This document shows, in pieces, positions 1-64,000 of a stretch of DNA of 64,000 bases; the stretch's first letter is position 1, and each line of letters opens with the position of its first letter. The translations under genes and the position numbers were made by a program. Under the pieces are notes generated by a model that was given only the letters and a program-made list of their open reading frames with translations, was not told where the DNA came from and did not search any database. The stretch is from NCBI GenBank assembly GCA_016218665.1, contig JACRDI010000042.1, positions 1 to 64,000 on the forward strand, given 5' to 3'. This stretch comes from Desulfovibrio sp. Its GTDB lineage: Bacteria; Desulfobacterota; Desulfovibrionia; Desulfovibrionales; Desulfovibrionaceae.

Positions 1-11000: not shown

Positions 11001-13404
11001 CGCTGAAGACGAAGGTGTCGCTGCCGCTTCCGCCGTCAAGGAAGTCGGCGCCCTTGCCGCCCTCGATGGTGTCGTTTCCATCGCCGCCGTTTATGGAGTC
11101 GTTTCCGTCTCCGCCGTAGATGGTGTCGTTGCCCGCCCGGGCGTCTATGGTGTCGTTGCCTGCGCCGCCGTAGATGACGTTGGCCTGGGAGTCGCCGTAG
11201 ATGTCGTCGGCATAGCCGGAGCCGGTGATGTTCTCGATGCTGGAGAGGGTGTCCTCGCCGCCCATGCCGTCCATGGCGGCCCCGTCGTCCAGGGCCACGA
11301 GTATGCCCCCGGTGGAGGCGCTGTAGTCGGCCGTATCGTTGCCGGCTCCCCCCACCATGCTGTCGTTTCCGGCACCGCCGACGAAGGTGTCGTTGTCGTT
11401 GCCGCCGACGAGGGTGTCGTTTCCGGCGTCGCCGCTCAGGTAGTTGTTGCCGCCGCCGCCGTCGATGGAGTCGTTGCCGGCCCCGCCGAAGATGGTGTCG
11501 CCCATGTGGCCGCCGATGAGGGTGTCGTTGCCCTGGCCGCCGATGATGGAGAACGCGCCGTCCACTGCCTGGGAGCCGTCGAAAAAGAGGGTGTTGGCCG
11601 TGGTGGAAACGCCCACCGCGTGCCCGTCCAGGGTGAACACCCCGCCGATGGCGCCCCATTCCGTGGAGCCGAAGGTGCCATTGGGCGGAAACACGATGTT
11701 GGTCACAGCGTCGCCCAGGATGACCTTTTCCACGCCAGTGGTGGTGTCGAGGTCGTTGGTGCCCGCGCCGTTGTCGGTGAAGTAGAGGGTGTCCGTGCCG
11801 GTTCCGGCGCTGATGGTGTCGTTGCCGTCGGTGTTGTTCAGGGCGGTGCCCATGAAGATGGCGTCGTTGCCCTGGCCCGTGGTCACCAGGTCCACGCCGG
11901 TGCCGGGGTCCACCAGCACGGCCTGGGGCCCGCCGGAGATGGTGTCGTTTCCGGCCCCGCCGTAGAGCGAATCCACGCCGCCGCCGCCGACGATCATGTC
12001 GTCGCCGTCGCCGCCCTGCAGGTTGTTGGCGTTGCTGTCGCCCATGATGTAGTCGTCGTGGCTGGTGCCGATGACGTTGACCACGCCGGGGTCGATGGAA
12101 ACATACTGGCAACTGTCTCCGAACGACACATACATGTGGCTGTTCAAATCCACCATTGCCCCGCTCTTGAGGGAGGAAAGATCCAGGGTGGTGACGGTGG
12201 TGTGCGTGCCGCCGTTGTCGGTGTTCTGGTAGTCGTTCTGGGTGTCGATGGGCTTGGTGCCCTGGGCCTGGTCGGAGACGATGACCGTGCCCGTGCCGGT
12301 CTGTGTGGAGCCGCCGGACGGGGTGACGGTGACGGTGGTGACCGTTTGCCCCGAGGAATTGGTGCTGGTGGAAAAACTGATGATGGTGCCGGGGGTGAGG
12401 GTGACGGTGTTGGACTGGTTCGCCGCATCCTGGGCGGCCTTGAGGGCGGCCTCCTGCGCGGCCTTGGCGGCCTCGGCCAGGGCCAGGGCCTGCTGCGCGG
12501 CGAAGGCTTCGGCCTGGGCCTTGGCGGCCAGCTCCGCCGCGGCCTTGGCCTCTGCCGCGGCCTTTGCCGCCGCTTCCGCGGCCGCCTTGGCTGCCGCGTC
12601 GGCCGCGGCCTTGGCCGCCGGATCGCCCGAGGCGGCGGCTTCCGCGGCCGCCTTGGCCGCCGCTTCCGCCGCGGCCTTTGCCGCCGCCGCAGCGGCCGCC
12701 TTGGCCTGGGCGTCGGCCGTGGCCTTGTTGGCCGCGTCCTGGGCGGCCTGGGTCTTGGGATCGGGCTGGCCCTGCTTGCCCTGGCCGGAGAGGGTGTCCT
12801 GGGGAACGTTGCCTTGCTGCAGGTTCGTGGTGGTGAGGGCCTGGAAGTACTTGAACTCCTGCGGGGTCATGACCATGACCGGCCCCGCGCCGAACTTGCT
12901 CACGTCGACCTTGACGCCCGCCTGGGACAGGACCTGGAAGGCCCCGCCCCCCAGGGGCTGCACGATGACGGGCTTGCCGTCGAAGACCATGACCAGGTGG
13001 CTCTCGCCGGCGTCGCCCTGGCCGGGGGGCGGCACCTTGTGCGCCGTCTCCGTGCCTCGGATGCCGATGGTGGCCAGCGGGCTCTGCATCTTGAAGGATT
13101 CGGGGTTCTGCTTGACGATCTCGCCGGTGACGGCGCGGAAGGTGCCCTGGGCCATCTTGAACAGCGCCTGGCCCGAGCCCTTGGAGGCGTCGTAGACGTA
13201 CTGGTCGAGGCTGACCTTGGAGCCTTCGCCCACGTTCAGCACGGTCTTGTCGAGGAACTGGATGGAGCCGGCCGAGCCCTTGGCGGTGCTGACGGTATCG
13301 CCCTTGAACACCGGGCTGCCCATGGCGAGCGTGCGGGTGCCCTCGGGGCCGACGGCCGTGACGTTGCCCTGTATCGCCTTTGCGGAGCCGATTTCCTGCG
13401 CCAT
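8032..13404 (-). CDS. giant FecR-domain / Ala-rich / RTX calcium-binding repeat protein
   Basis: A 1,790-residue, probably type I-secreted surface or extracellular protein. Residues 1-180 form a FecR-like beta domain (GDTVSTAKGSAGSIQFLDKT, then MQSPLATIGIRGTET). Residues 219-330 are an Ala/Lys/Glu-rich helical stretch of AAKAAAEA-type repeats. From about residue 440 to the end there are many blocks of GGxGxDxxxx nonapeptides, which bind Ca2+ in a beta-roll. A module containing DTYGxxDxV...IExLILN recurs three times between RTX blocks. The C terminus (TDFAPGTDKIEL onward, free of Cys) resembles an uncleaved type I secretion signal. Start at ATG 13402-13404 with GAGGAG upstream; an in-frame upstream start has no such site. 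No secretion genes lie nearby. Confidence 0.88.
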   Translation of the reverse strand: MAQEIGSAKAIQGNVTAVGPEGTRTLAMGSPVFKGDTVSTAKGSAGSIQFLDKTVLNVGEGSKVSLDQYVYDASKGSGQALFKMAQGTFRAVTGEIVKQNPESFKMQSPLATIGIRGTETAHKVPPPGQGDAGESHLVMVFDGKPVIVQPLGGGAFQVLSQAGVKVDVSKFGAGPVMVMTPQEFKYFQALTTTNLQQGNVPQDTLSGQGKQGQPDPKTQAAQDAANKATADAQAKAAAAAAAKAAAEAAAKAAAEAAASGDPAAKAAADAAAKAAAEAAAKAAAEAKAAAELAAKAQAEAFAAQQALALAEAAKAAQEAALKAAQDAANQSNTVTLTPGTIISFSTSTNSSGQTVTTVTVTPSGGSTQTGTGTVIVSDQAQGTKPIDTQNDYQNTDNGGTHTTVTTLDLSSLKSGAMVDLNSHMYVSFGDSCQYVSIDPGVVNVIGTSHDDYIMGDSNANNLQGGDGDDMIVGGGGVDSLYGGAGNDTISGGPQAVLVDPGTGVDLVTTGQGNDAIFMGTALNNTDGNDTISAGTGTDTLYFTDNGAGTNDLDTTTGVEKVILGDAVTNIVFPPNGTFGSTEWGAIGGVFTLDGHAVGVSTTANTLFFDGSQAVDGAFSIIGGQGNDTLIGGHMGDTIFGGAGNDSIDGGGGNNYLSGDAGNDTLVGGNDNDTFVGGAGNDSMVGGAGNDTADYSASTGGILVALDDGAAMDGMGGEDTLSSIENITGSGYADDIYGDSQANVIYGGAGNDTIDARAGNDTIYGGDGNDSINGGDGNDTIEGGKGADFLDGGSGSDTFVFSAGDIDAAKTLVADSSDTVLAVGSVDFRGAGANLHGFGCVELYSSGSTTTFTRPQLDELTSIVFHGDGGTTNQTLQVYLDTTNTVVDASTSALSGQLAGDVLKYFGSSAADYIKGTSWADYMVGGAGNDTLIGGNDTTPGAADTLSYAEETGTYNGGGITATYTGSTTIVDTYGTTDTVSGFEHIIGTAHADTIILNSNSPVSSLEEITMGDDAGVVDTIIASQDANLAFNASSTPLHVYGLDKLAFDTSGGSVSVTVQAADANDKYWVLDNTGSSTATLVLYGSNTHDIDISHFTAGTGWDDTRDSIIIDGSTTADTIVGSFGKDFIDGRAGDDSLSGGGGNDTIVGGNGADTIDGGAGTDILHYGQESGTSAITIANGTDYATITDTYGASDHVKGIETLILNDANYSSGPFTSTVLTDGLLGNLMSAGASTLTIDASNLSGTHVINVDGNSISAHSLVLIGGNGYDSMSGGLGDSLTGGSGNDTLVGGLGDDTLTGGDGEDVFRVADNIHSETRDYIYGGAGTDTLDLSTSIFGWEVAFGDNLAKGSDGVTDYDLNAISSIERVIGSAQADFFYLSNQADYADGGAGNDTIIGGAGNDTLDGGAGTDFLDYAYTDNAVNVNLATGVVSNDGYGDVDLVSNFEQVRGSAYDDSIVGGTAAETIIGGAGNDTLDGGGGVNTVSYETSNTGATVNLSAGTASNDGKGGHDILSNFSNIIGSAHNDNLTGDDTNNVFVGGNGDDTIHGGGGTDTIDYSHESGTNAIQIFHDGDWAINDTYGTTDVVTSIEKLILNNANYSSGIYGSALGDSVFQGLTGMSSGTFTIDGSALTSGHALNIDASAVTSSFNLVEIGGASADTLKGGAGNDTLFGNGGADTLTGGSGTDIFHFSSSGTGAHITDFAPGTDKIELNVVGTEFSAMAGGWEFTTVSNGGHSGTHATATLTYDTGDHVLYYDADGTGTGHAAAAVVHIANAATITASDITTAIANPH
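12415..12750 (-). repeat. in-frame Ala-rich helical repeat tract of the RTX protein
   Basis: This DNA encodes residues 219-330, made of imperfect repeats of AAKAAAEA and AAKAAADA using GCC/GCG/GCA Ala codons. On the other strand it appears as a run of CTTGGCGGCC and TTCCGCGGCC units. It has the periodicity of a long single alpha helix or coiled coil. Confidence 0.8.
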
Positions 13405-13481
13405 GGGGCACTCTCCTCGTTCGCTGACGGGAGGCGGCGCGTGAGGAGGGGGGACGCCGCGCACACCTGTCCTGAATCTAT

Positions 13482-13522
13482 CTCATACGTGAATACGTAT
13501 CAGGACGGCAAGCGTGCGTCAA
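13482..13522 (-). promoter_or_regulatory. putative promoter with operator-like palindrome upstream of the RTX gene
   Basis: On the minus strand TTGACG (13517-13522) is followed after 17 bases by TACGTA (13494-13499), a weak -10 match. The -10 region lies inside an inverted repeat, ATACGT (85-90) and ACGTAT (95-100 of the 13400 block) with a 4-base centre, extended by one further base pair after a mismatch. The start codon is about 90 bases downstream. The palindrome is seen directly; promoter function is inferred. Confidence 0.35.
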
Positions 13523-13553
13523 TGCGGCAGGACAAAAACAGCGTACTGGCGGG

Positions 13554-14183
13554 CTAGTCCTTCTTCGTGGACTTCTTGGACTTTTTTGCCGGCTTGACCT
13601 CGGCCTTTGCGGAAACCTTGGGCTCCTTCTTGGCGGCCTTGGTCTTCTTGCCCTTCTCGGCCACCACGGGTTCCTTGGCGGCCTCCCGGCCCTTCTTGAC
13701 CTTCTTCACGGCCTTGCCCTTCTCCTTGGCGCCGTCGCTCTTGGCCTTGCGCTTCGGCAGCGACTCGTACAGCGGGGTTTTGCCAACGCCCAGGAAGCCG
13801 GGGTGCACGCCCAGCTCTCCGGCCGCCTGCCCCCAGGACTTGCCCTCCTTGCGCAGGCCCTCCACCTGGGCGGGAGAGACCCCCGCCACGTGGGCCAGGG
13901 CCTCGGTGCGGGTGCGCTCCACGCGCTCCTCCGAGGCGTTGAGGGCCTCCTCGGCCTTCTGGGCGGCCTCGCGGCCGTTCTTGCGCGATTTCCAGGCCTC
14001 GTCGCGCAGGCGGGCGTTTTCCTCAAGCACGGCGTCCATGCGCTTGAGCACGGCGTCGTCGTTCACGGCCAGGGCCTGGCCGGGCAGGGCGAAAAGCCCC
14101 AGCAGCAGGGCCGCGGCGCCCGCGCGGGCAAGGGTTTTGAGGGGGGACATGGTCTTGGCGGTGAGCCGGGGAAGTGCCGTCAT
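13554..14183 (-). CDS. secreted Lys/Ala-rich hypothetical protein
   Basis: A 209-residue protein of unknown function. It begins with a signal-peptide-like region (LARAGAAALLLGLFALPGQALA, about residues 18-39). A helical, charged middle part follows (about residues 40-110). The segment GVSPAQVEGLRKEGKSWGQAAGELGVHPGFLG is next. The C-terminal 80 residues are almost wholly Lys, Ala, Glu, Pro and Val, resembling histone H1-like tails. The ATG at 14181-14183 overlaps the upstream stop (ATGA). A second in-frame ATG at codon 12 could also serve. The Lys-rich tail could bind polyanions, but that is a guess from composition. Confidence 0.75.
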   Translation of the reverse strand: MTALPRLTAKTMSPLKTLARAGAAALLLGLFALPGQALAVNDDAVLKRMDAVLEENARLRDEAWKSRKNGREAAQKAEEALNASEERVERTRTEALAHVAGVSPAQVEGLRKEGKSWGQAAGELGVHPGFLGVGKTPLYESLPKRKAKSDGAKEKGKAVKKVKKGREAAKEPVVAEKGKKTKAAKKEPKVSAKAEVKPAKKSKKSTKKD

Positions 14184-15436
14184 GGTTTCTCTCCGCTTGC
14201 AGCGCCGGCGTTCCCGGCGGGGTTGTGTTGCGTGGTGGACTGGTCCGCCGGGCGGGCCCGGTGCGCGGCCGAGGCCAGGGCCAGCGCGAGGGCTCCCGCA
14301 GTGGCGGGGATGTGCAGCGCGGGCGTCAGGGCCGCGCCGACAACGAGCGGGGCCAGAAGCCCCAGGCCGAAGCGCCCGCGCCCGCGCCAGGCGCAGAATC
14401 CGGCCGCGGCCAGCACGGCCAGCGGGCCGCCTATTCCCCATCCGGCCAGCAGGCGCAGGCCGGAGGAGGGCATGTCGAAGGAGTACACGGGCAGCCCCTG
14501 GGACTCCTCGTCCCACAGCAGGCCCTGGAATTCGGGCATGGCCAGGGCCATGGGCTGGTCCAGCGGCAGGCCGGTGAGGAGGGCCGAGGGCTCCTGGCGC
14601 AGGGCCTCCATGGTGGCGGCGTAGTGCCAGGGCAGGCCCAGCTCGTCGCCGCCGGAAAGCTGCGGCAGGGGCAGCGTCAGGGACATCCACGCGACCAGCA
14701 GGCAGCTCAAGGCCAGGGTCAGGCGCTGGCGGAAGGGGCCTTGCTCCAGCAGCAGGAGCATGACCGCGGCGGCGGCCAGGCCCGGGCGGGAGAATCCGGC
14801 CAGCAGCCCGGCCAGGATGAGCCAGCGGGCCAGGCGCGGGTGCCCCGGCCTGGGCTCGTCGTCCAGGGTGGCGGCCAGCCCCAGGCAGAGCAGGAAGGCC
14901 AGCAGGTCGGCCGTGCCGGCGCTTTCGCCGAAGAGATAGCCCCCGCCGAGCACCACGCTGCGGGCCATGATGGCCGTGAGCAGAAAGTCGAGCACCACCA
15001 GCGCGCCCAGGGCCGCGCCCGCGTGGGCCAGGCTGCGCCGTTCCGGCGCGCCGAAGCTCCAGGCCCACAGCCCGGCGAAGAGCGCCAGGGCGGGCAGGCG
15101 CAGGTCCGCCAGCAGGGGGGCCAGCTGGGGGGCGTCTTCCAGGATTGGGCCCAGCCAGCGGGCCAGCAGCCAGGCCGCGGCGGCCATGCCCAGACCGGCG
15201 GCGGCCAGGGGCCAGGCGGGCTTTTGGGCGCCGGCGCGCGACCGTCCCGCGAGCCAGAGGCTTGCGGCCAGGGCCAGGCCGGAGAGGGCCAGCCACGGGG
15301 CCAGGCCGCGCATGCCGAAGGGCTGGAAGGCCTCGGGCCGGCCGGCGAGCTTGCCCGCCAGCACTGCCAGGGGCGCGGCCACAAAGGCCGCGAAGAGCGG
15401 CAGCGGCGCCATCAGGCGCGTCAGGCGTCCGGTCAT
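14180..15436 (-). CDS. polytopic membrane protein, possibly O-antigen ligase/polymerase-like
   Basis: A 418-residue protein with about ten to twelve hydrophobic segments and a longer polar loop around residues 255-320 (SGGDELGLPWHYAATMEALRQ...). A large periplasmic loop late in the chain and a FSRPGLAAAAV segment recall WaaL/Wzy-type O-antigen enzymes, but no diagnostic motif was recognised. The start was placed at ATG 15434-15436, though a TTG ten codons upstream is possible. It is translationally coupled (ATGA) to the secreted Lys-rich gene, so the two may act together at the envelope. Confidence 0.6.
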   Translation of the reverse strand: MTGRLTRLMAPLPLFAAFVAAPLAVLAGKLAGRPEAFQPFGMRGLAPWLALSGLALAASLWLAGRSRAGAQKPAWPLAAAGLGMAAAAWLLARWLGPILEDAPQLAPLLADLRLPALALFAGLWAWSFGAPERRSLAHAGAALGALVVLDFLLTAIMARSVVLGGGYLFGESAGTADLLAFLLCLGLAATLDDEPRPGHPRLARWLILAGLLAGFSRPGLAAAAVMLLLLEQGPFRQRLTLALSCLLVAWMSLTLPLPQLSGGDELGLPWHYAATMEALRQEPSALLTGLPLDQPMALAMPEFQGLLWDEESQGLPVYSFDMPSSGLRLLAGWGIGGPLAVLAAAGFCAWRGRGRFGLGLLAPLVVGAALTPALHIPATAGALALALASAAHRARPADQSTTQHNPAGNAGAASGEKP

Positions 15437-15625
15437 GGGCGGCCCTCGGGGCGGGCCGGCGGACAAGCCGGGGTGCGGCTCGTGCGGGTGTGCGTCGTGC
15501 GGTCGGCGTGTGGCATGGGCCTTCGGTCCCTCGTCAGCGGGGAGGTGTCCCCGAAAGGGCGCATAGCGCGTTCCGGCCTCGGGGTAAAGGCCGCAGCCGC
15601 GCCCCGGCCGCCGAGGGCGGAACCG

Positions 15626-17590
15626 CTAGAGCTCCACCTGGGTGCCCAGCTCCACCACGCGTCCCGGCGGGATGCCGAAGAAGGTGGTGGCGTTCCAGGC
15701 GTTGCGCGACATGAAGGCGAAGAGGCTCTTGCGCCAGCGCATGATGCGCGAGGGCCCCGTGGTGAGCAGGCTTTCGCGTCCCAGGAAGAAGCTGGTGGTC
15801 TGCATGTCCAGCAGCAGGCCGTGGGGGCGCGCCAGGCGCATGATCTCCGGCACCTTCGGGGTCTGCATGAAGCCGTAGCGGGCGATGACCCGGAAGAACC
15901 CGTGGCCAAGGCTGGTCACGGTGAGGCGCTCCTTGGCCGGAACGAAGGGCGTGTCGGTGGAGATGATGGACAGGAGCAGCACCTGCTCGTGCAGCACCTT
16001 GCTGTGCTTGTAGTAGTGCAGCAGGGTGATGGGCGTGCCCGTGGGCGAGACGGACATGAACACCCCCGTGCCGCTGATGCGCACCGGGGGCTTGCCCGCC
16101 ACCAGGCTGTTCAGGAACAGGTCCAGCGGCAGGCCCATGGAGCGGAACTGCTCGCCGATGGCGGCCTTGCCGTCGCGCCAGGTGGCCATGGCCACCATGA
16201 TGAGGGCGGCCACGGTGAGGGTGAACCAGCCGCCGTCCAGGATCTTGAGCAGGTTGGAGCCCAGGTAGGCCACGTCGAACACCAGGAACAGGGCGATGAG
16301 CGGGGCGGTCTTCCACATGGGCCAGCGCCACAGGGTGTGCACCACGTAGAAGAAGATCACCGAGGTGATGGCCATGGTGGCGGTGACGGCGATGCCGTAG
16401 GCCCCGGCCAGGCCGCTGGAGCTCTTGAAGGCCAGCACCAGGCCGATGCAGGCCACCATCATGGCATTGTTCACGCCGGGCAGGTAGATCTGGCCCTTGG
16501 TCTCGGCGCTGGTGTTGATGATGCGGATGCGCGGGCAGTAGCCCAGCTGCACCGCCTGCTGCGTCAGGGAGTACACGCCGGAGATCATGGCCTGGGAGGC
16601 GATGACCGTGGCCATGGTGGCCAGGGCGACCATGGGGTAGAGCAGCGCCTCCGGCACGAGGCCGAAGAAGGGGTTGAAGGCCATGTCCGGCCGGGCGAGC
16701 AGCAGCGCGCCCTGGCCGAAGTAGTTGAGCAGCAGCGCCGGCAGCACCATGGCGTACCACGACAGCCGGATGGGCCTGCGGCCGAAGTGGCCCATGTCGG
16801 CGTAGAGGGCCTCGCCGCCGGTGATGCTCAGGACCACCGAGCCCAGCACCACCAGACCGTGCATCTGGTTCTCGATGAAGAAGCGCACGGCGTAGGCCGG
16901 GTTCACCGCGGCCAGGATGCCCGGCTGCTGGGCGATGGACACCGCGCCCAGCGCGGCGATGACCGCGAACCAGACGACCATGAGCGGGCCGAAGACCTTG
17001 CCGATGCGCTCGGTGCCGTGCTTCTGCATCATGAACAGCGCCATGAGGGTGAGGCAGGTGGCGGGCAGGATGAAGGGCTCGGCCGCGTTGGTGGCCACGT
17101 TCAGGCCCTCCATGGCCGAGAGCACGGAGATGGCCGGGGTGATGATGCCGTCGCCGTAGAGCAGGGCCGCGCCGAACAGCGCCGCGCTGATGAGCAGGGC
17201 GTGGCTCTTCTTGCCCGTGCCCTCCACTGAGGACTTCACCAGGGCCAGCAGGGCGAAGATGCCGCCCTCGCCCTTGTTGTCGGCCCGCATGACGAACATG
17301 ACGTACTTGAGGCTGACCACGATGATGAGCGACCAGACGATGAGCGAGAGCACGCCCATGACGTTCACCGTGTTGAGGGCGATGGCGTGGGGGCCGTGGA
17401 AGCATTCCTTGACGGCGTAGAGGGGGCTGGTGCCGATGTCGCCGTAGACGACGCCGAGCGCGGCCAGGGCCAGGGCGAGGTTGCGCCCCTGGGCCTGGTG
17501 GCCGCCTTCGCCGTTTTCCGGGTGGGCCGGCTGGGGGCCGGGAGCGGGCGCTTCATCGGCCCGCGTGGCGGCGGTGGGCGTTTCGGACAT
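15626..17590 (-). CDS. kup: Kup-family low-affinity potassium uptake protein
   Basis: A 654-residue K+:H+ symporter of the KUP/HAK family. The N terminus carries the family signature GVVYGDIGTSPLYAVKECF (about residues 46-64), followed by about twelve membrane helices. A cytoplasmic C-terminal region of about 200 residues ends in FFGIPPGRVVELGTQVEL. The ATG at 17588-17590 is preceded by GGAGGT (17599-17604) with 8-base spacing, which fixes the start; the open frame upstream is the riboswitch region. Expression is probably controlled by the c-di-AMP riboswitch at 17636-17775, and the kimA-like transporter lies directly upstream. Confidence 0.95.
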   Translation of the reverse strand: MSETPTAATRADEAPAPGPQPAHPENGEGGHQAQGRNLALALAALGVVYGDIGTSPLYAVKECFHGPHAIALNTVNVMGVLSLIVWSLIIVVSLKYVMFVMRADNKGEGGIFALLALVKSSVEGTGKKSHALLISAALFGAALLYGDGIITPAISVLSAMEGLNVATNAAEPFILPATCLTLMALFMMQKHGTERIGKVFGPLMVVWFAVIAALGAVSIAQQPGILAAVNPAYAVRFFIENQMHGLVVLGSVVLSITGGEALYADMGHFGRRPIRLSWYAMVLPALLLNYFGQGALLLARPDMAFNPFFGLVPEALLYPMVALATMATVIASQAMISGVYSLTQQAVQLGYCPRIRIINTSAETKGQIYLPGVNNAMMVACIGLVLAFKSSSGLAGAYGIAVTATMAITSVIFFYVVHTLWRWPMWKTAPLIALFLVFDVAYLGSNLLKILDGGWFTLTVAALIMVAMATWRDGKAAIGEQFRSMGLPLDLFLNSLVAGKPPVRISGTGVFMSVSPTGTPITLLHYYKHSKVLHEQVLLLSIISTDTPFVPAKERLTVTSLGHGFFRVIARYGFMQTPKVPEIMRLARPHGLLLDMQTTSFFLGRESLLTTGPSRIMRWRKSLFAFMSRNAWNATTFFGIPPGRVVELGTQVEL

Positions 17591-17596
17591 GGGATG

Positions 17597-17644
17597 AAAC
17601 CTCCAATTGTGCACGCTGGGATAGGCCCCGGACGCCGGAGGTCT
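17597..17644 (-). promoter_or_regulatory. Shine-Dalgarno-sequestering hairpin of the kup riboswitch
   Basis: On the minus strand AGACCTCC (17637-17644), at the 3' end of the aptamer, can pair with GGAGGTTT (17597-17604), which contains the kup ribosome-binding site. The pairing has 8 positions, one of them G-U. This is the expected layout of a translational expression platform. Confidence 0.6.
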
Positions 17645-17775
17645 TTCCCTTTCGACGCCTGCGAGGTTAGCTGACGGGCTCGGGCCGAAAGGTGCCCTAC
17701 GCCGTGTTGACGGCGATGCGCCCCAGAGGGATGCGGGTCCCCCGCTCCCGGGCTGCGGCCCGGGACTTGGCGACG
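17636..17775 (-). promoter_or_regulatory. c-di-AMP riboswitch (ydaO/yuaA type) of kup
   Basis: The minus strand carries the conserved elements AGCGGGGGACCC, TGGGGCGCATC and GAGCCCGTCAGCTAACCTCG followed by CAGGCGTCGAAAGG, in ydaO-leader order. Compared with the kimA copy, the variable hairpins differ in sequence but keep pairing (CGCCGT/ACGGCG here against CGCTC/GAGCG there; GGGC/GCCC against GGAC/GTCC). Such compensatory change supports a folded RNA. ydaO RNAs are known OFF switches for K+ and osmolyte transport genes when c-di-AMP is high. Confidence 0.88.
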
Positions 17776-17778
17776 TTT

Positions 17779-17808
17779 TCTTTACCCGGCGTGCAAAGAC
17801 GGTGTCAA
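17779..17808 (-). promoter_or_regulatory. putative promoter of the kup riboswitch transcript
   Basis: Minus-strand TTGACA (17803-17808) and TAAAGA (17779-17784) are separated by 18 bases and would start transcription just before the aptamer. The kimA leader has the same arrangement. Confidence 0.6.
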
Positions 17809-17827
17809 GGCTGGCCGGAAAGCGAGA

Positions 17828-17868
17828 GGCGCCGGGCCCCTCCTGCCTGTAGGAGAAGGCCCGGCGCC
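17828..17868. terminator. strong hairpin after the kimA-like gene
   Basis: GGCGCCGGGCC (17828-17838) and GGCCCGGCGCC (17858-17868) form a perfect 11-bp stem, with a further inner CTCCT/AGGAG stem. It lies between the kimA-like stop codon and the kup promoter. The downstream minus-strand tract (CTCTCGCTTTCC) is only moderately T-rich, so it may be a terminator or a transcript-stabilising hairpin. Confidence 0.5.
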
Positions 17869-17929
17869 GGGGAATCGCCGCCACGTCCGGCTTGGAGGAG
17901 GGGCGGGCGGCGTTCCTTGCGCTGGAAAG

Positions 17930-19918
17930 CTACAGGCGGATGGGCATGATGACGAAGGCCACCCCCTGCCGGTACAGCTGGCGTTGCACGGCGAAGACGA
18001 TGTGGTTGTGCAGCACGCGGGTGAAGAAGGTGTCGTCCGGGAACACCAGCTGCCCGCCGAAGAACACGGCCCTGGGGAAGCGCCGGCGCAGCTCCGGGGT
18101 CAGCTTCACCACCTCCTCAACCACGTCCACGCCGACGGAACTGACCCCCTCGGCATAGACGCCGCGCTCGCGCATGAAGTTCACATAGCGGTCCAGGTCG
18201 GCCTGGATGTGGGTCTTCAGGGCCTCCAGCTCCTCGGCCCCCTTGAACACGCCCGCGTCCACCATGCCCACCTGCACGAAGACGAAGTTGCGGAACTCTC
18301 CGCTGAACATGCGCTGGATGCCGAGCAGCGTGTGCATGCCCAGGCCGTTGTAGCCGTTCACCAGCAGCACCGCGGTCTTGGCGCCGGGATCGCAGGCGTC
18401 GGCGTCGCACAGGGTCGCCTCCGGCAGCAGGGGCGTGGTGTCGGCCTCGGCCACGGGGATGAGGGCGTCGAGCTTCTTGAGCATGCCCCAGGTCTGGTCG
18501 TAGTGGCGGCGGATGTACAGGGCCAGGGCGGCCACGGCTCCGGTGACGAGCAGGGTGGCCCAGCCGCCCTCGAAGAACTTGATGAAGGTGACCGTGACCA
18601 GGATGAAGGAGCAGAGCACCAGGCCCAGGCCGTTCAGCAGCAGGCCCTTCAGGCGGTGGGGTTCGGCCTTCTCCGCACCCAGCCAGTGGCGCACCATGCC
18701 CAGCTGCGAAAGCACGAAGGTGATGAACACGTTGATGGAGTAGAGCACGATCAGGAGCTCCACCGAGCCGTGGGAGAGGACCATGAGCAGGACCGAGGCC
18801 CCGCCCATGATGAGGATGCCCTTCTGGGTCACCAGCCGGTCGGAGAGCATGGCGAAGCGCGTGGGGAACCAGCGGTCCATGGCCATGTTGGCCAGAACGC
18901 GCGGCCCGTCCAGAAAGCCCGTCTGCGCGGCCACGAAGAGGATGGCCGCCTCGGACAAAAGCGTCACCAGCACGAAGCCCTGGCCCGGCGCGCCCCAGTT
19001 CTGGGCGATGGCCTCAAAAAGCACGGCGTTCAGCGTCTTGCCCTTCATCTCGCGCACGCCGTAGAGGATGAAGGCCAGCACCAGGCCCATGACCGTGACC
19101 GACAGGGACACGGCCATGTAGGTCATGGTGCGCTTGCCGGTCTGCACCTTGGGCTCGCGCAGGATGGCCAGGCCGTTGGACACCGCCTCCAGGCCGGTGT
19201 ACGTGCCCGCGCCCATGCTGTAGGCGCGCAGCACAAGCAGGAACATGCCCGCCAGGCCCAGCTGGCTTTGGGCCGCGCTCACGTCGGCGCTGGTGCGCTC
19301 GATGACCGCAGGCAGGTTCGGCAGGTGGGAGAGCAGGCTGTAGCCGATGGCGAAGGCGTGGGTGAGCACGAAGACCATGAAGATGGGCACCAGCGCGGTG
19401 ACGGATTCCTTCACCCCGCGCAGGTTGAGCACGATGAGCAGCAGCACGCCCAGCACCGCGAAGGGGAGCTTCCACGCCTCCCAGGCCGGCGGAAGGAAGC
19501 TGAACAGGGCGTCCGCCCCGCTGGCCACGGAGAGGGTGATGGTGAGCACGTAGTCCACCAGGAGCGCGCAGCCAGAGACCATGCCGAGCTTTGGCGAGAG
19601 CAGCTTGCTGGCCACCACGTAGCCGCCGCCGCCCGAGGGGAAGAGCTCGATGATCTGCGAGTAGCTGGCGCTGATGACGAAGATGGTGAGCACCGAGGCC
19701 AGGCCCACGAAAAGCGCCAGGAAGGTGTGGCTGCCCAAAGCCAGGAAGGCCTCCGCCGGGCCGTAGCAGGAGGAGGACAGGCCGTCGGAGCCGAGGCCCA
19801 CCCAGGCGAAGAAGGCGATGAGCGAGAGGTTGTGGAAGATGGACCGGTCTTCCACGTTCAAGGACTTGCCAAAGAGGAGTTCCTTGGCCTTGCGGCCAAG
19901 GGGGGTGCGCGGCGTCAT
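17930..19918 (-). CDS. kimA: KimA-like APC-family potassium importer
   Basis: A 662-residue transporter with about twelve hydrophobic segments of the APC superfamily, including GLGSDGLSSSCYGPAEAFLALG and PSGGGGYVVASKLLSPKLG near the N terminus. A roughly 190-residue soluble C-terminal domain follows. KimA of Bacillus subtilis (formerly YdaO) has this architecture, imports K+ and is controlled by the ydaO c-di-AMP riboswitch. The riboswitch upstream here favours the same function over amino-acid transport. The ATG at 19916-19918 has GGGAGG (19925-19930) 6 bases upstream. That site overlaps the stop codon of the leader ORF at 19930-20019. Confidence 0.85.
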   Translation of the reverse strand: MTPRTPLGRKAKELLFGKSLNVEDRSIFHNLSLIAFFAWVGLGSDGLSSSCYGPAEAFLALGSHTFLALFVGLASVLTIFVISASYSQIIELFPSGGGGYVVASKLLSPKLGMVSGCALLVDYVLTITLSVASGADALFSFLPPAWEAWKLPFAVLGVLLLIVLNLRGVKESVTALVPIFMVFVLTHAFAIGYSLLSHLPNLPAVIERTSADVSAAQSQLGLAGMFLLVLRAYSMGAGTYTGLEAVSNGLAILREPKVQTGKRTMTYMAVSLSVTVMGLVLAFILYGVREMKGKTLNAVLFEAIAQNWGAPGQGFVLVTLLSEAAILFVAAQTGFLDGPRVLANMAMDRWFPTRFAMLSDRLVTQKGILIMGGASVLLMVLSHGSVELLIVLYSINVFITFVLSQLGMVRHWLGAEKAEPHRLKGLLLNGLGLVLCSFILVTVTFIKFFEGGWATLLVTGAVAALALYIRRHYDQTWGMLKKLDALIPVAEADTTPLLPEATLCDADACDPGAKTAVLLVNGYNGLGMHTLLGIQRMFSGEFRNFVFVQVGMVDAGVFKGAEELEALKTHIQADLDRYVNFMRERGVYAEGVSSVGVDVVEEVVKLTPELRRRFPRAVFFGGQLVFPDDTFFTRVLHNHIVFAVQRQLYRQGVAFVIMPIRL

Positions 19919-19929
19919 GGCGGGCCTCC

Positions 19930-20019
19930 CTAGCGGGCGGCCGCGCACGCGCGGCGGAAACGGGACGCACTGGCGGAAAATGGCCGCAACGCGGCCAACG
20001 GGCAAAGGACGGCGGGCAT
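19930..20019 (-). CDS. 29-codon leader ORF between riboswitch and kimA
   Basis: An ATG (20017-20019) lies 6 bases after GGAGGT (20026-20031) and opens a 29-codon frame ending in TAG (19930-19932). The G of TAG is the first base of the kimA Shine-Dalgarno GGGAGG, and the kimA ATG follows 12 to 14 bases after the stop. The peptide starts MPAVLCPLAALRPF and ends RRACAAAR; it is Ala/Arg-rich and resembles no known protein, so its sequence may be unimportant. The spacing suggests translational coupling: ribosomes admitted by the riboswitch would terminate on the kimA ribosome-binding site. It is distinct in frame from any extended kimA start. Confidence 0.6.
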   Translation of the reverse strand: MPAVLCPLAALRPFSASASRFRRACAAAR

Positions 20020-20025
20020 GAAAAT

Positions 20026-20071
20026 ACCTCCGGCATAATAGGTTTCGGGGGAGGCCCCGAATGCCGGAGGT
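20026..20071 (-). promoter_or_regulatory. Shine-Dalgarno-sequestering hairpin of the kimA leader
   Basis: ACCTCCGGCAT (20061-20071, minus strand) is perfectly complementary over 11 bp to ATGCCGGAGGT (20026-20036), which contains the leader-ORF ribosome-binding site. A second perfect 6-bp hairpin (TCGGGG/CCCCGA, 20045-20060) nests inside the loop and abuts the outer stem. Formation of the outer stem would block translation initiation at 20019. Confidence 0.75.
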
Positions 20072-20200
20072 CTTCCCCTTTCGACGCCTGCGAGGTTAGC
20101 TGACGGGCTCGGACCGAAAGGTGTCCTACGCTCTTTCGAGCGATGCGCCCCAAGGGATGTGGGTCCCCCGCTCCCGGGAAACCTTCCCGGGATTCGGCAA
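20062..20200 (-). promoter_or_regulatory. c-di-AMP riboswitch (ydaO/yuaA type) of kimA
   Basis: The minus strand shows GAATCCCGGG...CCCGGGAGCGGGGGACCC, then TTGGGGCGCATC, then GAGCCCGTCAGCTAACCTCG and CAGGCGTCGAAAGG. This is the ydaO/yuaA leader signature and is nearly identical in its invariant parts to the kup copy, with compensatory changes in the stems. Its 3' end runs into the ACCTCCGGCAT arm of the sequestering hairpin. Confidence 0.9.
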
Positions 20201-20205
20201 CGCGA

Positions 20206-20235
20206 TACTTACGCCCAGCGTAGCGGACGTGTCAA
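20206..20235 (-). promoter_or_regulatory. putative promoter of the kimA riboswitch transcript
   Basis: Minus-strand TTGACA (20230-20235) and TAAGTA (20206-20211) are separated by 18 bases and lie immediately before the aptamer, matching the kup leader promoter. Confidence 0.6.
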
Positions 20236-20396
20236 GGATCTGCCCGGTTGCCAAGGCGAGGAGGAAAAGGGTAGACATGAGGCAGGCTCGCGTCCCTGGT
20301 CTGTCTGGCCAAGGGGTAGCTCGGAAAAGGTACGCATTTTGCAAACGATTCCGGCCATGGGGTTCCCCGGCCAGAATCGCCGCTGGGAGGCCGCAT

Positions 20397-20612
20397 ATGA
20401 CAAGCATGCAGGAAGTGCTGGTCATCATCGTCATTGGATTGCTGCTGTTCAACTGGCGCAAGCTGCCGGACTTCGCCGGCAGCATAGGCAAGGCCCTCAC
20501 CAGCTTCAAAAAGGGGCTGGAGGGGCAGGAAAAGACGGAAACGCCGCCAGCGGAACAGCCCGAAGCCGACGCGCGCAAGACGCAGGGACAGGACGCCCAG
20601 CCAAAGTCCTGA
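20397..20612 (+). CDS. tatA: Sec-independent translocase protein TatA/E
   Basis: A 71-residue single-pass protein with a short N-terminal membrane helix (VLVIIVIGLLLF), the hinge NWRKLPDFAGSIGKAL, an amphipathic helix and a Gln/Glu/Pro-rich soluble tail. This is the TatA plan; TatA forms the pore that exports folded twin-arginine substrates. The ATG at 20397 has GGGAGG 6 bases upstream. An in-frame ATG at 20277 would add 40 basic residues before the membrane helix, which does not fit the family. No tatB or tatC is adjacent; motA follows after 47 bases. Confidence 0.88.
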   Translation: MTSMQEVLVIIVIGLLLFNWRKLPDFAGSIGKALTSFKKGLEGQEKTETPPAEQPEADARKTQGQDAQPKS

Positions 20613-20659
20613 CGCGGGCGCGCGTCCGGCTGGCCCAGACCTGACGCCAAGGGGTACGC

Positions 20660-21529
20660 ATGTTTGTCATCATAGGCCTGGTCGTGGTTTTGGCCTGCGT
20701 CATCGGCGGGTACCTGCTGGAGGGCGGCAACCTGCACGTGCTCTGGCAGCCCGTCGAGCTGCTGATCATCCTGGGCTCGGGCATCGGCTCGTTGCTCGTG
20801 GGGTCGCCGCTCAAGGTCAACGTCTCCATCGGGAAAAACCTCGTCAAGCTGCTCACCGGCAAGCCCAAGGGCAAGGCCGAGTACACGGACATTCTGCTGG
20901 TGCTCTTCGACCTGCTCTCCCTGGCCCGGCGCGAGGGCGTCATCGCCCTCGAATCCCACGTGAACAAGCCCGACGGCAGCTCGATTTTCACCAACCGGCC
21001 CAGCGTGCTGAAAAACCACGCCGTGCTCGATTTCATCTGCGACAACTTCAAGGCCTACACCGCGGCCAGCATGGAGCCCCACGAGTTCGAGGCGCTCATG
21101 GAGATCGACATCGACTCCCACCATGCCGACGCCCTGCAGGCCCCCACCAACCTGAACCGCATGGCCGACGCCTTCCCGGCGCTGGGCATCGTGGCCGCGG
21201 TCATGGGCGTGGTGCTCACCATGGGCAAGCTCTCCGAGCCGCCCGAGGTGCTGGGCCACTCCATCGGCGCGGCGCTGGTGGGCACCTTCCTGGGCGTGCT
21301 TCTGTCCTACGGCGTCGTGGGCCCCATGGCGGCCATCATGGGCACCATGGTGGAGGAAACCAGCGCCGAACTCAACGTGGTCAAGGCGGCCATGAACGCC
21401 TTCGCCATGGGCTGGCCGCCGGCCATGTCGCTGGAGAGCGCCCGCCGGGCCATCCCCGCGCACGATCGCCCCGGCTTCGACGAGCTTGAGGAACTGTTGC
21501 GCCAGAGCAAGAAGGCCGGCGCGGCGTAA
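20660..21529 (+). CDS. motA: flagellar motor stator protein MotA
   Basis: A 289-residue inner-membrane protein, the ring-forming part of the proton- or sodium-driven flagellar stator. It has four hydrophobic segments: two at residues 1-50 and two at about 170-220. The conserved PALGIVAAVMGVVLTMG and GTFLGVLLSYGVVGPMAAIM blocks contain the transmembrane prolines that respond to ion flow. The cytoplasmic loop (about 60-165) would contact FliG. The motB gene starts about 36 bases downstream. Confidence 0.95.
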   Translation: MFVIIGLVVVLACVIGGYLLEGGNLHVLWQPVELLIILGSGIGSLLVGSPLKVNVSIGKNLVKLLTGKPKGKAEYTDILLVLFDLLSLARREGVIALESHVNKPDGSSIFTNRPSVLKNHAVLDFICDNFKAYTAASMEPHEFEALMEIDIDSHHADALQAPTNLNRMADAFPALGIVAAVMGVVLTMGKLSEPPEVLGHSIGAALVGTFLGVLLSYGVVGPMAAIMGTMVEETSAELNVVKAAMNAFAMGWPPAMSLESARRAIPAHDRPGFDELEELLRQSKKAGAA

Positions 21530-21565
21530 GGCCCACGGCCGAACGTCTGGACGGAGCGGGACACA

Positions 21566-22534
21566 GTGGCGGAAAACAGGCCCATCATCATCAAGAAGGT
21601 CAAGAAGGGCCACGGCGGCGCCCATGGCGGCGCGTGGAAGGTGGCCTACGCCGACTTCATGACCGCCATGATGGCCTTCTTCCTGCTCATGTGGCTGCTC
21701 TCCATGGTGGTGCCCGAAAAGCGCGCCGGCGTGGAACAGTACTTCAAGGAATTCAGCATATTCGACAAGCAGACCGCCCTGGACGTGCGCCAGGGCGGGG
21801 CCATGATTCCGGACCAGGAAAAGCCCGCCGTGCCCCAGCGCGACCAGCTCACCGAGCCGGCCGACCACGGCAAGCAGCCCGCCGTCCAGCCGGAGCAGCT
21901 CAAGAGCCACCTGCAGGAATCCCTGAGCCTGAACCTGCCCGACGTGCATGACCAGATCCACGTGGACGTCACCGAGGCCGGGGTGCGCATCCAGATAGGC
22001 TACAGCGAGGACGACCCGCTCTTCGCCAAGGGCAGCCCGGAGCTTACCGCCAAGGGCCGCAAGGCCGTGCAGTTCATCGGCAAGCAGCTTTCCGCCCTGC
22101 CCAACCGCGTGGAGGTGGAGGGCCACACCGACTCCTTCAACTTCTCCGGCGGAAAGTACACCAACTGGGAGCTCTCCACCGCGCGCGCCAGCACCGCCCG
22201 CGTGGCGCTGGAGCAGGGTGGCCTGAAGGAGGGACAGCTGGCCCGCGTGTCGGGCTTCGCCTCCACCCAGCCCCTTTTCCCGGACAACCCCGCCGACCCG
22301 CGCAACCGGCGCATCAGCATCCTGGTGCGCAACTATACCCCGCAGCAGGACAAGGACGCCCTCATGGACTCCATCGGCGCGGAAAAGGCCAAGCGCAAGG
22401 AGCCCAGCATCGCCGAGGAGGTCAACGCCACCATCGAGCAGATGCTCTCCGTGGAGCGCGTGGCGCAGCCGCGGCAGCCGGAGCCGGCCAAAGACGCCAA
22501 GGACGCCAAGAAGCCCGCCAAGGGAGGACACTAA
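21566..22534 (+). CDS. motB: flagellar motor stator protein MotB
   Basis: A 322-residue partner of MotA. It has a basic N terminus and a single membrane helix that begins with the ion-binding Asp30 (YADFMTAMMAFFLLMWLL). A plug/linker region follows, and then a C-terminal OmpA-like peptidoglycan-binding domain (VEVEGHTDSFNFSGGKYTNWELSTARA and RNRRISILV). The start is a GTG at 21566 and the terminus MAENRPIIIKK is typical. An Ala/Lys-rich tail follows the OmpA domain. Confidence 0.95.
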   Translation: MAENRPIIIKKVKKGHGGAHGGAWKVAYADFMTAMMAFFLLMWLLSMVVPEKRAGVEQYFKEFSIFDKQTALDVRQGGAMIPDQEKPAVPQRDQLTEPADHGKQPAVQPEQLKSHLQESLSLNLPDVHDQIHVDVTEAGVRIQIGYSEDDPLFAKGSPELTAKGRKAVQFIGKQLSALPNRVEVEGHTDSFNFSGGKYTNWELSTARASTARVALEQGGLKEGQLARVSGFASTQPLFPDNPADPRNRRISILVRNYTPQQDKDALMDSIGAEKAKRKEPSIAEEVNATIEQMLSVERVAQPRQPEPAKDAKDAKKPAKGGH

Positions 22535-22538
22535 GGCC

Positions 22539-23282
22539 ATGAGTCCAGAGGAGACCGCCCCCCAGCAGAGTCCGGTCCTTGCGCCGGATTGCCCGGTTTT
22601 CGTGGTGCTGCACAAGGACGCCCTGCGCGAGCGCATAGACGTGCGCGTGAGCCGCGTGCTGAGCCTGGAGGACGACGTGCTCTTCCTGGCCCAGACAGAC
22701 CCGCCCGTGCCCGCCCAGCTGCACGGTAGCGAGGTGGAGGTGGCCGTGCTGTCCGACGACCGCAACGGCACCATGCGTCCCTTCGGCTACGCGGCGCGCC
22801 TGCTCGCCGTGCCCGAGGACCTTGCCCGCGCCGACGCCCCTGACCCGGCCACCGGGCCGGCGGCCATAGCCGTGAGCGCGCCGAAGCCCGGCGACTTCTT
22901 CGAGACCAGCCTGCGCATGCACTACCGCGTGCCCGTGGACGAGGACATGGGCGTGGTCATCCGTCTGGAGGGCTTCGAGCACCCGGACCTGCTGGATTTC
23001 TCCGCCGGAGGCGCGCGCGTGTGCGTGGCCGCAGGAGAGGAAGGCTTCGACGCGCTGGCCGTGGGGGCCAGCCTGCCCTTCCGCCTGCTGTTCCTGGGCT
23101 CCGGCTACGCCGTGGGCGACGGCGTCATCCGCAGCCTGCACAGGTCCGAGGACGGCGGCTCCGCGACGCTGGGCCTCTTTTTCACCAACATGGAGATCCG
23201 CGACATCCGCTACCTGGAGCGCATGGTGGCGCGCACGGTTTCCACCTGCCGCCAGCGCGAGAGCGACGCGGAATACGTGTAG
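22539..23282 (+). CDS. PilZ-domain c-di-GMP receptor, YcgR-like
   Basis: A 247-residue cytoplasmic protein. The C-terminal half has a PilZ signature: an Arg-rich approach (R126-x3-R130) and D153-x-S155-x2-G158, which together bind c-di-GMP. The N-terminal half (about residues 18-90) resembles the YcgR-type N-terminal beta domain. It begins 5 bases after the motB stop. That context suggests a YcgR-like brake acting on the MotAB stator when c-di-GMP is high; the physical target is inferred. Confidence 0.78.
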   Translation: MSPEETAPQQSPVLAPDCPVFVVLHKDALRERIDVRVSRVLSLEDDVLFLAQTDPPVPAQLHGSEVEVAVLSDDRNGTMRPFGYAARLLAVPEDLARADAPDPATGPAAIAVSAPKPGDFFETSLRMHYRVPVDEDMGVVIRLEGFEHPDLLDFSAGGARVCVAAGEEGFDALAVGASLPFRLLFLGSGYAVGDGVIRSLHRSEDGGSATLGLFFTNMEIRDIRYLERMVARTVSTCRQRESDAEYV

Positions 23283-23305
23283 CCCGCAAGACAACGAGAG
23301 GTCCC

Positions 23306-24169
23306 ATGCATCCTGCCGCCCACAAGGCCATCGCCGAGAGCACCTTCCGCCGCAACGTCTACAACATGGTGCCCAAGGGGGCCGCGCGCGTGCTGGACAT
23401 CGGCTGCGGCAACGGGGCCCTGCTTCTGCGCCTCAAGCGCGACAAGGGCTGCCGGGAACTCTACGGCGTGGAGATGAACCAGGGCGTGACCCGCGCGGCC
23501 GCGCCCGAGCTGGACGGCCTGTGGCACCTGGACATCGAGCGCGACGACACGGTCTTCCGCGAGAAGCAGGGCTTCTTCGACTACATCCTCATGCACGACG
23601 TGGTGGAGCACCTCTACGACCCCTGGTACACCCTGCAGAAGATCCGCTCCCTGGGCTCGGAGAACTGCGTGTACATCATCGCCACGCCCAACCTGCACCA
23701 CTGGCGCCTGCAGCACGAGATCATGTCCGGAAAGTTCCCGTACGGGCACGGGCTGTGGCACTCCGGCCACCTGCGCTGGTACACCCCGGCCAGCCTGCTG
23801 GAGCTCATCGTCATCGCCGGGCTGCGCCTGGACGGCATGTTCCTGGAGATTCCCGACGACGTGCCCCAGGAGAGCCTGAAGCCCGCGGGAGAGGTGCGGC
23901 GGGTGGAGTTCCCGCCCAGGGAGTTCCAGGCCGGCTTCGACCCGGAGCGCGTGTACGCCGTGGAGTACCCGAAGAGCGTGGCGGCCTACATGCCCGTGTT
24001 CTACGCGCACAAGATGATCGCCTATTGCGGCAAGGGGCATCTGCTCATGGAGCCCGTGCCCATGACCTACAACTGCACCACCCTGGACACCCTGCGCAAG
24101 GTGCTGGAGCTGCCGTTCGACGTGTACAGCCCGCCGCCCATGCACCCCCTTGTGGGCAACTGGTGCTAG
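23306..24169 (+). CDS. SAM-dependent methyltransferase
   Basis: A 287-residue class I methyltransferase. Motif I is VLDIGCGNGALLLRL (from about residue 29), and HDVVEHLYDPWYTLQKI fits the acidic motif II/III region of the Methyltransf_23/11 families. The C-terminal 100 residues are not family-typical. It follows the PilZ gene by 23 bases and ends 7 bases before the oppositely oriented cox-operon end. Its substrate is unknown; the neighbourhood of motility and envelope genes would fit surface or glycan methylation. Confidence 0.72.
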   Translation: MHPAAHKAIAESTFRRNVYNMVPKGAARVLDIGCGNGALLLRLKRDKGCRELYGVEMNQGVTRAAAPELDGLWHLDIERDDTVFREKQGFFDYILMHDVVEHLYDPWYTLQKIRSLGSENCVYIIATPNLHHWRLQHEIMSGKFPYGHGLWHSGHLRWYTPASLLELIVIAGLRLDGMFLEIPDDVPQESLKPAGEVRRVEFPPREFQAGFDPERVYAVEYPKSVAAYMPVFYAHKMIAYCGKGHLLMEPVPMTYNCTTLDTLRKVLELPFDVYSPPPMHPLVGNWC

Positions 24170-24176
24170 GCTCCCT

Positions 24177-24608
24177 CTAGGCCAGCAGCATGTCGCGGAT
24201 GATGATGACGCCGGTGTAGAGCTGGCACAGGGCCATCAGCACCAGCAGGGCGTTCACCACGCCGTGGGCCAGGGGCAGCAGCCTGCGCTTGGCCTTCACC
24301 CTGTCCATCACGACCCCCGTCCCCAGCCCGAAGATGATCATGGGCAGCATGACCAGCCCCAGCTGGTAGTGCAGCTCGGTGATGCCGATGACGTGCCAGT
24401 TGTTCCAGGCGGCGCCCAGGCCGATGACGAAGGCCAGGGCCCACACGGTCATCACCGCGGTGCCCTGGGCCACGTGGCGCTTCCACTGGAAGACGATGCC
24501 CTTGTGCCCCAGGTGGGCGAAACGGAAGCGCACCCAGCCCAGGTACAGCACGTACAGGGAGAGCAGGGCGGCCAGGGTTTGCAGCACGGGGTGGATCCAC
24601 ATGATCAT
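24177..24608 (-). CDS. four-helix membrane protein of the DUF420/DUF4079 type
   Basis: A 143-residue protein with four hydrophobic helices and several His residues on their edges (HPVLQ, RFRFAHLGHKG, WHVIGITELHYQLG), which recalls the small haem-associated membrane proteins found with cytochrome oxidase operons. The ATG at 24606-24608 follows AAGGAG by 9 bases. It is the last gene of the cox operon, 38 bases after ctaB, so a role in oxidase assembly is likely but not shown by the sequence. Confidence 0.65.
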   Translation of the reverse strand: MIMWIHPVLQTLAALLSLYVLYLGWVRFRFAHLGHKGIVFQWKRHVAQGTAVMTVWALAFVIGLGAAWNNWHVIGITELHYQLGLVMLPMIIFGLGTGVVMDRVKAKRRLLPLAHGVVNALLVLMALCQLYTGVIIIRDMLLA

Positions 24609-24646
24609 GGGTCGGGTCTCCTTGGTTCGGGGGGCTTTCAGGTCCG

Positions 24647-25522
24647 TCAGGCCGCGAGGCCCGCAATGCCCAGGGCGTCGGCGGCGATGAAGCACAGGAA
24701 AAGCACCAGGGATGCGTTCACCAGGGCGAAGCCCAGGCGTTCCCTGGACACCAGCGGCCACGCGCCGAGGCTCAGCGTGACGGCCAGCGCGGCGGTGAGC
24801 CCCTGCCACAGGGGCTGGGCAACCAGGCCGAAGGTCGGCGCAAGCAGCATGAGCGCCCCATAGGCCGCCAGCCACAGGGCCAGGGCCGCGCCCGCGCGGG
24901 ATTCGGCCACGCCGTGCTGGGGCACGCAAAAGCCAGCTGCCTCGTACTCCGCCCGGTGCATGCGGGCGAAAAGCCAGAAGTGCGGCACCTGCCAGGCGTA
25001 GAACACGCCGCCCAGCAGCAGCGCCCGCACGCCCAGGGGATCGGCCCCGGCGGCGGCGGCCCCAACCAGCGGGGGGAAGGCCCCGGCCAGCCCGCCCGCC
25101 AGCATGGCCAGCGAGGTCCGTTTCTTCAGGGGCGTGTACACGCCGTTGTAGACCAGAAGCGTAAGCGGCGCAAAGAGCGCCGCGCGCCAGCCGCCGGGCG
25201 TCAGCGCCAGCAGGGGGATGGCCAGGGCCAGGGCGCACAGGGCCAGGCCCAGGGCCGCGCTGGGTTCCATGCGCCCGCTGGCCAGGGGGCGGTTTCGCGT
25301 GCGCGTCATGCGGGCGTCCTCGCGCCGCTCCTGCACCTGGTTGAGGGCCGAGGCCGCGCCGGAGAGCAGGAAGGCCCCCACGGCGGCCAGGGCCAGGCCC
25401 CTTCCGGGCGCAAGCCCGCAGGCCAGGGCCCCCGCGCCTGCGCCGGCCGCGGCCAATAGGCCGATGCGCGGCCTGAAGAGCGCAGCCAGATCGCGCATCG
25501 GGCCCGGTTGCCGCTGCGTCAT
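24647..25522 (-). CDS. ctaB: protohaem IX farnesyltransferase
   Basis: A 291-residue UbiA-family prenyltransferase that adds a farnesyl group to haem B to give haem O for the oxidase. About eight to nine membrane helices are seen. The first Asp-rich motif is N61-QVQERRED-ARMTRTRNRPL, and the second region is YTPLKKRTSLAMLAGGLAGAFPP. The ATG overlaps the coxB stop (ATGA, 25519-25522). No haem A synthase lies in this window. Confidence 0.93.
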   Translation of the reverse strand: MTQRQPGPMRDLAALFRPRIGLLAAAGAGAGALACGLAPGRGLALAAVGAFLLSGAASALNQVQERREDARMTRTRNRPLASGRMEPSAALGLALCALALAIPLLALTPGGWRAALFAPLTLLVYNGVYTPLKKRTSLAMLAGGLAGAFPPLVGAAAAGADPLGVRALLLGGVFYAWQVPHFWLFARMHRAEYEAAGFCVPQHGVAESRAGAALALWLAAYGALMLLAPTFGLVAQPLWQGLTAALAVTLSLGAWPLVSRERLGFALVNASLVLFLCFIAADALGIAGLAA

Positions 25523-26805
25523 TGGCGCTCCCCGCCGTGCCCCTTGCCCGGGGCCGTTCCGTCATGCGCTCCGGGCACGTCGGCGGGCGAACCCGCCGGC
25601 GCGGTGTGCGGCGTGCCGCCGAGGGACTCCAGGAACTTGATGAGCACGCCGCGCTCGGCGTCGGAGAGGCCGGGATAGGCCGGCATGGACGTGGGCTTGC
25701 CGATGCGCCCGGCCGGATCCTTGAGCACGGCCTCCACGTAGGCGGCGTCCACCTTTGCGCCGTCCTTGGCCAGGCCCTTCCCGCCGAACAGGCCCTTGAA
25801 GCTCGGCCCGGCGATGTCGCTGCCGTCGGTGCTGTGGCAGCCCAGGCAGCCCTGGGCGTCGGCCACGGCGCGCCCGGCCTCGGGGCCGTCCACGCTGGAG
25901 TCGCCGCGTTCCAGGAAGTCCAGCATGAGCGTCAGCTCGTCCTCGGTGATCTGCCCCTGGTAGGCGGGCATCATGGGCTCGAAGCCCTTCACCACGCCGG
26001 TGCGCGGGCCCATGATCATCATCTTCAGGCTGGCCGCGTCGTACTTGAGCTTCTTTTCCTTCTTGTCCGGCGTCACCAGCACCGCCTCGCGGCCCCACAC
26101 GTCCTTGAGGCTTGGCCCCATGGAGGGGGTGCCGTCCAGGGTGTGGCAGCTCAGGCAGCCCTTGGAGTCCAGCAGGGCCTTGCCGGGGTGGCCCAGGCCG
26201 GAGCCCTTCTCCGCCAGGAAACGCTCGTACTCCTCCTGGCTCACGGCCTTGATGGAGGTGATCATCTTGGCGTGCTGCAGGCCGCAGTACACGGAGCAGA
26301 AGACCACGAACTCGCCGGGCTTGTCGGCCCGGAACCAGCCGTAGGTGGTCATGCCGGGCACGGTGTCGATCTTGATGCGGAAGGCCGGGGCGAAGAAGCC
26401 GTGCAGCACGTCGGCGCTGGTGAGCGCCAGCTTCACCGGCTTGCCCACGGGCACCACCAGCACGCTGCTGTGCTTGCCGTTCTCGTACTCGAAGTCCCAG
26501 GACCACATGCGCGCGGTGAGCTTCACCAGCATGGCGTCCGGCGGGGCCTCGCGCAGGGCGCGGTAGCTGTGCCAGCCGGAGTAGAACATGCCCATGACGA
26601 GCAGCGTGGGCACCACGATCCAGATGACCTCGGCCAGGAGGTTGCCGTGGAAGGTGGCCGGGTTGGGATTTCTTTTGCGGCTGTAGCGGATGACGAACCA
26701 GATCATGGCCGCGGTGATGCCCACGAGCAGCAGCGCCGAGACCCCGAAGATGAACAGGAAGGTGTTGTCCACCGCCTGCACGGCATTGACGAGTTTCGGT
26801 TCCAT
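25519..26805 (-). CDS. coxB: cytochrome c oxidase subunit II with two cytochrome c domains
   Basis: A 428-residue electron-entry subunit. Two N-terminal membrane helices (about 17-40 and 55-78) precede the cupredoxin CuA domain. The CuA ligands are H135, C170, C174, H178 and M181 (CSVYCGLQHAKM). Two c-type haem sites follow, C217-LS-CH and C320-LG-CH, each with a Met-bearing PxMPAYxG segment. Such fused dihaem subunits II occur in caa3/cc-type oxidases and accept electrons from small cytochromes c. It overlaps ctaB by ATGA and is followed upstream by the subunit IV gene. Confidence 0.96.
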   Translation of the reverse strand: MEPKLVNAVQAVDNTFLFIFGVSALLLVGITAAMIWFVIRYSRKRNPNPATFHGNLLAEVIWIVVPTLLVMGMFYSGWHSYRALREAPPDAMLVKLTARMWSWDFEYENGKHSSVLVVPVGKPVKLALTSADVLHGFFAPAFRIKIDTVPGMTTYGWFRADKPGEFVVFCSVYCGLQHAKMITSIKAVSQEEYERFLAEKGSGLGHPGKALLDSKGCLSCHTLDGTPSMGPSLKDVWGREAVLVTPDKKEKKLKYDAASLKMMIMGPRTGVVKGFEPMMPAYQGQITEDELTLMLDFLERGDSSVDGPEAGRAVADAQGCLGCHSTDGSDIAGPSFKGLFGGKGLAKDGAKVDAAYVEAVLKDPAGRIGKPTSMPAYPGLSDAERGVLIKFLESLGGTPHTAPAGSPADVPGAHDGTAPGKGHGGERQ

Positions 26806-26814
26806 GGCCTGCCC

Positions 26815-27153
26815 CTAGTACCTGTAGCCCACGTCCACGAACGTGAGCCCGATGGCTATGGCCAGAATGACGAAGGCCGTGAGCACCATGCCCTTGATGA
26901 TCCAGTTCTCGTACTTCAGGTGCATGAAGAAGAAGATCACCAGGCTGGCCTTGATGCTGGCCACGCCCAGGGCCACCGCAACGTTCATGAAGCCCAGGTC
27001 CACCTTGGACACGGCCACGGTTATGGCCGTGAGGACCATGAGCCCCGCCCAGATGAGGGTGAGGAAGCGGTAGCTCAAGGGGCCGTGGTCCTGGCCGTGG
27101 TCGTGGCCATGGTCCTGGCCGGTTGCCTGCGTCGTCTCGCGTGTGTCGGTCAT
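26815..27153 (-). CDS. cytochrome c oxidase subunit IV-like protein
   Basis: A 112-residue protein with a His/Asp-rich N terminus (DHGHDHGQDHG) and three hydrophobic helices, the CyoD/caa3 subunit IV layout. It lies between the subunit III and subunit II genes. The His-rich leader could bind copper, but this is inference from composition. Confidence 0.85.
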   Translation of the reverse strand: MTDTRETTQATGQDHGHDHGQDHGPLSYRFLTLIWAGLMVLTAITVAVSKVDLGFMNVAVALGVASIKASLVIFFFMHLKYENWIIKGMVLTAFVILAIAIGLTFVDVGYRY

Positions 27154-27181
27154 ATGCGTCCCCCTCCGGTTGGCCCAGCGG

Positions 27182-27788
27182 TTAGGAGATGAGGTAGAAC
27201 AGGGGGAAGAGATAGATCCACACCAGGTCCACGATGTGCCAGTAGAGCCCGGCGTTCTCCAGCACCACGTAGTCCTCGCCGGTCACCTTGCCCTGCTTGA
27301 TGAGCAGCATGACCCAGAGGATGACCGACGCGCCGATGATGACGTGGATGCCGTGCAGCCCGGTCATGGCGAAATAGAGGCCGTAGAACACGCTCTGCCC
27401 CTGGGGCAGCTGGGCCATGTGCTCCGAGCCGGGGATGAGCCCGTGGTGGAACTTGGCGCTCCACTCGATGAACTTGTTGACCATGAACGTGCCCGCGCAG
27501 GCCACGGTGAAGGCCAAGAGGCATTGGCAGAACACCAGCGCCCCGCGCCGCAGCGCCGTGATGGACAGCGCCACCGTGAGGCTTGAGGTGATGAGCACCA
27601 CGGTGTTCAGGCCGCCGATGAACACGTCCAGCGTCTTGCCGCCCTCATGGAAGGCCTGGGGGAACTTGGCCCGGTAGCTGGCGTAGAGCAGGAACAGCCC
27701 GCCGAAGAGCAGGATCTCGGTGAACAGGAAGAGCCACATGCCCATCTTGGAGGCATGGTAGTCCTTGTGGACAAGCGGGGCGGCGACT

Positions 27789-27796
<8 letters not shown>
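27182..27796 (-). CDS. coxC: cytochrome c oxidase subunit III
   Basis: A 204-residue membrane protein with five predicted helices, typical of the shorter subunit III that lacks the first two helices. Motifs include KMGMWLFLFTEILLFGGLF at the N terminus, the family's conserved Glu-containing helix, and GLHGIHVIIG. It overlaps coxA by 8 bases at its start (27789-27796). Confidence 0.94.
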
Positions 27797-29417
<1,621 letters not shown>

Positions 29418-29472
29418 GCGAGCCTCTGCTTGAGTCGGTGCCGTTGGCGATTTTGCCGCAAGGGGGGCGGTC

Positions 29473-30450
29473 CTAAGCCTTGGGGTCCCCGGAGGTTGGG
29501 CCGGGCGAGCCGCGCTTCTTGCCGCCGAAGGCCAGGAAGAGCGCGAAGATGCCGATGGCCACGAGCACGCCCGCCCCGGCCACCTTCACCACGTCGAACA
29601 CGTAGCGCCGGCCCTGGGGGTCGTAGGTGTAGCACATGGCGATGGCGCGCTTGACCGAGAGCCCGGTCTTCTCGGCCCCGGCCTCGGTGGCGGCCATGGC
29701 GATGTCGAAGGCCAGGGGCCGGATGCCGTACAGGTAGCGCGAAATCTTGCCCGAAGGCGTGAGCACGATGAGGGCGATGGAATGCTGGAAGGCGTCGCCC
29801 GCGCGCTGGTAGCCAAAGCCCACCGAATCCATGAGCCTGCGCACGTTCTTCTCGTCGCCGGTCAGAAAGCGCCAGGCCGAGGGCGGAAACTTGTCCAGCC
29901 CGGAGGAGAGCCCGGCGTTGAAGAAGTCGCCCTTGCGCCTGGTGGCCGTGGCCGGGGTGTCGCGGTCATCGAAGCTCACCGCCAGCACCTGGTACTCCGT
30001 GCCGGGCTTCAGCCCCACCTGGGGCAGCACCGTGGAGAGCGTGCCCAGCAGCACGTTGCACTCGTTGGGGCAGGAGTAATAGACCGGCGCGATGAGGGTG
30101 GGCTTGTCCACCAGGTCGCGCAGGACAAGGCGCGCGCCGTCCTCGCCCACAAGCTCCACGTCCAGGGCGGCCATGGCGCCGATGTGCTCGGTGACGCCAG
30201 TGCCCGGGCCCGGATTGGACGGCAGGGGCGGCTTGGCCGCGGGCGCGGCGGAAGCGGCCTGGCCGGCGGCCGGGGCCGCGGCCACACCCGTGGAAACCGA
30301 TGCCGGAGCCTGGGCCGCCGGTGCCGGGTGTTCGTGCCTGGTCTCGGGCGCGAGCTGGGCGTGGGGGGCGTCGCCCGCCGCGCGGGCCGCGCCCGCCGTT
30401 CCGCCGAGGGCGAGGACGAGCAGGGCGGCCATGAGCGGGGCGGCACGCAC
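29473..30450 (-). CDS. SCO1/SenC-family copper chaperone for oxidase assembly
   Basis: A 325-residue protein with an N-terminal signal sequence, a long Ala/Pro-rich linker (about 30-80) and a thioredoxin-fold SCO domain. The copper site is C127-PNE-C131 plus H223 (DAFQHSIALIV). A C-terminal membrane helix and a Gly/Lys tail follow. SCO proteins load the CuA site of subunit II. The start is a GTG at 30448-30450, two bases after the cytochrome stop, and no better start was seen. The C-terminal anchor is less usual than an N-terminal one. Confidence 0.88.
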   Translation of the reverse strand: MRAAPLMAALLVLALGGTAGAARAAGDAPHAQLAPETRHEHPAPAAQAPASVSTGVAAAPAAGQAASAAPAAKPPLPSNPGPGTGVTEHIGAMAALDVELVGEDGARLVLRDLVDKPTLIAPVYYSCPNECNVLLGTLSTVLPQVGLKPGTEYQVLAVSFDDRDTPATATRRKGDFFNAGLSSGLDKFPPSAWRFLTGDEKNVRRLMDSVGFGYQRAGDAFQHSIALIVLTPSGKISRYLYGIRPLAFDIAMAATEAGAEKTGLSVKRAIAMCYTYDPQGRRYVFDVVKVAGAGVLVAIGIFALFLAFGGKKRGSPGPTSGDPKA

Positions 30451-30452
30451 GG

Positions 30453-30758
30453 CTACAGCTTCCCGATGTAGGCGGCGACCGCCTTGATGTCTTCGCTGGA
30501 CATCTGGGCGGCCAGGTTCTCCATGGTCGCCTTCTTGGAGCCTCCGTAGGTCTTTGCCTTGTAGCCCTCCATGGCGGTCACGACGGCCTCGGCCTTCATG
30601 CCCTTCACGGGCTTGCTCATGATGGATTTGGTGCCGTCCGCTCCGTGGCAGCTCTGGCATTTGGCCGTGTAGAGGGTCTTGCCGTCCGCCGCGAGGGCGG
30701 TGGTGGCGGCGAAAGCCAGGGCCAGGGCCAGGGCGGAAACGATGACTGTGCGTCGCAT
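30453..30758 (-). CDS. cytochrome c553-type monohaem cytochrome
   Basis: A 101-residue periplasmic class I cytochrome c. It has a signal peptide (about residues 1-23), the haem site C34-QS-CH and a candidate Met ligand in the C-terminal half (around YGGSKKATMENL). It resembles the Desulfovibrio cytochrome c553, a small electron donor. It stands directly before the sco gene and the oxidase, so it may feed the dihaem subunit II. It is a close paralogue of the neighbouring cytochrome at 30840-31142. Confidence 0.92.
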   Translation of the reverse strand: MRRTVIVSALALALAFAATTALAADGKTLYTAKCQSCHGADGTKSIMSKPVKGMKAEAVVTAMEGYKAKTYGGSKKATMENLAAQMSSEDIKAVAAYIGKL

Positions 30759-30839
30759 GGGCGTCTCCTTATGGTGGGGGTTGTTCCAAAAGGGGGCTCC
30801 GGCGGCTATCCGCCTTCGCCCCCCCGGATGCTGCCGATG

Positions 30840-31142
30840 CTAGAACTTGCTCACGTAGGCCGCCAGGGCCTTGATGTCCTCGGGCGAGAGGGCGGCGGCC
30901 TGGCCTTCCATGACGGCCTTCTTCGGTCCGCCGAACTTCTTGGCCTTGTAGCCTTCCATGGCCTTGGTGAAGGCGTCGGCGCTCAAGCCCTTCAGGGCCT
31001 TGCTCTGGGCGGTCTTGGTTCCGTCGGCTCCGTGGCAGCCGGCGCATTTGGCGTACAGGGTCTTTCCGTCGGCGGCCATGGCGGCCGTGGCGGCAAAGGC
31101 GGTGGCGAGGGAAAGGGCGAGAACGATGGCGAGCTTTTTCAT
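30840..31142 (-). CDS. cytochrome c553-type monohaem cytochrome (second copy)
   Basis: A 100-residue paralogue of the preceding cytochrome, with signal peptide, haem site C33-AG-CH and the matching AMEGYKAKKFGGPKKAVMEG segment. The ATG at 31140-31142 has GGAGG four to five bases upstream. The two copies are arranged head to tail with an 81-base gap, most likely a tandem duplication. Its 5' untranslated region contains the inverted repeat at 31173-31218. Confidence 0.92.
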   Translation of the reverse strand: MKKLAIVLALSLATAFAATAAMAADGKTLYAKCAGCHGADGTKTAQSKALKGLSADAFTKAMEGYKAKKFGGPKKAVMEGQAAALSPEDIKALAAYVSKF

Positions 31143-31172
31143 GGTGCCTCCGGCAAATTGCGTGTGTTTTTT

Positions 31173-31218
31173 CCGCCTCCCGCTTCCGCCAGGGGTGCTG
31201 GGCGGAAACGAGAGGCGG
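31173..31218. repeat. long inverted repeat in the 5' region of the cytochrome gene
   Basis: Arms 31173-31190 and 31201-31218 are 18 bases long and complementary except at two positions, with a 10-base loop. Neither strand has a T tract after the hairpin, so a classical terminator is unlikely. Confidence 0.6.
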
Positions 31219-31271
31219 AGTTCATTTCCTCTCTGGCACATTCTCCTGGCGCAGGCCAGGAAAAAATGCGT

Positions 31272-31883
31272 CTAGGCTGCAAGCTTCTTGGCTATTTCGG
31301 CCAGGTGGCGCGCCTGGAAGCGCACCCCGTCCAGGTCGCGCTGGCTCGGCATGCGCGAGCCGTCGCCCCCGGCGATGGTGCTGGCCCCGTAGGGCGAGCC
31401 GCCCACGATCTCGTCCACGCCCATCTGCCCCTGGAAGGAGTAGGGCAGGCCCACCACCACCATGCCGTGGTGCATGAGGGTGGGGATGAAGGTGAGGATG
31501 GTGGACTCCTGCCCGCCGTGCTGCGTGCCGGAGCTGGTGAACACGCCCGCCGGCTTGCCGATGAGCGCGCCCTTGGCCCACAGGCCGCCGGTGGAGTCCA
31601 GGAACTGGCGCATCTGGCCGGTCATGTTGCCGAAGCGCGTGGGCGTGCCGAAGAGCACGGCATCGGCCGCGGCAAGCACTTCCGGCGTGGCCAGGGGCAC
31701 GGCCGCCTGGGCCTTGGCCGCGTCCAGCGCGCCCATCTTGGCCAGCACCTCGTCGGGCAGGGTCTCGGGCACGCGGTAGATCTCGGCCCGCACGCCTGCA
31801 ACCTGGTTGGCGGCCTCGGCCGCGGCCTGGGCCATTGCGCGGATGTGTCCGTACATGGAGTAGTAGACGATGGCGATATTCAT
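31272..31883 (-). CDS. wrbA: NAD(P)H:quinone oxidoreductase WrbA
   Basis: A 203-residue flavodoxin-fold enzyme that reduces quinones by two electrons, protecting against redox cycling. The N-terminal FMN-phosphate loop is [31 protein letters not shown] and [15 protein letters not shown] are WrbA-specific blocks. The ATG at 31881-31883 has GGGAGG upstream. A perfect palindrome lies 21 bases upstream of the start. Confidence 0.95.
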
Positions 31884-31903
31884 GGCGCCTCCCGCTTTTT
31901 TTG

Positions 31904-31922
31904 TTCAGGAATGATTCCTGAA
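31904..31922. promoter_or_regulatory. operator-like palindrome upstream of wrbA
   Basis: TTCAGGAAT (31904-31912) and ATTCCTGAA (31914-31922) form a perfect inverted repeat around one central base. On the minus strand a possible promoter lies just before it (TGGACA, 16-base spacer, TACTTT), so a protein bound here could block transcription of wrbA. The repressor is not identified. Confidence 0.5.
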
Positions 31923-31967
31923 AGTAGCCATTTTTCTGTCTTTGTCCAGCCTTTTCCGCACTATTTC

Positions 31968-33008
31968 CTATAGTTCCGCGCTGCCGTCGCCCAGGCTGTA
32001 GCCCTTCTCGCGGAAGAGCTTCAGGCAGGCGTCGGCCGCGGCCTCGTCGTACAGGCGGCCCCGGTTTTTCTCGATCTCGGCCAGGGCGGCGCTGATGCCC
32101 AGGCTGGGCCGGTAGGGCCGGTGGGAGCACATGGCGTCCACCACGTCGGCCACGGCCAGTATGCGCGCCCCCTGCGCGATGAAGCGTCCCTGCAGCCCCT
32201 GCGGGTAGCCGGAGCCGTCCATGCGCTCGTGGTGCTGGCGGATGATGACCGCCACGGGCCAGTTCTGGTCCAGGTGCTTCAGGATGTCGTAGCCCACCTC
32301 CGGGTGCATCTGGATGACGGAGAGCTCCTCCGCCCGCAGGATGCCCGGCCGGTTCAGGAAGTCCGCCGGGACGTATACCTTGCCGATGTCGTGCAGGAGC
32401 CCGGCGATGCGCAGGGTCTCCTTCTCCGCGTCGGTAAGGCCCATTTCCCGCCCCATGGCCAGGGCCAGCGCGGTGACGCGCTGCTGGTGCCCGGCCAGGT
32501 ACACGTCGCGCGCCTCCACCAGGGTGGAGAACCCGCGCACGATGCCTTCCAGCAGCACCTTGCAGCGCTTGAGGGCGAAGAGTTCCCGCTGGTCGCGCAG
32601 CAGTTCCGCATGGCGGCGGGCCTCCTCCACCGAGAGGCGCAGCACCTCCGGCGGGCAGGGCTTGGTGAGGAAGCGGTACACGTAGCCCAGGTTGGCGGCG
32701 TCGATGGCGGCCTGCATGTCCGCGTGGCCGGTGAGCAGCACGCGCACCGTGTCCGGGCTTGCGCGCGACACGCGCGACAGGAGCTCGATGCCGTCCATGC
32801 CGGGCATCTTGAGGTCGCTGACGATGACGGTGAAGGGGCCGCAGGTGGCCATGACGCCGAGGGCCTCCTGGCCGCTCTCGGCGGTGAATACTTCGAAATC
32901 GTCCTTGAAGAGCCTGCGCAGGCTTTCCAACAGGTTCCGGTCGTCGTCCACCAGCAGCAGGCGGACCTTCCCCGCTTCTGCGCAGGCGGCGCGCATCTCT
33001 TCGGGCAC
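31968..33008 (-). CDS. response regulator with active HD-GYP domain
   Basis: A 346-residue protein with an N-terminal receiver domain (DDD at 21-23, phospho-acceptor D65 in SDLKMPGMDG, conserved Lys in FLTKPCPPE). A C-terminal HD-GYP phosphodiesterase domain follows. The catalytic set is present: LLHDIGK, MHPEVGYDILKH, RQHHERMDGSGYP and ILAVADVVDAM. It should hydrolyse c-di-GMP when phosphorylated or otherwise activated. It is the last gene of the four-gene phosphorelay operon, 9 bases after its neighbour. Confidence 0.94.
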   Translation of the reverse strand: MPEEMRAACAEAGKVRLLLVDDDRNLLESLRRLFKDDFEVFTAESGQEALGVMATCGPFTVIVSDLKMPGMDGIELLSRVSRASPDTVRVLLTGHADMQAAIDAANLGYVYRFLTKPCPPEVLRLSVEEARRHAELLRDQRELFALKRCKVLLEGIVRGFSTLVEARDVYLAGHQQRVTALALAMGREMGLTDAEKETLRIAGLLHDIGKVYVPADFLNRPGILRAEELSVIQMHPEVGYDILKHLDQNWPVAVIIRQHHERMDGSGYPQGLQGRFIAQGARILAVADVVDAMCSHRPYRPSLGISAALAEIEKNRGRLYDEAAADACLKLFREKGYSLGDGSAEL

Positions 33009-33017
33009 TGTGCTCTC

Positions 33018-34169
33018 CTATGCCACGGGCTGTATGACGGCCACGGGCTGGTTGATCTTCATGCTGCGCGAGTTGTCGATGAGGTATTCGATGATGGTCT
33101 CGTTCAGCTCGCGTCCCTTGGCGATGAGCAGGATGTTCTCGTCGCCGCGCTGTCCGTGCAGGTCCTCGGCCATGATCATGCCCGGGGCCAGGCCGATGAG
33201 GTGCACCTTCTGCAGGGTGTAGCGCCCCTGCTCGCGGATGACCTCCGCCAGGGCGGCCACCATTGCCGGGTCGTACACGCCCTTGCGCCGGTCCAGCTTG
33301 GTGATGGCGTCGGCCTTGGGCATGCCGTTGGCCAGCAGGATGTCGAAGTCCACCACGGCCTTGAGGATGCGCGCGCCAAGGGGGATCTGCTCGCCCTTGA
33401 GCTCGTCCTTGGGCACGCCGCCGCCCTCGTAGTGCTTCTCCTGATAGGCCACGATGGCCGCCACGCGGTCCATGCGCGGGATCTTGCCCACCAGCCGCGC
33501 GCCGAAGGCCGGATGCGCCAAAAACTGCGCCAGCTCGCCCTCGGCCAGGGGCTGGCCGCGCTCCACCTTGTTGATGAGCGAGCCCGGCAGGGTGATGAAG
33601 CCCACCACCGAGAGCATGGCCGCGGTCTCGGTCTCCCAGGGGCGCGGATCGGCCACGCGTTTGCACACCCCGCGCAGGTACGGCAGGATGCGCGACACCC
33701 GGCCGAAGACGTCGGGCTTCACCAGGGAGATCAAATCGCACAGCACGGACACGCTGCCGGTGAGGGTCTTCTCCAGCAGCTCGCGCTCGGCGGTCACCAG
33801 GTCGTGCATGCGGAAGGCGTCGTCCAGCACCTTTTCGATGGTCTCCGGCGGGCAGGGCTTGGTGAGCAGGCGGAAGATGTTGCCCTCGTTCACGGCCTGG
33901 ATGGCGATCTCCAGGTCCGCGTGGCCGGTCAAGAGCACGCGCACGGTGTCCGGGCTGCCGTGGCGGATGACGCGCAGCATGTCCACCCCGTTCATGCCGG
34001 GCATGTTGTAGTCGCTGATGACCACGGCGAAGGGGCCCTGGCGGGCCGCGGCCTCTATGCCGGCCTTGGGGCCCTCGGCGGTGGTCAGCTCGGCCTTCTT
34101 GCGCAGTTGCCGCTTGAAACTCTCAAGCAGGTTCACATCGTCGTCGACGAAGAGCACCTTGCGGTTCAT
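33018..34169 (-). CDS. response regulator with degenerate HD-GYP-like domain
   Basis: A 383-residue protein. Its receiver domain is intact (DDD at 9-11, D53 in SDYNMPGMNG, LTKPCPPE). The C-terminal region is collinear with HD-GYP but has lost key residues: the HD pair is replaced (SVVGFITLPGSL), and YQEKHYEGGGVPKDE stands where HHExxDGSGYP belongs. It is therefore probably not a phosphodiesterase and may act as a ligand-binding or protein-interaction domain. A further 65 C-terminal residues (from about VHLIGLAPGM) form an extra small domain. The ATG overlaps the HDOD gene's stop (ATGA). The longer open frame upstream is a shadow. Confidence 0.85.
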   Translation of the reverse strand: MNRKVLFVDDDVNLLESFKRQLRKKAELTTAEGPKAGIEAAARQGPFAVVISDYNMPGMNGVDMLRVIRHGSPDTVRVLLTGHADLEIAIQAVNEGNIFRLLTKPCPPETIEKVLDDAFRMHDLVTAERELLEKTLTGSVSVLCDLISLVKPDVFGRVSRILPYLRGVCKRVADPRPWETETAAMLSVVGFITLPGSLINKVERGQPLAEGELAQFLAHPAFGARLVGKIPRMDRVAAIVAYQEKHYEGGGVPKDELKGEQIPLGARILKAVVDFDILLANGMPKADAITKLDRRKGVYDPAMVAALAEVIREQGRYTLQKVHLIGLAPGMIMAEDLHGQRGDENILLIAKGRELNETIIEYLIDNSRSMKINQPVAVIQPVA

Positions 34170-35398
34170 TTGTCCTCCGAGCCCAGGCCCATGGTGAGCA
34201 CGGCCTTGCGCCAGTCGGCGTAGCGTCCCGGACCGCCGATGGCGTCCAGGCGCTCCGGCGAGGGCACGGCCTTGGCGTAGTGTTCGTTGAACACGAAGAT
34301 TTCGTGGTCCAGCAGGTTGGCGAAGTGCACGATGTCGGCCACGTCCAGCCCTGCTGTCGTCCCGGCGGGCGTCCCGACTGGCGGGCTGGCGTCGTGGTGG
34401 CGGGCCACGGCGTGCACCACCTGAGCGGGCAGGCCCCACAGTCCCAGCAGGTAGGCCCCCACCTCCGCGTGGGTAAGGCCCAGGAGCTCGGCCTCCACCT
34501 CGGCCACGCGGCGGTTTTCCGCCCGCACGATGGAGTACACGCGCTCGCACTCCTCGGTGCAGTGGGCCTCCATCAGCAGCTTGCCCACATCGTGCAGCAG
34601 CGCGGCGATGTAGGCGTGGTCGGCCTCCTCCTTGGGCAGGTGCTCGTGCTGGGAAATGGTGCGGGCCATGGCCCCGGCGCGCATGCTGTGGCCCCACAGC
34701 ATGGGCAGGGAGAAGGACACCCGGCCGACGTTCTGGAAGCTGCTGAACACGTGCAGCGAGAGGATGACCGAGCGGATGACGTTGACCCCGAGCACGATGA
34801 CCGCCTGCTGCGGGGCGGAGATGTGCCTGGGCAGGCCGAAGTAGGCGGAGTTGACCAGCTTCAGGATGTTGGCGCTCATGCCCACGTCCCGGGCCACGAT
34901 GTCGCCGATCTCCTTGGGCGAGGGCTCGCCCTTGGCCAGCTCCGCGGTGATGCGGTTGTATATCTCGGGCAGCACGGGCAGGTGCTCCACCCGGGCGATC
35001 TTGTCCAGCACGGCCTTGTTGGGCACCAGCTCGCGGGCCTCCATGGCCATTTCCAGGGCGTTCACCAGCTGCTTCTCGTCGCAGGGCTTGGTGAGGTACT
35101 GGTGGGTGGGGGCGATGCTCTGGCCCACCATCTCCTGGTCGGAGTAGCCTGACAGGGCGAAGCGGATGGTGTCCGGGTGCTCCTTCATGATGCGCCGCAA
35201 GAGCTGCGGGCCGTCCATGCCGGGCATGCGCATGTCCGAGACCACGGCGTCCACGTGCTGCCTGGACATGATTTCGAGGGCCTCCGGCCCGGACCCCGCG
35301 AAGAGCATCTCCCACTTGTCGCGCATGGGGCGCAGCATGCGCCTGAGTCCCATGAGGATGTTCGGCTCGTCGTCGACGAAGAGGATGGTGCGTTTCAT
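34166..35398 (-). CDS. response regulator with HDOD domain
   Basis: A 410-residue protein with a receiver domain (DDE at 9-11, D55 in SDMRMPGMDG, YLTKPCDEKQ). An HDOD domain follows (about residues 130-330: LPVLPEIYNRI, ILKLVNSAYFGLP, AALLHDVGKLLM). HDOD proteins are signalling adaptors related to the HD superfamily, usually without proven enzymatic activity. It overlaps the kinase stop by one base (TAATG) and the next gene by ATGA, so the operon is tightly coupled. Confidence 0.92.
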   Translation of the reverse strand: MKRTILFVDDEPNILMGLRRMLRPMRDKWEMLFAGSGPEALEIMSRQHVDAVVSDMRMPGMDGPQLLRRIMKEHPDTIRFALSGYSDQEMVGQSIAPTHQYLTKPCDEKQLVNALEMAMEARELVPNKAVLDKIARVEHLPVLPEIYNRITAELAKGEPSPKEIGDIVARDVGMSANILKLVNSAYFGLPRHISAPQQAVIVLGVNVIRSVILSLHVFSSFQNVGRVSFSLPMLWGHSMRAGAMARTISQHEHLPKEEADHAYIAALLHDVGKLLMEAHCTEECERVYSIVRAENRRVAEVEAELLGLTHAEVGAYLLGLWGLPAQVVHAVARHHDASPPVGTPAGTTAGLDVADIVHFANLLDHEIFVFNEHYAKAVPSPERLDAIGGPGRYADWRKAVLTMGLGSEDK

Positions 35399-38300
35399 TA
35401 TCCCTCACGCTCCGTCTGCTCCAGGGGCAGGCGCACCACGAAGGTGGTTCCCTTGCCCTGGGTTGTCTCGAAGAAAAGCTGGCCCTTGTGCTTTTCCACC
35501 ACGATGCTGCGCGAGATGGTGAGGCCCTGGCCCGTGCCGCGGCCCACCTCCTTGGTGGTGAAGAAGGGGTCGAAGATCTTGGCCTGCACGGCCGGGGGGA
35601 TGCCGGTGCCCGTGTCGGCCACGCGGATCTCGGCCCAGGGCGGGGTGAAGCGGGTGGCCAAGGTGATGCGCCCCTCGCGTCCGGGCTGGGCCTTCTGGGC
35701 GTCGGCTATGGCGTGGGCGGCGTTGATGATGAGGTTCAGCACCACCTGGTTGATCTCGCCGATCATGCACACGACGAGCGGCAGGGCCGGGTCCAGGTCC
35801 AGGTCCAGCTCGGAGACGTACTTCCACTCGTTGCGCGAGACCGTGGCCGTGCTCTTCATGGACTCGTTCAGGTCCGCCGGGGCCATGACGGCCGCGCCGG
35901 GGTGCGCGAACTGCTTCACCGAGCGCACGATGGTGCTGATGCGCTCCACGCCCTCCAGGGTCTGGGCGATGGCGCCGGGCACCTCCGCGGCCAGGTAGTC
36001 CACGTCGCGCTCGTCCATGAGCTTTTCGAGCTGGGCGATCTGCTCCGGGCCGGGGCAGGCGCTCTTGGCACCGGCCACAAGGTCCTTGGCGCCGTCGATG
36101 ACGGCGAGCAGGTCCTCGAAGGCGCCCTTGATGAACTGGGTGTTGTTGCCCACGTACTGGGCCGGGGTGTTGATCTCGTGGGCGATGCCCGCGGCCAGCT
36201 GGCCTATGGCCTCCAGCTTCTGCGAGTGCAGCAGCTGCGATTCGAGCCCCTTGCGCTCGGTGGTGTCCGTCACCACGGCGAAGAACCCGGCGGCCTTGCC
36301 TTCCTCGTCGGCGTAGACCGAAGGGGAGACCAGGGTGTAGATGTGCCGCCCTTCCGCGTGCTCCCAGATGACTTCCTCCGGCCCGGCGGGGATTGCCGCC
36401 GCGTGGCCCGCGTGCACGCCGGCGAACATGGCCTCCACGCGGGGCCTGCTGTCCTGGGCGGCAAAGCCCGCCAGGTGCTGGCCGATGAACTCGGTCTTGC
36501 GGCGGCCCAACATGGCGCAGAAACGGTCGTTGGCGTAGGTGACGGCCCCGCCGCGCTTGGCCATGACCAGGCCCTCGTGCATGCTCTCCACCAGGGAGCG
36601 GTAGCGCGCCTCGTTCCTGCGCAGGCGTGCGTCGGCGCGCACCCGGTCGGAAATGTCCGTCACCATGCCGATGGAGCCGGCGAAGGAGCCGTCCGGGTTG
36701 CGCAGGGGGCTGGCGTTGATCATGGTCCACACCCGGTGGCCGCCCTTGTGGCGGAAGCGCAGCTCGTACTGGTCGGACAGGCCCTGGCGGCGGCGCTTGA
36801 TCTTCTGCCGCAGGAGATCCCTGTCCTTGGGATCCAGGATGTCGTTGAGGGACATGCCCACCAGTTCCTCCAGCGTGTAGCCGAAGAGCGTGCTGGCGCG
36901 CGGGTTTGCGTAGGTGATGACGTTCTGGGCGTCGATCTTCATGACGGCCTCCTGGGCCGTCTCCACGATGATGCGGAAGCGCTCCTCGCTTTCGCGCATC
37001 TCGATGATGGCGCGCATGCGCTCGGTGATGTCGCGGTGGGAGATGACCGCGCCGGACATGCCCCTGGCCAGGGGGGTGGCCTGCAGCACGAACCAGCGCC
37101 GTTCGCCCCCGATGAGGCCCTGGTACTCCATGCGGAAGGAGGGCGCCCTGCGGGAGAGCACCGCGCCGATGCCTTCCAGGGCGGCGGCGGCCTCGGGGTT
37201 GCCCTCGGCGGCGCGGCAGGCCTCCAGATAGTTGGAGCCCAGCTCCAGGCGTTCGTCCTCTCCGCCCAGGGGGGTGCTTTCCGGGCCGGTGGCCGCCCAG
37301 GACTTGTTGACCATGGTGAGCATGCCGCGGCGGTCCAGCACGCAGAGGTTGGCGGGCAGGGCGTCCAGGATGGCGCGGGCGAGGCTCTCGCTCTCCCGCA
37401 GGGCCGCGCCGGTGCGCTGGCGCTCCATGGCGTTGGCCAAAAGCAGGGCGGCCTGGTCCAGCACGCGCGAGCCCGCCAGCTTCGCCGTGTCCCAGGCCAT
37501 GTCCGAGGCCATGATCAGCACTCCGGCCAGCCGGTCCTCCACGCGCATGGGCACGGCCGTCATGCTGGCTATGCCCGCCCGGGTCAGCAGTTCCTTTTCC
37601 TTCTGGCCGGCCGGGGGCATGTGGGAGGCGTCGCGGATGGACACGCGCTCCCCGGCGAGGATGCGCTCCGTGAACCAGGGGGCCTTGCCCCGGCCGATGC
37701 GCCTGAGGCTTTCCGGCAGGGCGTGCCCGGTGTCGACGCGCTGCTGGTAGGCGAGGGTGAAGGTCCGCGCCCCGGCGTCGTGGAGGAACACGCCGGCCTT
37801 GGGCATGCCGATGAAGCGGCACAGGTCGCCCAGGGCGTCCCCGATGGCGCCGGCGATGTCTTCGTCGGCGGCGTTGATGAGCCGGGCCGAGATGGAGGCC
37901 ACCAGGGCCTCGGTCTCCAGCCGGCGCTCTATTTCCGCCTGGGTGCGCAGGCGCGCGGTGATGTTGCGGCCGCTGGTGATGAGCGCGGCCCGGCCCTGGA
38001 ACTGCTGGGCCTGGCAGAGCAGCTCCGCCGGGATGGCGAAGCCGTCGCGCCGGGCCAGGGTGGCCTGGAAGAGCTCCGGCTCGCCGCGCAGGGCGTTCAG
38101 GAAGCGCGCGGCGATGGCCTCGCGGTCGGCCTCGGCCACGCTTTCCAGCAGGTTGCCGCCGGCCAGGCTGTCCACGGGCAGGTTGAGCCAGATGCCGGCG
38201 TTCTTGTTGGCGTCGAAGATGCGCCCTGTTTCGTCGTGGATGAAGATGGCGTCGGCCGCGCTGTTGAAGAACTCCCGGAACTGCCGCTCCGACTGGCTGA

Positions 38301-39582
38301 GGCGCGAGAGGGTCTCGCGCGATTCCAGCACGTGGGCCAGCTGCCGGGCAAGGGCCTTGAGCATGGCCTGGTCGCCCGGCTGGAAGGGGTGGGCCGGGTC
38401 CTTGTCGCACAGGCGCAGAAGCCCCCGCTCCTGGCCAAGGACCTCGATGGGCTCCTCCAGCACTTTCTCGCAGGGGTCGTCCGTTTCGCCGGGGCTGAAA
38501 TACTGCTGCCCGTCCAGGATGATGCGGGCGCCCATGCCGCCCTCGTCCCATATTTCGGGGAGGGCGTCGGCCGCGTTCTGCAGCATCTCGGCCACGCTCT
38601 CCGCGTTGCGGCCCAGCGCCTCGGAGAATCTGTTCAGGCCGGAGGCCTCGCGCAGCTGGCCGCGCAGCTCGGAGGCGATGCGCGCCTGGGTCTCGCTGGC
38701 GTCGCGCAGGGCGGTCACGTCCTGGATGACCACCACCACCCCTTCGAAGCTGCCGCTGGCGCCCAGCAGGGGGAAGATGCGCGTGTCCAGGAAGGCCAGG
38801 CGCTCCCCCGCGGGCACGGCCCCCAGCTCGGCCTGGCCGCCGGCGGCGTCCAGCCCGGTGCGGCGCAGCCGCTCCAGGGCCGGGGCTATCCAGGGCAGAA
38901 GCTCCACCACGTCCCGGCCGATGAACAGGGCGCGCTGCGGGCACATGGCCACCTCGCCGCCAAGCTCCCCGGCCATGTTCTGGGCCAGCCAGCGGCAGGC
39001 GCTCAGGTTCAGGTCGGTGACGCGGTTCTCCGGGTCGGTGAGGAGCACGGCGCTGGGCAGGGCCTGGAACACGGCGGCGAAGTGGTGCTTCTGCGTCTGG
39101 GCGTGCAGGCTGGCCCGGCGCATGTCCTCCATGGTCTGCTCGTCGCCGCCCTTGCACCACTCCACGGCCACCCCGCAGGAAAGCCGGTCGAAGAAGCGCG
39201 ACACGAAGCGCAGCCCCTGCGTCTTCTGCTCCGCGTCGAGGGCGCTTTCCTCGATCATGTCCAGGTAGCTTTGGCGATAGTAGGACAAAAGTCCCAGGAA
39301 CATGCCCATGGGCACGCCGCGGGCCCGGTGCATGCGGGCCTCCTCCACGGCGAAGGCCTCCAGCTGGCTGGACACGAAGGCGTCGTCCGGGCCCATCTCC
39401 ACGGCGGCCAGCCCGCCGGGGATGGCCTGGCGCAGGGCGGAGGAGAGCCGGGAGATGGACGTCTCCCAGGCCATGCGCAGCACCGTTGTATGGCGGCTGT
39501 AGCCCCGATCGCGGGCGTAGGCCTGCACCCGGCCCACAAGCCAGGCCTCGCTTGAGCGCAACAGCTGGGCGAGTTCGCGCAT
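35398..39582 (-). CDS. large multi-PAS/GAF sensor histidine kinase
   Basis: A 1,394-residue, apparently cytoplasmic kinase with no convincing membrane segment. An N-terminal helical region (about 1-160) resembles the RsbR-type sensor fold. Several PAS domains and two GAF-like domains follow; one PAS-PAC pair is marked by LFGYTLEELVGMSLNDILDP. The kinase core has the H-box QLAAGIAHEINTPAQYVGNN, N-box NLIINAAHAI, G1 VADTGTGIP and G2 GTGQGLTISRSIV. The ATG at 39580-39582 has CAGGAGG five to seven bases upstream. Three response regulators follow in the same operon and are its likely partners. Confidence 0.93.
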   Translation of the reverse strand: MRELAQLLRSSEAWLVGRVQAYARDRGYSRHTTVLRMAWETSISRLSSALRQAIPGGLAAVEMGPDDAFVSSQLEAFAVEEARMHRARGVPMGMFLGLLSYYRQSYLDMIEESALDAEQKTQGLRFVSRFFDRLSCGVAVEWCKGGDEQTMEDMRRASLHAQTQKHHFAAVFQALPSAVLLTDPENRVTDLNLSACRWLAQNMAGELGGEVAMCPQRALFIGRDVVELLPWIAPALERLRRTGLDAAGGQAELGAVPAGERLAFLDTRIFPLLGASGSFEGVVVVIQDVTALRDASETQARIASELRGQLREASGLNRFSEALGRNAESVAEMLQNAADALPEIWDEGGMGARIILDGQQYFSPGETDDPCEKVLEEPIEVLGQERGLLRLCDKDPAHPFQPGDQAMLKALARQLAHVLESRETLSRLSQSERQFREFFNSAADAIFIHDETGRIFDANKNAGIWLNLPVDSLAGGNLLESVAEADREAIAARFLNALRGEPELFQATLARRDGFAIPAELLCQAQQFQGRAALITSGRNITARLRTQAEIERRLETEALVASISARLINAADEDIAGAIGDALGDLCRFIGMPKAGVFLHDAGARTFTLAYQQRVDTGHALPESLRRIGRGKAPWFTERILAGERVSIRDASHMPPAGQKEKELLTRAGIASMTAVPMRVEDRLAGVLIMASDMAWDTAKLAGSRVLDQAALLLANAMERQRTGAALRESESLARAILDALPANLCVLDRRGMLTMVNKSWAATGPESTPLGGEDERLELGSNYLEACRAAEGNPEAAAALEGIGAVLSRRAPSFRMEYQGLIGGERRWFVLQATPLARGMSGAVISHRDITERMRAIIEMRESEERFRIIVETAQEAVMKIDAQNVITYANPRASTLFGYTLEELVGMSLNDILDPKDRDLLRQKIKRRRQGLSDQYELRFRHKGGHRVWTMINASPLRNPDGSFAGSIGMVTDISDRVRADARLRRNEARYRSLVESMHEGLVMAKRGGAVTYANDRFCAMLGRRKTEFIGQHLAGFAAQDSRPRVEAMFAGVHAGHAAAIPAGPEEVIWEHAEGRHIYTLVSPSVYADEEGKAAGFFAVVTDTTERKGLESQLLHSQKLEAIGQLAAGIAHEINTPAQYVGNNTQFIKGAFEDLLAVIDGAKDLVAGAKSACPGPEQIAQLEKLMDERDVDYLAAEVPGAIAQTLEGVERISTIVRSVKQFAHPGAAVMAPADLNESMKSTATVSRNEWKYVSELDLDLDPALPLVVCMIGEINQVVLNLIINAAHAIADAQKAQPGREGRITLATRFTPPWAEIRVADTGTGIPPAVQAKIFDPFFTTKEVGRGTGQGLTISRSIVVEKHKGQLFFETTQGKGTTFVVRLPLEQTEREG

Positions 39583-39709
39583 GAACCCCTCCTGGTGGCG
39601 GCCTGTGGTCTTGGTCTTGCGGCAAAGGGAAACAGCATATGCAATCTCGCACATTTCTCCCTTCGGGGCAACCGCGTGGCGGGCGTTTTCCACAAAATGA
39701 GAATCGGGC

Positions 39710-39738
39710 TTGACTTGTTTCGCACATTGCAATATTGC
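39710..39738 (+). promoter_or_regulatory. putative ars operon promoter
   Basis: TTGACT (39710-39715) is followed after 17 bases by TATTGC (39733-39738). The -10 region lies inside the 22-base palindrome at 39723-39744, so repressor binding would block RNA polymerase. Confidence 0.45.
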
Positions 39739-39744
39739 AATGTG
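39723..39744. promoter_or_regulatory. ArsR operator palindrome
   Basis: A perfect 22-bp palindrome: arms CACATTGCAAT and ATTGCAATGTG meet without a spacer. It is AT-rich compared with the surroundings and lies 18 bases before the arsR start codon. Position and symmetry fit an autoregulatory ArsR site. Confidence 0.7.
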
Positions 39745-39762
39745 TAAAGAATGGAGGCGCGC

Positions 39763-40146
39763 ATGGAGCAACTGGTGCGAGTGATGAAGGCCATGTCCGA
39801 TCCCGGACGGGTGGCCATATTGAAGCTGCTGGACGGGCGCGAGCTCTGCGCCTGCGAGATCATCCGGGTGCTGGGCCTGGCCCAGCCCACCATCTCGCGG
39901 CACATGAAGGTGCTTGCGGACGCCGGGCTCGTGACGGGCCGCAAGAAGGGCTCCTGGGTGCACTACCGCGTGGCCGAGGCCCCTGCCTCGCCCTATGCCC
40001 GCGCCATGCTGGCCCAGCTTTCCGGCTGGCTGGAGGACGACCCCGAGGTGGCGCGCCTGCGCGCCGGGGTGGAGTCCTCCGCGCCGTGCGGCACGGAAGC
40101 CCGCAGGCTCCGCGGTCCGCTTGCGGCGCAAGGGGGCCGGCCATGA
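39763..40146 (+). CDS. arsR: ArsR-family arsenite-responsive repressor
   Basis: A 127-residue winged-helix repressor. C29-A-C31 (ELCACEI) is the As(III)-binding motif in the helix before the recognition helix QPTISRHMKVLADAGLV. DPGRVAILKLL is the usual N-terminal region. Translation probably starts at ATG 39763, which has GGAGG five bases upstream; the in-frame ATG at 39751 lacks one. It heads the operon and overlaps arsC by ATGA. Arsenite binding should release it from the palindrome at 39723-39744. Confidence 0.93.
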   Translation: MEQLVRVMKAMSDPGRVAILKLLDGRELCACEIIRVLGLAQPTISRHMKVLADAGLVTGRKKGSWVHYRVAEAPASPYARAMLAQLSGWLEDDPEVARLRAGVESSAPCGTEARRLRGPLAAQGGRP

Positions 40147-40598
40147 GCTCCGCCAGCGGGAACAGGATCCGCGTGCTGTTCGTCTGCGGGCAGAACTCCG
40201 CGCGCAGCCAGATGGCCGAGGCCCTGCTGGACCACCTGGCGGGCGGGCGCTTCGAGGCCCACAGCGCAGGCATCGAGCCCGCGCCCATCAATCCGCTGGC
40301 CGTGGCCGTCATGGCCGAGCGCGGCATCGACATCTCGAAGAAGCGCACCAAGCTGGTGGGGGACGCCGTGGCCGAGCTGGCCGCCCGGGGCGAGACCTTC
40401 GACACGGTCATCACCGTGTGCAGCAAGGCCGCCGGGGTGTGCCCCTTCGTGCCCGGCGTGAAGGTGACCGAGCGCTGGAGCTTCGACGATCCCGGCACCG
40501 TGGAGGGGTCGGAGCAGGAGAAGCTGGCCAAGGTGCGCGCCGTGCGCGACGACATCGAGGCGGCCGTCAGGCTGTGGATCGCCGGGGGCCGGCCATGA
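40143..40598 (+). CDS. arsC: arsenate reductase, low-molecular-weight phosphatase type
   Basis: A 151-residue enzyme that reduces As(V) to As(III). The P-loop is C15-GQNSAR-S, two further cysteines lie at C93 and C100 (VCSKAAGVCP), and D115/D116 (WSFDDPG) is the general acid region. This triple-Cys plan is the thioredoxin-coupled ArsC family, which fits the two thioredoxin-like genes later in the operon. It overlaps both neighbours by ATGA. Confidence 0.94.
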   Translation: MSSASGNRIRVLFVCGQNSARSQMAEALLDHLAGGRFEAHSAGIEPAPINPLAVAVMAERGIDISKKRTKLVGDAVAELAARGETFDTVITVCSKAAGVCPFVPGVKVTERWSFDDPGTVEGSEQEKLAKVRAVRDDIEAAVRLWIAGGRP

Positions 40599-41782
40599 AG
40601 GAGTTGAAGCCCCTGGACATGATGGCCGGCTGCGACTGCAAGCCCAAGACCGTGCGCGAGGCGCGGGAGCAGCTGCGCGCCCAGCGTGCGGAAGTGCGCC
40701 GCGCCGAGAGCGAGGCGCGCGAGAAGCGCGTGGCCGAGGCCCTGGCCCCGCCCTCCACGCTGCCGGGCAAGCTCGGGCTGGCCTCCGCCGCGCTCATCAT
40801 CTGGTGGAACCTGTACGGCATGCTGCCGGACATCGCCCGCTTCCTGACGCAGGGCGTCTTCGGCCTGGATCTTTCCAGCCACCTGGGCGCCAGCGTGGAG
40901 TTCTTCCTCTACGATACGCCCAAGGTGCTCATGCTGCTGACGCTCATCGTCTTCTTCGTGGGCGTGCTGCGCAGCTTCTTCACCCCGGAGCGCACGCGCC
41001 GGCTGCTGGCCGGCAAGAGCGAGGCCGCGGGCAACGTGCTGGCCGCGCTCCTGGGCATCGTCACGCCCTTCTGTTCCTGTTCGGCCGTGCCGCTGTTCAT
41101 CGGCTTTCTGAGCGCCGGGGTGCCGCTGGGCGTCACCTTCTCCTTTCTCATCTCCGCTCCCATGGTGAACGAGGTGGCCGTGGTGCTGCTGTACGGCCTG
41201 CTGGGCTGGAAGGTGGCGGCCATCTACATGGGCACCGGCCTGGCCGTGGCCATGGTTTCCGGCTTCGTCATCGGCAGGCTGCGCCTGGAGCGGCACGTGG
41301 AGGACTGGGTGCAGGCCGTGCGCTCGGAGAATCTGGCCGGCGGCGGCGACGAGGCCGAGCCCCTGGGCTGGGCCGAGCGCATCGACGCCGGGGCCCTGGC
41401 CGTGCGCGACATCGTGGGCAAGGTCTGGCTCTGGGTGGTGGCGGGCATCGCAGTGGGCGCGGGCATCCACGGCTACGTGCCCGAGGGCATGCTCGCCTCC
41501 ATCATGGGCCGGGAGGCCTGGTGGAGCGTGCCGGCCGCCGTGGCCATAGGCATCCCCATGTACTCAAACGCCGCGGGCATAGTGCCCGTGGCCCAGGCCC
41601 TGCTGGGCAAGGGCGCGGCGCTGGGCACGGTGCTGGCCTTCATGATGGCCGTCATCGCGCTCTCCCTGCCGGAGATGGTCATATTGCGCAAGGTGCTCAA
41701 GCCCCGGCTGCTGGCGGCCTTCGTGGGCGTGGTGGGCCTGGGCATCCTGCTGGTGGGCTTCCTGTTCAACGCAATCCTGTAG
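40595..41782 (+). CDS. DUF318/ArsP-type permease
   Basis: A 395-residue membrane protein with about eight to ten helices. It carries the family motif TPFCSCSAVPLFIGFLSAGVPLGVTFSFLISAPMVNEVA in two adjoining blocks and PMYSNAAGIVPV in the second half. Members in ars operons export arsenicals, including methylated species in some cases. The first 60 residues are soluble and contain the CDCKPK motif near residue 13, which could bind metal. It overlaps arsC by ATGA. Confidence 0.85.
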   Translation: MKELKPLDMMAGCDCKPKTVREAREQLRAQRAEVRRAESEAREKRVAEALAPPSTLPGKLGLASAALIIWWNLYGMLPDIARFLTQGVFGLDLSSHLGASVEFFLYDTPKVLMLLTLIVFFVGVLRSFFTPERTRRLLAGKSEAAGNVLAALLGIVTPFCSCSAVPLFIGFLSAGVPLGVTFSFLISAPMVNEVAVVLLYGLLGWKVAAIYMGTGLAVAMVSGFVIGRLRLERHVEDWVQAVRSENLAGGGDEAEPLGWAERIDAGALAVRDIVGKVWLWVVAGIAVGAGIHGYVPEGMLASIMGREAWWSVPAAVAIGIPMYSNAAGIVPVAQALLGKGAALGTVLAFMMAVIALSLPEMVILRKVLKPRLLAAFVGVVGLGILLVGFLFNAIL

Positions 41783-41803
41783 GCCGATTCCGTGGGGGGA
41801 CGC

Positions 41804-42202
41804 ATGGAACTTCACCTCCTCTGGCAGCGCGTCACCGTGGGCGCGGAGACCTGCGAGCGCTGCGGCGACACGGGCGCCAGCGTGCGCCTGGCGGAGCAGT
41901 CGCTGCGCAAGGCCCTTGCCCCGCGCGGCATCGCCGTGCGGCTGGAGGAAAAGGCCCTGCCGCCCTTTGCCGTGGCCGAGAGCAACCGCGTGTTCCTGAA
42001 CGGCCGCGCCCTGGAGGACTGGCTCGGGGCCGAGGTCGGCATGAGCCATTGCCAGTCGTGCTGCGACCTGCTAGGCGCAGCCACGGACTGCCGGACGCTG
42101 CGCCTGGACGGGCGCGAGCACGAGGCCCTGCCCGAGGCGCTCATCGTGCGCGCGGGCCTGCTTGCGGCGGATGAAATGGAGAAGCGGACGGGGCGGACCT
42201 AG
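41804..42202 (+). CDS. DUF2703-like cysteine-rich protein of the ars operon
   Basis: A 132-residue soluble protein. Two cysteine pairs are visible: C-ERC-GDTG near residue 17 and C-QSCC near residue 85, and VFLNGRALEDWLG resembles a thioredoxin-fold strand-helix unit. Small proteins of this kind occur in bacterial ars operons, and their role is not known. The cysteines would suit binding or handling of As(III). It is 21 bases after the permease. Confidence 0.65.
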   Translation: MELHLLWQRVTVGAETCERCGDTGASVRLAEQSLRKALAPRGIAVRLEEKALPPFAVAESNRVFLNGRALEDWLGAEVGMSHCQSCCDLLGAATDCRTLRLDGREHEALPEALIVRAGLLAADEMEKRTGRT

Positions 42203-42256
42203 CCCCGGCCAAGGTATGCTTCCCCGCGCCAGCGGGGCGAAAGAAGGAGATGTGGC

Positions 42257-42880
42257 ATGGCGGAAAAACCGCGCACGTTCAGCAAGGGCGAGTTCATCGG
42301 CGGCCTGGTGGCCGCCCTGGCCGTGGGCTTCTTCCTCGGCAGCATGTTCATGGAGATGCGCGGCGCGGGGCAGATGCCCGTGCAGGCGGGGGTGTCCATG
42401 CCCGGCCAGATGCCCGGCCAGATGCCGCCGCAGGGGGCCGACGCCCACGACCACGCGGCCGAGTTTGCGCGCATCGCCGAGCTGGAAATGTCCCTGGCCA
42501 AGAAGTCCGGCGACCAGGCCGGCTGGATCGAGCTGGGCAACCTGTACTTCGACACGCACCAGGCCAGGAAGTCCATCGCCTCCTACGAAAAGGCCGTGGC
42601 CCTGGGCCCGGTGAGCGCCGACGTGTGGACCGACCTGGGCATCATGCACCGCGAGGCGGGCGAGCCCAAGCAGGCGGTGGAGACCTTCGACGCGGCGCTG
42701 AAGCTTGACCCCGCGCACCAGAACGCCCTGTACAACAAGGGCGTGGTGCTGTTGCACGACCTGCAGGACCGCGCCGGCGCGGCCGCCGCCTGGGAGGCCC
42801 TGCTCAAGGTGAATCCTTCCGCCAAGAACCCGGAAGGCATGCCCATGCGCGACATGGTGCAGGGCCTCAAGAAGAGCTAG
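42257..42880 (+). CDS. membrane-anchored TPR protein
   Basis: A 207-residue protein with one N-terminal membrane helix (about residues 13-31), a Met/Gln/Pro-rich linker (MPGQMPGQMPPQ) and a soluble part with three tetratricopeptide repeats (WIELGNLYFDTHQARKSIASYEKAVAL and the two after it). TPR units mediate protein-protein contacts. The Met-rich linker could bind soft metals, though this is a guess. It stands inside the arsenic operon with intact ribosome-binding sites on both sides. Confidence 0.7.
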   Translation: MAEKPRTFSKGEFIGGLVAALAVGFFLGSMFMEMRGAGQMPVQAGVSMPGQMPGQMPPQGADAHDHAAEFARIAELEMSLAKKSGDQAGWIELGNLYFDTHQARKSIASYEKAVALGPVSADVWTDLGIMHREAGEPKQAVETFDAALKLDPAHQNALYNKGVVLLHDLQDRAGAAAAWEALLKVNPSAKNPEGMPMRDMVQGLKKS

Positions 42881-42907
42881 GGCCCCGGAAGGACAAGGAG
42901 AGACGCG

Positions 42908-43141
42908 ATGGACATCAAGGTGCTGGGGCCGGGCTGCCCCAAGTGTCACGAGACGGAAAAGCTGGTGCGCGAGGCCGTGGCCGAGGCCTCAGTCCAGGCC
43001 CAGGTGACCAAGGTTTCGGACTTTCAGGAAATGGCCCGGCTTGGCGTCTTCGCCACTCCGGCGGTGATGGTGGACGGCAAGGTGAGGGTGAGCGGCAAGG
43101 TGCCGTCCAAGAAGGAGATTCTGGCGTGGCTCGGCAGGTGA
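42908..43141 (+). CDS. small thioredoxin-family protein (CPKC)
   Basis: A 77-residue minimal thioredoxin fold of the redox-active disulfide protein type, with the active site C10-PK-C13 and the cis-Pro region [11 protein letters not shown]. It could reduce ArsC or bind As(III). It precedes the second thioredoxin, which starts inside its last codons. Confidence 0.82.
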
Positions 43142-43557
43142 CGCGCCTGGCGGCCTTCCTGCTGGTTCTCTCCGTGGCTTGGGCCGCGGTCTGGTCCGCG
43201 CCGCTTCTGGCCGCGCCCAAGGACAAGGGCGCGCCGGGCAAGAGCGCGCAGGCCAAGGGCGCGCCGGTGGCCCCGGTCCTCGGCATGGTCACGGTGGTGG
43301 AGTTCGGCGCCGACTACTGCCCGCCCTGCCGCCTCATGAAGCCCATCCTGCAGGAGGCCACGCGCGAGTACCGTGGCCGCGCCGCCGTCGTCTCCATCGA
43401 CGTGACCCTCCACCAGGACATGGCCCGGCGTCTGGGGGTGCAGATCATCCCCACCCTGGTGTTCTACGACGCCACGGGCATGGAGCAGTCGCGCCACGAG
43501 GGCTACCTGGACAAGAAGGCGCTCTACGCCGAGCTGGACGGCCTGCTCGGCCGCTGA
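43126..43557 (+). CDS. exported thioredoxin-like protein (CPPC)
   Basis: A 143-residue thioredoxin with an N-terminal signal or anchor (about residues 6-28), a Lys/Ala-rich linker and the domain [17 protein letters not shown]. The active site is C65-PP-C68 and [11 protein letters not shown] is the cis-Pro region. The GTG at 43126 has AAGGAG eight bases upstream and overlaps the previous gene by 16 bases. A GTG at 43138 (GTGA overlap) is the alternative. It probably works in the periplasm, unlike the CPKC protein. Confidence 0.82.
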
Positions 43558-43580
43558 AGAAACGCGCAAGGAGGTTCCCC

Positions 43581-44684
43581 ATGGCCGAATCCGAATCCGG
43601 ATCCGTCACCGGCAGGCTGTCCTTCCTGGACCGTTGGCTCACCCTGTGGATCTTCGCGGCCATGTTCGCCGGCATCGGCGCGGGCGCGCTGTTCCCGGGG
43701 CTGAAGCAGGCCGTGGGAGGCATGCAGAGCGGCACCACCAACGTGCCCATCGCCGCGGGGCTCATTTTGATGATGTACCCGCCCCTGGCCAAGGTGCGCT
43801 ACGAGCTCATGGGCCAGGTGTTCCGGAACGTGCGCGTGCTGGCGCTTTCCCTTGTGCAGAACTGGCTTGTGGGCCCGGTGCTGATGTTCGGCCTGGCTGT
43901 GGCGTTCCTGTCCGGCCAGCACGCCTACATGACCGGGCTCATCTTGATCGGCCTGGCGCGCTGCATCGCCATGGTCATCGTGTGGAACGACCTGGCCGGG
44001 GGCGACCGCGAGTACTGCGCCGGGCTGGTGGCCTTCAACTCCGTGTTCCAGGTGCTGTTCTTCCCCTTCTACGCCTGGGTGTTTTTGACCGTGCTGCCCG
44101 GCTGGCTGGGGCTGGAAGGCGCGGCCGTGGACATCTCCATGGGGCAGATCGCCGAGAGCGTGTTCATCTACCTGGGCATTCCCTTCCTGGCCGGGCTGGC
44201 CTCGCGCGTCGTCGGCCTCAAGGTGAAGGGGCGCGAGTGGTACGACACGGTGTTTGCGCCGAAGATCGGCCCCGTCACCCTCGTGGCCCTGCTCTTCACC
44301 ATCCTGGTCATGTTCTCGCTGAAGGGCGAGGTGATGCTGGCCCTGCCCCTGGACGTGCTGCGCGTGGCCGCGCCCATGCTCGTCTACTTCCTGGTCATGT
44401 TCCTGGCCTCCTTCTGGCTGTCCAGGAAGGCCGGGGCCAGCTACGCCCAGAGCGCCACCTTGAGCTTCACCGCCGCCTCCAACAACTTCGAGCTTGCCAT
44501 CGCCGTGGCGGTGGCCGTGTTCGGGCTCGATTCCGGCCAGGCCTTCGCCGCGGTCATCGGTCCGCTGGTGGAGGTGCCGGTGCTCATCGGCCTGGTGAAC
44601 GTGGCCTTGTGGCTCAAGAAGCGCTGGTTCCCGAACGATCCGGGCACCCTTTCCGGCGTGTGCCACGTGGACTGCAAGCCGTAA
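43581..44684 (+). CDS. acr3: arsenite efflux permease of the ACR3 family
   Basis: A 367-residue transporter with ten hydrophobic segments. The conserved Cys of helix 4, C128 in [14 protein letters not shown], and the late [15 protein letters not shown] block with its essential Glu match Acr3 antiporters. Acr3 expels the arsenite made by ArsC. AAGGAGG precedes the ATG. It is the second transporter of the operon, unrelated to the DUF318 permease. Confidence 0.95.
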
Positions 44685-44700
44685 GGAGCATTTTCGCCGC

Positions 44701-46011
44701 ATGGCCCGTTTTCCCAAGACCCTGTTCGTCGAGACCACCACGCGCTGCAACCTCTCCTGCGCCATGTGCGCCCGCTGCCAGCCGGGCTGGCGGGGCGGCT
44801 TCGGCGACATGGACGCCGCCCTGTTCGAGCGCCTGGACGAGGCCTTCCGCCATGCCCAGGCCGTGATCCTGAACGGCATGGGCGAGCCCCTGCTGCACCC
44901 GGAGCTGCCGCGCCTGGTGCGCTTCGTCTCCGAGCGCCTGCCCGCTGGCGGCTGGTGCGGCCTGCAGACCAACGGCCTGCTGCTGGACGCGCCCCTTGCC
45001 GGGGAACTTGCCGGGGCCGGCCTCGGCGTGGCCTGCGTTTCCTACGAATGGCCGGGCGGGGGGGGCTCCCTCGGACATGCGGCGGACGCCCTGGAAGGCC
45101 CCCATGGCGATACACTGGCCCGTTTCGCCGGGCTCATGCGCGCGGCCGCGGCCAAGGCCGGCCGACCCATGCGCCTGGGGCTGGAGACCGTGCTCATGCG
45201 CGGCAGCGTGGCGCGCCTGCCCGAGCTGGTGGACCGCGCGGCCGCCCTGGGGCTGGACTTCCTGCTGGCCTCGCACCTGCTGCCCATGGACGCCGCGTCC
45301 GAGGCGGAGTCGCTCTTCCTGCCGTGCAGCGCCGCCGCCCTGCGCCTCTTCACGCGCTATCAGGCCGAGGCAGCGGCGAGGGGGCTTGACCTCTCCGCCG
45401 TGCCCAAGGCCGCGGTCATGTACCACCGCAGCCCTGCGGAAAAGGAACTCATGGACCTCTTGCTGCGCATGCGCCAGGAGGCCCAGGAACAGGGCGTGTG
45501 GCTCAACGTGGCCCGCCTGGCCGGAACCGACCCCGCGGGGCTGGCCGCGCTGGAGGACATCTTCGCCGAGGCGCGCCGCCGGGCCGAGGCCCACGGCCTG
45601 GAGCTGCGCCTGCCCCCGCTCACCGCGCCGGAGCGGCCGGAAGACCGCCGCTGCGCCTTCATGGAGCGGGAGGCGGCTTTCGTCGACTGGCAGGGCGACG
45701 TCTCTCCCTGCCATTTCCTGTGGCACGGCTACTCCTGCCGCGTGCTGGGCGACGAGAAGCGCGTGGCCCCGCGCCACTTCGGCACCATCGCCGCCACGCC
45801 GCTGGAGGACATCTGGCAGGGCGCGGAGCTTGAGCGCTTTCGGGAAACGGCGCGCGTGGCCGAGTACCCGGCCTGCGGCGACTGCGGCGCGGGGCTTTGC
45901 AGCGATGCGGCCGGGCTCTCCGGCCCCTTTGAGCGCGATTGCCTGGGGCTGGACGTGCCCTGCGGCCACTGCCCCTGGTCCGTGGGGCAGCTCATGTGCC
46001 TGGGCGGCTGA
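44701..46011 (+). CDS. radical SAM protein with SPASM-like C-terminal cysteines
   Basis: A 436-residue radical SAM enzyme. The cluster site is C16-x3-C20-x2-C23 (CNLSCAMC), immediately followed by ARCQPGW. The C-terminal third is Cys-rich in SPASM fashion, with CAFMEREAAFVDWQGDVSPCHF, CGDCGAGLC and CGHC. Such domains hold auxiliary clusters in peptide- or cofactor-modifying enzymes. It follows acr3 by 16 bases and is probably co-transcribed. Its substrate is unknown. Arsenic methylation or arsenosugar synthesis is a possibility suggested only by context. Confidence 0.75.
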   Translation: MARFPKTLFVETTTRCNLSCAMCARCQPGWRGGFGDMDAALFERLDEAFRHAQAVILNGMGEPLLHPELPRLVRFVSERLPAGGWCGLQTNGLLLDAPLAGELAGAGLGVACVSYEWPGGGGSLGHAADALEGPHGDTLARFAGLMRAAAAKAGRPMRLGLETVLMRGSVARLPELVDRAAALGLDFLLASHLLPMDAASEAESLFLPCSAAALRLFTRYQAEAAARGLDLSAVPKAAVMYHRSPAEKELMDLLLRMRQEAQEQGVWLNVARLAGTDPAGLAALEDIFAEARRRAEAHGLELRLPPLTAPERPEDRRCAFMEREAAFVDWQGDVSPCHFLWHGYSCRVLGDEKRVAPRHFGTIAATPLEDIWQGAELERFRETARVAEYPACGDCGAGLCSDAAGLSGPFERDCLGLDVPCGHCPWSVGQLMCLGG

Positions 46012-46064
46012 CCGCCCCGCCGCCTCCCTTGACTTTCCGGGCCGATGATGATGCCTGGAAGCCC

Positions 46065-47060
46065 ATGCCGAGCACGCAATCCGCCGTCCGGGGCAGGCTT
46101 GCCCCCAGCCCCACGGGCCAGCTGCACCTGGGCAACGCCTGGGCCTTTCTGCTGGCCTGGCTGGCCGCGCGCGCCCAGGGCGGTCAGGTCGTGCTGCGCA
46201 TGGAGGACATCGACCCGGACCGTTCCCGGCCGGACTTCGCCCGCGAGATCATGCGCGACCTGCGCTGGCTGGGGCTCGACTGGGACGAGGGCCCGGACCT
46301 GGGCGGGCCCTGCGGGCCCTATGAACAGGGCGCTCGGCTTGGCCGCTATGCCGAGGCCCTCGACGCCCTGGACGCCGCCGGGCGCACCTACCCCTGCTTC
46401 TGCACGCGCAAGGAGCTGCGCGAGCTGGCCGGCGCGCCCCACGCCCACGTCGCCGGAGACGGCTCGCCCGCCTATCCCGGCACCTGCGGCCGCCTGACCG
46501 CGGCCGAGCGGGAGGAACTGCTGCGCCAGGGTCGCCGCGCCTGCCTGCGCCTGCGCTGCGACGACCTCTCCATCGTCTTTGACGACGCCGTGGCCGGGCC
46601 GCAGCGCCTGACACTGGAGGAGTGCGGTGGCGACTTCGCCCTGCGGCGCTCGGACGGGGTGTTCGCCTACCAGCTGGCCGTGGTGCTGGACGACGCGGCC
46701 ATGGGCATCACCCAGGTGGTGCGCGGAAACGACATCCTCACCAGCACGCCCCGGCAGATCTTTTTGCAGCGCCTGCTGGGCCTGCCGCAGCCGCAGTACG
46801 CCCACCTGCCCCTGGTGCTGGACCACCAGGGCGAGCGCCTGGCCAAGCGGCACCAGTCCCTGACCCTGGCCCGGCTGCGGGATTCCGGCATCGGCGCCGG
46901 GGCCGTGTGCGGCTACCTGGGCTGGCGCGCGGGCCTGCTGGACGCGCCCCGGCCCGTTGCGGCGGCGGAGCTTGCGTCCGGGTTCTCGCTGGCCGCGCTG
47001 CGCGCGGAGCCCGTGGTCCTGCCGGAGGACATCGCGCGGGTGCTGGCGGGACTCGGGTAG
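46065..47060 (+). CDS. gluQRS: glutamyl-Q tRNA(Asp) synthetase
   Basis: A 331-residue truncated glutamyl-tRNA synthetase homologue that attaches glutamate to queuosine-34 of tRNA(Asp). It has the catalytic HLGN motif (residues 21-24), a zinc-site region (YPCFCTRKEL and YPGTC) and AKRHQSL in the KMSKS position. The anticodon-binding domain of true GluRS is absent. Start at ATG 46065, with the conserved RLAPSPTG at residues 11-18. The preceding in-frame sequence is not conserved. Confidence 0.93.
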   Translation: MPSTQSAVRGRLAPSPTGQLHLGNAWAFLLAWLAARAQGGQVVLRMEDIDPDRSRPDFAREIMRDLRWLGLDWDEGPDLGGPCGPYEQGARLGRYAEALDALDAAGRTYPCFCTRKELRELAGAPHAHVAGDGSPAYPGTCGRLTAAEREELLRQGRRACLRLRCDDLSIVFDDAVAGPQRLTLEECGGDFALRRSDGVFAYQLAVVLDDAAMGITQVVRGNDILTSTPRQIFLQRLLGLPQPQYAHLPLVLDHQGERLAKRHQSLTLARLRDSGIGAGAVCGYLGWRAGLLDAPRPVAAAELASGFSLAALRAEPVVLPEDIARVLAGLG

Positions 47061-47304
47061 GAGAGCAGGGGACCCGTCTCCCGGCCCTCCGCCCCTCAGG
47101 CCCCGCCCCCGCCCCCGCCAAGCCGGGCTCCCTTGAACCCATCGCGGCGCCGTTCGGCAGGGCCTTGGCCTCGTTAAACGGCGGCGGGCGGTTTCTGGCG
47201 TGGACCCGGATGGGTCAAGTGGGGGCAGGCCGTGGGGCGTGCTCCGGGTGTGCTCCGCCGATGCGCTCCGCCGATGTGCTCTGGCGCGTCGGCGGCAGGG
47301 GGTT

Positions 47305-47325
47305 CCAAGGGGCTCGTCCCCTTGG
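47305..47325. repeat. perfect 8-bp inverted repeat
   Basis: CCAAGGGG and CCCCTTGG flank a 5-base loop. Elements of this look are often scattered between genes in GC-rich genomes; copy number could not be tested here. Confidence 0.5.
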
Positions 47326-47334
47326 CGGAGGGGG

Positions 47335-47360
47335 CCGGGGGAGGCGGAGCCTGCCCCCGG
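47335..47360 (+). terminator. candidate terminator of gluQRS
   Basis: CCGGGGG pairs with CCCCCGG (7 bp) and an inner AGGC/GCCT stem stacks on it with one bulged G. A pyrimidine tract, TTCTCTCTTTCTCC, follows. Confidence 0.45.
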
Positions 47361-47390
47361 TTCTCTCTTTCTCCGGCCCCGGCCCGGCAG

Positions 47391-47419
47391 ATGACAGCCC
47401 GCCCCGCATGGTCTATACG
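47391..47419 (+). promoter_or_regulatory. putative murJ promoter, possibly leaderless
   Basis: ATGACA (47391-47396), a 17-base spacer and TATACG (47414-47419) lie just before the murJ ATG at 47428. Transcription would begin at or within a base or two of the start codon, and no Shine-Dalgarno sequence is seen there. Confidence 0.4.
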
Positions 47420-47427
47420 GCTGGCAG

Positions 47428-48963
47428 ATGAACGCCGAATCCCGCCACATCGCCAGACGCGCCGCCACGGTGGCCGGCACGACGCTCGTCTCCCGCGTGC
47501 TGGGCTTCGTGCGCGACCTCATCACCGCCTTCGCCCTGGGCGCGGGGCTTTTCGCCGACGCGTTCTTCGTGGCCTTCCGCATCCCGAACCTGCTGCGCAG
47601 CCTGTTCGCCGAGGGCTCCCTCACCATGGCCTTCATCCCCACCTTCTCCCGCGTGCGGGCGGAGGAGGGCGAGGCGCGGGCGCAGGAGATGGCCCGCTCC
47701 GTGCTGGCCTGGCTGGTGAGCATCCTGGCGGTCATCACGCTGCTGGCGATTCTCTTCGCCCCGCAGGTCACGGCGCTCATCGCCCCGGGCTTCGGCCGCG
47801 ACCCGGCGCTGCTCTCCACCACGGCGGACCTTTTGCGCATCTGCTTCCCGTTCATCGTGTTCATCTCGGCCGTGGGCCTGTGCATGGGCATCTTGAACGC
47901 CATGGACCACTTCTTCGCCCCGGCCTTCGCCCCCTGCCTGCTGAACATCGGCTTCATCGCCTCCGCGCTGCTGGCCGTGGCCCTGGGCTGGAACGTGGCC
48001 TACGCCCTGGCCTGGGGCGTGCTGGCCTCGGGCCTGGCGCAGTGGCTGTTCCAGCAGCCCTACCTGGGCCGGCTGGGCTTCTCCTGGCGCGGGCCCTGGA
48101 AGTGGCGCGACCCGGCCGTGCTGCGCATGGGCAGGCTCATGCTGCCCTCGGTGCTGGGCTCGGCCGTGTACCAGATCAACCTGCTGCTGGGCACGCTCCT
48201 GGCGTCGTTTTTGCCCGTGGGCAGCATTTCCTACCTGTACTACGCGGACAGGCTGGTGCAGTTTCCCGTGGGGGTGTTCGGCCTGGCGGTGAGCACGGCC
48301 GCGCTGCCCAGCCTCTCGCGCCTGGCGGCCGCCGGGCAGATGGACGAGTTCAAGGGCGTCATCCGCTCCAGCATGCGGCTGTCGCTCTTCATCAGCCTGC
48401 CGGCAATGGCGGGCCTCATCGCCCTGGCAGCGCCGCTCATCGGCCTGCTCTTCGGCCGCGGGGCCTTCGGGCCGGAGGCCATCCAGGCCACGGCCGCCGC
48501 CCTTGTGGCCTATGGCGTGGGCCTGCCGGCCATCGCCCTTGTCCGGCCCCTGGTGGGCGCCTTCTACGCCCTGGAGAACACGCGCCTGCCGGTGATGGTG
48601 GCGGCCTTGTGCGTGGCGGTGAACATCGGCCTGGGCTTCGGCCTCATGCAGTTCATGTCCCACGCGGGGTTGGCCCTGGCGGTTTCGGTGGCCTCCTACG
48701 CCAACGTGGGGCTGCTTTCCTTCCTGCTGCGGCGCAGGCTGGGGCAGTGGCCCATGGAGCTTGCGCCCACCCTCAAGTGCGCGGCGGCCAGCCTGGTCAT
48801 GGGCCTGGGGGCCTGGGCCACGGCGGGCACACATCTGCTCTGGGCGCTGTTGATTCCCTTCTGGGCCGTGGCCTACTTCGGCCTGGCGCGGGCGTTCGGC
48901 CTGTCCGAGGCGCGCCAGCTTGCCGAGGCCCTGGCGCGGCGGTTGAAACGCAGAACCGCCTGA
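47428..48963 (+). CDS. murJ: lipid II flippase MurJ
   Basis: A 511-residue protein with about fourteen membrane helices that moves lipid II across the inner membrane for peptidoglycan synthesis. The N terminus has the family block TTLVSRVLGFVRDLITAFALGAG, followed by FFVAFRIPNLLRSLFAEGSLTMAFIPTF in adjoining parts. LYYADRLVQFPVGVFGLAVSTA is also typical. The start codon has no clear ribosome-binding site. It is separate from the mre operon. Confidence 0.95.
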   Translation: MNAESRHIARRAATVAGTTLVSRVLGFVRDLITAFALGAGLFADAFFVAFRIPNLLRSLFAEGSLTMAFIPTFSRVRAEEGEARAQEMARSVLAWLVSILAVITLLAILFAPQVTALIAPGFGRDPALLSTTADLLRICFPFIVFISAVGLCMGILNAMDHFFAPAFAPCLLNIGFIASALLAVALGWNVAYALAWGVLASGLAQWLFQQPYLGRLGFSWRGPWKWRDPAVLRMGRLMLPSVLGSAVYQINLLLGTLLASFLPVGSISYLYYADRLVQFPVGVFGLAVSTAALPSLSRLAAAGQMDEFKGVIRSSMRLSLFISLPAMAGLIALAAPLIGLLFGRGAFGPEAIQATAAALVAYGVGLPAIALVRPLVGAFYALENTRLPVMVAALCVAVNIGLGFGLMQFMSHAGLALAVSVASYANVGLLSFLLRRRLGQWPMELAPTLKCAAASLVMGLGAWATAGTHLLWALLIPFWAVAYFGLARAFGLSEARQLAEALARRLKRRTA

Positions 48964-48977
48964 TCACCTGAAAGCGC

Positions 48978-49006
48978 TTGTCAATCCGCTGGCGAGTACC
49001 TATGTT
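48978..49006 (+). promoter_or_regulatory. putative promoter of the lipoprotein/GGDEF pair
   Basis: TTGTCA (48978-48983), 17 bases, then TATGTT (49001-49006). The lipoprotein start codon lies about 60 bases downstream. Confidence 0.5.
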
Positions 49007-49067
49007 CATGCGTATGCCGCAAGCAAGGCAGCGGCGGCCCATTGAGCGCATGAGGGGGGGCTCGCAC

Positions 49068-50228
49068 ATGCTCGACAGGTCACGATATGGGGTCTTCTTG
49101 GCCCTGTGCGCGGCGTTGCTGCTGCTTTTGTCCGCCTGTTCCGGGCCGCAGGGCCAGTCCGAGGAGTACCGCCTGGGGCTCATGGAGCCCTTGAGTTCTC
49201 CCGACCGCTTCACCGCCTATCTTGTGCTGCAGGAGCGCGTGGACGTCTTGAACCGCCAGGGCGGGGTCGAGGTCGGCGGGCGCAAGATGAAGATCCGGCT
49301 GCTGGTGGAGGACTCCGGGGGCACCACGGAGAAAACCATGAGCGCCATGGGCAAGCTGGTGCAGCAGGAGCGCGTCTCGGGCGTCATCGGCCCCTTCTAC
49401 AGCCGGGAAGCCATCCCCGTGGCCGCCGCGCTGGAAACCCTGCGCGTGCCCATGCTGACGCCCTCGGCCACCAACCCGGAGGTGACGCGGGGACGCACCT
49501 TCGCCTTCCGCGTGTGCCAGCTGGACAGCGACCAGGGCCGCGCGCTGGCCAGGTACGCCCACGGCGAGCTCGGCCTGCGCAGGGCCGCCGTGCTCTACGA
49601 CGAAGCCGACGCCTATTCCTCCGGCCTGGCAGGCTTCTTTGCCGAGGCCTTCTCCACCCTGCCGGGAGGTAGCGTGCAGAAGGAACCCTACCCCGCGGGC
49701 TCGACGAGCTTCCTGAAACAGCTCATGCGCATCCGCGCCTCCGGCGCGCAGCTGCTGTTCCTGCCGAACTTCCCGACGGACCTCGCCCCGCAGATCCAGC
49801 AGGCCCGCGCGGCGGGCTTCACCGGGGTTCTCCTGGGCGGAGACTCCTGGGACACGGACCATGGCTTCCACAGCCTGCCCGAGGTGCAGGGCGCCATCTA
49901 CAGCACGGACTTCGCCCCCGCCGCGGCAGACCCTGCCCGCCTGGCAGAGGCCCAGGCCATGGCCGCCAAGAACGGCGCCAGCCTCGGCAAGAACGCGGCC
50001 CTCACCCTGGACGCCCTTGATCTGTTCATCGCCGCGGCGCGCAAGGTGGGCAGCACCGATCCCGTGTCCCTGCGCTCCGGGCTGGCCTCCCTCTCCGGGT
50101 TCGAAGGCCTCACGGGCAGCATCTCCTTCACCCCGGGCAGCGGCGATCCCGTCCGCTCCACCTGCCTCATGGAAATCCAGGGCGGCAAGTCGGCCCTGCG
50201 GGCCCGGCTGAACCCGGAGCCCAGGTAA
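49068..50228 (+). CDS. ABC-type branched-chain substrate-binding lipoprotein
   Basis: A 386-residue periplasmic binding protein of the LivJ-like type 1 fold (Peripla_BP_6). The signal peptide ends in a lipobox, L-S-A-C24, so it should be lipid-anchored. VLQERVDVLNRQGGVEVGGRKMKIRLLVEDSGGT and GVIGPFYSREAIPVAAALETLRVPMLTPSATNP are characteristic. ATG 49068 is preferred because GAGGGGGG precedes it; the upstream in-frame starts give an unusable leader. No ABC permease or ATPase lies nearby, and a diguanylate cyclase follows by 14 bases. Confidence 0.85.
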   Translation: MLDRSRYGVFLALCAALLLLLSACSGPQGQSEEYRLGLMEPLSSPDRFTAYLVLQERVDVLNRQGGVEVGGRKMKIRLLVEDSGGTTEKTMSAMGKLVQQERVSGVIGPFYSREAIPVAAALETLRVPMLTPSATNPEVTRGRTFAFRVCQLDSDQGRALARYAHGELGLRRAAVLYDEADAYSSGLAGFFAEAFSTLPGGSVQKEPYPAGSTSFLKQLMRIRASGAQLLFLPNFPTDLAPQIQQARAAGFTGVLLGGDSWDTDHGFHSLPEVQGAIYSTDFAPAAADPARLAEAQAMAAKNGASLGKNAALTLDALDLFIAAARKVGSTDPVSLRSGLASLSGFEGLTGSISFTPGSGDPVRSTCLMEIQGGKSALRARLNPEPR

Positions 50229-50242
50229 GGAAGCGGGAAGGC

Positions 50243-52243
50243 ATGCGCTGGTCCGTGCGGAAGAGTCTGGTGGCCCGCCTGGTGAGCACCTATCTGGTGC
50301 TTTCCCTGGTGGTCATCGTCTGCGTGGGCGCGGCCAGCTGGCTGGTGAGCCGCGAACTGCTGAAGGAGGCGGCCTTCGCCCGGCTGGAGACCTCCGCCCG
50401 GCAGAAGGAGACGGACCTCGCCCTTTGGGTGGAGGAGCGCCTGCGCGACCTGAACCTCATGGGCACCCTGCTGGCCAAACAGCCCGGCATCCGGGCCGGA
50501 GCCCAGGGCCTGCCAAAGCCCGGCGCGGAGACCATGGCCCTGCTCCACGCCTACAAGGCCTCCCAGCAGGACGCCCGCGAACTGCTGCTGCTGGCCCCCA
50601 CGGGCGGCAGGGTGGTGGCCTCCACCGAGCCCGCCAGCGTGGGGAGCTACCGCGCCTCGTACAATTTCTACCTCCAGGGGCGGCAGGGGCCCGCGGTGCA
50701 GAGCGTCTACCCCTCGCCCGACTCCCTCACCCCCGTGCTCACGGTGAGCATGCCCGTGAAGGACGAGGAGGGACAGCTCCTGGCGGTCATCGCCATGCAC
50801 CTCACCCTGGAGCCCATCGCGCAGATCATCCGCTCCCGCGCGGGCCTAGGCGACACGGGCGAGACCTACCTGGTGGACTCCTCCAGCCTGCTGGTGGCCT
50901 CCGGCCGGCTGGACATGGAGAGCGCCCAGCGCAAGGCCCACTCCGAGGGCGTGGTGCAGGTCCTTTCGGGCAAGAGCGGCCGCAGCCTGTACGTGAGCGA
51001 CGCCGGTGTGCGGGTGCTGGGCGTGTACCGCTGGATGCCCGCCTACCAGATGGCTCTTTTGGCCGAGATGTCCCAGGCCGAGGCCTTTGCCCCGGCGAAC
51101 CGCCTGGCGCTCACCCTCGTGTTCGTGGCGCTGGTGGCCGCGGTGATCCTGGCGGCGGGCGTGTACGCGCTCTCCCGCCGGCTGGCCCGGCCCGTGCTCG
51201 ACGTGACCCGCGCGGCCATGGCCGTGGCCGGGGGCGACCTCACCGCGCGGGCACCGGTGGAGACCACCGACGAGCTGGGCAACCTGGCCCGCGCCTTCAA
51301 CGCCATGACGGGCGAGCTTTCCGACCTGTACGAGCGTCTGGAGCTGGAGGGCCGCGAGCGCGGGGCCATCCTGCACGGCTCCTTCGACGGCATCGCCGTG
51401 GTGGGCAAGTCCGGGGCCGTGGACTATTGCAACCCCGGCATGGAGCGGCTTTTCGGCTGCACCCTGCCGGACACCCCCTCCCTGGCCGTGCTGGCCGACC
51501 GCATCTTCACCGATTCCGAGGAGCGGCGCAGCTTCATCACCACCTTGCAGGACGACATGACCCGCGACAACCCGCCGGAGCGCGTGTTCGCCTTCCAGCA
51601 CAAGAGCGGCGCCAGGCGCTGGTGCCGGCTCAAGGTCTCGCCCATGCACGGCGACCGCATGGTGCTGAACGCCCAGGACCTCACCGAGATCAAGGCCAGC
51701 GAGGAGCGCGTGCGGCACATGGCCCTGCACGATCATCTGACCGGCCTGCCCAACCGCCAGCTGTTCCTGGACCGCCTGGACCAGGCCCTGCGCCGGGCCA
51801 AGCGCGGCGGGGTCAACGTGGCGATCCTGTACATCGACCTGGACCACTTCAAGGGCCTGAACGACGCCTACGGCCACGCCCACGGCGACCGCGTGCTGGT
51901 GGAGACCTCCCTGCGCCTGCGCGCCTGCGTGCGCGAGTCGGACACGGTGGCCCGCCTGGGCGGCGACGAGTTCGTCATCATCCTGCCCGACCTGGTGCAG
52001 GTGGAGGACGCCCTGCCCGTGGCCGAGAAGGTGCGCCACCAGCTCTTCGACCCCGACAGCGGGGGCGGCAGGCTGTTTTTGGGGGCCTCGGTGGGCGTGG
52101 CCTTTTCCCCGGAGCACGGCCAGGACCAGGACACCCTGCTGGCCCGGGCCGACGCCGCCATGTACGAGGCCAAGCGCGGCGGGGGCAACGCCGTGCGCGT
52201 GGCCTTCCCCTTCCGCCAGGGCCAGCCCGCAGAGGCCGACTAG
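50243..52243 (+). CDS. membrane diguanylate cyclase (Cache-HAMP-PAS-GGDEF)
   Basis: A 666-residue sensor enzyme that makes c-di-GMP. It has a membrane helix (about 14-36), a periplasmic double-Cache-like domain (40-285), a second helix (about 290-310) and a HAMP domain. A PAS domain (about 375-490) is followed by the GGDEF domain. The active-site GGDEF is at 573-577 and the inhibitory RxxD site, RESD, lies at 564-567, so product inhibition is likely. The periplasmic Cache domain and the adjacent binding lipoprotein suggest sensing of a small ligand. Confidence 0.93.
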   Translation: MRWSVRKSLVARLVSTYLVLSLVVIVCVGAASWLVSRELLKEAAFARLETSARQKETDLALWVEERLRDLNLMGTLLAKQPGIRAGAQGLPKPGAETMALLHAYKASQQDARELLLLAPTGGRVVASTEPASVGSYRASYNFYLQGRQGPAVQSVYPSPDSLTPVLTVSMPVKDEEGQLLAVIAMHLTLEPIAQIIRSRAGLGDTGETYLVDSSSLLVASGRLDMESAQRKAHSEGVVQVLSGKSGRSLYVSDAGVRVLGVYRWMPAYQMALLAEMSQAEAFAPANRLALTLVFVALVAAVILAAGVYALSRRLARPVLDVTRAAMAVAGGDLTARAPVETTDELGNLARAFNAMTGELSDLYERLELEGRERGAILHGSFDGIAVVGKSGAVDYCNPGMERLFGCTLPDTPSLAVLADRIFTDSEERRSFITTLQDDMTRDNPPERVFAFQHKSGARRWCRLKVSPMHGDRMVLNAQDLTEIKASEERVRHMALHDHLTGLPNRQLFLDRLDQALRRAKRGGVNVAILYIDLDHFKGLNDAYGHAHGDRVLVETSLRLRACVRESDTVARLGGDEFVIILPDLVQVEDALPVAEKVRHQLFDPDSGGGRLFLGASVGVAFSPEHGQDQDTLLARADAAMYEAKRGGGNAVRVAFPFRQGQPAEAD

Positions 52244-52523
52244 CCCCGCCTGGGGTGCGCCCGCCCCCAGCTGCCCGTCCAGTTGCCCGTCCAGTTGCCC
52301 GTCCAGTTGCCCGTCCAGTTGCCCGGTCCCCTGTCCGGTCATTTGCCCGCCGGACCCGCCGCCCGCCGCGCTCGCCCAACCCGCTTGTCCCGCCCGGTTC
52401 GCGCCCCACACGCTCACCTGAAGCGCGCGCCGCGTAAGATTGCCTGCTTCGCCTTCGCCTGCATCACCCGGCCGCCCGGCCGCCCGGCTTTACAGCGGCG
52501 CGCCTCCCAGCTAGGGTTCGCCC
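52244..52523. other. intergenic region with a 12-bp tandem repeat
   Basis: The 280-base gap between the cyclase and glycosyltransferase genes has no supportable gene. It holds the repeat array at 52271-52326 and otherwise C-rich sequence. Confidence 0.6.
52271..52326. repeat. 12-bp tandem repeat, about 4.6 copies
   Basis: Units of TTGCCCGTCCAG run head to tail; the first copy begins CTG instead of TTG and the last is cut after eight bases. There is no spacer, so it is not a CRISPR array. Confidence 0.9.
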
Positions 52524-53783
52524 ATGGAAAAACCGGCCCGGCACGACGCCGCACCTCCGCCCAATCCGCCGCGCCTGCTGCTGCTCACCAGCGCCTACTT
52601 CCTGCTGGGCGAGCTGGCCGCCGCCTGCGAGAAGCTCTCCGTGCCGCACCGCCTGCTGGACCTGGGCGCGCGGGAGATGGACGCGGCCAGCTTCGTGCGC
52701 GCCTTCCGCGAGGCCGTGTCCTCCTTCCGGCCCGACGCCATCCTCACCGTGAACCACCTGGGCGTGGACCGCGAGGGCGTGCTCGCCTCCCTGGCGCGGG
52801 ACATGAGGCTGCCGCTGGTGTCCTGGTTCGTGGACAACCCGGAGTTCATCCTGCCGGTGTATTCCCGCACGGACCCGGAAAACACCCTCATCCTCACCTG
52901 GGATGCCGACAGCCTGGAGGCCGTGCGCGCCCTGGGCTACTCCAAGGTGGGCTGGCTGCCCCTGGGGGCGGACCCGGAGCGCTTTCGCCCCGGCCGGCCC
53001 GGCAGGCCGGAATGGCGCGCCCGGGTGTCCTTCGTGGGCAACTCCATGCTGGCCAAGACCGCGCGCAGGCTGTCCTTCGCCGCGCCCCCCCCGGCCCTGC
53101 TGGCCGCCTTTTCATCGCTCTCGGCGGAATTCGCCGCCACGGGCGAGCGCAACGTGCGGCGGTTCGTGGCCGCGCACCGGCCGGAGCTGCTGGCCGAGCT
53201 CGACGCCCTGGGCGTGGAGCGGCGCACGGCCTTCGAGACGGCCGTGGTCTGGCGGGCCACTTTGGACTACCGCCTCGCTTGCGTGCGCCAGACGCTGCCC
53301 TTCTCCCCGCTCATCGCCGGCGACCCCGGCTGGCGCGAGCTGCTGGGGCCGGAAGACGGTTTCCGCCTGCACCCGGAGATCAACTACTACCAGGAATTGC
53401 CGGGCTTCTACCCGCAGAGCGACGTGAACTTCAACTGCACCAGCGTGCAGATGAAGGGCGCGGTGAACCAGCGCGTGTTCGACGTGCCCGCCGCCGGAGC
53501 CTTCCTGCTCACGGACAGCCGCGCCCAGCTGGAGGACATGTTCGAGCCCGGCCGCGAGGTGGTCATCTACAAAAGCCGGGAGGAGGCGGGCGAACTGCTG
53601 GAGCGCTCCCTGGCCGACGCGGACTTCCGCGCCAGCGTGGCCGCCGCCGGCCGCGCCCGCGTGCTGGCCGAGCACACGTACAGTCACCGGCTGGTGTCGC
53701 TCATCCGCGCCTTTGACGAGCACTTCCCCTCGCGCCCCGGGGCGGGGCCCGGTTCTGGGGCCAATTCTGGGGAGGGCCGCTAG
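52524..53783 (+). CDS. CgeB-like glycosyltransferase
   Basis: A 419-residue soluble protein with a two-domain GT-B-like outline. The N-terminal half has ILTVNHLGVDREGVLASLARDMRLPLVSWFVDNPEF, similar to DUF3880/CgeB proteins. The C-terminal half has NFNCTSVQMKGAVNQRVFDVPAAGAFLLTD, the nucleotide-sugar-binding part of Glyco_trans_1_2 enzymes. The next gene begins at the base after its stop codon. Neighbouring flagellar genes make flagellin or envelope glycosylation plausible, but acceptor and sugar are unknown. Confidence 0.78.
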   Translation: MEKPARHDAAPPPNPPRLLLLTSAYFLLGELAAACEKLSVPHRLLDLGAREMDAASFVRAFREAVSSFRPDAILTVNHLGVDREGVLASLARDMRLPLVSWFVDNPEFILPVYSRTDPENTLILTWDADSLEAVRALGYSKVGWLPLGADPERFRPGRPGRPEWRARVSFVGNSMLAKTARRLSFAAPPPALLAAFSSLSAEFAATGERNVRRFVAAHRPELLAELDALGVERRTAFETAVVWRATLDYRLACVRQTLPFSPLIAGDPGWRELLGPEDGFRLHPEINYYQELPGFYPQSDVNFNCTSVQMKGAVNQRVFDVPAAGAFLLTDSRAQLEDMFEPGREVVIYKSREEAGELLERSLADADFRASVAAAGRARVLAEHTYSHRLVSLIRAFDEHFPSRPGAGPGSGANSGEGR

Positions 53784-55202
53784 ATGGCCAAGGAACCCGT
53801 GCTGGTGCTGCAGATGCAGCGCATGGGCGACCTGATCCTGTCGTTCCCGCTTTTTCTGTGGCTCAAGCGCGCCTACCCTGGCCGCGAGCTGCACGTGGTG
53901 GCCGAGGAGGCCTTCTTCACGCCCCTCATGCCGCTGAGCCCCGGCGTCACCTACATCACCTGGCCCGCGGCCGAGGCCGGGGCCCTCTCCGGCACGCGCT
54001 ACCGGCTCATCGTGAACCTGAGCATCCGCGAGGAGGCCGCCCGCCTGGCCGGCAGCCTGGAGGCGGACATCAAGGTGGGCCCCGTGCGCGGGGGGGACGG
54101 CGCCCTGCGCATCCTGGGCAACTGGCAGCTGTACCGGGCCAGCCTGGCCGGGGGCGGGCGGCACAACCGCTTCCACTGGGCGGACTTGAACGGCCTGGAC
54201 GTGGTGTCCCTCAAGGTGCCCCGGCTCACCTTCTTCGACCCGCCCCGGCAGCCCGCGCCGGACAATGGGACCGTGGGGCTCTTTGTGGGCGCCAGCGAGC
54301 CCGGCAAGCGTCCGGAGCCGCGGTTCTACGCCGGCCTGGCCCGCGCCCTGCTGGAGCGCGGCCTCAAGCCCGTGCTGCTGGGCGGCCCGGCGGACGTGCC
54401 CCTGGCGCAGGAGGCCAAGCGCGCAAGCGGCCTGCCCCTGGCGGATCTGACCGGGCAGCTTTCCCTGGCGGAGCTGACGGAGTTCGGCCGGACCCTGGCC
54501 CTCATGGTCACGCCGGACACCGGCCCCATGCACCTGGCCGCCTGGACCGGCCTGCCCACCATCAACCTCTCCGTGGGCCACGTGAACCCCTGGGACACCG
54601 CGCCCTACCAGCCGGGGCACCTGGTCGTGCGCAGTTCCGCCTCCTGCGCGCCCGGCTGCTGGGGCTGCCGGCAGAAGTCCATGCTCTGCCTGCGCGGGGT
54701 GGACCCGGCCCCGGTGGCGGCCCTGGCGGCCCTGGCGCTCTCGGGCCAGCGGACCCGGCTGGAGCGCCTCAAGCTGCCCGGCCTGGACCTTTACGAGACC
54801 GCGCGCACGGAGGAGGGGCTCTTCACCCTGCGCAGGCTGGGGCCGCAAGGGGCCCCCGGCGCGGCGGAGCTGGCCGGGGAGTTCTGGCGGCGGGTGTTCT
54901 TGTGGCGGCTGGCGGGCGAGCCCCGGGAACCGGCCCGCCAGGCCTGGGAGGCCCTGGCCGCAGCCTGGCCAAAGCTCGCGGCGAAGCTGCGGGCGTCGCT
55001 GCCGGAGCTCTCCCGCGCGGTGGCCCGCCTGGGGCGCGAGGGCGCGGCCGCGCCGAACGCCGCCAGCCACGCGGGCCTGGCGCCCTTCTGGAGCCTGCCC
55101 GCGTCCTTCCTGGAAATGTCCGGCCTGAACGCCGACGCCGCCCCGGCCTGGGCGCGCCAGGGGCTGGAGTTCGTGGAGGGCCTGGCCGTTCTGACCCGCT
55201 GA
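53784..55202 (+). CDS. glycosyltransferase family 9 (heptosyltransferase-like)
   Basis: A 472-residue GT-B enzyme. The N-terminal QMQRMGDLILSFPLFLWLKRAYPG and the C-terminal VTPDTGPMHLAAWTGLPTINL blocks are the GT9 donor-site signatures of ADP-heptose:LPS transferases. SSASCAPGCWGCRQKSMLC is an additional Cys cluster. The last about 130 residues are helical and not family-typical. It starts immediately after the upstream stop, so the two glycosyltransferases are co-expressed. Confidence 0.85.
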   Translation: MAKEPVLVLQMQRMGDLILSFPLFLWLKRAYPGRELHVVAEEAFFTPLMPLSPGVTYITWPAAEAGALSGTRYRLIVNLSIREEAARLAGSLEADIKVGPVRGGDGALRILGNWQLYRASLAGGGRHNRFHWADLNGLDVVSLKVPRLTFFDPPRQPAPDNGTVGLFVGASEPGKRPEPRFYAGLARALLERGLKPVLLGGPADVPLAQEAKRASGLPLADLTGQLSLAELTEFGRTLALMVTPDTGPMHLAAWTGLPTINLSVGHVNPWDTAPYQPGHLVVRSSASCAPGCWGCRQKSMLCLRGVDPAPVAALAALALSGQRTRLERLKLPGLDLYETARTEEGLFTLRRLGPQGAPGAAELAGEFWRRVFLWRLAGEPREPARQAWEALAAAWPKLAAKLRASLPELSRAVARLGREGAAAPNAASHAGLAPFWSLPASFLEMSGLNADAAPAWARQGLEFVEGLAVLTR

Positions 55203-55381
55203 TGCCCGGCGCGGCCGTCCTGCAGCCCAAGTCGGCCGCCCAAGCCGGCCGCAGGCCGTCTGTCCAAGCCGGCTGGGCAAGCCGGCTGGCCAGCCCAATG
55301 GACTGACCCGCCGCCTGCCGGTCCGTCCTCCCACATCCCTTGCCTGGCCGGCGCTCCGCCACGCGCTTTTTCCGCATGGCC

Positions 55382-55444
55382 CGTCGCACGGGACTGTCGT
55401 ACGGGCCCATCGCACGGGACTGTCGCACGGGACTGTCGCACGGG
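55382..55444. repeat. tandem TCGCACGGGACTG repeats
   Basis: Four to five imperfect copies of TCGCACGGGACTG, including the variants TCGTACGGGCCCA and ATCGCACGGGACTG, follow each other almost without spacers. Confidence 0.8.
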
Positions 55445-55616
55445 TCGCCATCCCGGCCGCTCTCTCGATCTGTCACGCTGGCCTGTCTCGTTGGCCTGGG
55501 CCTCGGGCTGTCGCGTCGGGCTGATGTGTCGGGCTGTGCCGCGGCCTTCTGTCCTCATTCCCGGCCCGCGCCACAGGGGGCGCCCCGGTCCGCGGCGGGC
55601 CCGCGGCAAAAAATTC

Positions 55617-55663
55617 CGCGCGGGAAAGAAAGGCCCCGCCCGGCTGGTCAGGCCGGACGGGGC
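55617..55663 (-). terminator. rho-independent terminator of the flgE operon
   Basis: GCCCCG-C-CCGGC (55633-55644) pairs with GCCGG-A-CGGGGC (55652-55663) around a 7-base loop. On the minus strand it is followed by CTTTCTTTCC. It lies 48 bases after the flgE stop codon. Confidence 0.7.
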
Positions 55664-55710
55664 GCACAGGGGTATGAGGCTCGCTGCTGGCCGGTTTCCC
55701 GGCCCTAGTT

Positions 55711-57315
55711 CTAGCGCTTCATGGCGATGACTTCGCCGAGCAGGGTGTCCGCCGTGGTGATGACCTTGGAGTTGGCCTGGAAGCCGCGCTGGGCGGTGAT
55801 CAGGTCCACGAACTCTCCGGCCATGTCCACGTTGGAGGATTCCAGGGCGTTGGAGGTGATGGAGCCGCGTCCGCCGGACTTGGCCTGGCCCGTAAGGGCC
55901 GAGCCCGAGTCGCGCGTTTCGCTGAACAGGTTGCTGCCCTCGCGCCGCAGGCCCCATTGGTTGGTGAAGGTTGTCACCGTGAGCGTGTACAGTTCTATCT
56001 CCTGGCCGTTTGAGAAGACGCCCGAGAGGACGCCGTCGGCCGAGACGGACACGCTTTGCAGGTAGCCCGCGGTGTAGCCGTTCTGGTTCTGGAACAGGGT
56101 GGAGAAGCCGCCCGTGTCGTAGGACTGGGTGGCCAGCGGGCTCAACGAGGCGCTGCCCATGCTGGGCAGCCAGCCGGCGCTGCTGGTCTTGGCGCCCACG
56201 GCCGAGGCCGCGTTGGAGATGGTGCCCTTTGATTGGGTCCATGTGCGGTTCTTGCTGCGGATGCCGAAGTCCATGGAGATGGGCGTGGCGTCCACGGAGG
56301 TGGCGGCGCTGGCGTTGCTGGCCTGGATGAAGTTCGCCGTCATCATGGGGTAGCCGCCGGTGTCGAAGTCCGCCAGGGTCCAGTTGTCCAGGCTCTTCAT
56401 GTCGCCGGAGGCGTTGCTCTTGAGGGTGTAGGCGCTCTGGCCCACCAGCTGGCCGCTGCGGAAGGTCATGGTGCCGATCATGAGCACGCCCGCGCCGCTG
56501 TTGTTCTTCATCTGGGTGCCGCCGATGGTGCGGCCGTCCTCGTCCGGGTTGCTGGTGACCATGTACTCCCACACGGTGTCGGCACCGGCGTTGGAACTCA
56601 TGGTGACCTTGTCGTAGTAGACGGTGAGGTTGTGCGAGGTGCCGGTGGAGTCGTACGTCTTGATGGTGGAGCTGTAGCCGTAGCTGGTGCTGGCCAGCGG
56701 GGTGTCGGCCTGGCCGTTCCAGGTCTCGAACATGGCGAAGTAGGGGTCCGTGGCGGAGTCGCACTTGCTTTCGCTGGTGGGGTCCAGGTTGGTCATCATC
56801 TGCACCTTGCTGGTGGATGAGGGCGGAGACTGGAAATTCGAGACCAGCACGTCCGTGGGCGAGCCGTAGATGGCGTAGTCGGTGCTGCTGGTGCTGGTGG
56901 TGCTGGCGCGCTGCATGCCCCAGCCCTGCACGCGGTAGCCGTTGGTGTCCACCAGGTACCCGTCGGAGTCGAAACGGAAGTTGCCCGCGCGGGTGTAGTA
57001 GGTGCTGTCGGTGTTGGGGGCCTTCACGGTGAAGAAGCCCTTGCCGCCCAGCGCCAGGTCAGTGGACTCGGTGGTGGTCTCGATGGCGCCCTGGGCGAAG
57101 TCGGCGTAGATGGCGGCCACCTGCACGCCAAGGCCCATCTGCGAGTTCCCCGCGGCGGTGGAGATGTCCTGGCTGATGAGGTCCTGGAAATAGATGTTGG
57201 CGCCCTTGTAGCCGGTGGTGCTGACGTTCGCCAGGTTGTTGCCGATGACCGAGATGGCCTGGGAGTGGGCGTTCAAGCCCGTGATGCCCTGATACAGTGA
57301 CGAAGTGAGAGACAT
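55711..57315 (-). CDS. flgE: flagellar hook protein FlgE
   Basis: A 534-residue protein that polymerises into the flagellar hook. The N terminus has the rod/hook signature SLYQGITGLNAHSQAISVIGNNLANVSTTGYKG, split between two adjoining parts of the first 40 residues. The C terminus ends in the matching GEFVDLITAQRGFQANSKVITTADTLLGEVIAMKR region. The middle part is Ser/Thr/Asn-rich and variable. The ATG at 57313-57315 has AAGGAGGT five bases upstream; the open frame continues upstream as a shadow of flgD. It is the last gene of its operon. Confidence 0.96.
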   Translation of the reverse strand: MSLTSSLYQGITGLNAHSQAISVIGNNLANVSTTGYKGANIYFQDLISQDISTAAGNSQMGLGVQVAAIYADFAQGAIETTTESTDLALGGKGFFTVKAPNTDSTYYTRAGNFRFDSDGYLVDTNGYRVQGWGMQRASTTSTSSTDYAIYGSPTDVLVSNFQSPPSSTSKVQMMTNLDPTSESKCDSATDPYFAMFETWNGQADTPLASTSYGYSSTIKTYDSTGTSHNLTVYYDKVTMSSNAGADTVWEYMVTSNPDEDGRTIGGTQMKNNSGAGVLMIGTMTFRSGQLVGQSAYTLKSNASGDMKSLDNWTLADFDTGGYPMMTANFIQASNASAATSVDATPISMDFGIRSKNRTWTQSKGTISNAASAVGAKTSSAGWLPSMGSASLSPLATQSYDTGGFSTLFQNQNGYTAGYLQSVSVSADGVLSGVFSNGQEIELYTLTVTTFTNQWGLRREGSNLFSETRDSGSALTGQAKSGGRGSITSNALESSNVDMAGEFVDLITAQRGFQANSKVITTADTLLGEVIAMKR

Positions 57316-57383
57316 GAGTGACCTCCTTGAACCCCTGTAATATATTCTTCGAAGTCGACCTTGCTTGATTGCGTGCCCGCGCC

Positions 57384-58067
57384 TTACGAGCCGGTGGTGG
57401 CGGTGTTGACCACTTCCGTGACGTTGGCGAGTTCCACGGTGCGGCCGTCTGCCAGCTGCAGGTACACGGTGCCGTTGGAATTCTTGACTCCGGTGACCAT
57501 GCCGCTGATCTGCGACTGGACGACGACCTGCTTGCCCTCGGCATTCTCGGCCTTGATGATGATGCCGTAGGTGCCGTCGGTGACGGCGTTGCCGTTGGTG
57601 TCCTTGCCGTCCCACACGTAGGAGTAGTCGCCGGTGCTCTTGGAGCCCAGGGACTCGGAGCGGATGAGGTCGCCGTCCTTGTCGTAGACGTTGGCGGTGA
57701 CGTTGGTGACCGCTTCGCCCAGGCTGTAGTAGAGCGTGCTGACAGTGCCGTCGCTGACGGTGAGGTTGTAGCCGCTGCTCTTGATGCTCTTGCCGATGTA
57801 GTTGACGCCGGAGGCGATGCTGTCGGAGGAAAGAGACTTCACGAGGCTCTGCACGCCTTCCTTGATGTTGTTCAGCGCCTCAAGGTTGGAGTACTGCACC
57901 GTCTGCGTGGCCAGCTGCGTATCGTCCATCGGATTGTTCGGATCCTGGTACTTGAGCTGCGCCAGCAGGATGGTCATGAAGTCGGTCTGGTCCAGCGTCG
58001 TCTTGTGGGTGGCGCTGGTCTTGTCCGTGCTTGTGCCGGCACCGGTGGTGGTGTTGATGGTGCTCAT
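57384..58067 (-). CDS. flgD: flagellar hook-capping protein FlgD
   Basis: A 227-residue scaffold needed for hook assembly. The N-terminal DQTDFMTILLAQLKYQDPNNPMD and QTVQYSNLEALNNI blocks are diagnostic. The C-terminal part has the beta-rich FlgD FLG/Tudor-like region (YVWDGKDTNGNAVTDGTY). GGAGGAG precedes the ATG. It is between fliK and flgE. Confidence 0.95.
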   Translation of the reverse strand: MSTINTTTGAGTSTDKTSATHKTTLDQTDFMTILLAQLKYQDPNNPMDDTQLATQTVQYSNLEALNNIKEGVQSLVKSLSSDSIASGVNYIGKSIKSSGYNLTVSDGTVSTLYYSLGEAVTNVTANVYDKDGDLIRSESLGSKSTGDYSYVWDGKDTNGNAVTDGTYGIIIKAENAEGKQVVVQSQISGMVTGVKNSNGTVYLQLADGRTVELANVTEVVNTATTGS

Positions 58068-58082
58068 TGGAGCGCTCCTCCG

Positions 58083-59912
58083 TTAGGCGATGATGTGCAG
58101 ACCTTGGTCGGCAAGAATTGCCTGCATACGCATATTCTGCATATCCGAGGCCACATCGACCCCGTCGTCACGCAGCATCTTGAGCTGCGAGAAGATTCTT
58201 GAAAGATCCTGCTTTTCCTGGGCCTGGTTGTGCTGGTCGGCGTTGAAGGCCTGCTGCTGGTCCTGGCGGGAAGCCAGCCCGGTCTGCACCTCCAGGTTCT
58301 GCACGGTGAGGCCCTGGTCCTGCAGCGTCTTCTTCAGGCTCTCCATATTGGAGGTGAGCATGGCCGCTGTCTGGGCGTCCTCGGCCTGGATGAGCGCGCT
58401 GACCTCCTTGCCCTTGACCTGCAGCACGAGCTGCACCTTGCCCAGGTTCTCGGGGTCGAGCTGCACGGTCAGCTGCTTGCGGCCCTGGCCCAGGTCCTTC
58501 AGCATGGCCTCGGAGACCTGGTCGAGCACCTTGGGGGCGACCACCTTATCGAAGGCCCTGGTCTGCTGGGCGGCTTCGGCCTTGCCCTGCTGGGCGTTCA
58601 GCGCTCCGGCCGCGGATCCTGTCGTCGCGCCGGCCGCCGCGCGGGTGAGCGACTCCAGGGCGTCCTTGCCCCCGGCGTCCTTGCCGGCGGCCTGGGCCGC
58701 GGCCTGGGAAAGCTGCTGCCCGGAGGGCGAGCTCTGCAGGACGGTCTCGTCCGCGCGCACCTTGGAGTTGAAGCCCTTCCAGGCTTCGTCGCTGGCCTTC
58801 TGCTGCTGGGTCTTCTGCTGCTGGGCCTGCTCGCGCTGGTCGAACCAGCTGGTGTCGTCCTTGCCCTTGGTCTTCAGCTCATACGCCACCTGCGGACCGG
58901 AGGAGCTGGAAACCGCCTGCCCGGTGGCATCGACCGTGTCGCGGGCGTGCTTGGCGGTGTCCTTCTCCATGATCTTGCCGATGCTCTTGGCCAGCTCGGC
59001 GTCGCCAGCGGCGGTCTTGGCGTGCTGGTCCTTGAGGGCCTGGCCCATGGTGGCCAGGGCGGCCTTCATGTCGGCCACGGTGCTGTTCTCGTTCAGGGTC
59101 TGGGTGAGCTTTTCCGCCGTGGCGGCGGGCACGCGCATGGCCTTGAAGAAGGCGGCCAGCTCGTTCTTGTCCATGCCGAGGGTGGTGTCCTCGGGCATGG
59201 TGGAAAGCTTGTTCTGGATGCTGGCGAGCACCTTGAGGCCGTCGCCCTTGGCCACGGACTGCACCATCTGCGCGGAGGCGTTGGCGGCGAAGCCCATCTT
59301 CTGGAACAGAGACTGGAGATCGGCGCCTTCCGAGGCCGAGAGGCTCACGGCCTTCTTGGCGCCGGTCATGTGGCTGCCGATGTTCTGGATCAGCTGTCCC
59401 CAGGTGAGGGTGCCGGCCTGCACGCGGGCGGCCAGCTCGGAAATGTCCTTGTCGGAGAAGCCGGCCTTGAGCAGCAGCGGCTTGGTCTCCTCGAAGGCCT
59501 CGCGCGAGACGGGGGCGTTCCTGGCCGCGCTGGACACGGCCTCGCCGCCCTGCTTCAGCTGGCTGGCCACGCTGCCGACCGTGGTCCCGGCGGCGTTGGC
59601 GGCGGTGGAATAGGCCGGGGCCACGGCGGCGGCAGTGGCGGCAACCGCCTGCACGGGGGCGCCCTCGGCCAGGGCGGCGTTCTGGACCAGGGCGGCATTC
59701 TGGGCCGCCGCAACGTCGAACCCGGGATCTATTTGGTTGGGCGCGCTCTGTGCGGCCTGGAACTGTGCGGACTGGCGGCTTCCGGACTGGGACATGAGGC
59801 CCATGAAGTCCGAAAAGGCACGGCTTCGGGACGAGGTGTCCACCACGGCGTTGGTGCGCAGCTGGTCGAAGATGGTGCTGGTGGCGGTCTCTGCGGAGGT
59901 GACTTCCTGCAT
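58083..59912 (-). CDS. fliK: flagellar hook-length control protein FliK
   Basis: A 609-residue protein that measures hook length and switches export specificity. The N-terminal 400 residues are Ala/Gln/Ser-rich and low in complexity. The C-terminal domain (about 490-580) has the Flg_hook signature LTVQLDPENLGKVQLVLQ and SNMESLKKTLQDQGLTVQNLEV. The start at ATG 59910-59912 (MQEVTS) is preferred over the upstream ATG at 59936 because AAAGGAG lies seven bases before it. It is 15 bases upstream of flgD. Confidence 0.92.
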   Translation of the reverse strand: MQEVTSAETATSTIFDQLRTNAVVDTSSRSRAFSDFMGLMSQSGSRQSAQFQAAQSAPNQIDPGFDVAAAQNAALVQNAALAEGAPVQAVAATAAAVAPAYSTAANAAGTTVGSVASQLKQGGEAVSSAARNAPVSREAFEETKPLLLKAGFSDKDISELAARVQAGTLTWGQLIQNIGSHMTGAKKAVSLSASEGADLQSLFQKMGFAANASAQMVQSVAKGDGLKVLASIQNKLSTMPEDTTLGMDKNELAAFFKAMRVPAATAEKLTQTLNENSTVADMKAALATMGQALKDQHAKTAAGDAELAKSIGKIMEKDTAKHARDTVDATGQAVSSSSGPQVAYELKTKGKDDTSWFDQREQAQQQKTQQQKASDEAWKGFNSKVRADETVLQSSPSGQQLSQAAAQAAGKDAGGKDALESLTRAAAGATTGSAAGALNAQQGKAEAAQQTRAFDKVVAPKVLDQVSEAMLKDLGQGRKQLTVQLDPENLGKVQLVLQVKGKEVSALIQAEDAQTAAMLTSNMESLKKTLQDQGLTVQNLEVQTGLASRQDQQQAFNADQHNQAQEKQDLSRIFSQLKMLRDDGVDVASDMQNMRMQAILADQGLHIIA

Positions 59913-60030
59913 GGGATTGCTCCTTTGGCCGGCCATGATTCAAAAGCCGTTCCAAAGTTGCTGTGCAGAAATATCAGGTGGTTACGTGTCGCCGGGGAGG
60001 GAAAAAGCTGCCGGGCGGGCGCGGCGGATT

Positions 60031-61194
60031 CTAGGAGAGGAAAAAACGTTCCAGGTCGAGCTTGTGTTCGTCCGGGTTCAGCACCTGGACGATGTCCTGG
60101 GCCTCGGGCGTGCCTTCCAGGGCCAGCAGGTCCAGCACGCGGGGCATTTGCGGGCGCATCTTGGCGTCGAGCACCACCTTCACCTCGGGCTTGGTGGGCT
60201 TCTGCGGGTTCACCACGGCCACGATGCCGTACTCCCCGCCGGAAAGGCGCACCAGGCTGCCCACGGGGAACACCCCGATGCAGCGGATGAAGTTCTCTAT
60301 GGCGCCGGGGGGGAAGTCCTTGTCGCGCCACTGGTACATCATGCCCAGGGCCTTGGCCGGGGCCATGGCGTCCTTGTACACGCGCCGGCTGGTCAGGGCG
60401 TCGAACACGTCCACCACGGCGATGATGCGCGAGAAGAGCCCGATGGACTCCCCCGTGAGGCCGCGCGGGTAGCCCGCGCCGTCGAAGCGCTCGTGGTGCT
60501 CCACCACGGCGCGCAGTATCTCCGGGTCCAGGTCCGGCTGGCCGGCCATCACCTTGTAGCCCTCCAGCGGGTGGGTCTTCATGACCCGGAACTCGGCCTC
60601 GGTGAGCTTGCCGGGCTTGTTCAGGATGGCCTCGGGGATGCGCGCCTTGCCCACGTCGTGGTACATGCCGGCCAGGCCCAGCTTGAGCAGGGTGGGCTTG
60701 TCCAGTTCCAGGTGCTTGCCCAGAATCACGGCCAGCAGGCTTACATTGATGGAGTGGGTGTAGGTGTATTCGTCGAAGTCGCGCAGCTTGAACAGCGTGA
60801 CCGCGGCGTTCTCGTTGCGGAACACGCTCTCGATGAAGTTCTCGATGAGCGGGGTGGCCTTGCGGTAGTCGATGTCCGTGCCCTTGCGCACGTCGTCGAC
60901 AAAGCCGCGCACGTGGACGATGGCGTCGGAGTATAGCCTGCGGGCGATGGGCAGCTCGTCGGCCAGGCTGGTGGTGATGGGCACGCCCACGGGACGGTCC
61001 TGCCCCAGGAGCGAGATGTTCACGCTGGTCTCCACGACCACGGTTTCCACTTCCGGGGGAACGAAGGAGTTGATGTCGGCGCTGGTGAGCAGGGGCTTGT
61101 CCACGCGCACCAGAGGGTCGTCGAAGGAGCCCATGCCGTGGCTGACCACGTACATGCCGGGCTTGAGTTCGCTGCGCTTGATCCGCTGTTGCAT
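60031..61194 (-). CDS. HD-GYP domain c-di-GMP phosphodiesterase
   Basis: A 387-residue protein with a DUF3391-like N-terminal domain (about 5-125) and a complete HD-GYP domain: MYHDVGK, THPLEGYKVM, EHHERFDGAGYP and IIAVVDVFDAL. It should hydrolyse c-di-GMP. There is no receiver domain or membrane anchor. It lies 118 bases upstream of fliK in the same direction, so it may tune c-di-GMP during hook assembly or motility. Confidence 0.92.
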   Translation of the reverse strand: MQQRIKRSELKPGMYVVSHGMGSFDDPLVRVDKPLLTSADINSFVPPEVETVVVETSVNISLLGQDRPVGVPITTSLADELPIARRLYSDAIVHVRGFVDDVRKGTDIDYRKATPLIENFIESVFRNENAAVTLFKLRDFDEYTYTHSINVSLLAVILGKHLELDKPTLLKLGLAGMYHDVGKARIPEAILNKPGKLTEAEFRVMKTHPLEGYKVMAGQPDLDPEILRAVVEHHERFDGAGYPRGLTGESIGLFSRIIAVVDVFDALTSRRVYKDAMAPAKALGMMYQWRDKDFPPGAIENFIRCIGVFPVGSLVRLSGGEYGIVAVVNPQKPTKPEVKVVLDAKMRPQMPRVLDLLALEGTPEAQDIVQVLNPDEHKLDLERFFLS

Positions 61195-61231
61195 AGATAA
61201 TATGCCTGCCGACGAAGTATATATCTATGGG

Positions 61232-61921
61232 CTAGCCGCTTGGCAACAGGGAGTTTTCCTCCAGCTGGGCCAGCAGCTGCGCGCAGTCCGCGGCCAGGAA
61301 GTCCGGCCCGGCGGCCTGGAGGTCGGCCTGGCTGGCGTGGCCGCTGCGCACCGCGGCGGAAAAGACGCCCGCCCGGCGCGCGGACTCCACGTCCAGGGGA
61401 TGGTCGCCCACCAGCAGGGCGCGCTCCGGCTCCACGCCCAGGCGCTGCAAAAGGCCCGTGGCGTGGTCCGGGTGGGGCTTCACGTTGGCCACGTCCTCCC
61501 GGGCCATGAAGGCGTCGCAGCAGGCGGTGATGTCCGGGAACACGCGCTTCACCGCCGCGGTGGAGTTGCGCGTGAGGATGCCCGTCCTGACTCCGCGCTG
61601 GCGCAGGGAGGCCAGCAGGGGGCGCGTCTCGGGGAAGAGGCTGGCCTCGCGGGCGGCGTCCAGCTCGGTGGCCTGCACCACCAGCCGGCCGCGCGTGTGG
61701 AACTGCCTGGCCAGGGCCTCGTCCATGTGGGCGATCTCCTCGGCGATGACGTCCAGCCACTCCAGCACGGGCAGGTCCGAAGGCTCCGGCTCCTCCCCCA
61801 AAAAGGCCTCGGCCAGGGCGGCCACCTTGCGCCGCATGCGCGAGAAGTCGATGGTCAGCTGGGAAAGGGTGCCGTCGAAGTCGAAGAGCAGGGCCAGGAA
61901 CGGTTGCGCCGGGACGGACAT
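61232..61921 (-). CDS. HAD-superfamily hydrolase (phosphoglycolate phosphatase-like)
   Basis: A 229-residue phosphatase of HAD subfamily I. The nucleophile motif is D14-F-D16-GT (LLFDFDGTLS). Motif II is the Thr of GILTRNSTAAVK. Motif III is the Lys of VKPHPD, and motif IV is LLVGDHPLDVESARRAG. A helical cap lies between residues 20 and 105. The ATG at 61919-61921 has GAGG five bases upstream. The substrate is not determined; Gph/PpaX-like enzymes are the nearest outline. It is 37 bases upstream of the HD-GYP gene. Confidence 0.85.
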   Translation of the reverse strand: MSVPAQPFLALLFDFDGTLSQLTIDFSRMRRKVAALAEAFLGEEPEPSDLPVLEWLDVIAEEIAHMDEALARQFHTRGRLVVQATELDAAREASLFPETRPLLASLRQRGVRTGILTRNSTAAVKRVFPDITACCDAFMAREDVANVKPHPDHATGLLQRLGVEPERALLVGDHPLDVESARRAGVFSAAVRSGHASQADLQAAGPDFLAADCAQLLAQLEENSLLPSG

Positions 61922-62009
61922 GGAAACCTCATTCGGAAGAGGGTCTTGCCCGCGCGGCGGGCGAGGGGTACAGGGGGTCAGCGCTGGAGTGTTAAGTTCG
62001 GAGGGGGGC

Positions 62010-63218
62010 GTGGTCAAGGATTATGACGTGCTGGTGGCCGGGGCCGGCCCGGCGGGCAGCGCTGCCGCCTGCGTGCTGGCCGGGCGGGGCTTTCGCGTGG
62101 GGCTTGTGGACCGCGCCGCGTACCCCAGGCCCAAGCTCTGCGGCGGGCTGCTCACCGCGAAGAGCATGGAGGCCCTGCGCCGCATATTCGGCCTTTCCGA
62201 GGCCGACCTGGCGGCGCGCGGCGGGCTGTTCCACCAGACCCCGGACTACGTCTTCCTGCACCGCGGGCGCGAGCTTCTGCGCGGAGCCGCGGCCGAACCC
62301 TTCCGCTTCATCGACCGCCCGGCCTTCGACGCCCTGCTGGCCTCGGCCGCGCTCGCGCGCGGGGCGGAACTCCTGCCCGGCCGCGAGGTCGCGTCCTGCG
62401 ACCCGGAACGAGGCGTCCTCACCCTGGGCGACGGAACGCGCCTCTCGGCCTCCTTCGTCATCGGGGCCGACGGCGCAAACTCCGCCACCCGGCGGGCCCT
62501 GAACATCGACCGCGAGGCCTGGAAGGCCGGGCTCGCCGCGGCCATCGAGGTGGAGCTGCCCGTGGGCCGTGGGCCGGGGGAATTTCCGCGCGCGGTGCGC
62601 ACGCCCGAGCTGCACGTGGGCGCGCCCGACGTGCCCGCCGCCGGGTATGGCTGGGTGTTTCCCGGCCCGCGCGGGCCAAAGGTGGGCATCTGCGGTCTGC
62701 GCCGGAACGAGGCGCGGCAGGGCCGGGACTTCGCGGAGATCTTCCGGGGCTACCTGCGCCTGCTGGGCGTGCAGGGGGCGGAGGGCGTGCCCCTGCGCGG
62801 GCACCCGCTGCCCTACGGGAACGCCCTGGCGCGGCCCTGCCTGGGCCGGCTGCTCCTGGCGGGCGACGCGGCGGGCTTCGTGGAGCCGCTCTTCGGCGAG
62901 GGGATTTTCTATTCCATGGCCACCGGGGCCCATGCGGCCACGGCCGTGTGCCGCGCGCTGGAGCAGGGCGCGGACGCCGCGGCCCAGTACGAGGGCCTGC
63001 TGGCGCGCACCGTGCGGCCGGAATTCCTCTGGTCCGACCGCCTGCGCTGGGTGCTCTTCGCGGCCTTGCAGCGCTTCGGCGCGCTGCCCATCAAGGGCTT
63101 CGTCAAGAGCGCCCCGGCGGCCCTGGCCCAGATGGTCCACGGCGGCAGGTCCTTCAGGCTGCTGGCGTCCAAGCGCTGGGAGTGGGGCGACGAGCTCGAG
63201 CCGAAGCGTCCCGGCTGA
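62010..63218 (+). CDS. geranylgeranyl reductase-family FAD oxidoreductase
   Basis: A 402-residue flavoprotein. It has the N-terminal Rossmann motif G11-AGPAG-S, the C-G-G motif after the first strand-helix unit (RPKLCGGLLTAKSM), FVIGADGANSATRR and GRLLLAGDAAGFVEPLFGEG. These are signatures of the geranylgeranyl reductase/menaquinone-reducing group. It should reduce isoprenoid double bonds in lipids or quinones; the exact substrate is not clear. The GTG at 62010 has GGAGG upstream. It is divergent from the HAD gene. Confidence 0.85.
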   Translation: MVKDYDVLVAGAGPAGSAAACVLAGRGFRVGLVDRAAYPRPKLCGGLLTAKSMEALRRIFGLSEADLAARGGLFHQTPDYVFLHRGRELLRGAAAEPFRFIDRPAFDALLASAALARGAELLPGREVASCDPERGVLTLGDGTRLSASFVIGADGANSATRRALNIDREAWKAGLAAAIEVELPVGRGPGEFPRAVRTPELHVGAPDVPAAGYGWVFPGPRGPKVGICGLRRNEARQGRDFAEIFRGYLRLLGVQGAEGVPLRGHPLPYGNALARPCLGRLLLAGDAAGFVEPLFGEGIFYSMATGAHAATAVCRALEQGADAAAQYEGLLARTVRPEFLWSDRLRWVLFAALQRFGALPIKGFVKSAPAALAQMVHGGRSFRLLASKRWEWGDELEPKRPG

Positions 63219-63445
63219 TCGTTCCCCCTGGCCGGGCGTTCCCTGGCGGGCGCCTCGTCCATCTGCGACATTTCGCGATTGCCTGGCGTTCCTGCGGGCG
63301 GGGTGCGCCGAGGCGGGGGGATTTGCGGGCCGCGCGCCCCGATTCTCTCTCTGGGTCTGCCTCTCTGGCCCCACATCCCTGGTCCAATATTCCCAGGAGC
63401 TGGCATGCCAGGACGCCCGGATTTCCGTCCCGGAACGCCGGTTTT
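63219..63445. other. convergent gap between reductase and rnhA
   Basis: The 227-base gap carries no gene. It has the 12-bp palindrome CTGGCATGCCAG (63400-63411). Near its right end lies a short CCGG-AACG-CCGG hairpin followed by six T (63430-63447), a weak terminator candidate for the plus-strand reductase. Confidence 0.45.
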
Positions 63446-63913
63446 TTACCCCTGGACATCCGGCGGCAGGTTGCGGCCGCTGGCCGCGCCGCGCGCCAGC
63501 ACGTCGCAGCGCTCGTTTTCGGGGTCGCCGCTGTGGCCGCGCACCCAGCGCCACTTCACCTCGTGGGCCTCGATGAGGGGCACCAGCCTGCGCCACAGGT
63601 CCTGGTTCTTGACCGGCTGCTTGGCGGCGGTCTTCCAGCCGTTCTTCTGCCAGCCGACGAGCCAGCGGTCGGTGAAGGCCTTTTTCACGTATTGCGAGTC
63701 CGTGACGATCTCCACCGAGCTTTTGGCCTTGAGGCTTTCCAGACCGGCGATGACGGCCATGAGCTCCATGCGGTTGTTGGTGGTGCCGGAATAGCCCTGG
63801 GCGAGCTCCTTGCGGTGCGGGCCGGAGAGAAGCACGGCGGCGTATCCGCCGGGGCCGGGGTTCCCGAGGCAGGAGCCGTCGGTGTAGATGGTCACGCGGG
63901 GCAGTTCGCTCAT
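63446..63913 (-). CDS. rnhA: ribonuclease HI
   Basis: A 155-residue endonuclease that cuts the RNA strand of RNA-DNA hybrids. The carboxylate set is visible: D12 (IYTDGSCLGNPGPGG), Glu in NNRMELMAV, D in IVTDSQYV, and His/Asp in RGHSGDPENERCD. ATG 63911-63913 is used; AAGGA lies ten bases upstream. The ATG shares its A with the stop codon of an upstream gene (TGATG). Confidence 0.95.
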   Translation of the reverse strand: MSELPRVTIYTDGSCLGNPGPGGYAAVLLSGPHRKELAQGYSGTTNNRMELMAVIAGLESLKAKSSVEIVTDSQYVKKAFTDRWLVGWQKNGWKTAAKQPVKNQDLWRRLVPLIEAHEVKWRWVRGHSGDPENERCDVLARGAASGRNLPPDVQG

Positions 63914-64000
63914 CAATTTGTCGTCCTTTTGTCGTCCCTGCCGGGGCTTCCGCCCTGGGCGGGGGACGCTGCGCTTTGTTCGTTTTTGAGGGCGTCCAGG
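63913..64000 (-). CDS. C-terminal end of an unidentified upstream gene
   Basis: A frame open from the right edge ends in TGA at 63913-63915 and overlaps the rnhA start (TGATG). It encodes 28 residues beginning LDALKNEQSAASPAQGG and ending DDKRTTN. Only the overlap and clean frame support coding. The product cannot be identified. Confidence 0.45.
   Translation of the reverse strand, partial: LDALKNEQSAASPAQGGSPGRDDKRTTN

Follow-up and report, generated by a model that had tools for sequence, protein, structure and literature searches.

A c-di-AMP riboswitch in Desulfovibrio sp. probably controls a gene for a KimA-type potassium importer at one remove, through a short upstream open reading frame (uORF) whose stop codon overlaps the Shine-Dalgarno (SD) sequence of the gene. 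Because the uORF ends where the ribosomes of kimA must begin, it probably relays the signal of the riboswitch, and we think it likely that the element is a translational OFF switch from which kimA is reached by termination-reinitiation. The features of the window, by which we mean the whole 64,000-nucleotide stretch analyzed, are collected in Table 1.

Table 1. Features of the kimA and kup leaders, in window coordinates
Feature	Position	Strand	Evidence
c-di-AMP (ydaO/yuaA) riboswitch aptamer before kimA	20070..20209	-	Rfam RF00379, 93.3 bits, E 1.1e-20, model 1-134 of 134
Second c-di-AMP aptamer, before kup	17642..17782	-	RF00379, 87.8 bits
kimA-type potassium importer, 662 aa, ATG 19918	17930..19918	-	Pfam AA_permease_2, E 7.1e-19
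kup potassium transporter, ATG 17590	15626..17590	-	K_trans 617 bits; TIGR00794 564.3 (cut-off 539.6)
Aptamer loop CCUUUCG, predicted pseudoknot 5' strand	20115..20121	-	7/7 pairs with 20083-20077
Post-P1 tail CGAAAGG, predicted pseudoknot 3' strand	20077..20083	-	overlaps GGGGA arm 20078-20074
Possible anti-sequestering (ON) hairpin	20048..20078	-	GGGGA 20078-20074 / UCCCC 20052-20048; anti-SD / CGGGG 20059-20055
Anti-Shine-Dalgarno arm ACCUCCGGCAU	20061..20071	-	11-bp stem partner; helix 96.4% paired over 18 copies
Sequestered arm AUGCCGGAGGU with uORF Shine-Dalgarno GGAGG	20026..20036	-	sequence, fold, 18-copy alignment
Putative relay uORF, 29 codons, MPAVLCPLAALRPFSASASRFRRACAAAR, stop	19930..20019	-	ORF translation; same-place uORF in 10/10 genus kimA leaders
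uORF stop TAG (19932-19930) overlapping kimA SD GGGAGG (19930-19925)	19925..19932	-	sequence
Small hairpin GGCCG-(5)-CGGCC in uORF start	19982..19996	-	arms identical in 10/10 kimA uORFs

Results

Aptamers and potassium transporter genes

The aptamer before kimA belongs to the c-di-AMP class, its full-length match lying far above the Rfam gathering cut-off of 38 bits for RF00379, and binding of the ligand is predicted. Two diadenylate cyclase (DAC) matches occur in the source genome, so c-di-AMP can probably be made there. The product of the gene behind this aptamer is one that we take to be KimA, after the transporter class linked to the ydaO riboswitch; searched against NCBIfam, the protein was assigned to no family. 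The kup protein scores below the model cut-off of NF008015. RF00379 is present in all 15 genus genomes scanned, and in 41 of 288 family genomes and 46 of 348 order genomes under filters stricter than those of the genus scan; a class-level survey of 348 genomes gave the same matches as the order scan.

A hairpin over the ribosome-binding site of the uORF

The original prediction placed an 11-bp anti-SD stem over the ribosome-binding site of a 29-codon ORF and had the riboswitch hairpin aim at this leader ORF. Sequence and fold agree with those coordinates and with that target: the two arms behind the aptamer pair perfectly, GGAGG lies in the 3' arm, 7 nt upstream of the uORF ATG at 20019, and the 66-nt hairpin stretch folds at -31.5 kcal/mol (z -4.8), a stability equaled in 0 of 200 shuffles. 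The sharing of the G of TAG with the kimA SD, also predicted, was confirmed in the sequence; this G (19930) is the first base of GGGAGG, and the kimA ATG occupies bases 12-14 past the stop.

That the hairpin can mask the uORF SD is indicated by this stable fold, by its retention in 18 copies and by some covariation, with a mixed result from a control in which the 3' partners were slid. Of the 25 genus copies, 18 entered the alignment (A3), 10 from kimA and 8 from kup; the other seven, all kup rows (L002, L006, L020, L025, L027, L028 and L029), were omitted, L025 for masking and the rest for a divergent start or hairpin. Over these 18 copies, 3 of the 11 pairs of the SD helix have changed on both sides. 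When the SD stem, the inner stem and the uORF stem were taken jointly, 94.1% of cells were paired, all both-side changes fell in the SD stem, and five structure-wide measures were reached by 0, 2, 0, 12 and 0 of 500 shuffles. A shift of +3 in the 3' partners gave a covariation score of 0.089 versus 0.065 for the SD structure and an equal number of cells with both-side changes (4), with 46% versus 94% of cells paired.

A smaller stem, GGCCG/CGGCC, lies in the start of the uORF itself. Its arms are constant in the ten kimA uORFs, and its 5-nt loop varies, altering amino acids; with the 8 kup copies added, 92.2% of cells are paired, with no covariation. The stem begins at nt 24 of the window uORF and at nt 18 in L008, L010, L013, L016, L017, L018, L019, L021 and L022.

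Conservation and placement of the stop codon

Within the genus, kimA was found in 10 of 15 genomes, several of which are incomplete, and aptamer, hairpin and uORF are present at all ten genes. Conservation of the uORF, with its stop next to the kimA SD, had been proposed as a check on the original prediction, and both were found to be kept at each of the ten. The uORFs are 29-37 codons long. Relative to the kimA ATG, every stop lies between -4 and +14 nt; in nine copies it stands 9-14 nt ahead of the ATG, and in the tenth (G012) stop and start overlap as ATGA. Relative to kimA, the uORF occurs at all three frame offsets over the ten copies (2, 1, 0, 2, 1, 0, 0, 2, 2, 0), with at least five changes on a kimA tree that has strong support on only 2 of its 10 inner branches. 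For the other two frames, 2 of 10 and 0 of 10 copies have their first stop within those distances of the ATG. These distances take the kimA start as the ATG nearest to the beginning of the aligned protein; in two of the ten, L001 and L013, kimA might instead start at a GTG further upstream in the same frame.

When the middle of the leader was shuffled with dinucleotides kept, the chance per genome came to 0.03-0.12 for eight of the ten; for the other two (L001 and L019) it was 0.66-0.80, because the TGA within the kimA start ATGA is already in the uORF frame. A more cautious null, in which the last 24 nt with SD and stop were kept and the frame was random, gave 0.26-0.59 per genome, with a product of 2.2e-5 for the ten taken as independent and 2e-3 counting only six lineages. 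Together, the two nulls make it likely, though not certain, that the position of the stop codon is under selection, whatever the frame.

The encoded peptide behaves differently from the position. The first ~11 codons are alike, reading MPAVHLAVLRP or close to it in most copies, and the later residues and lengths differ. Over codons 2-11 in 9 of the 10 rows (L001, which has an insertion, was omitted, and the codons after 11 are unaligned), the first, second and third codon positions are 85, 78 and 77% identical, with no clear coding signature and no excess of silent changes of the kind expected from purifying selection on the peptide. Conservation at the peptide level was thus looked for and not found. 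Given the weak codon signature and the varied lengths and letters, the position of the uORF seems to be kept and its product not.

Leaders of kup

In the kup leader of the window, the matching arm ACCUCC (17642-17637) has kup's own SD (17604-17599) as its potential partner, and there is no separate ORF; the fold over this SD is no better than those of shuffled sequences (z -0.8; 41 of 200). The original prediction, which had the kup copy lack such an ORF, is thus right within the window, but in several relatives kup itself opens with uORF-like codons. The genus has 15 kup copies, of which one has a masked start and 14 are readable. By eye, the start resembles that of the uORF closely in four (L009, L015, L023 and L024), more loosely in five (L005, L011, L012, L014 and L029) and not at all in five, the window's own included. 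Where they are alike, the uORF-like codons form an in-frame N-terminal extension of kup. This likeness delimits a shared unit of aptamer, hairpin, SD, ATG and ~11 codons, which, judged by sequence, extends the N-terminus in those kup genes and in kimA ends with a stop at the SD of that gene. One relative (G014, locus L139) carries three c-di-AMP aptamers, one before kimA and two before kup, one of the three diverged (54.5 bits). Another (G010, loci L005 and L020) carries two kup-linked aptamers and has no kimA match.

Pseudoknot and alternative hairpin

Structures of ydaO riboswitches contain a pseudoknot, according to the available part of one source (PMC5393176). In this analysis we assigned its predicted strands to the CCUUUCG loop and the CGAAAGG tail. 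With G-U pairs allowed and the best offset within the loop taken, loop and tail form 7 of 7 pairs in 53 of the 55 aptamers parsed across the order and 6 of 7 in the other two; the count omits L004 and L007, which are the same places as L136 and L137, and L027, L028 and L029 were unparsed. Shuffled loops form 7 pairs in 1.1% of cases and at least 6 in 16%. Over 14 distinct loop/tail combinations, strands with their own partners form 6.14 Watson-Crick pairs, versus 5.39 when partners are swapped.

The tail overlaps GGGGA, so that the pseudoknot, and with it ligand binding, would exclude the candidate ON hairpin, which predicts an OFF switch. Folding the short piece alone gives the ON hairpin as the optimum in all 18 genus copies (-13.4 to -18.1 kcal/mol). 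Once the aptamer is added, the complete hairpin remains optimal in 5 of 10 kimA copies (L016, L017, L018, L019 and L022), the window's own not among them. It shows no covariation, 500 of 500 shuffles doing equally on most measures. In the ten kimA copies, the SD hairpin has -25 to -30 kcal/mol versus -16 to -17 for the candidate ON hairpin, so the decision between them would have to fall during transcription. Both the fuller-leader folds and the result of sliding the partners count against the ON model. A ligand-free pairing of the anti-SD arm with the 3' strand of P1 found no support in truncated leaders and was rejected; there, the inner anti-SD bases pair mainly with the following CGGGG in 9 of 10 copies, and in the window partly with the aptamer and the upstream GGGG.

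Accessibility of the kimA start

The kimA gene has an SD of its own. Opening its start region costs 10-19 kcal/mol, against an average of 11.0 for 47 other starts (p 0.004, or 0.012 with GC matched), in a control for which 7 of 8 sources are loci fetched for kimA, the window also carries kimA, and kimA was kept in. Genes for this control, as for the C-skew control below, were identified by a simple rule on codon positions instead of a gene finder. Set against shuffled flanks, opening is no costlier (z -0.9 to +1.5); a structure evolved specifically to cover the start of kimA was looked for, and nothing beyond composition was found. This moderate occlusion, as modeled, is compatible with a dependence of kimA on upstream translation.

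Discussion

In the mechanism that we propose, c-di-AMP binding would let the aptamer pseudoknot hold the tail CGAAAGG, and the anti-SD arm would pair with the GGAGG of the uORF, blocking the start of the 29-codon ORF. In the ligand-free state, tail and anti-SD arm would pair elsewhere, GGGGA with UCCCC and anti-SD with CGGGG being the candidates, which would leave the uORF SD open. Ribosomes would then translate the uORF; at its stop, which adjoins the kimA SD or shares bases with it, they would terminate and start anew on kimA. What the genomes would keep is a frame ending on kimA, with the peptide as a by-product. From the observed anatomy, conservation and stop placement we infer the direction and details of the switch, the translation of the uORF and the dependence of kimA upon it.

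Several other explanations could apply to the same leader. The SD hairpin might be mainly an intrinsic terminator, with c-di-AMP acting on transcription and the uORF being incidental read-through sequence. Its GC-rich 11-bp stem is followed by UAUUUUCAU (UAUUUUC), a run of at least four U stands behind the stem in 9 of 10 kimA copies, and, by eye, 9 of 11 kimA leaders outside the order combine a stem with a U run. However, a terminator scan left the site unlisted, the U run is absent from kimA L021 and from kup L005, L012 and L024, the spacing from SD to ATG is kept in the copies, and the placement of stops in three frames would go unexplained; we consider this reading unlikely. A related idea, which we find rather improbable, is that untranslated, C-rich uORF RNA loads Rho and transcription ends before kimA, the riboswitch gating the shield that translation provides and reinitiation being secondary. 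The uORFs of the genus are indeed C-rich and A-poor (C-skew 0.11-0.31, mean 0.21, versus 0.05 in 479 coding windows), as are 14 uORFs of other genera in their C-skew (0.09-0.35); such a shield would also suit genera in which the uORF ends far from its target, and the available part of the report on the pe20 Mbox offers a precedent for Rho (PMC12810186). Yet the first 105 nt of kimA are equally C-rich (mean 0.23), so C-richness is no property of the uORF in this genus and was discarded as a mark of Rho, and a shield does not require a stop that abuts the kimA SD.

Two further accounts concern the origin or product of the uORF. If kimA simply started from its own SD, the uORF could be a decaying copy of the kup 5'-end left by duplication of the riboswitch. 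That account draws on the resemblance of the ~11 first codons to the kup start in some of the same genomes, and the SD at kimA suits it, but a frame in decay should hardly keep its stop at that SD across at least five frame switches, and we think it very unlikely. That the peptide itself serves as a regulator or stalling leader peptide is suggested by the N-terminal stretch common to most copies; we regard it as extremely unlikely, however, given the variation in length and later residues, the silent-change result over codons 2-11, and the fact that the invariant part of the uORF is the stem, whose loop changes amino acids.

To our knowledge, no relay ORF is known at the ydaO/kimA riboswitch of B. 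subtilis. The relay layout is known in principle from other riboswitch classes. According to the available part of one report, the ppe2 B12 riboswitch of M. tuberculosis controls a uORF, and reporters and tagging show that PPE2 is made mainly by termination-reinitiation (PMC11260477). The uPPE2-ppe2 arrangement resembles the relay that we propose for kimA from sequence alone: as described in that part of the report, the SD covered by the riboswitch belongs to a short uORF that is translated, reinitiation takes place at the uORF end, and the switch is OFF (PMC11260477). It differs in its B12 class and its phylum, in contrast to the c-di-AMP riboswitch here; in its AUGA overlap, whereas in 9 of 10 kimA copies the stop lies beside a separate purine-rich SD-like stretch and in one forms ATGA; and in that ppe2, on the same partial account, is without an obvious SD of its own, unlike kimA (PMC11260477). 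The available part of a second M. tuberculosis report has the pe20 Mbox control the uORF Rv1805A, with Rho; it likewise describes a translational platform that directly controls a uORF ahead of an operon, and differs in riboswitch class, in Rho-dependent termination and in a highly conserved uORF (PMC12810186). For c-di-AMP itself, the riboswitch at nlpC of C. glutamicum is also of ydaO type and likely acts on translation, but on the gene itself, no uORF being named in the available part of the source; B. subtilis ydaO/kimA shares aptamer class and type of target gene with our system, but works there by a transcription terminator (PMC9960051).

Among the literature matches listed, which were available in part and whose scope excluded subscription papers and preprints, none describes a c-di-AMP riboswitch with an upstream ORF, or one in Desulfovibrio. 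The original prediction had called the layout unfamiliar; this holds for the c-di-AMP class among those matches, but a relay from riboswitch to uORF has been published for ppe2 (PMC11260477) and pe20 (PMC12810186), as far as the available parts of both reports go. With the kimA leaders, the relay reported from M. tuberculosis would reach a further ligand, c-di-AMP, and, in sulfate reducers, a gene for potassium import; these leaders also add comparative evidence of a stop kept at the downstream SD in any frame. If the relay is real, the targets of riboswitches are misassigned wherever a short first ORF goes unannotated, and a search rule follows, namely that the first stop of a switch-gated short frame should lie within ~15 nt of the next start.

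In a broader reading, which we advance tentatively and lean against, the c-di-AMP platform of these bacteria would serve as a portable cassette for initiation, made up of hairpin, SD, ATG, ~11 codons and the constant stem and extending into the coding region. Its junction with the target would take one of two forms: in-frame fusion, exemplified by several kup genes of this genus, or, for kimA, closure by a stop placed at the SD of the following gene. Relay ORFs would then be a habit of the c-di-AMP riboswitches of the order, at kimA in two or three genera and at the complex I (nuo) operon in another, and the switch could take a new target without redesign of the platform.

Comparison of the genus with other genera finds the tight relay in this genus only and a looser uORF elsewhere in the order. 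At kimA outside the genus, a uORF lies 55-147 nt away in 9 copies and none was seen in 5. All eight kimA leaders of the genus-level group g51 (L046, L035, L037, L042, L129, L130, L131 and L132) have a 35-40-codon uORF that follows immediately on the switch-proximal SD and stops 55-147 nt short of kimA; the encoded peptides look unlike one another. In three g51 genomes (G289, G293 and G294), another ATG directly on the SD opens a frame continuous with kimA. The leader of S. alcoholivorans (Solidesulfovibrio, L058) has the same uORF as G282 of g51, and G071 has a 29-codon uORF 97 nt ahead of kimA. No SD-led ORF ending ahead of kimA was found in G023, G188 and three g36 genomes. Among 80 named kimA loci there were 26 aptamer matches, 11 of these loci being outside the order; none of the 11 has a comparable uORF, and two of those outside the order (L104 and L113) have frames of 19 and 26 codons, with weak SD-like matches, that run through the stem.

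We know of no link between c-di-AMP and complex I. In g32, an aptamer stands before nuoA, with a 49-codon uORF (63 codons in G316, locus L142) lying 136-306 nt ahead of nuoA in the five copies examined (L136, L137, L140, L141 and L142), and in G046 (L136) the genes behind the aptamer are complex I subunits by Pfam. Four of the five uORFs end alike in YG.ID.PSPPL, and by eye those four have a stem and U run before the uORF. G316 carries a second c-di-AMP aptamer (L143, G316:C8:22500-28500), ~17 kb from the nuo-linked one.
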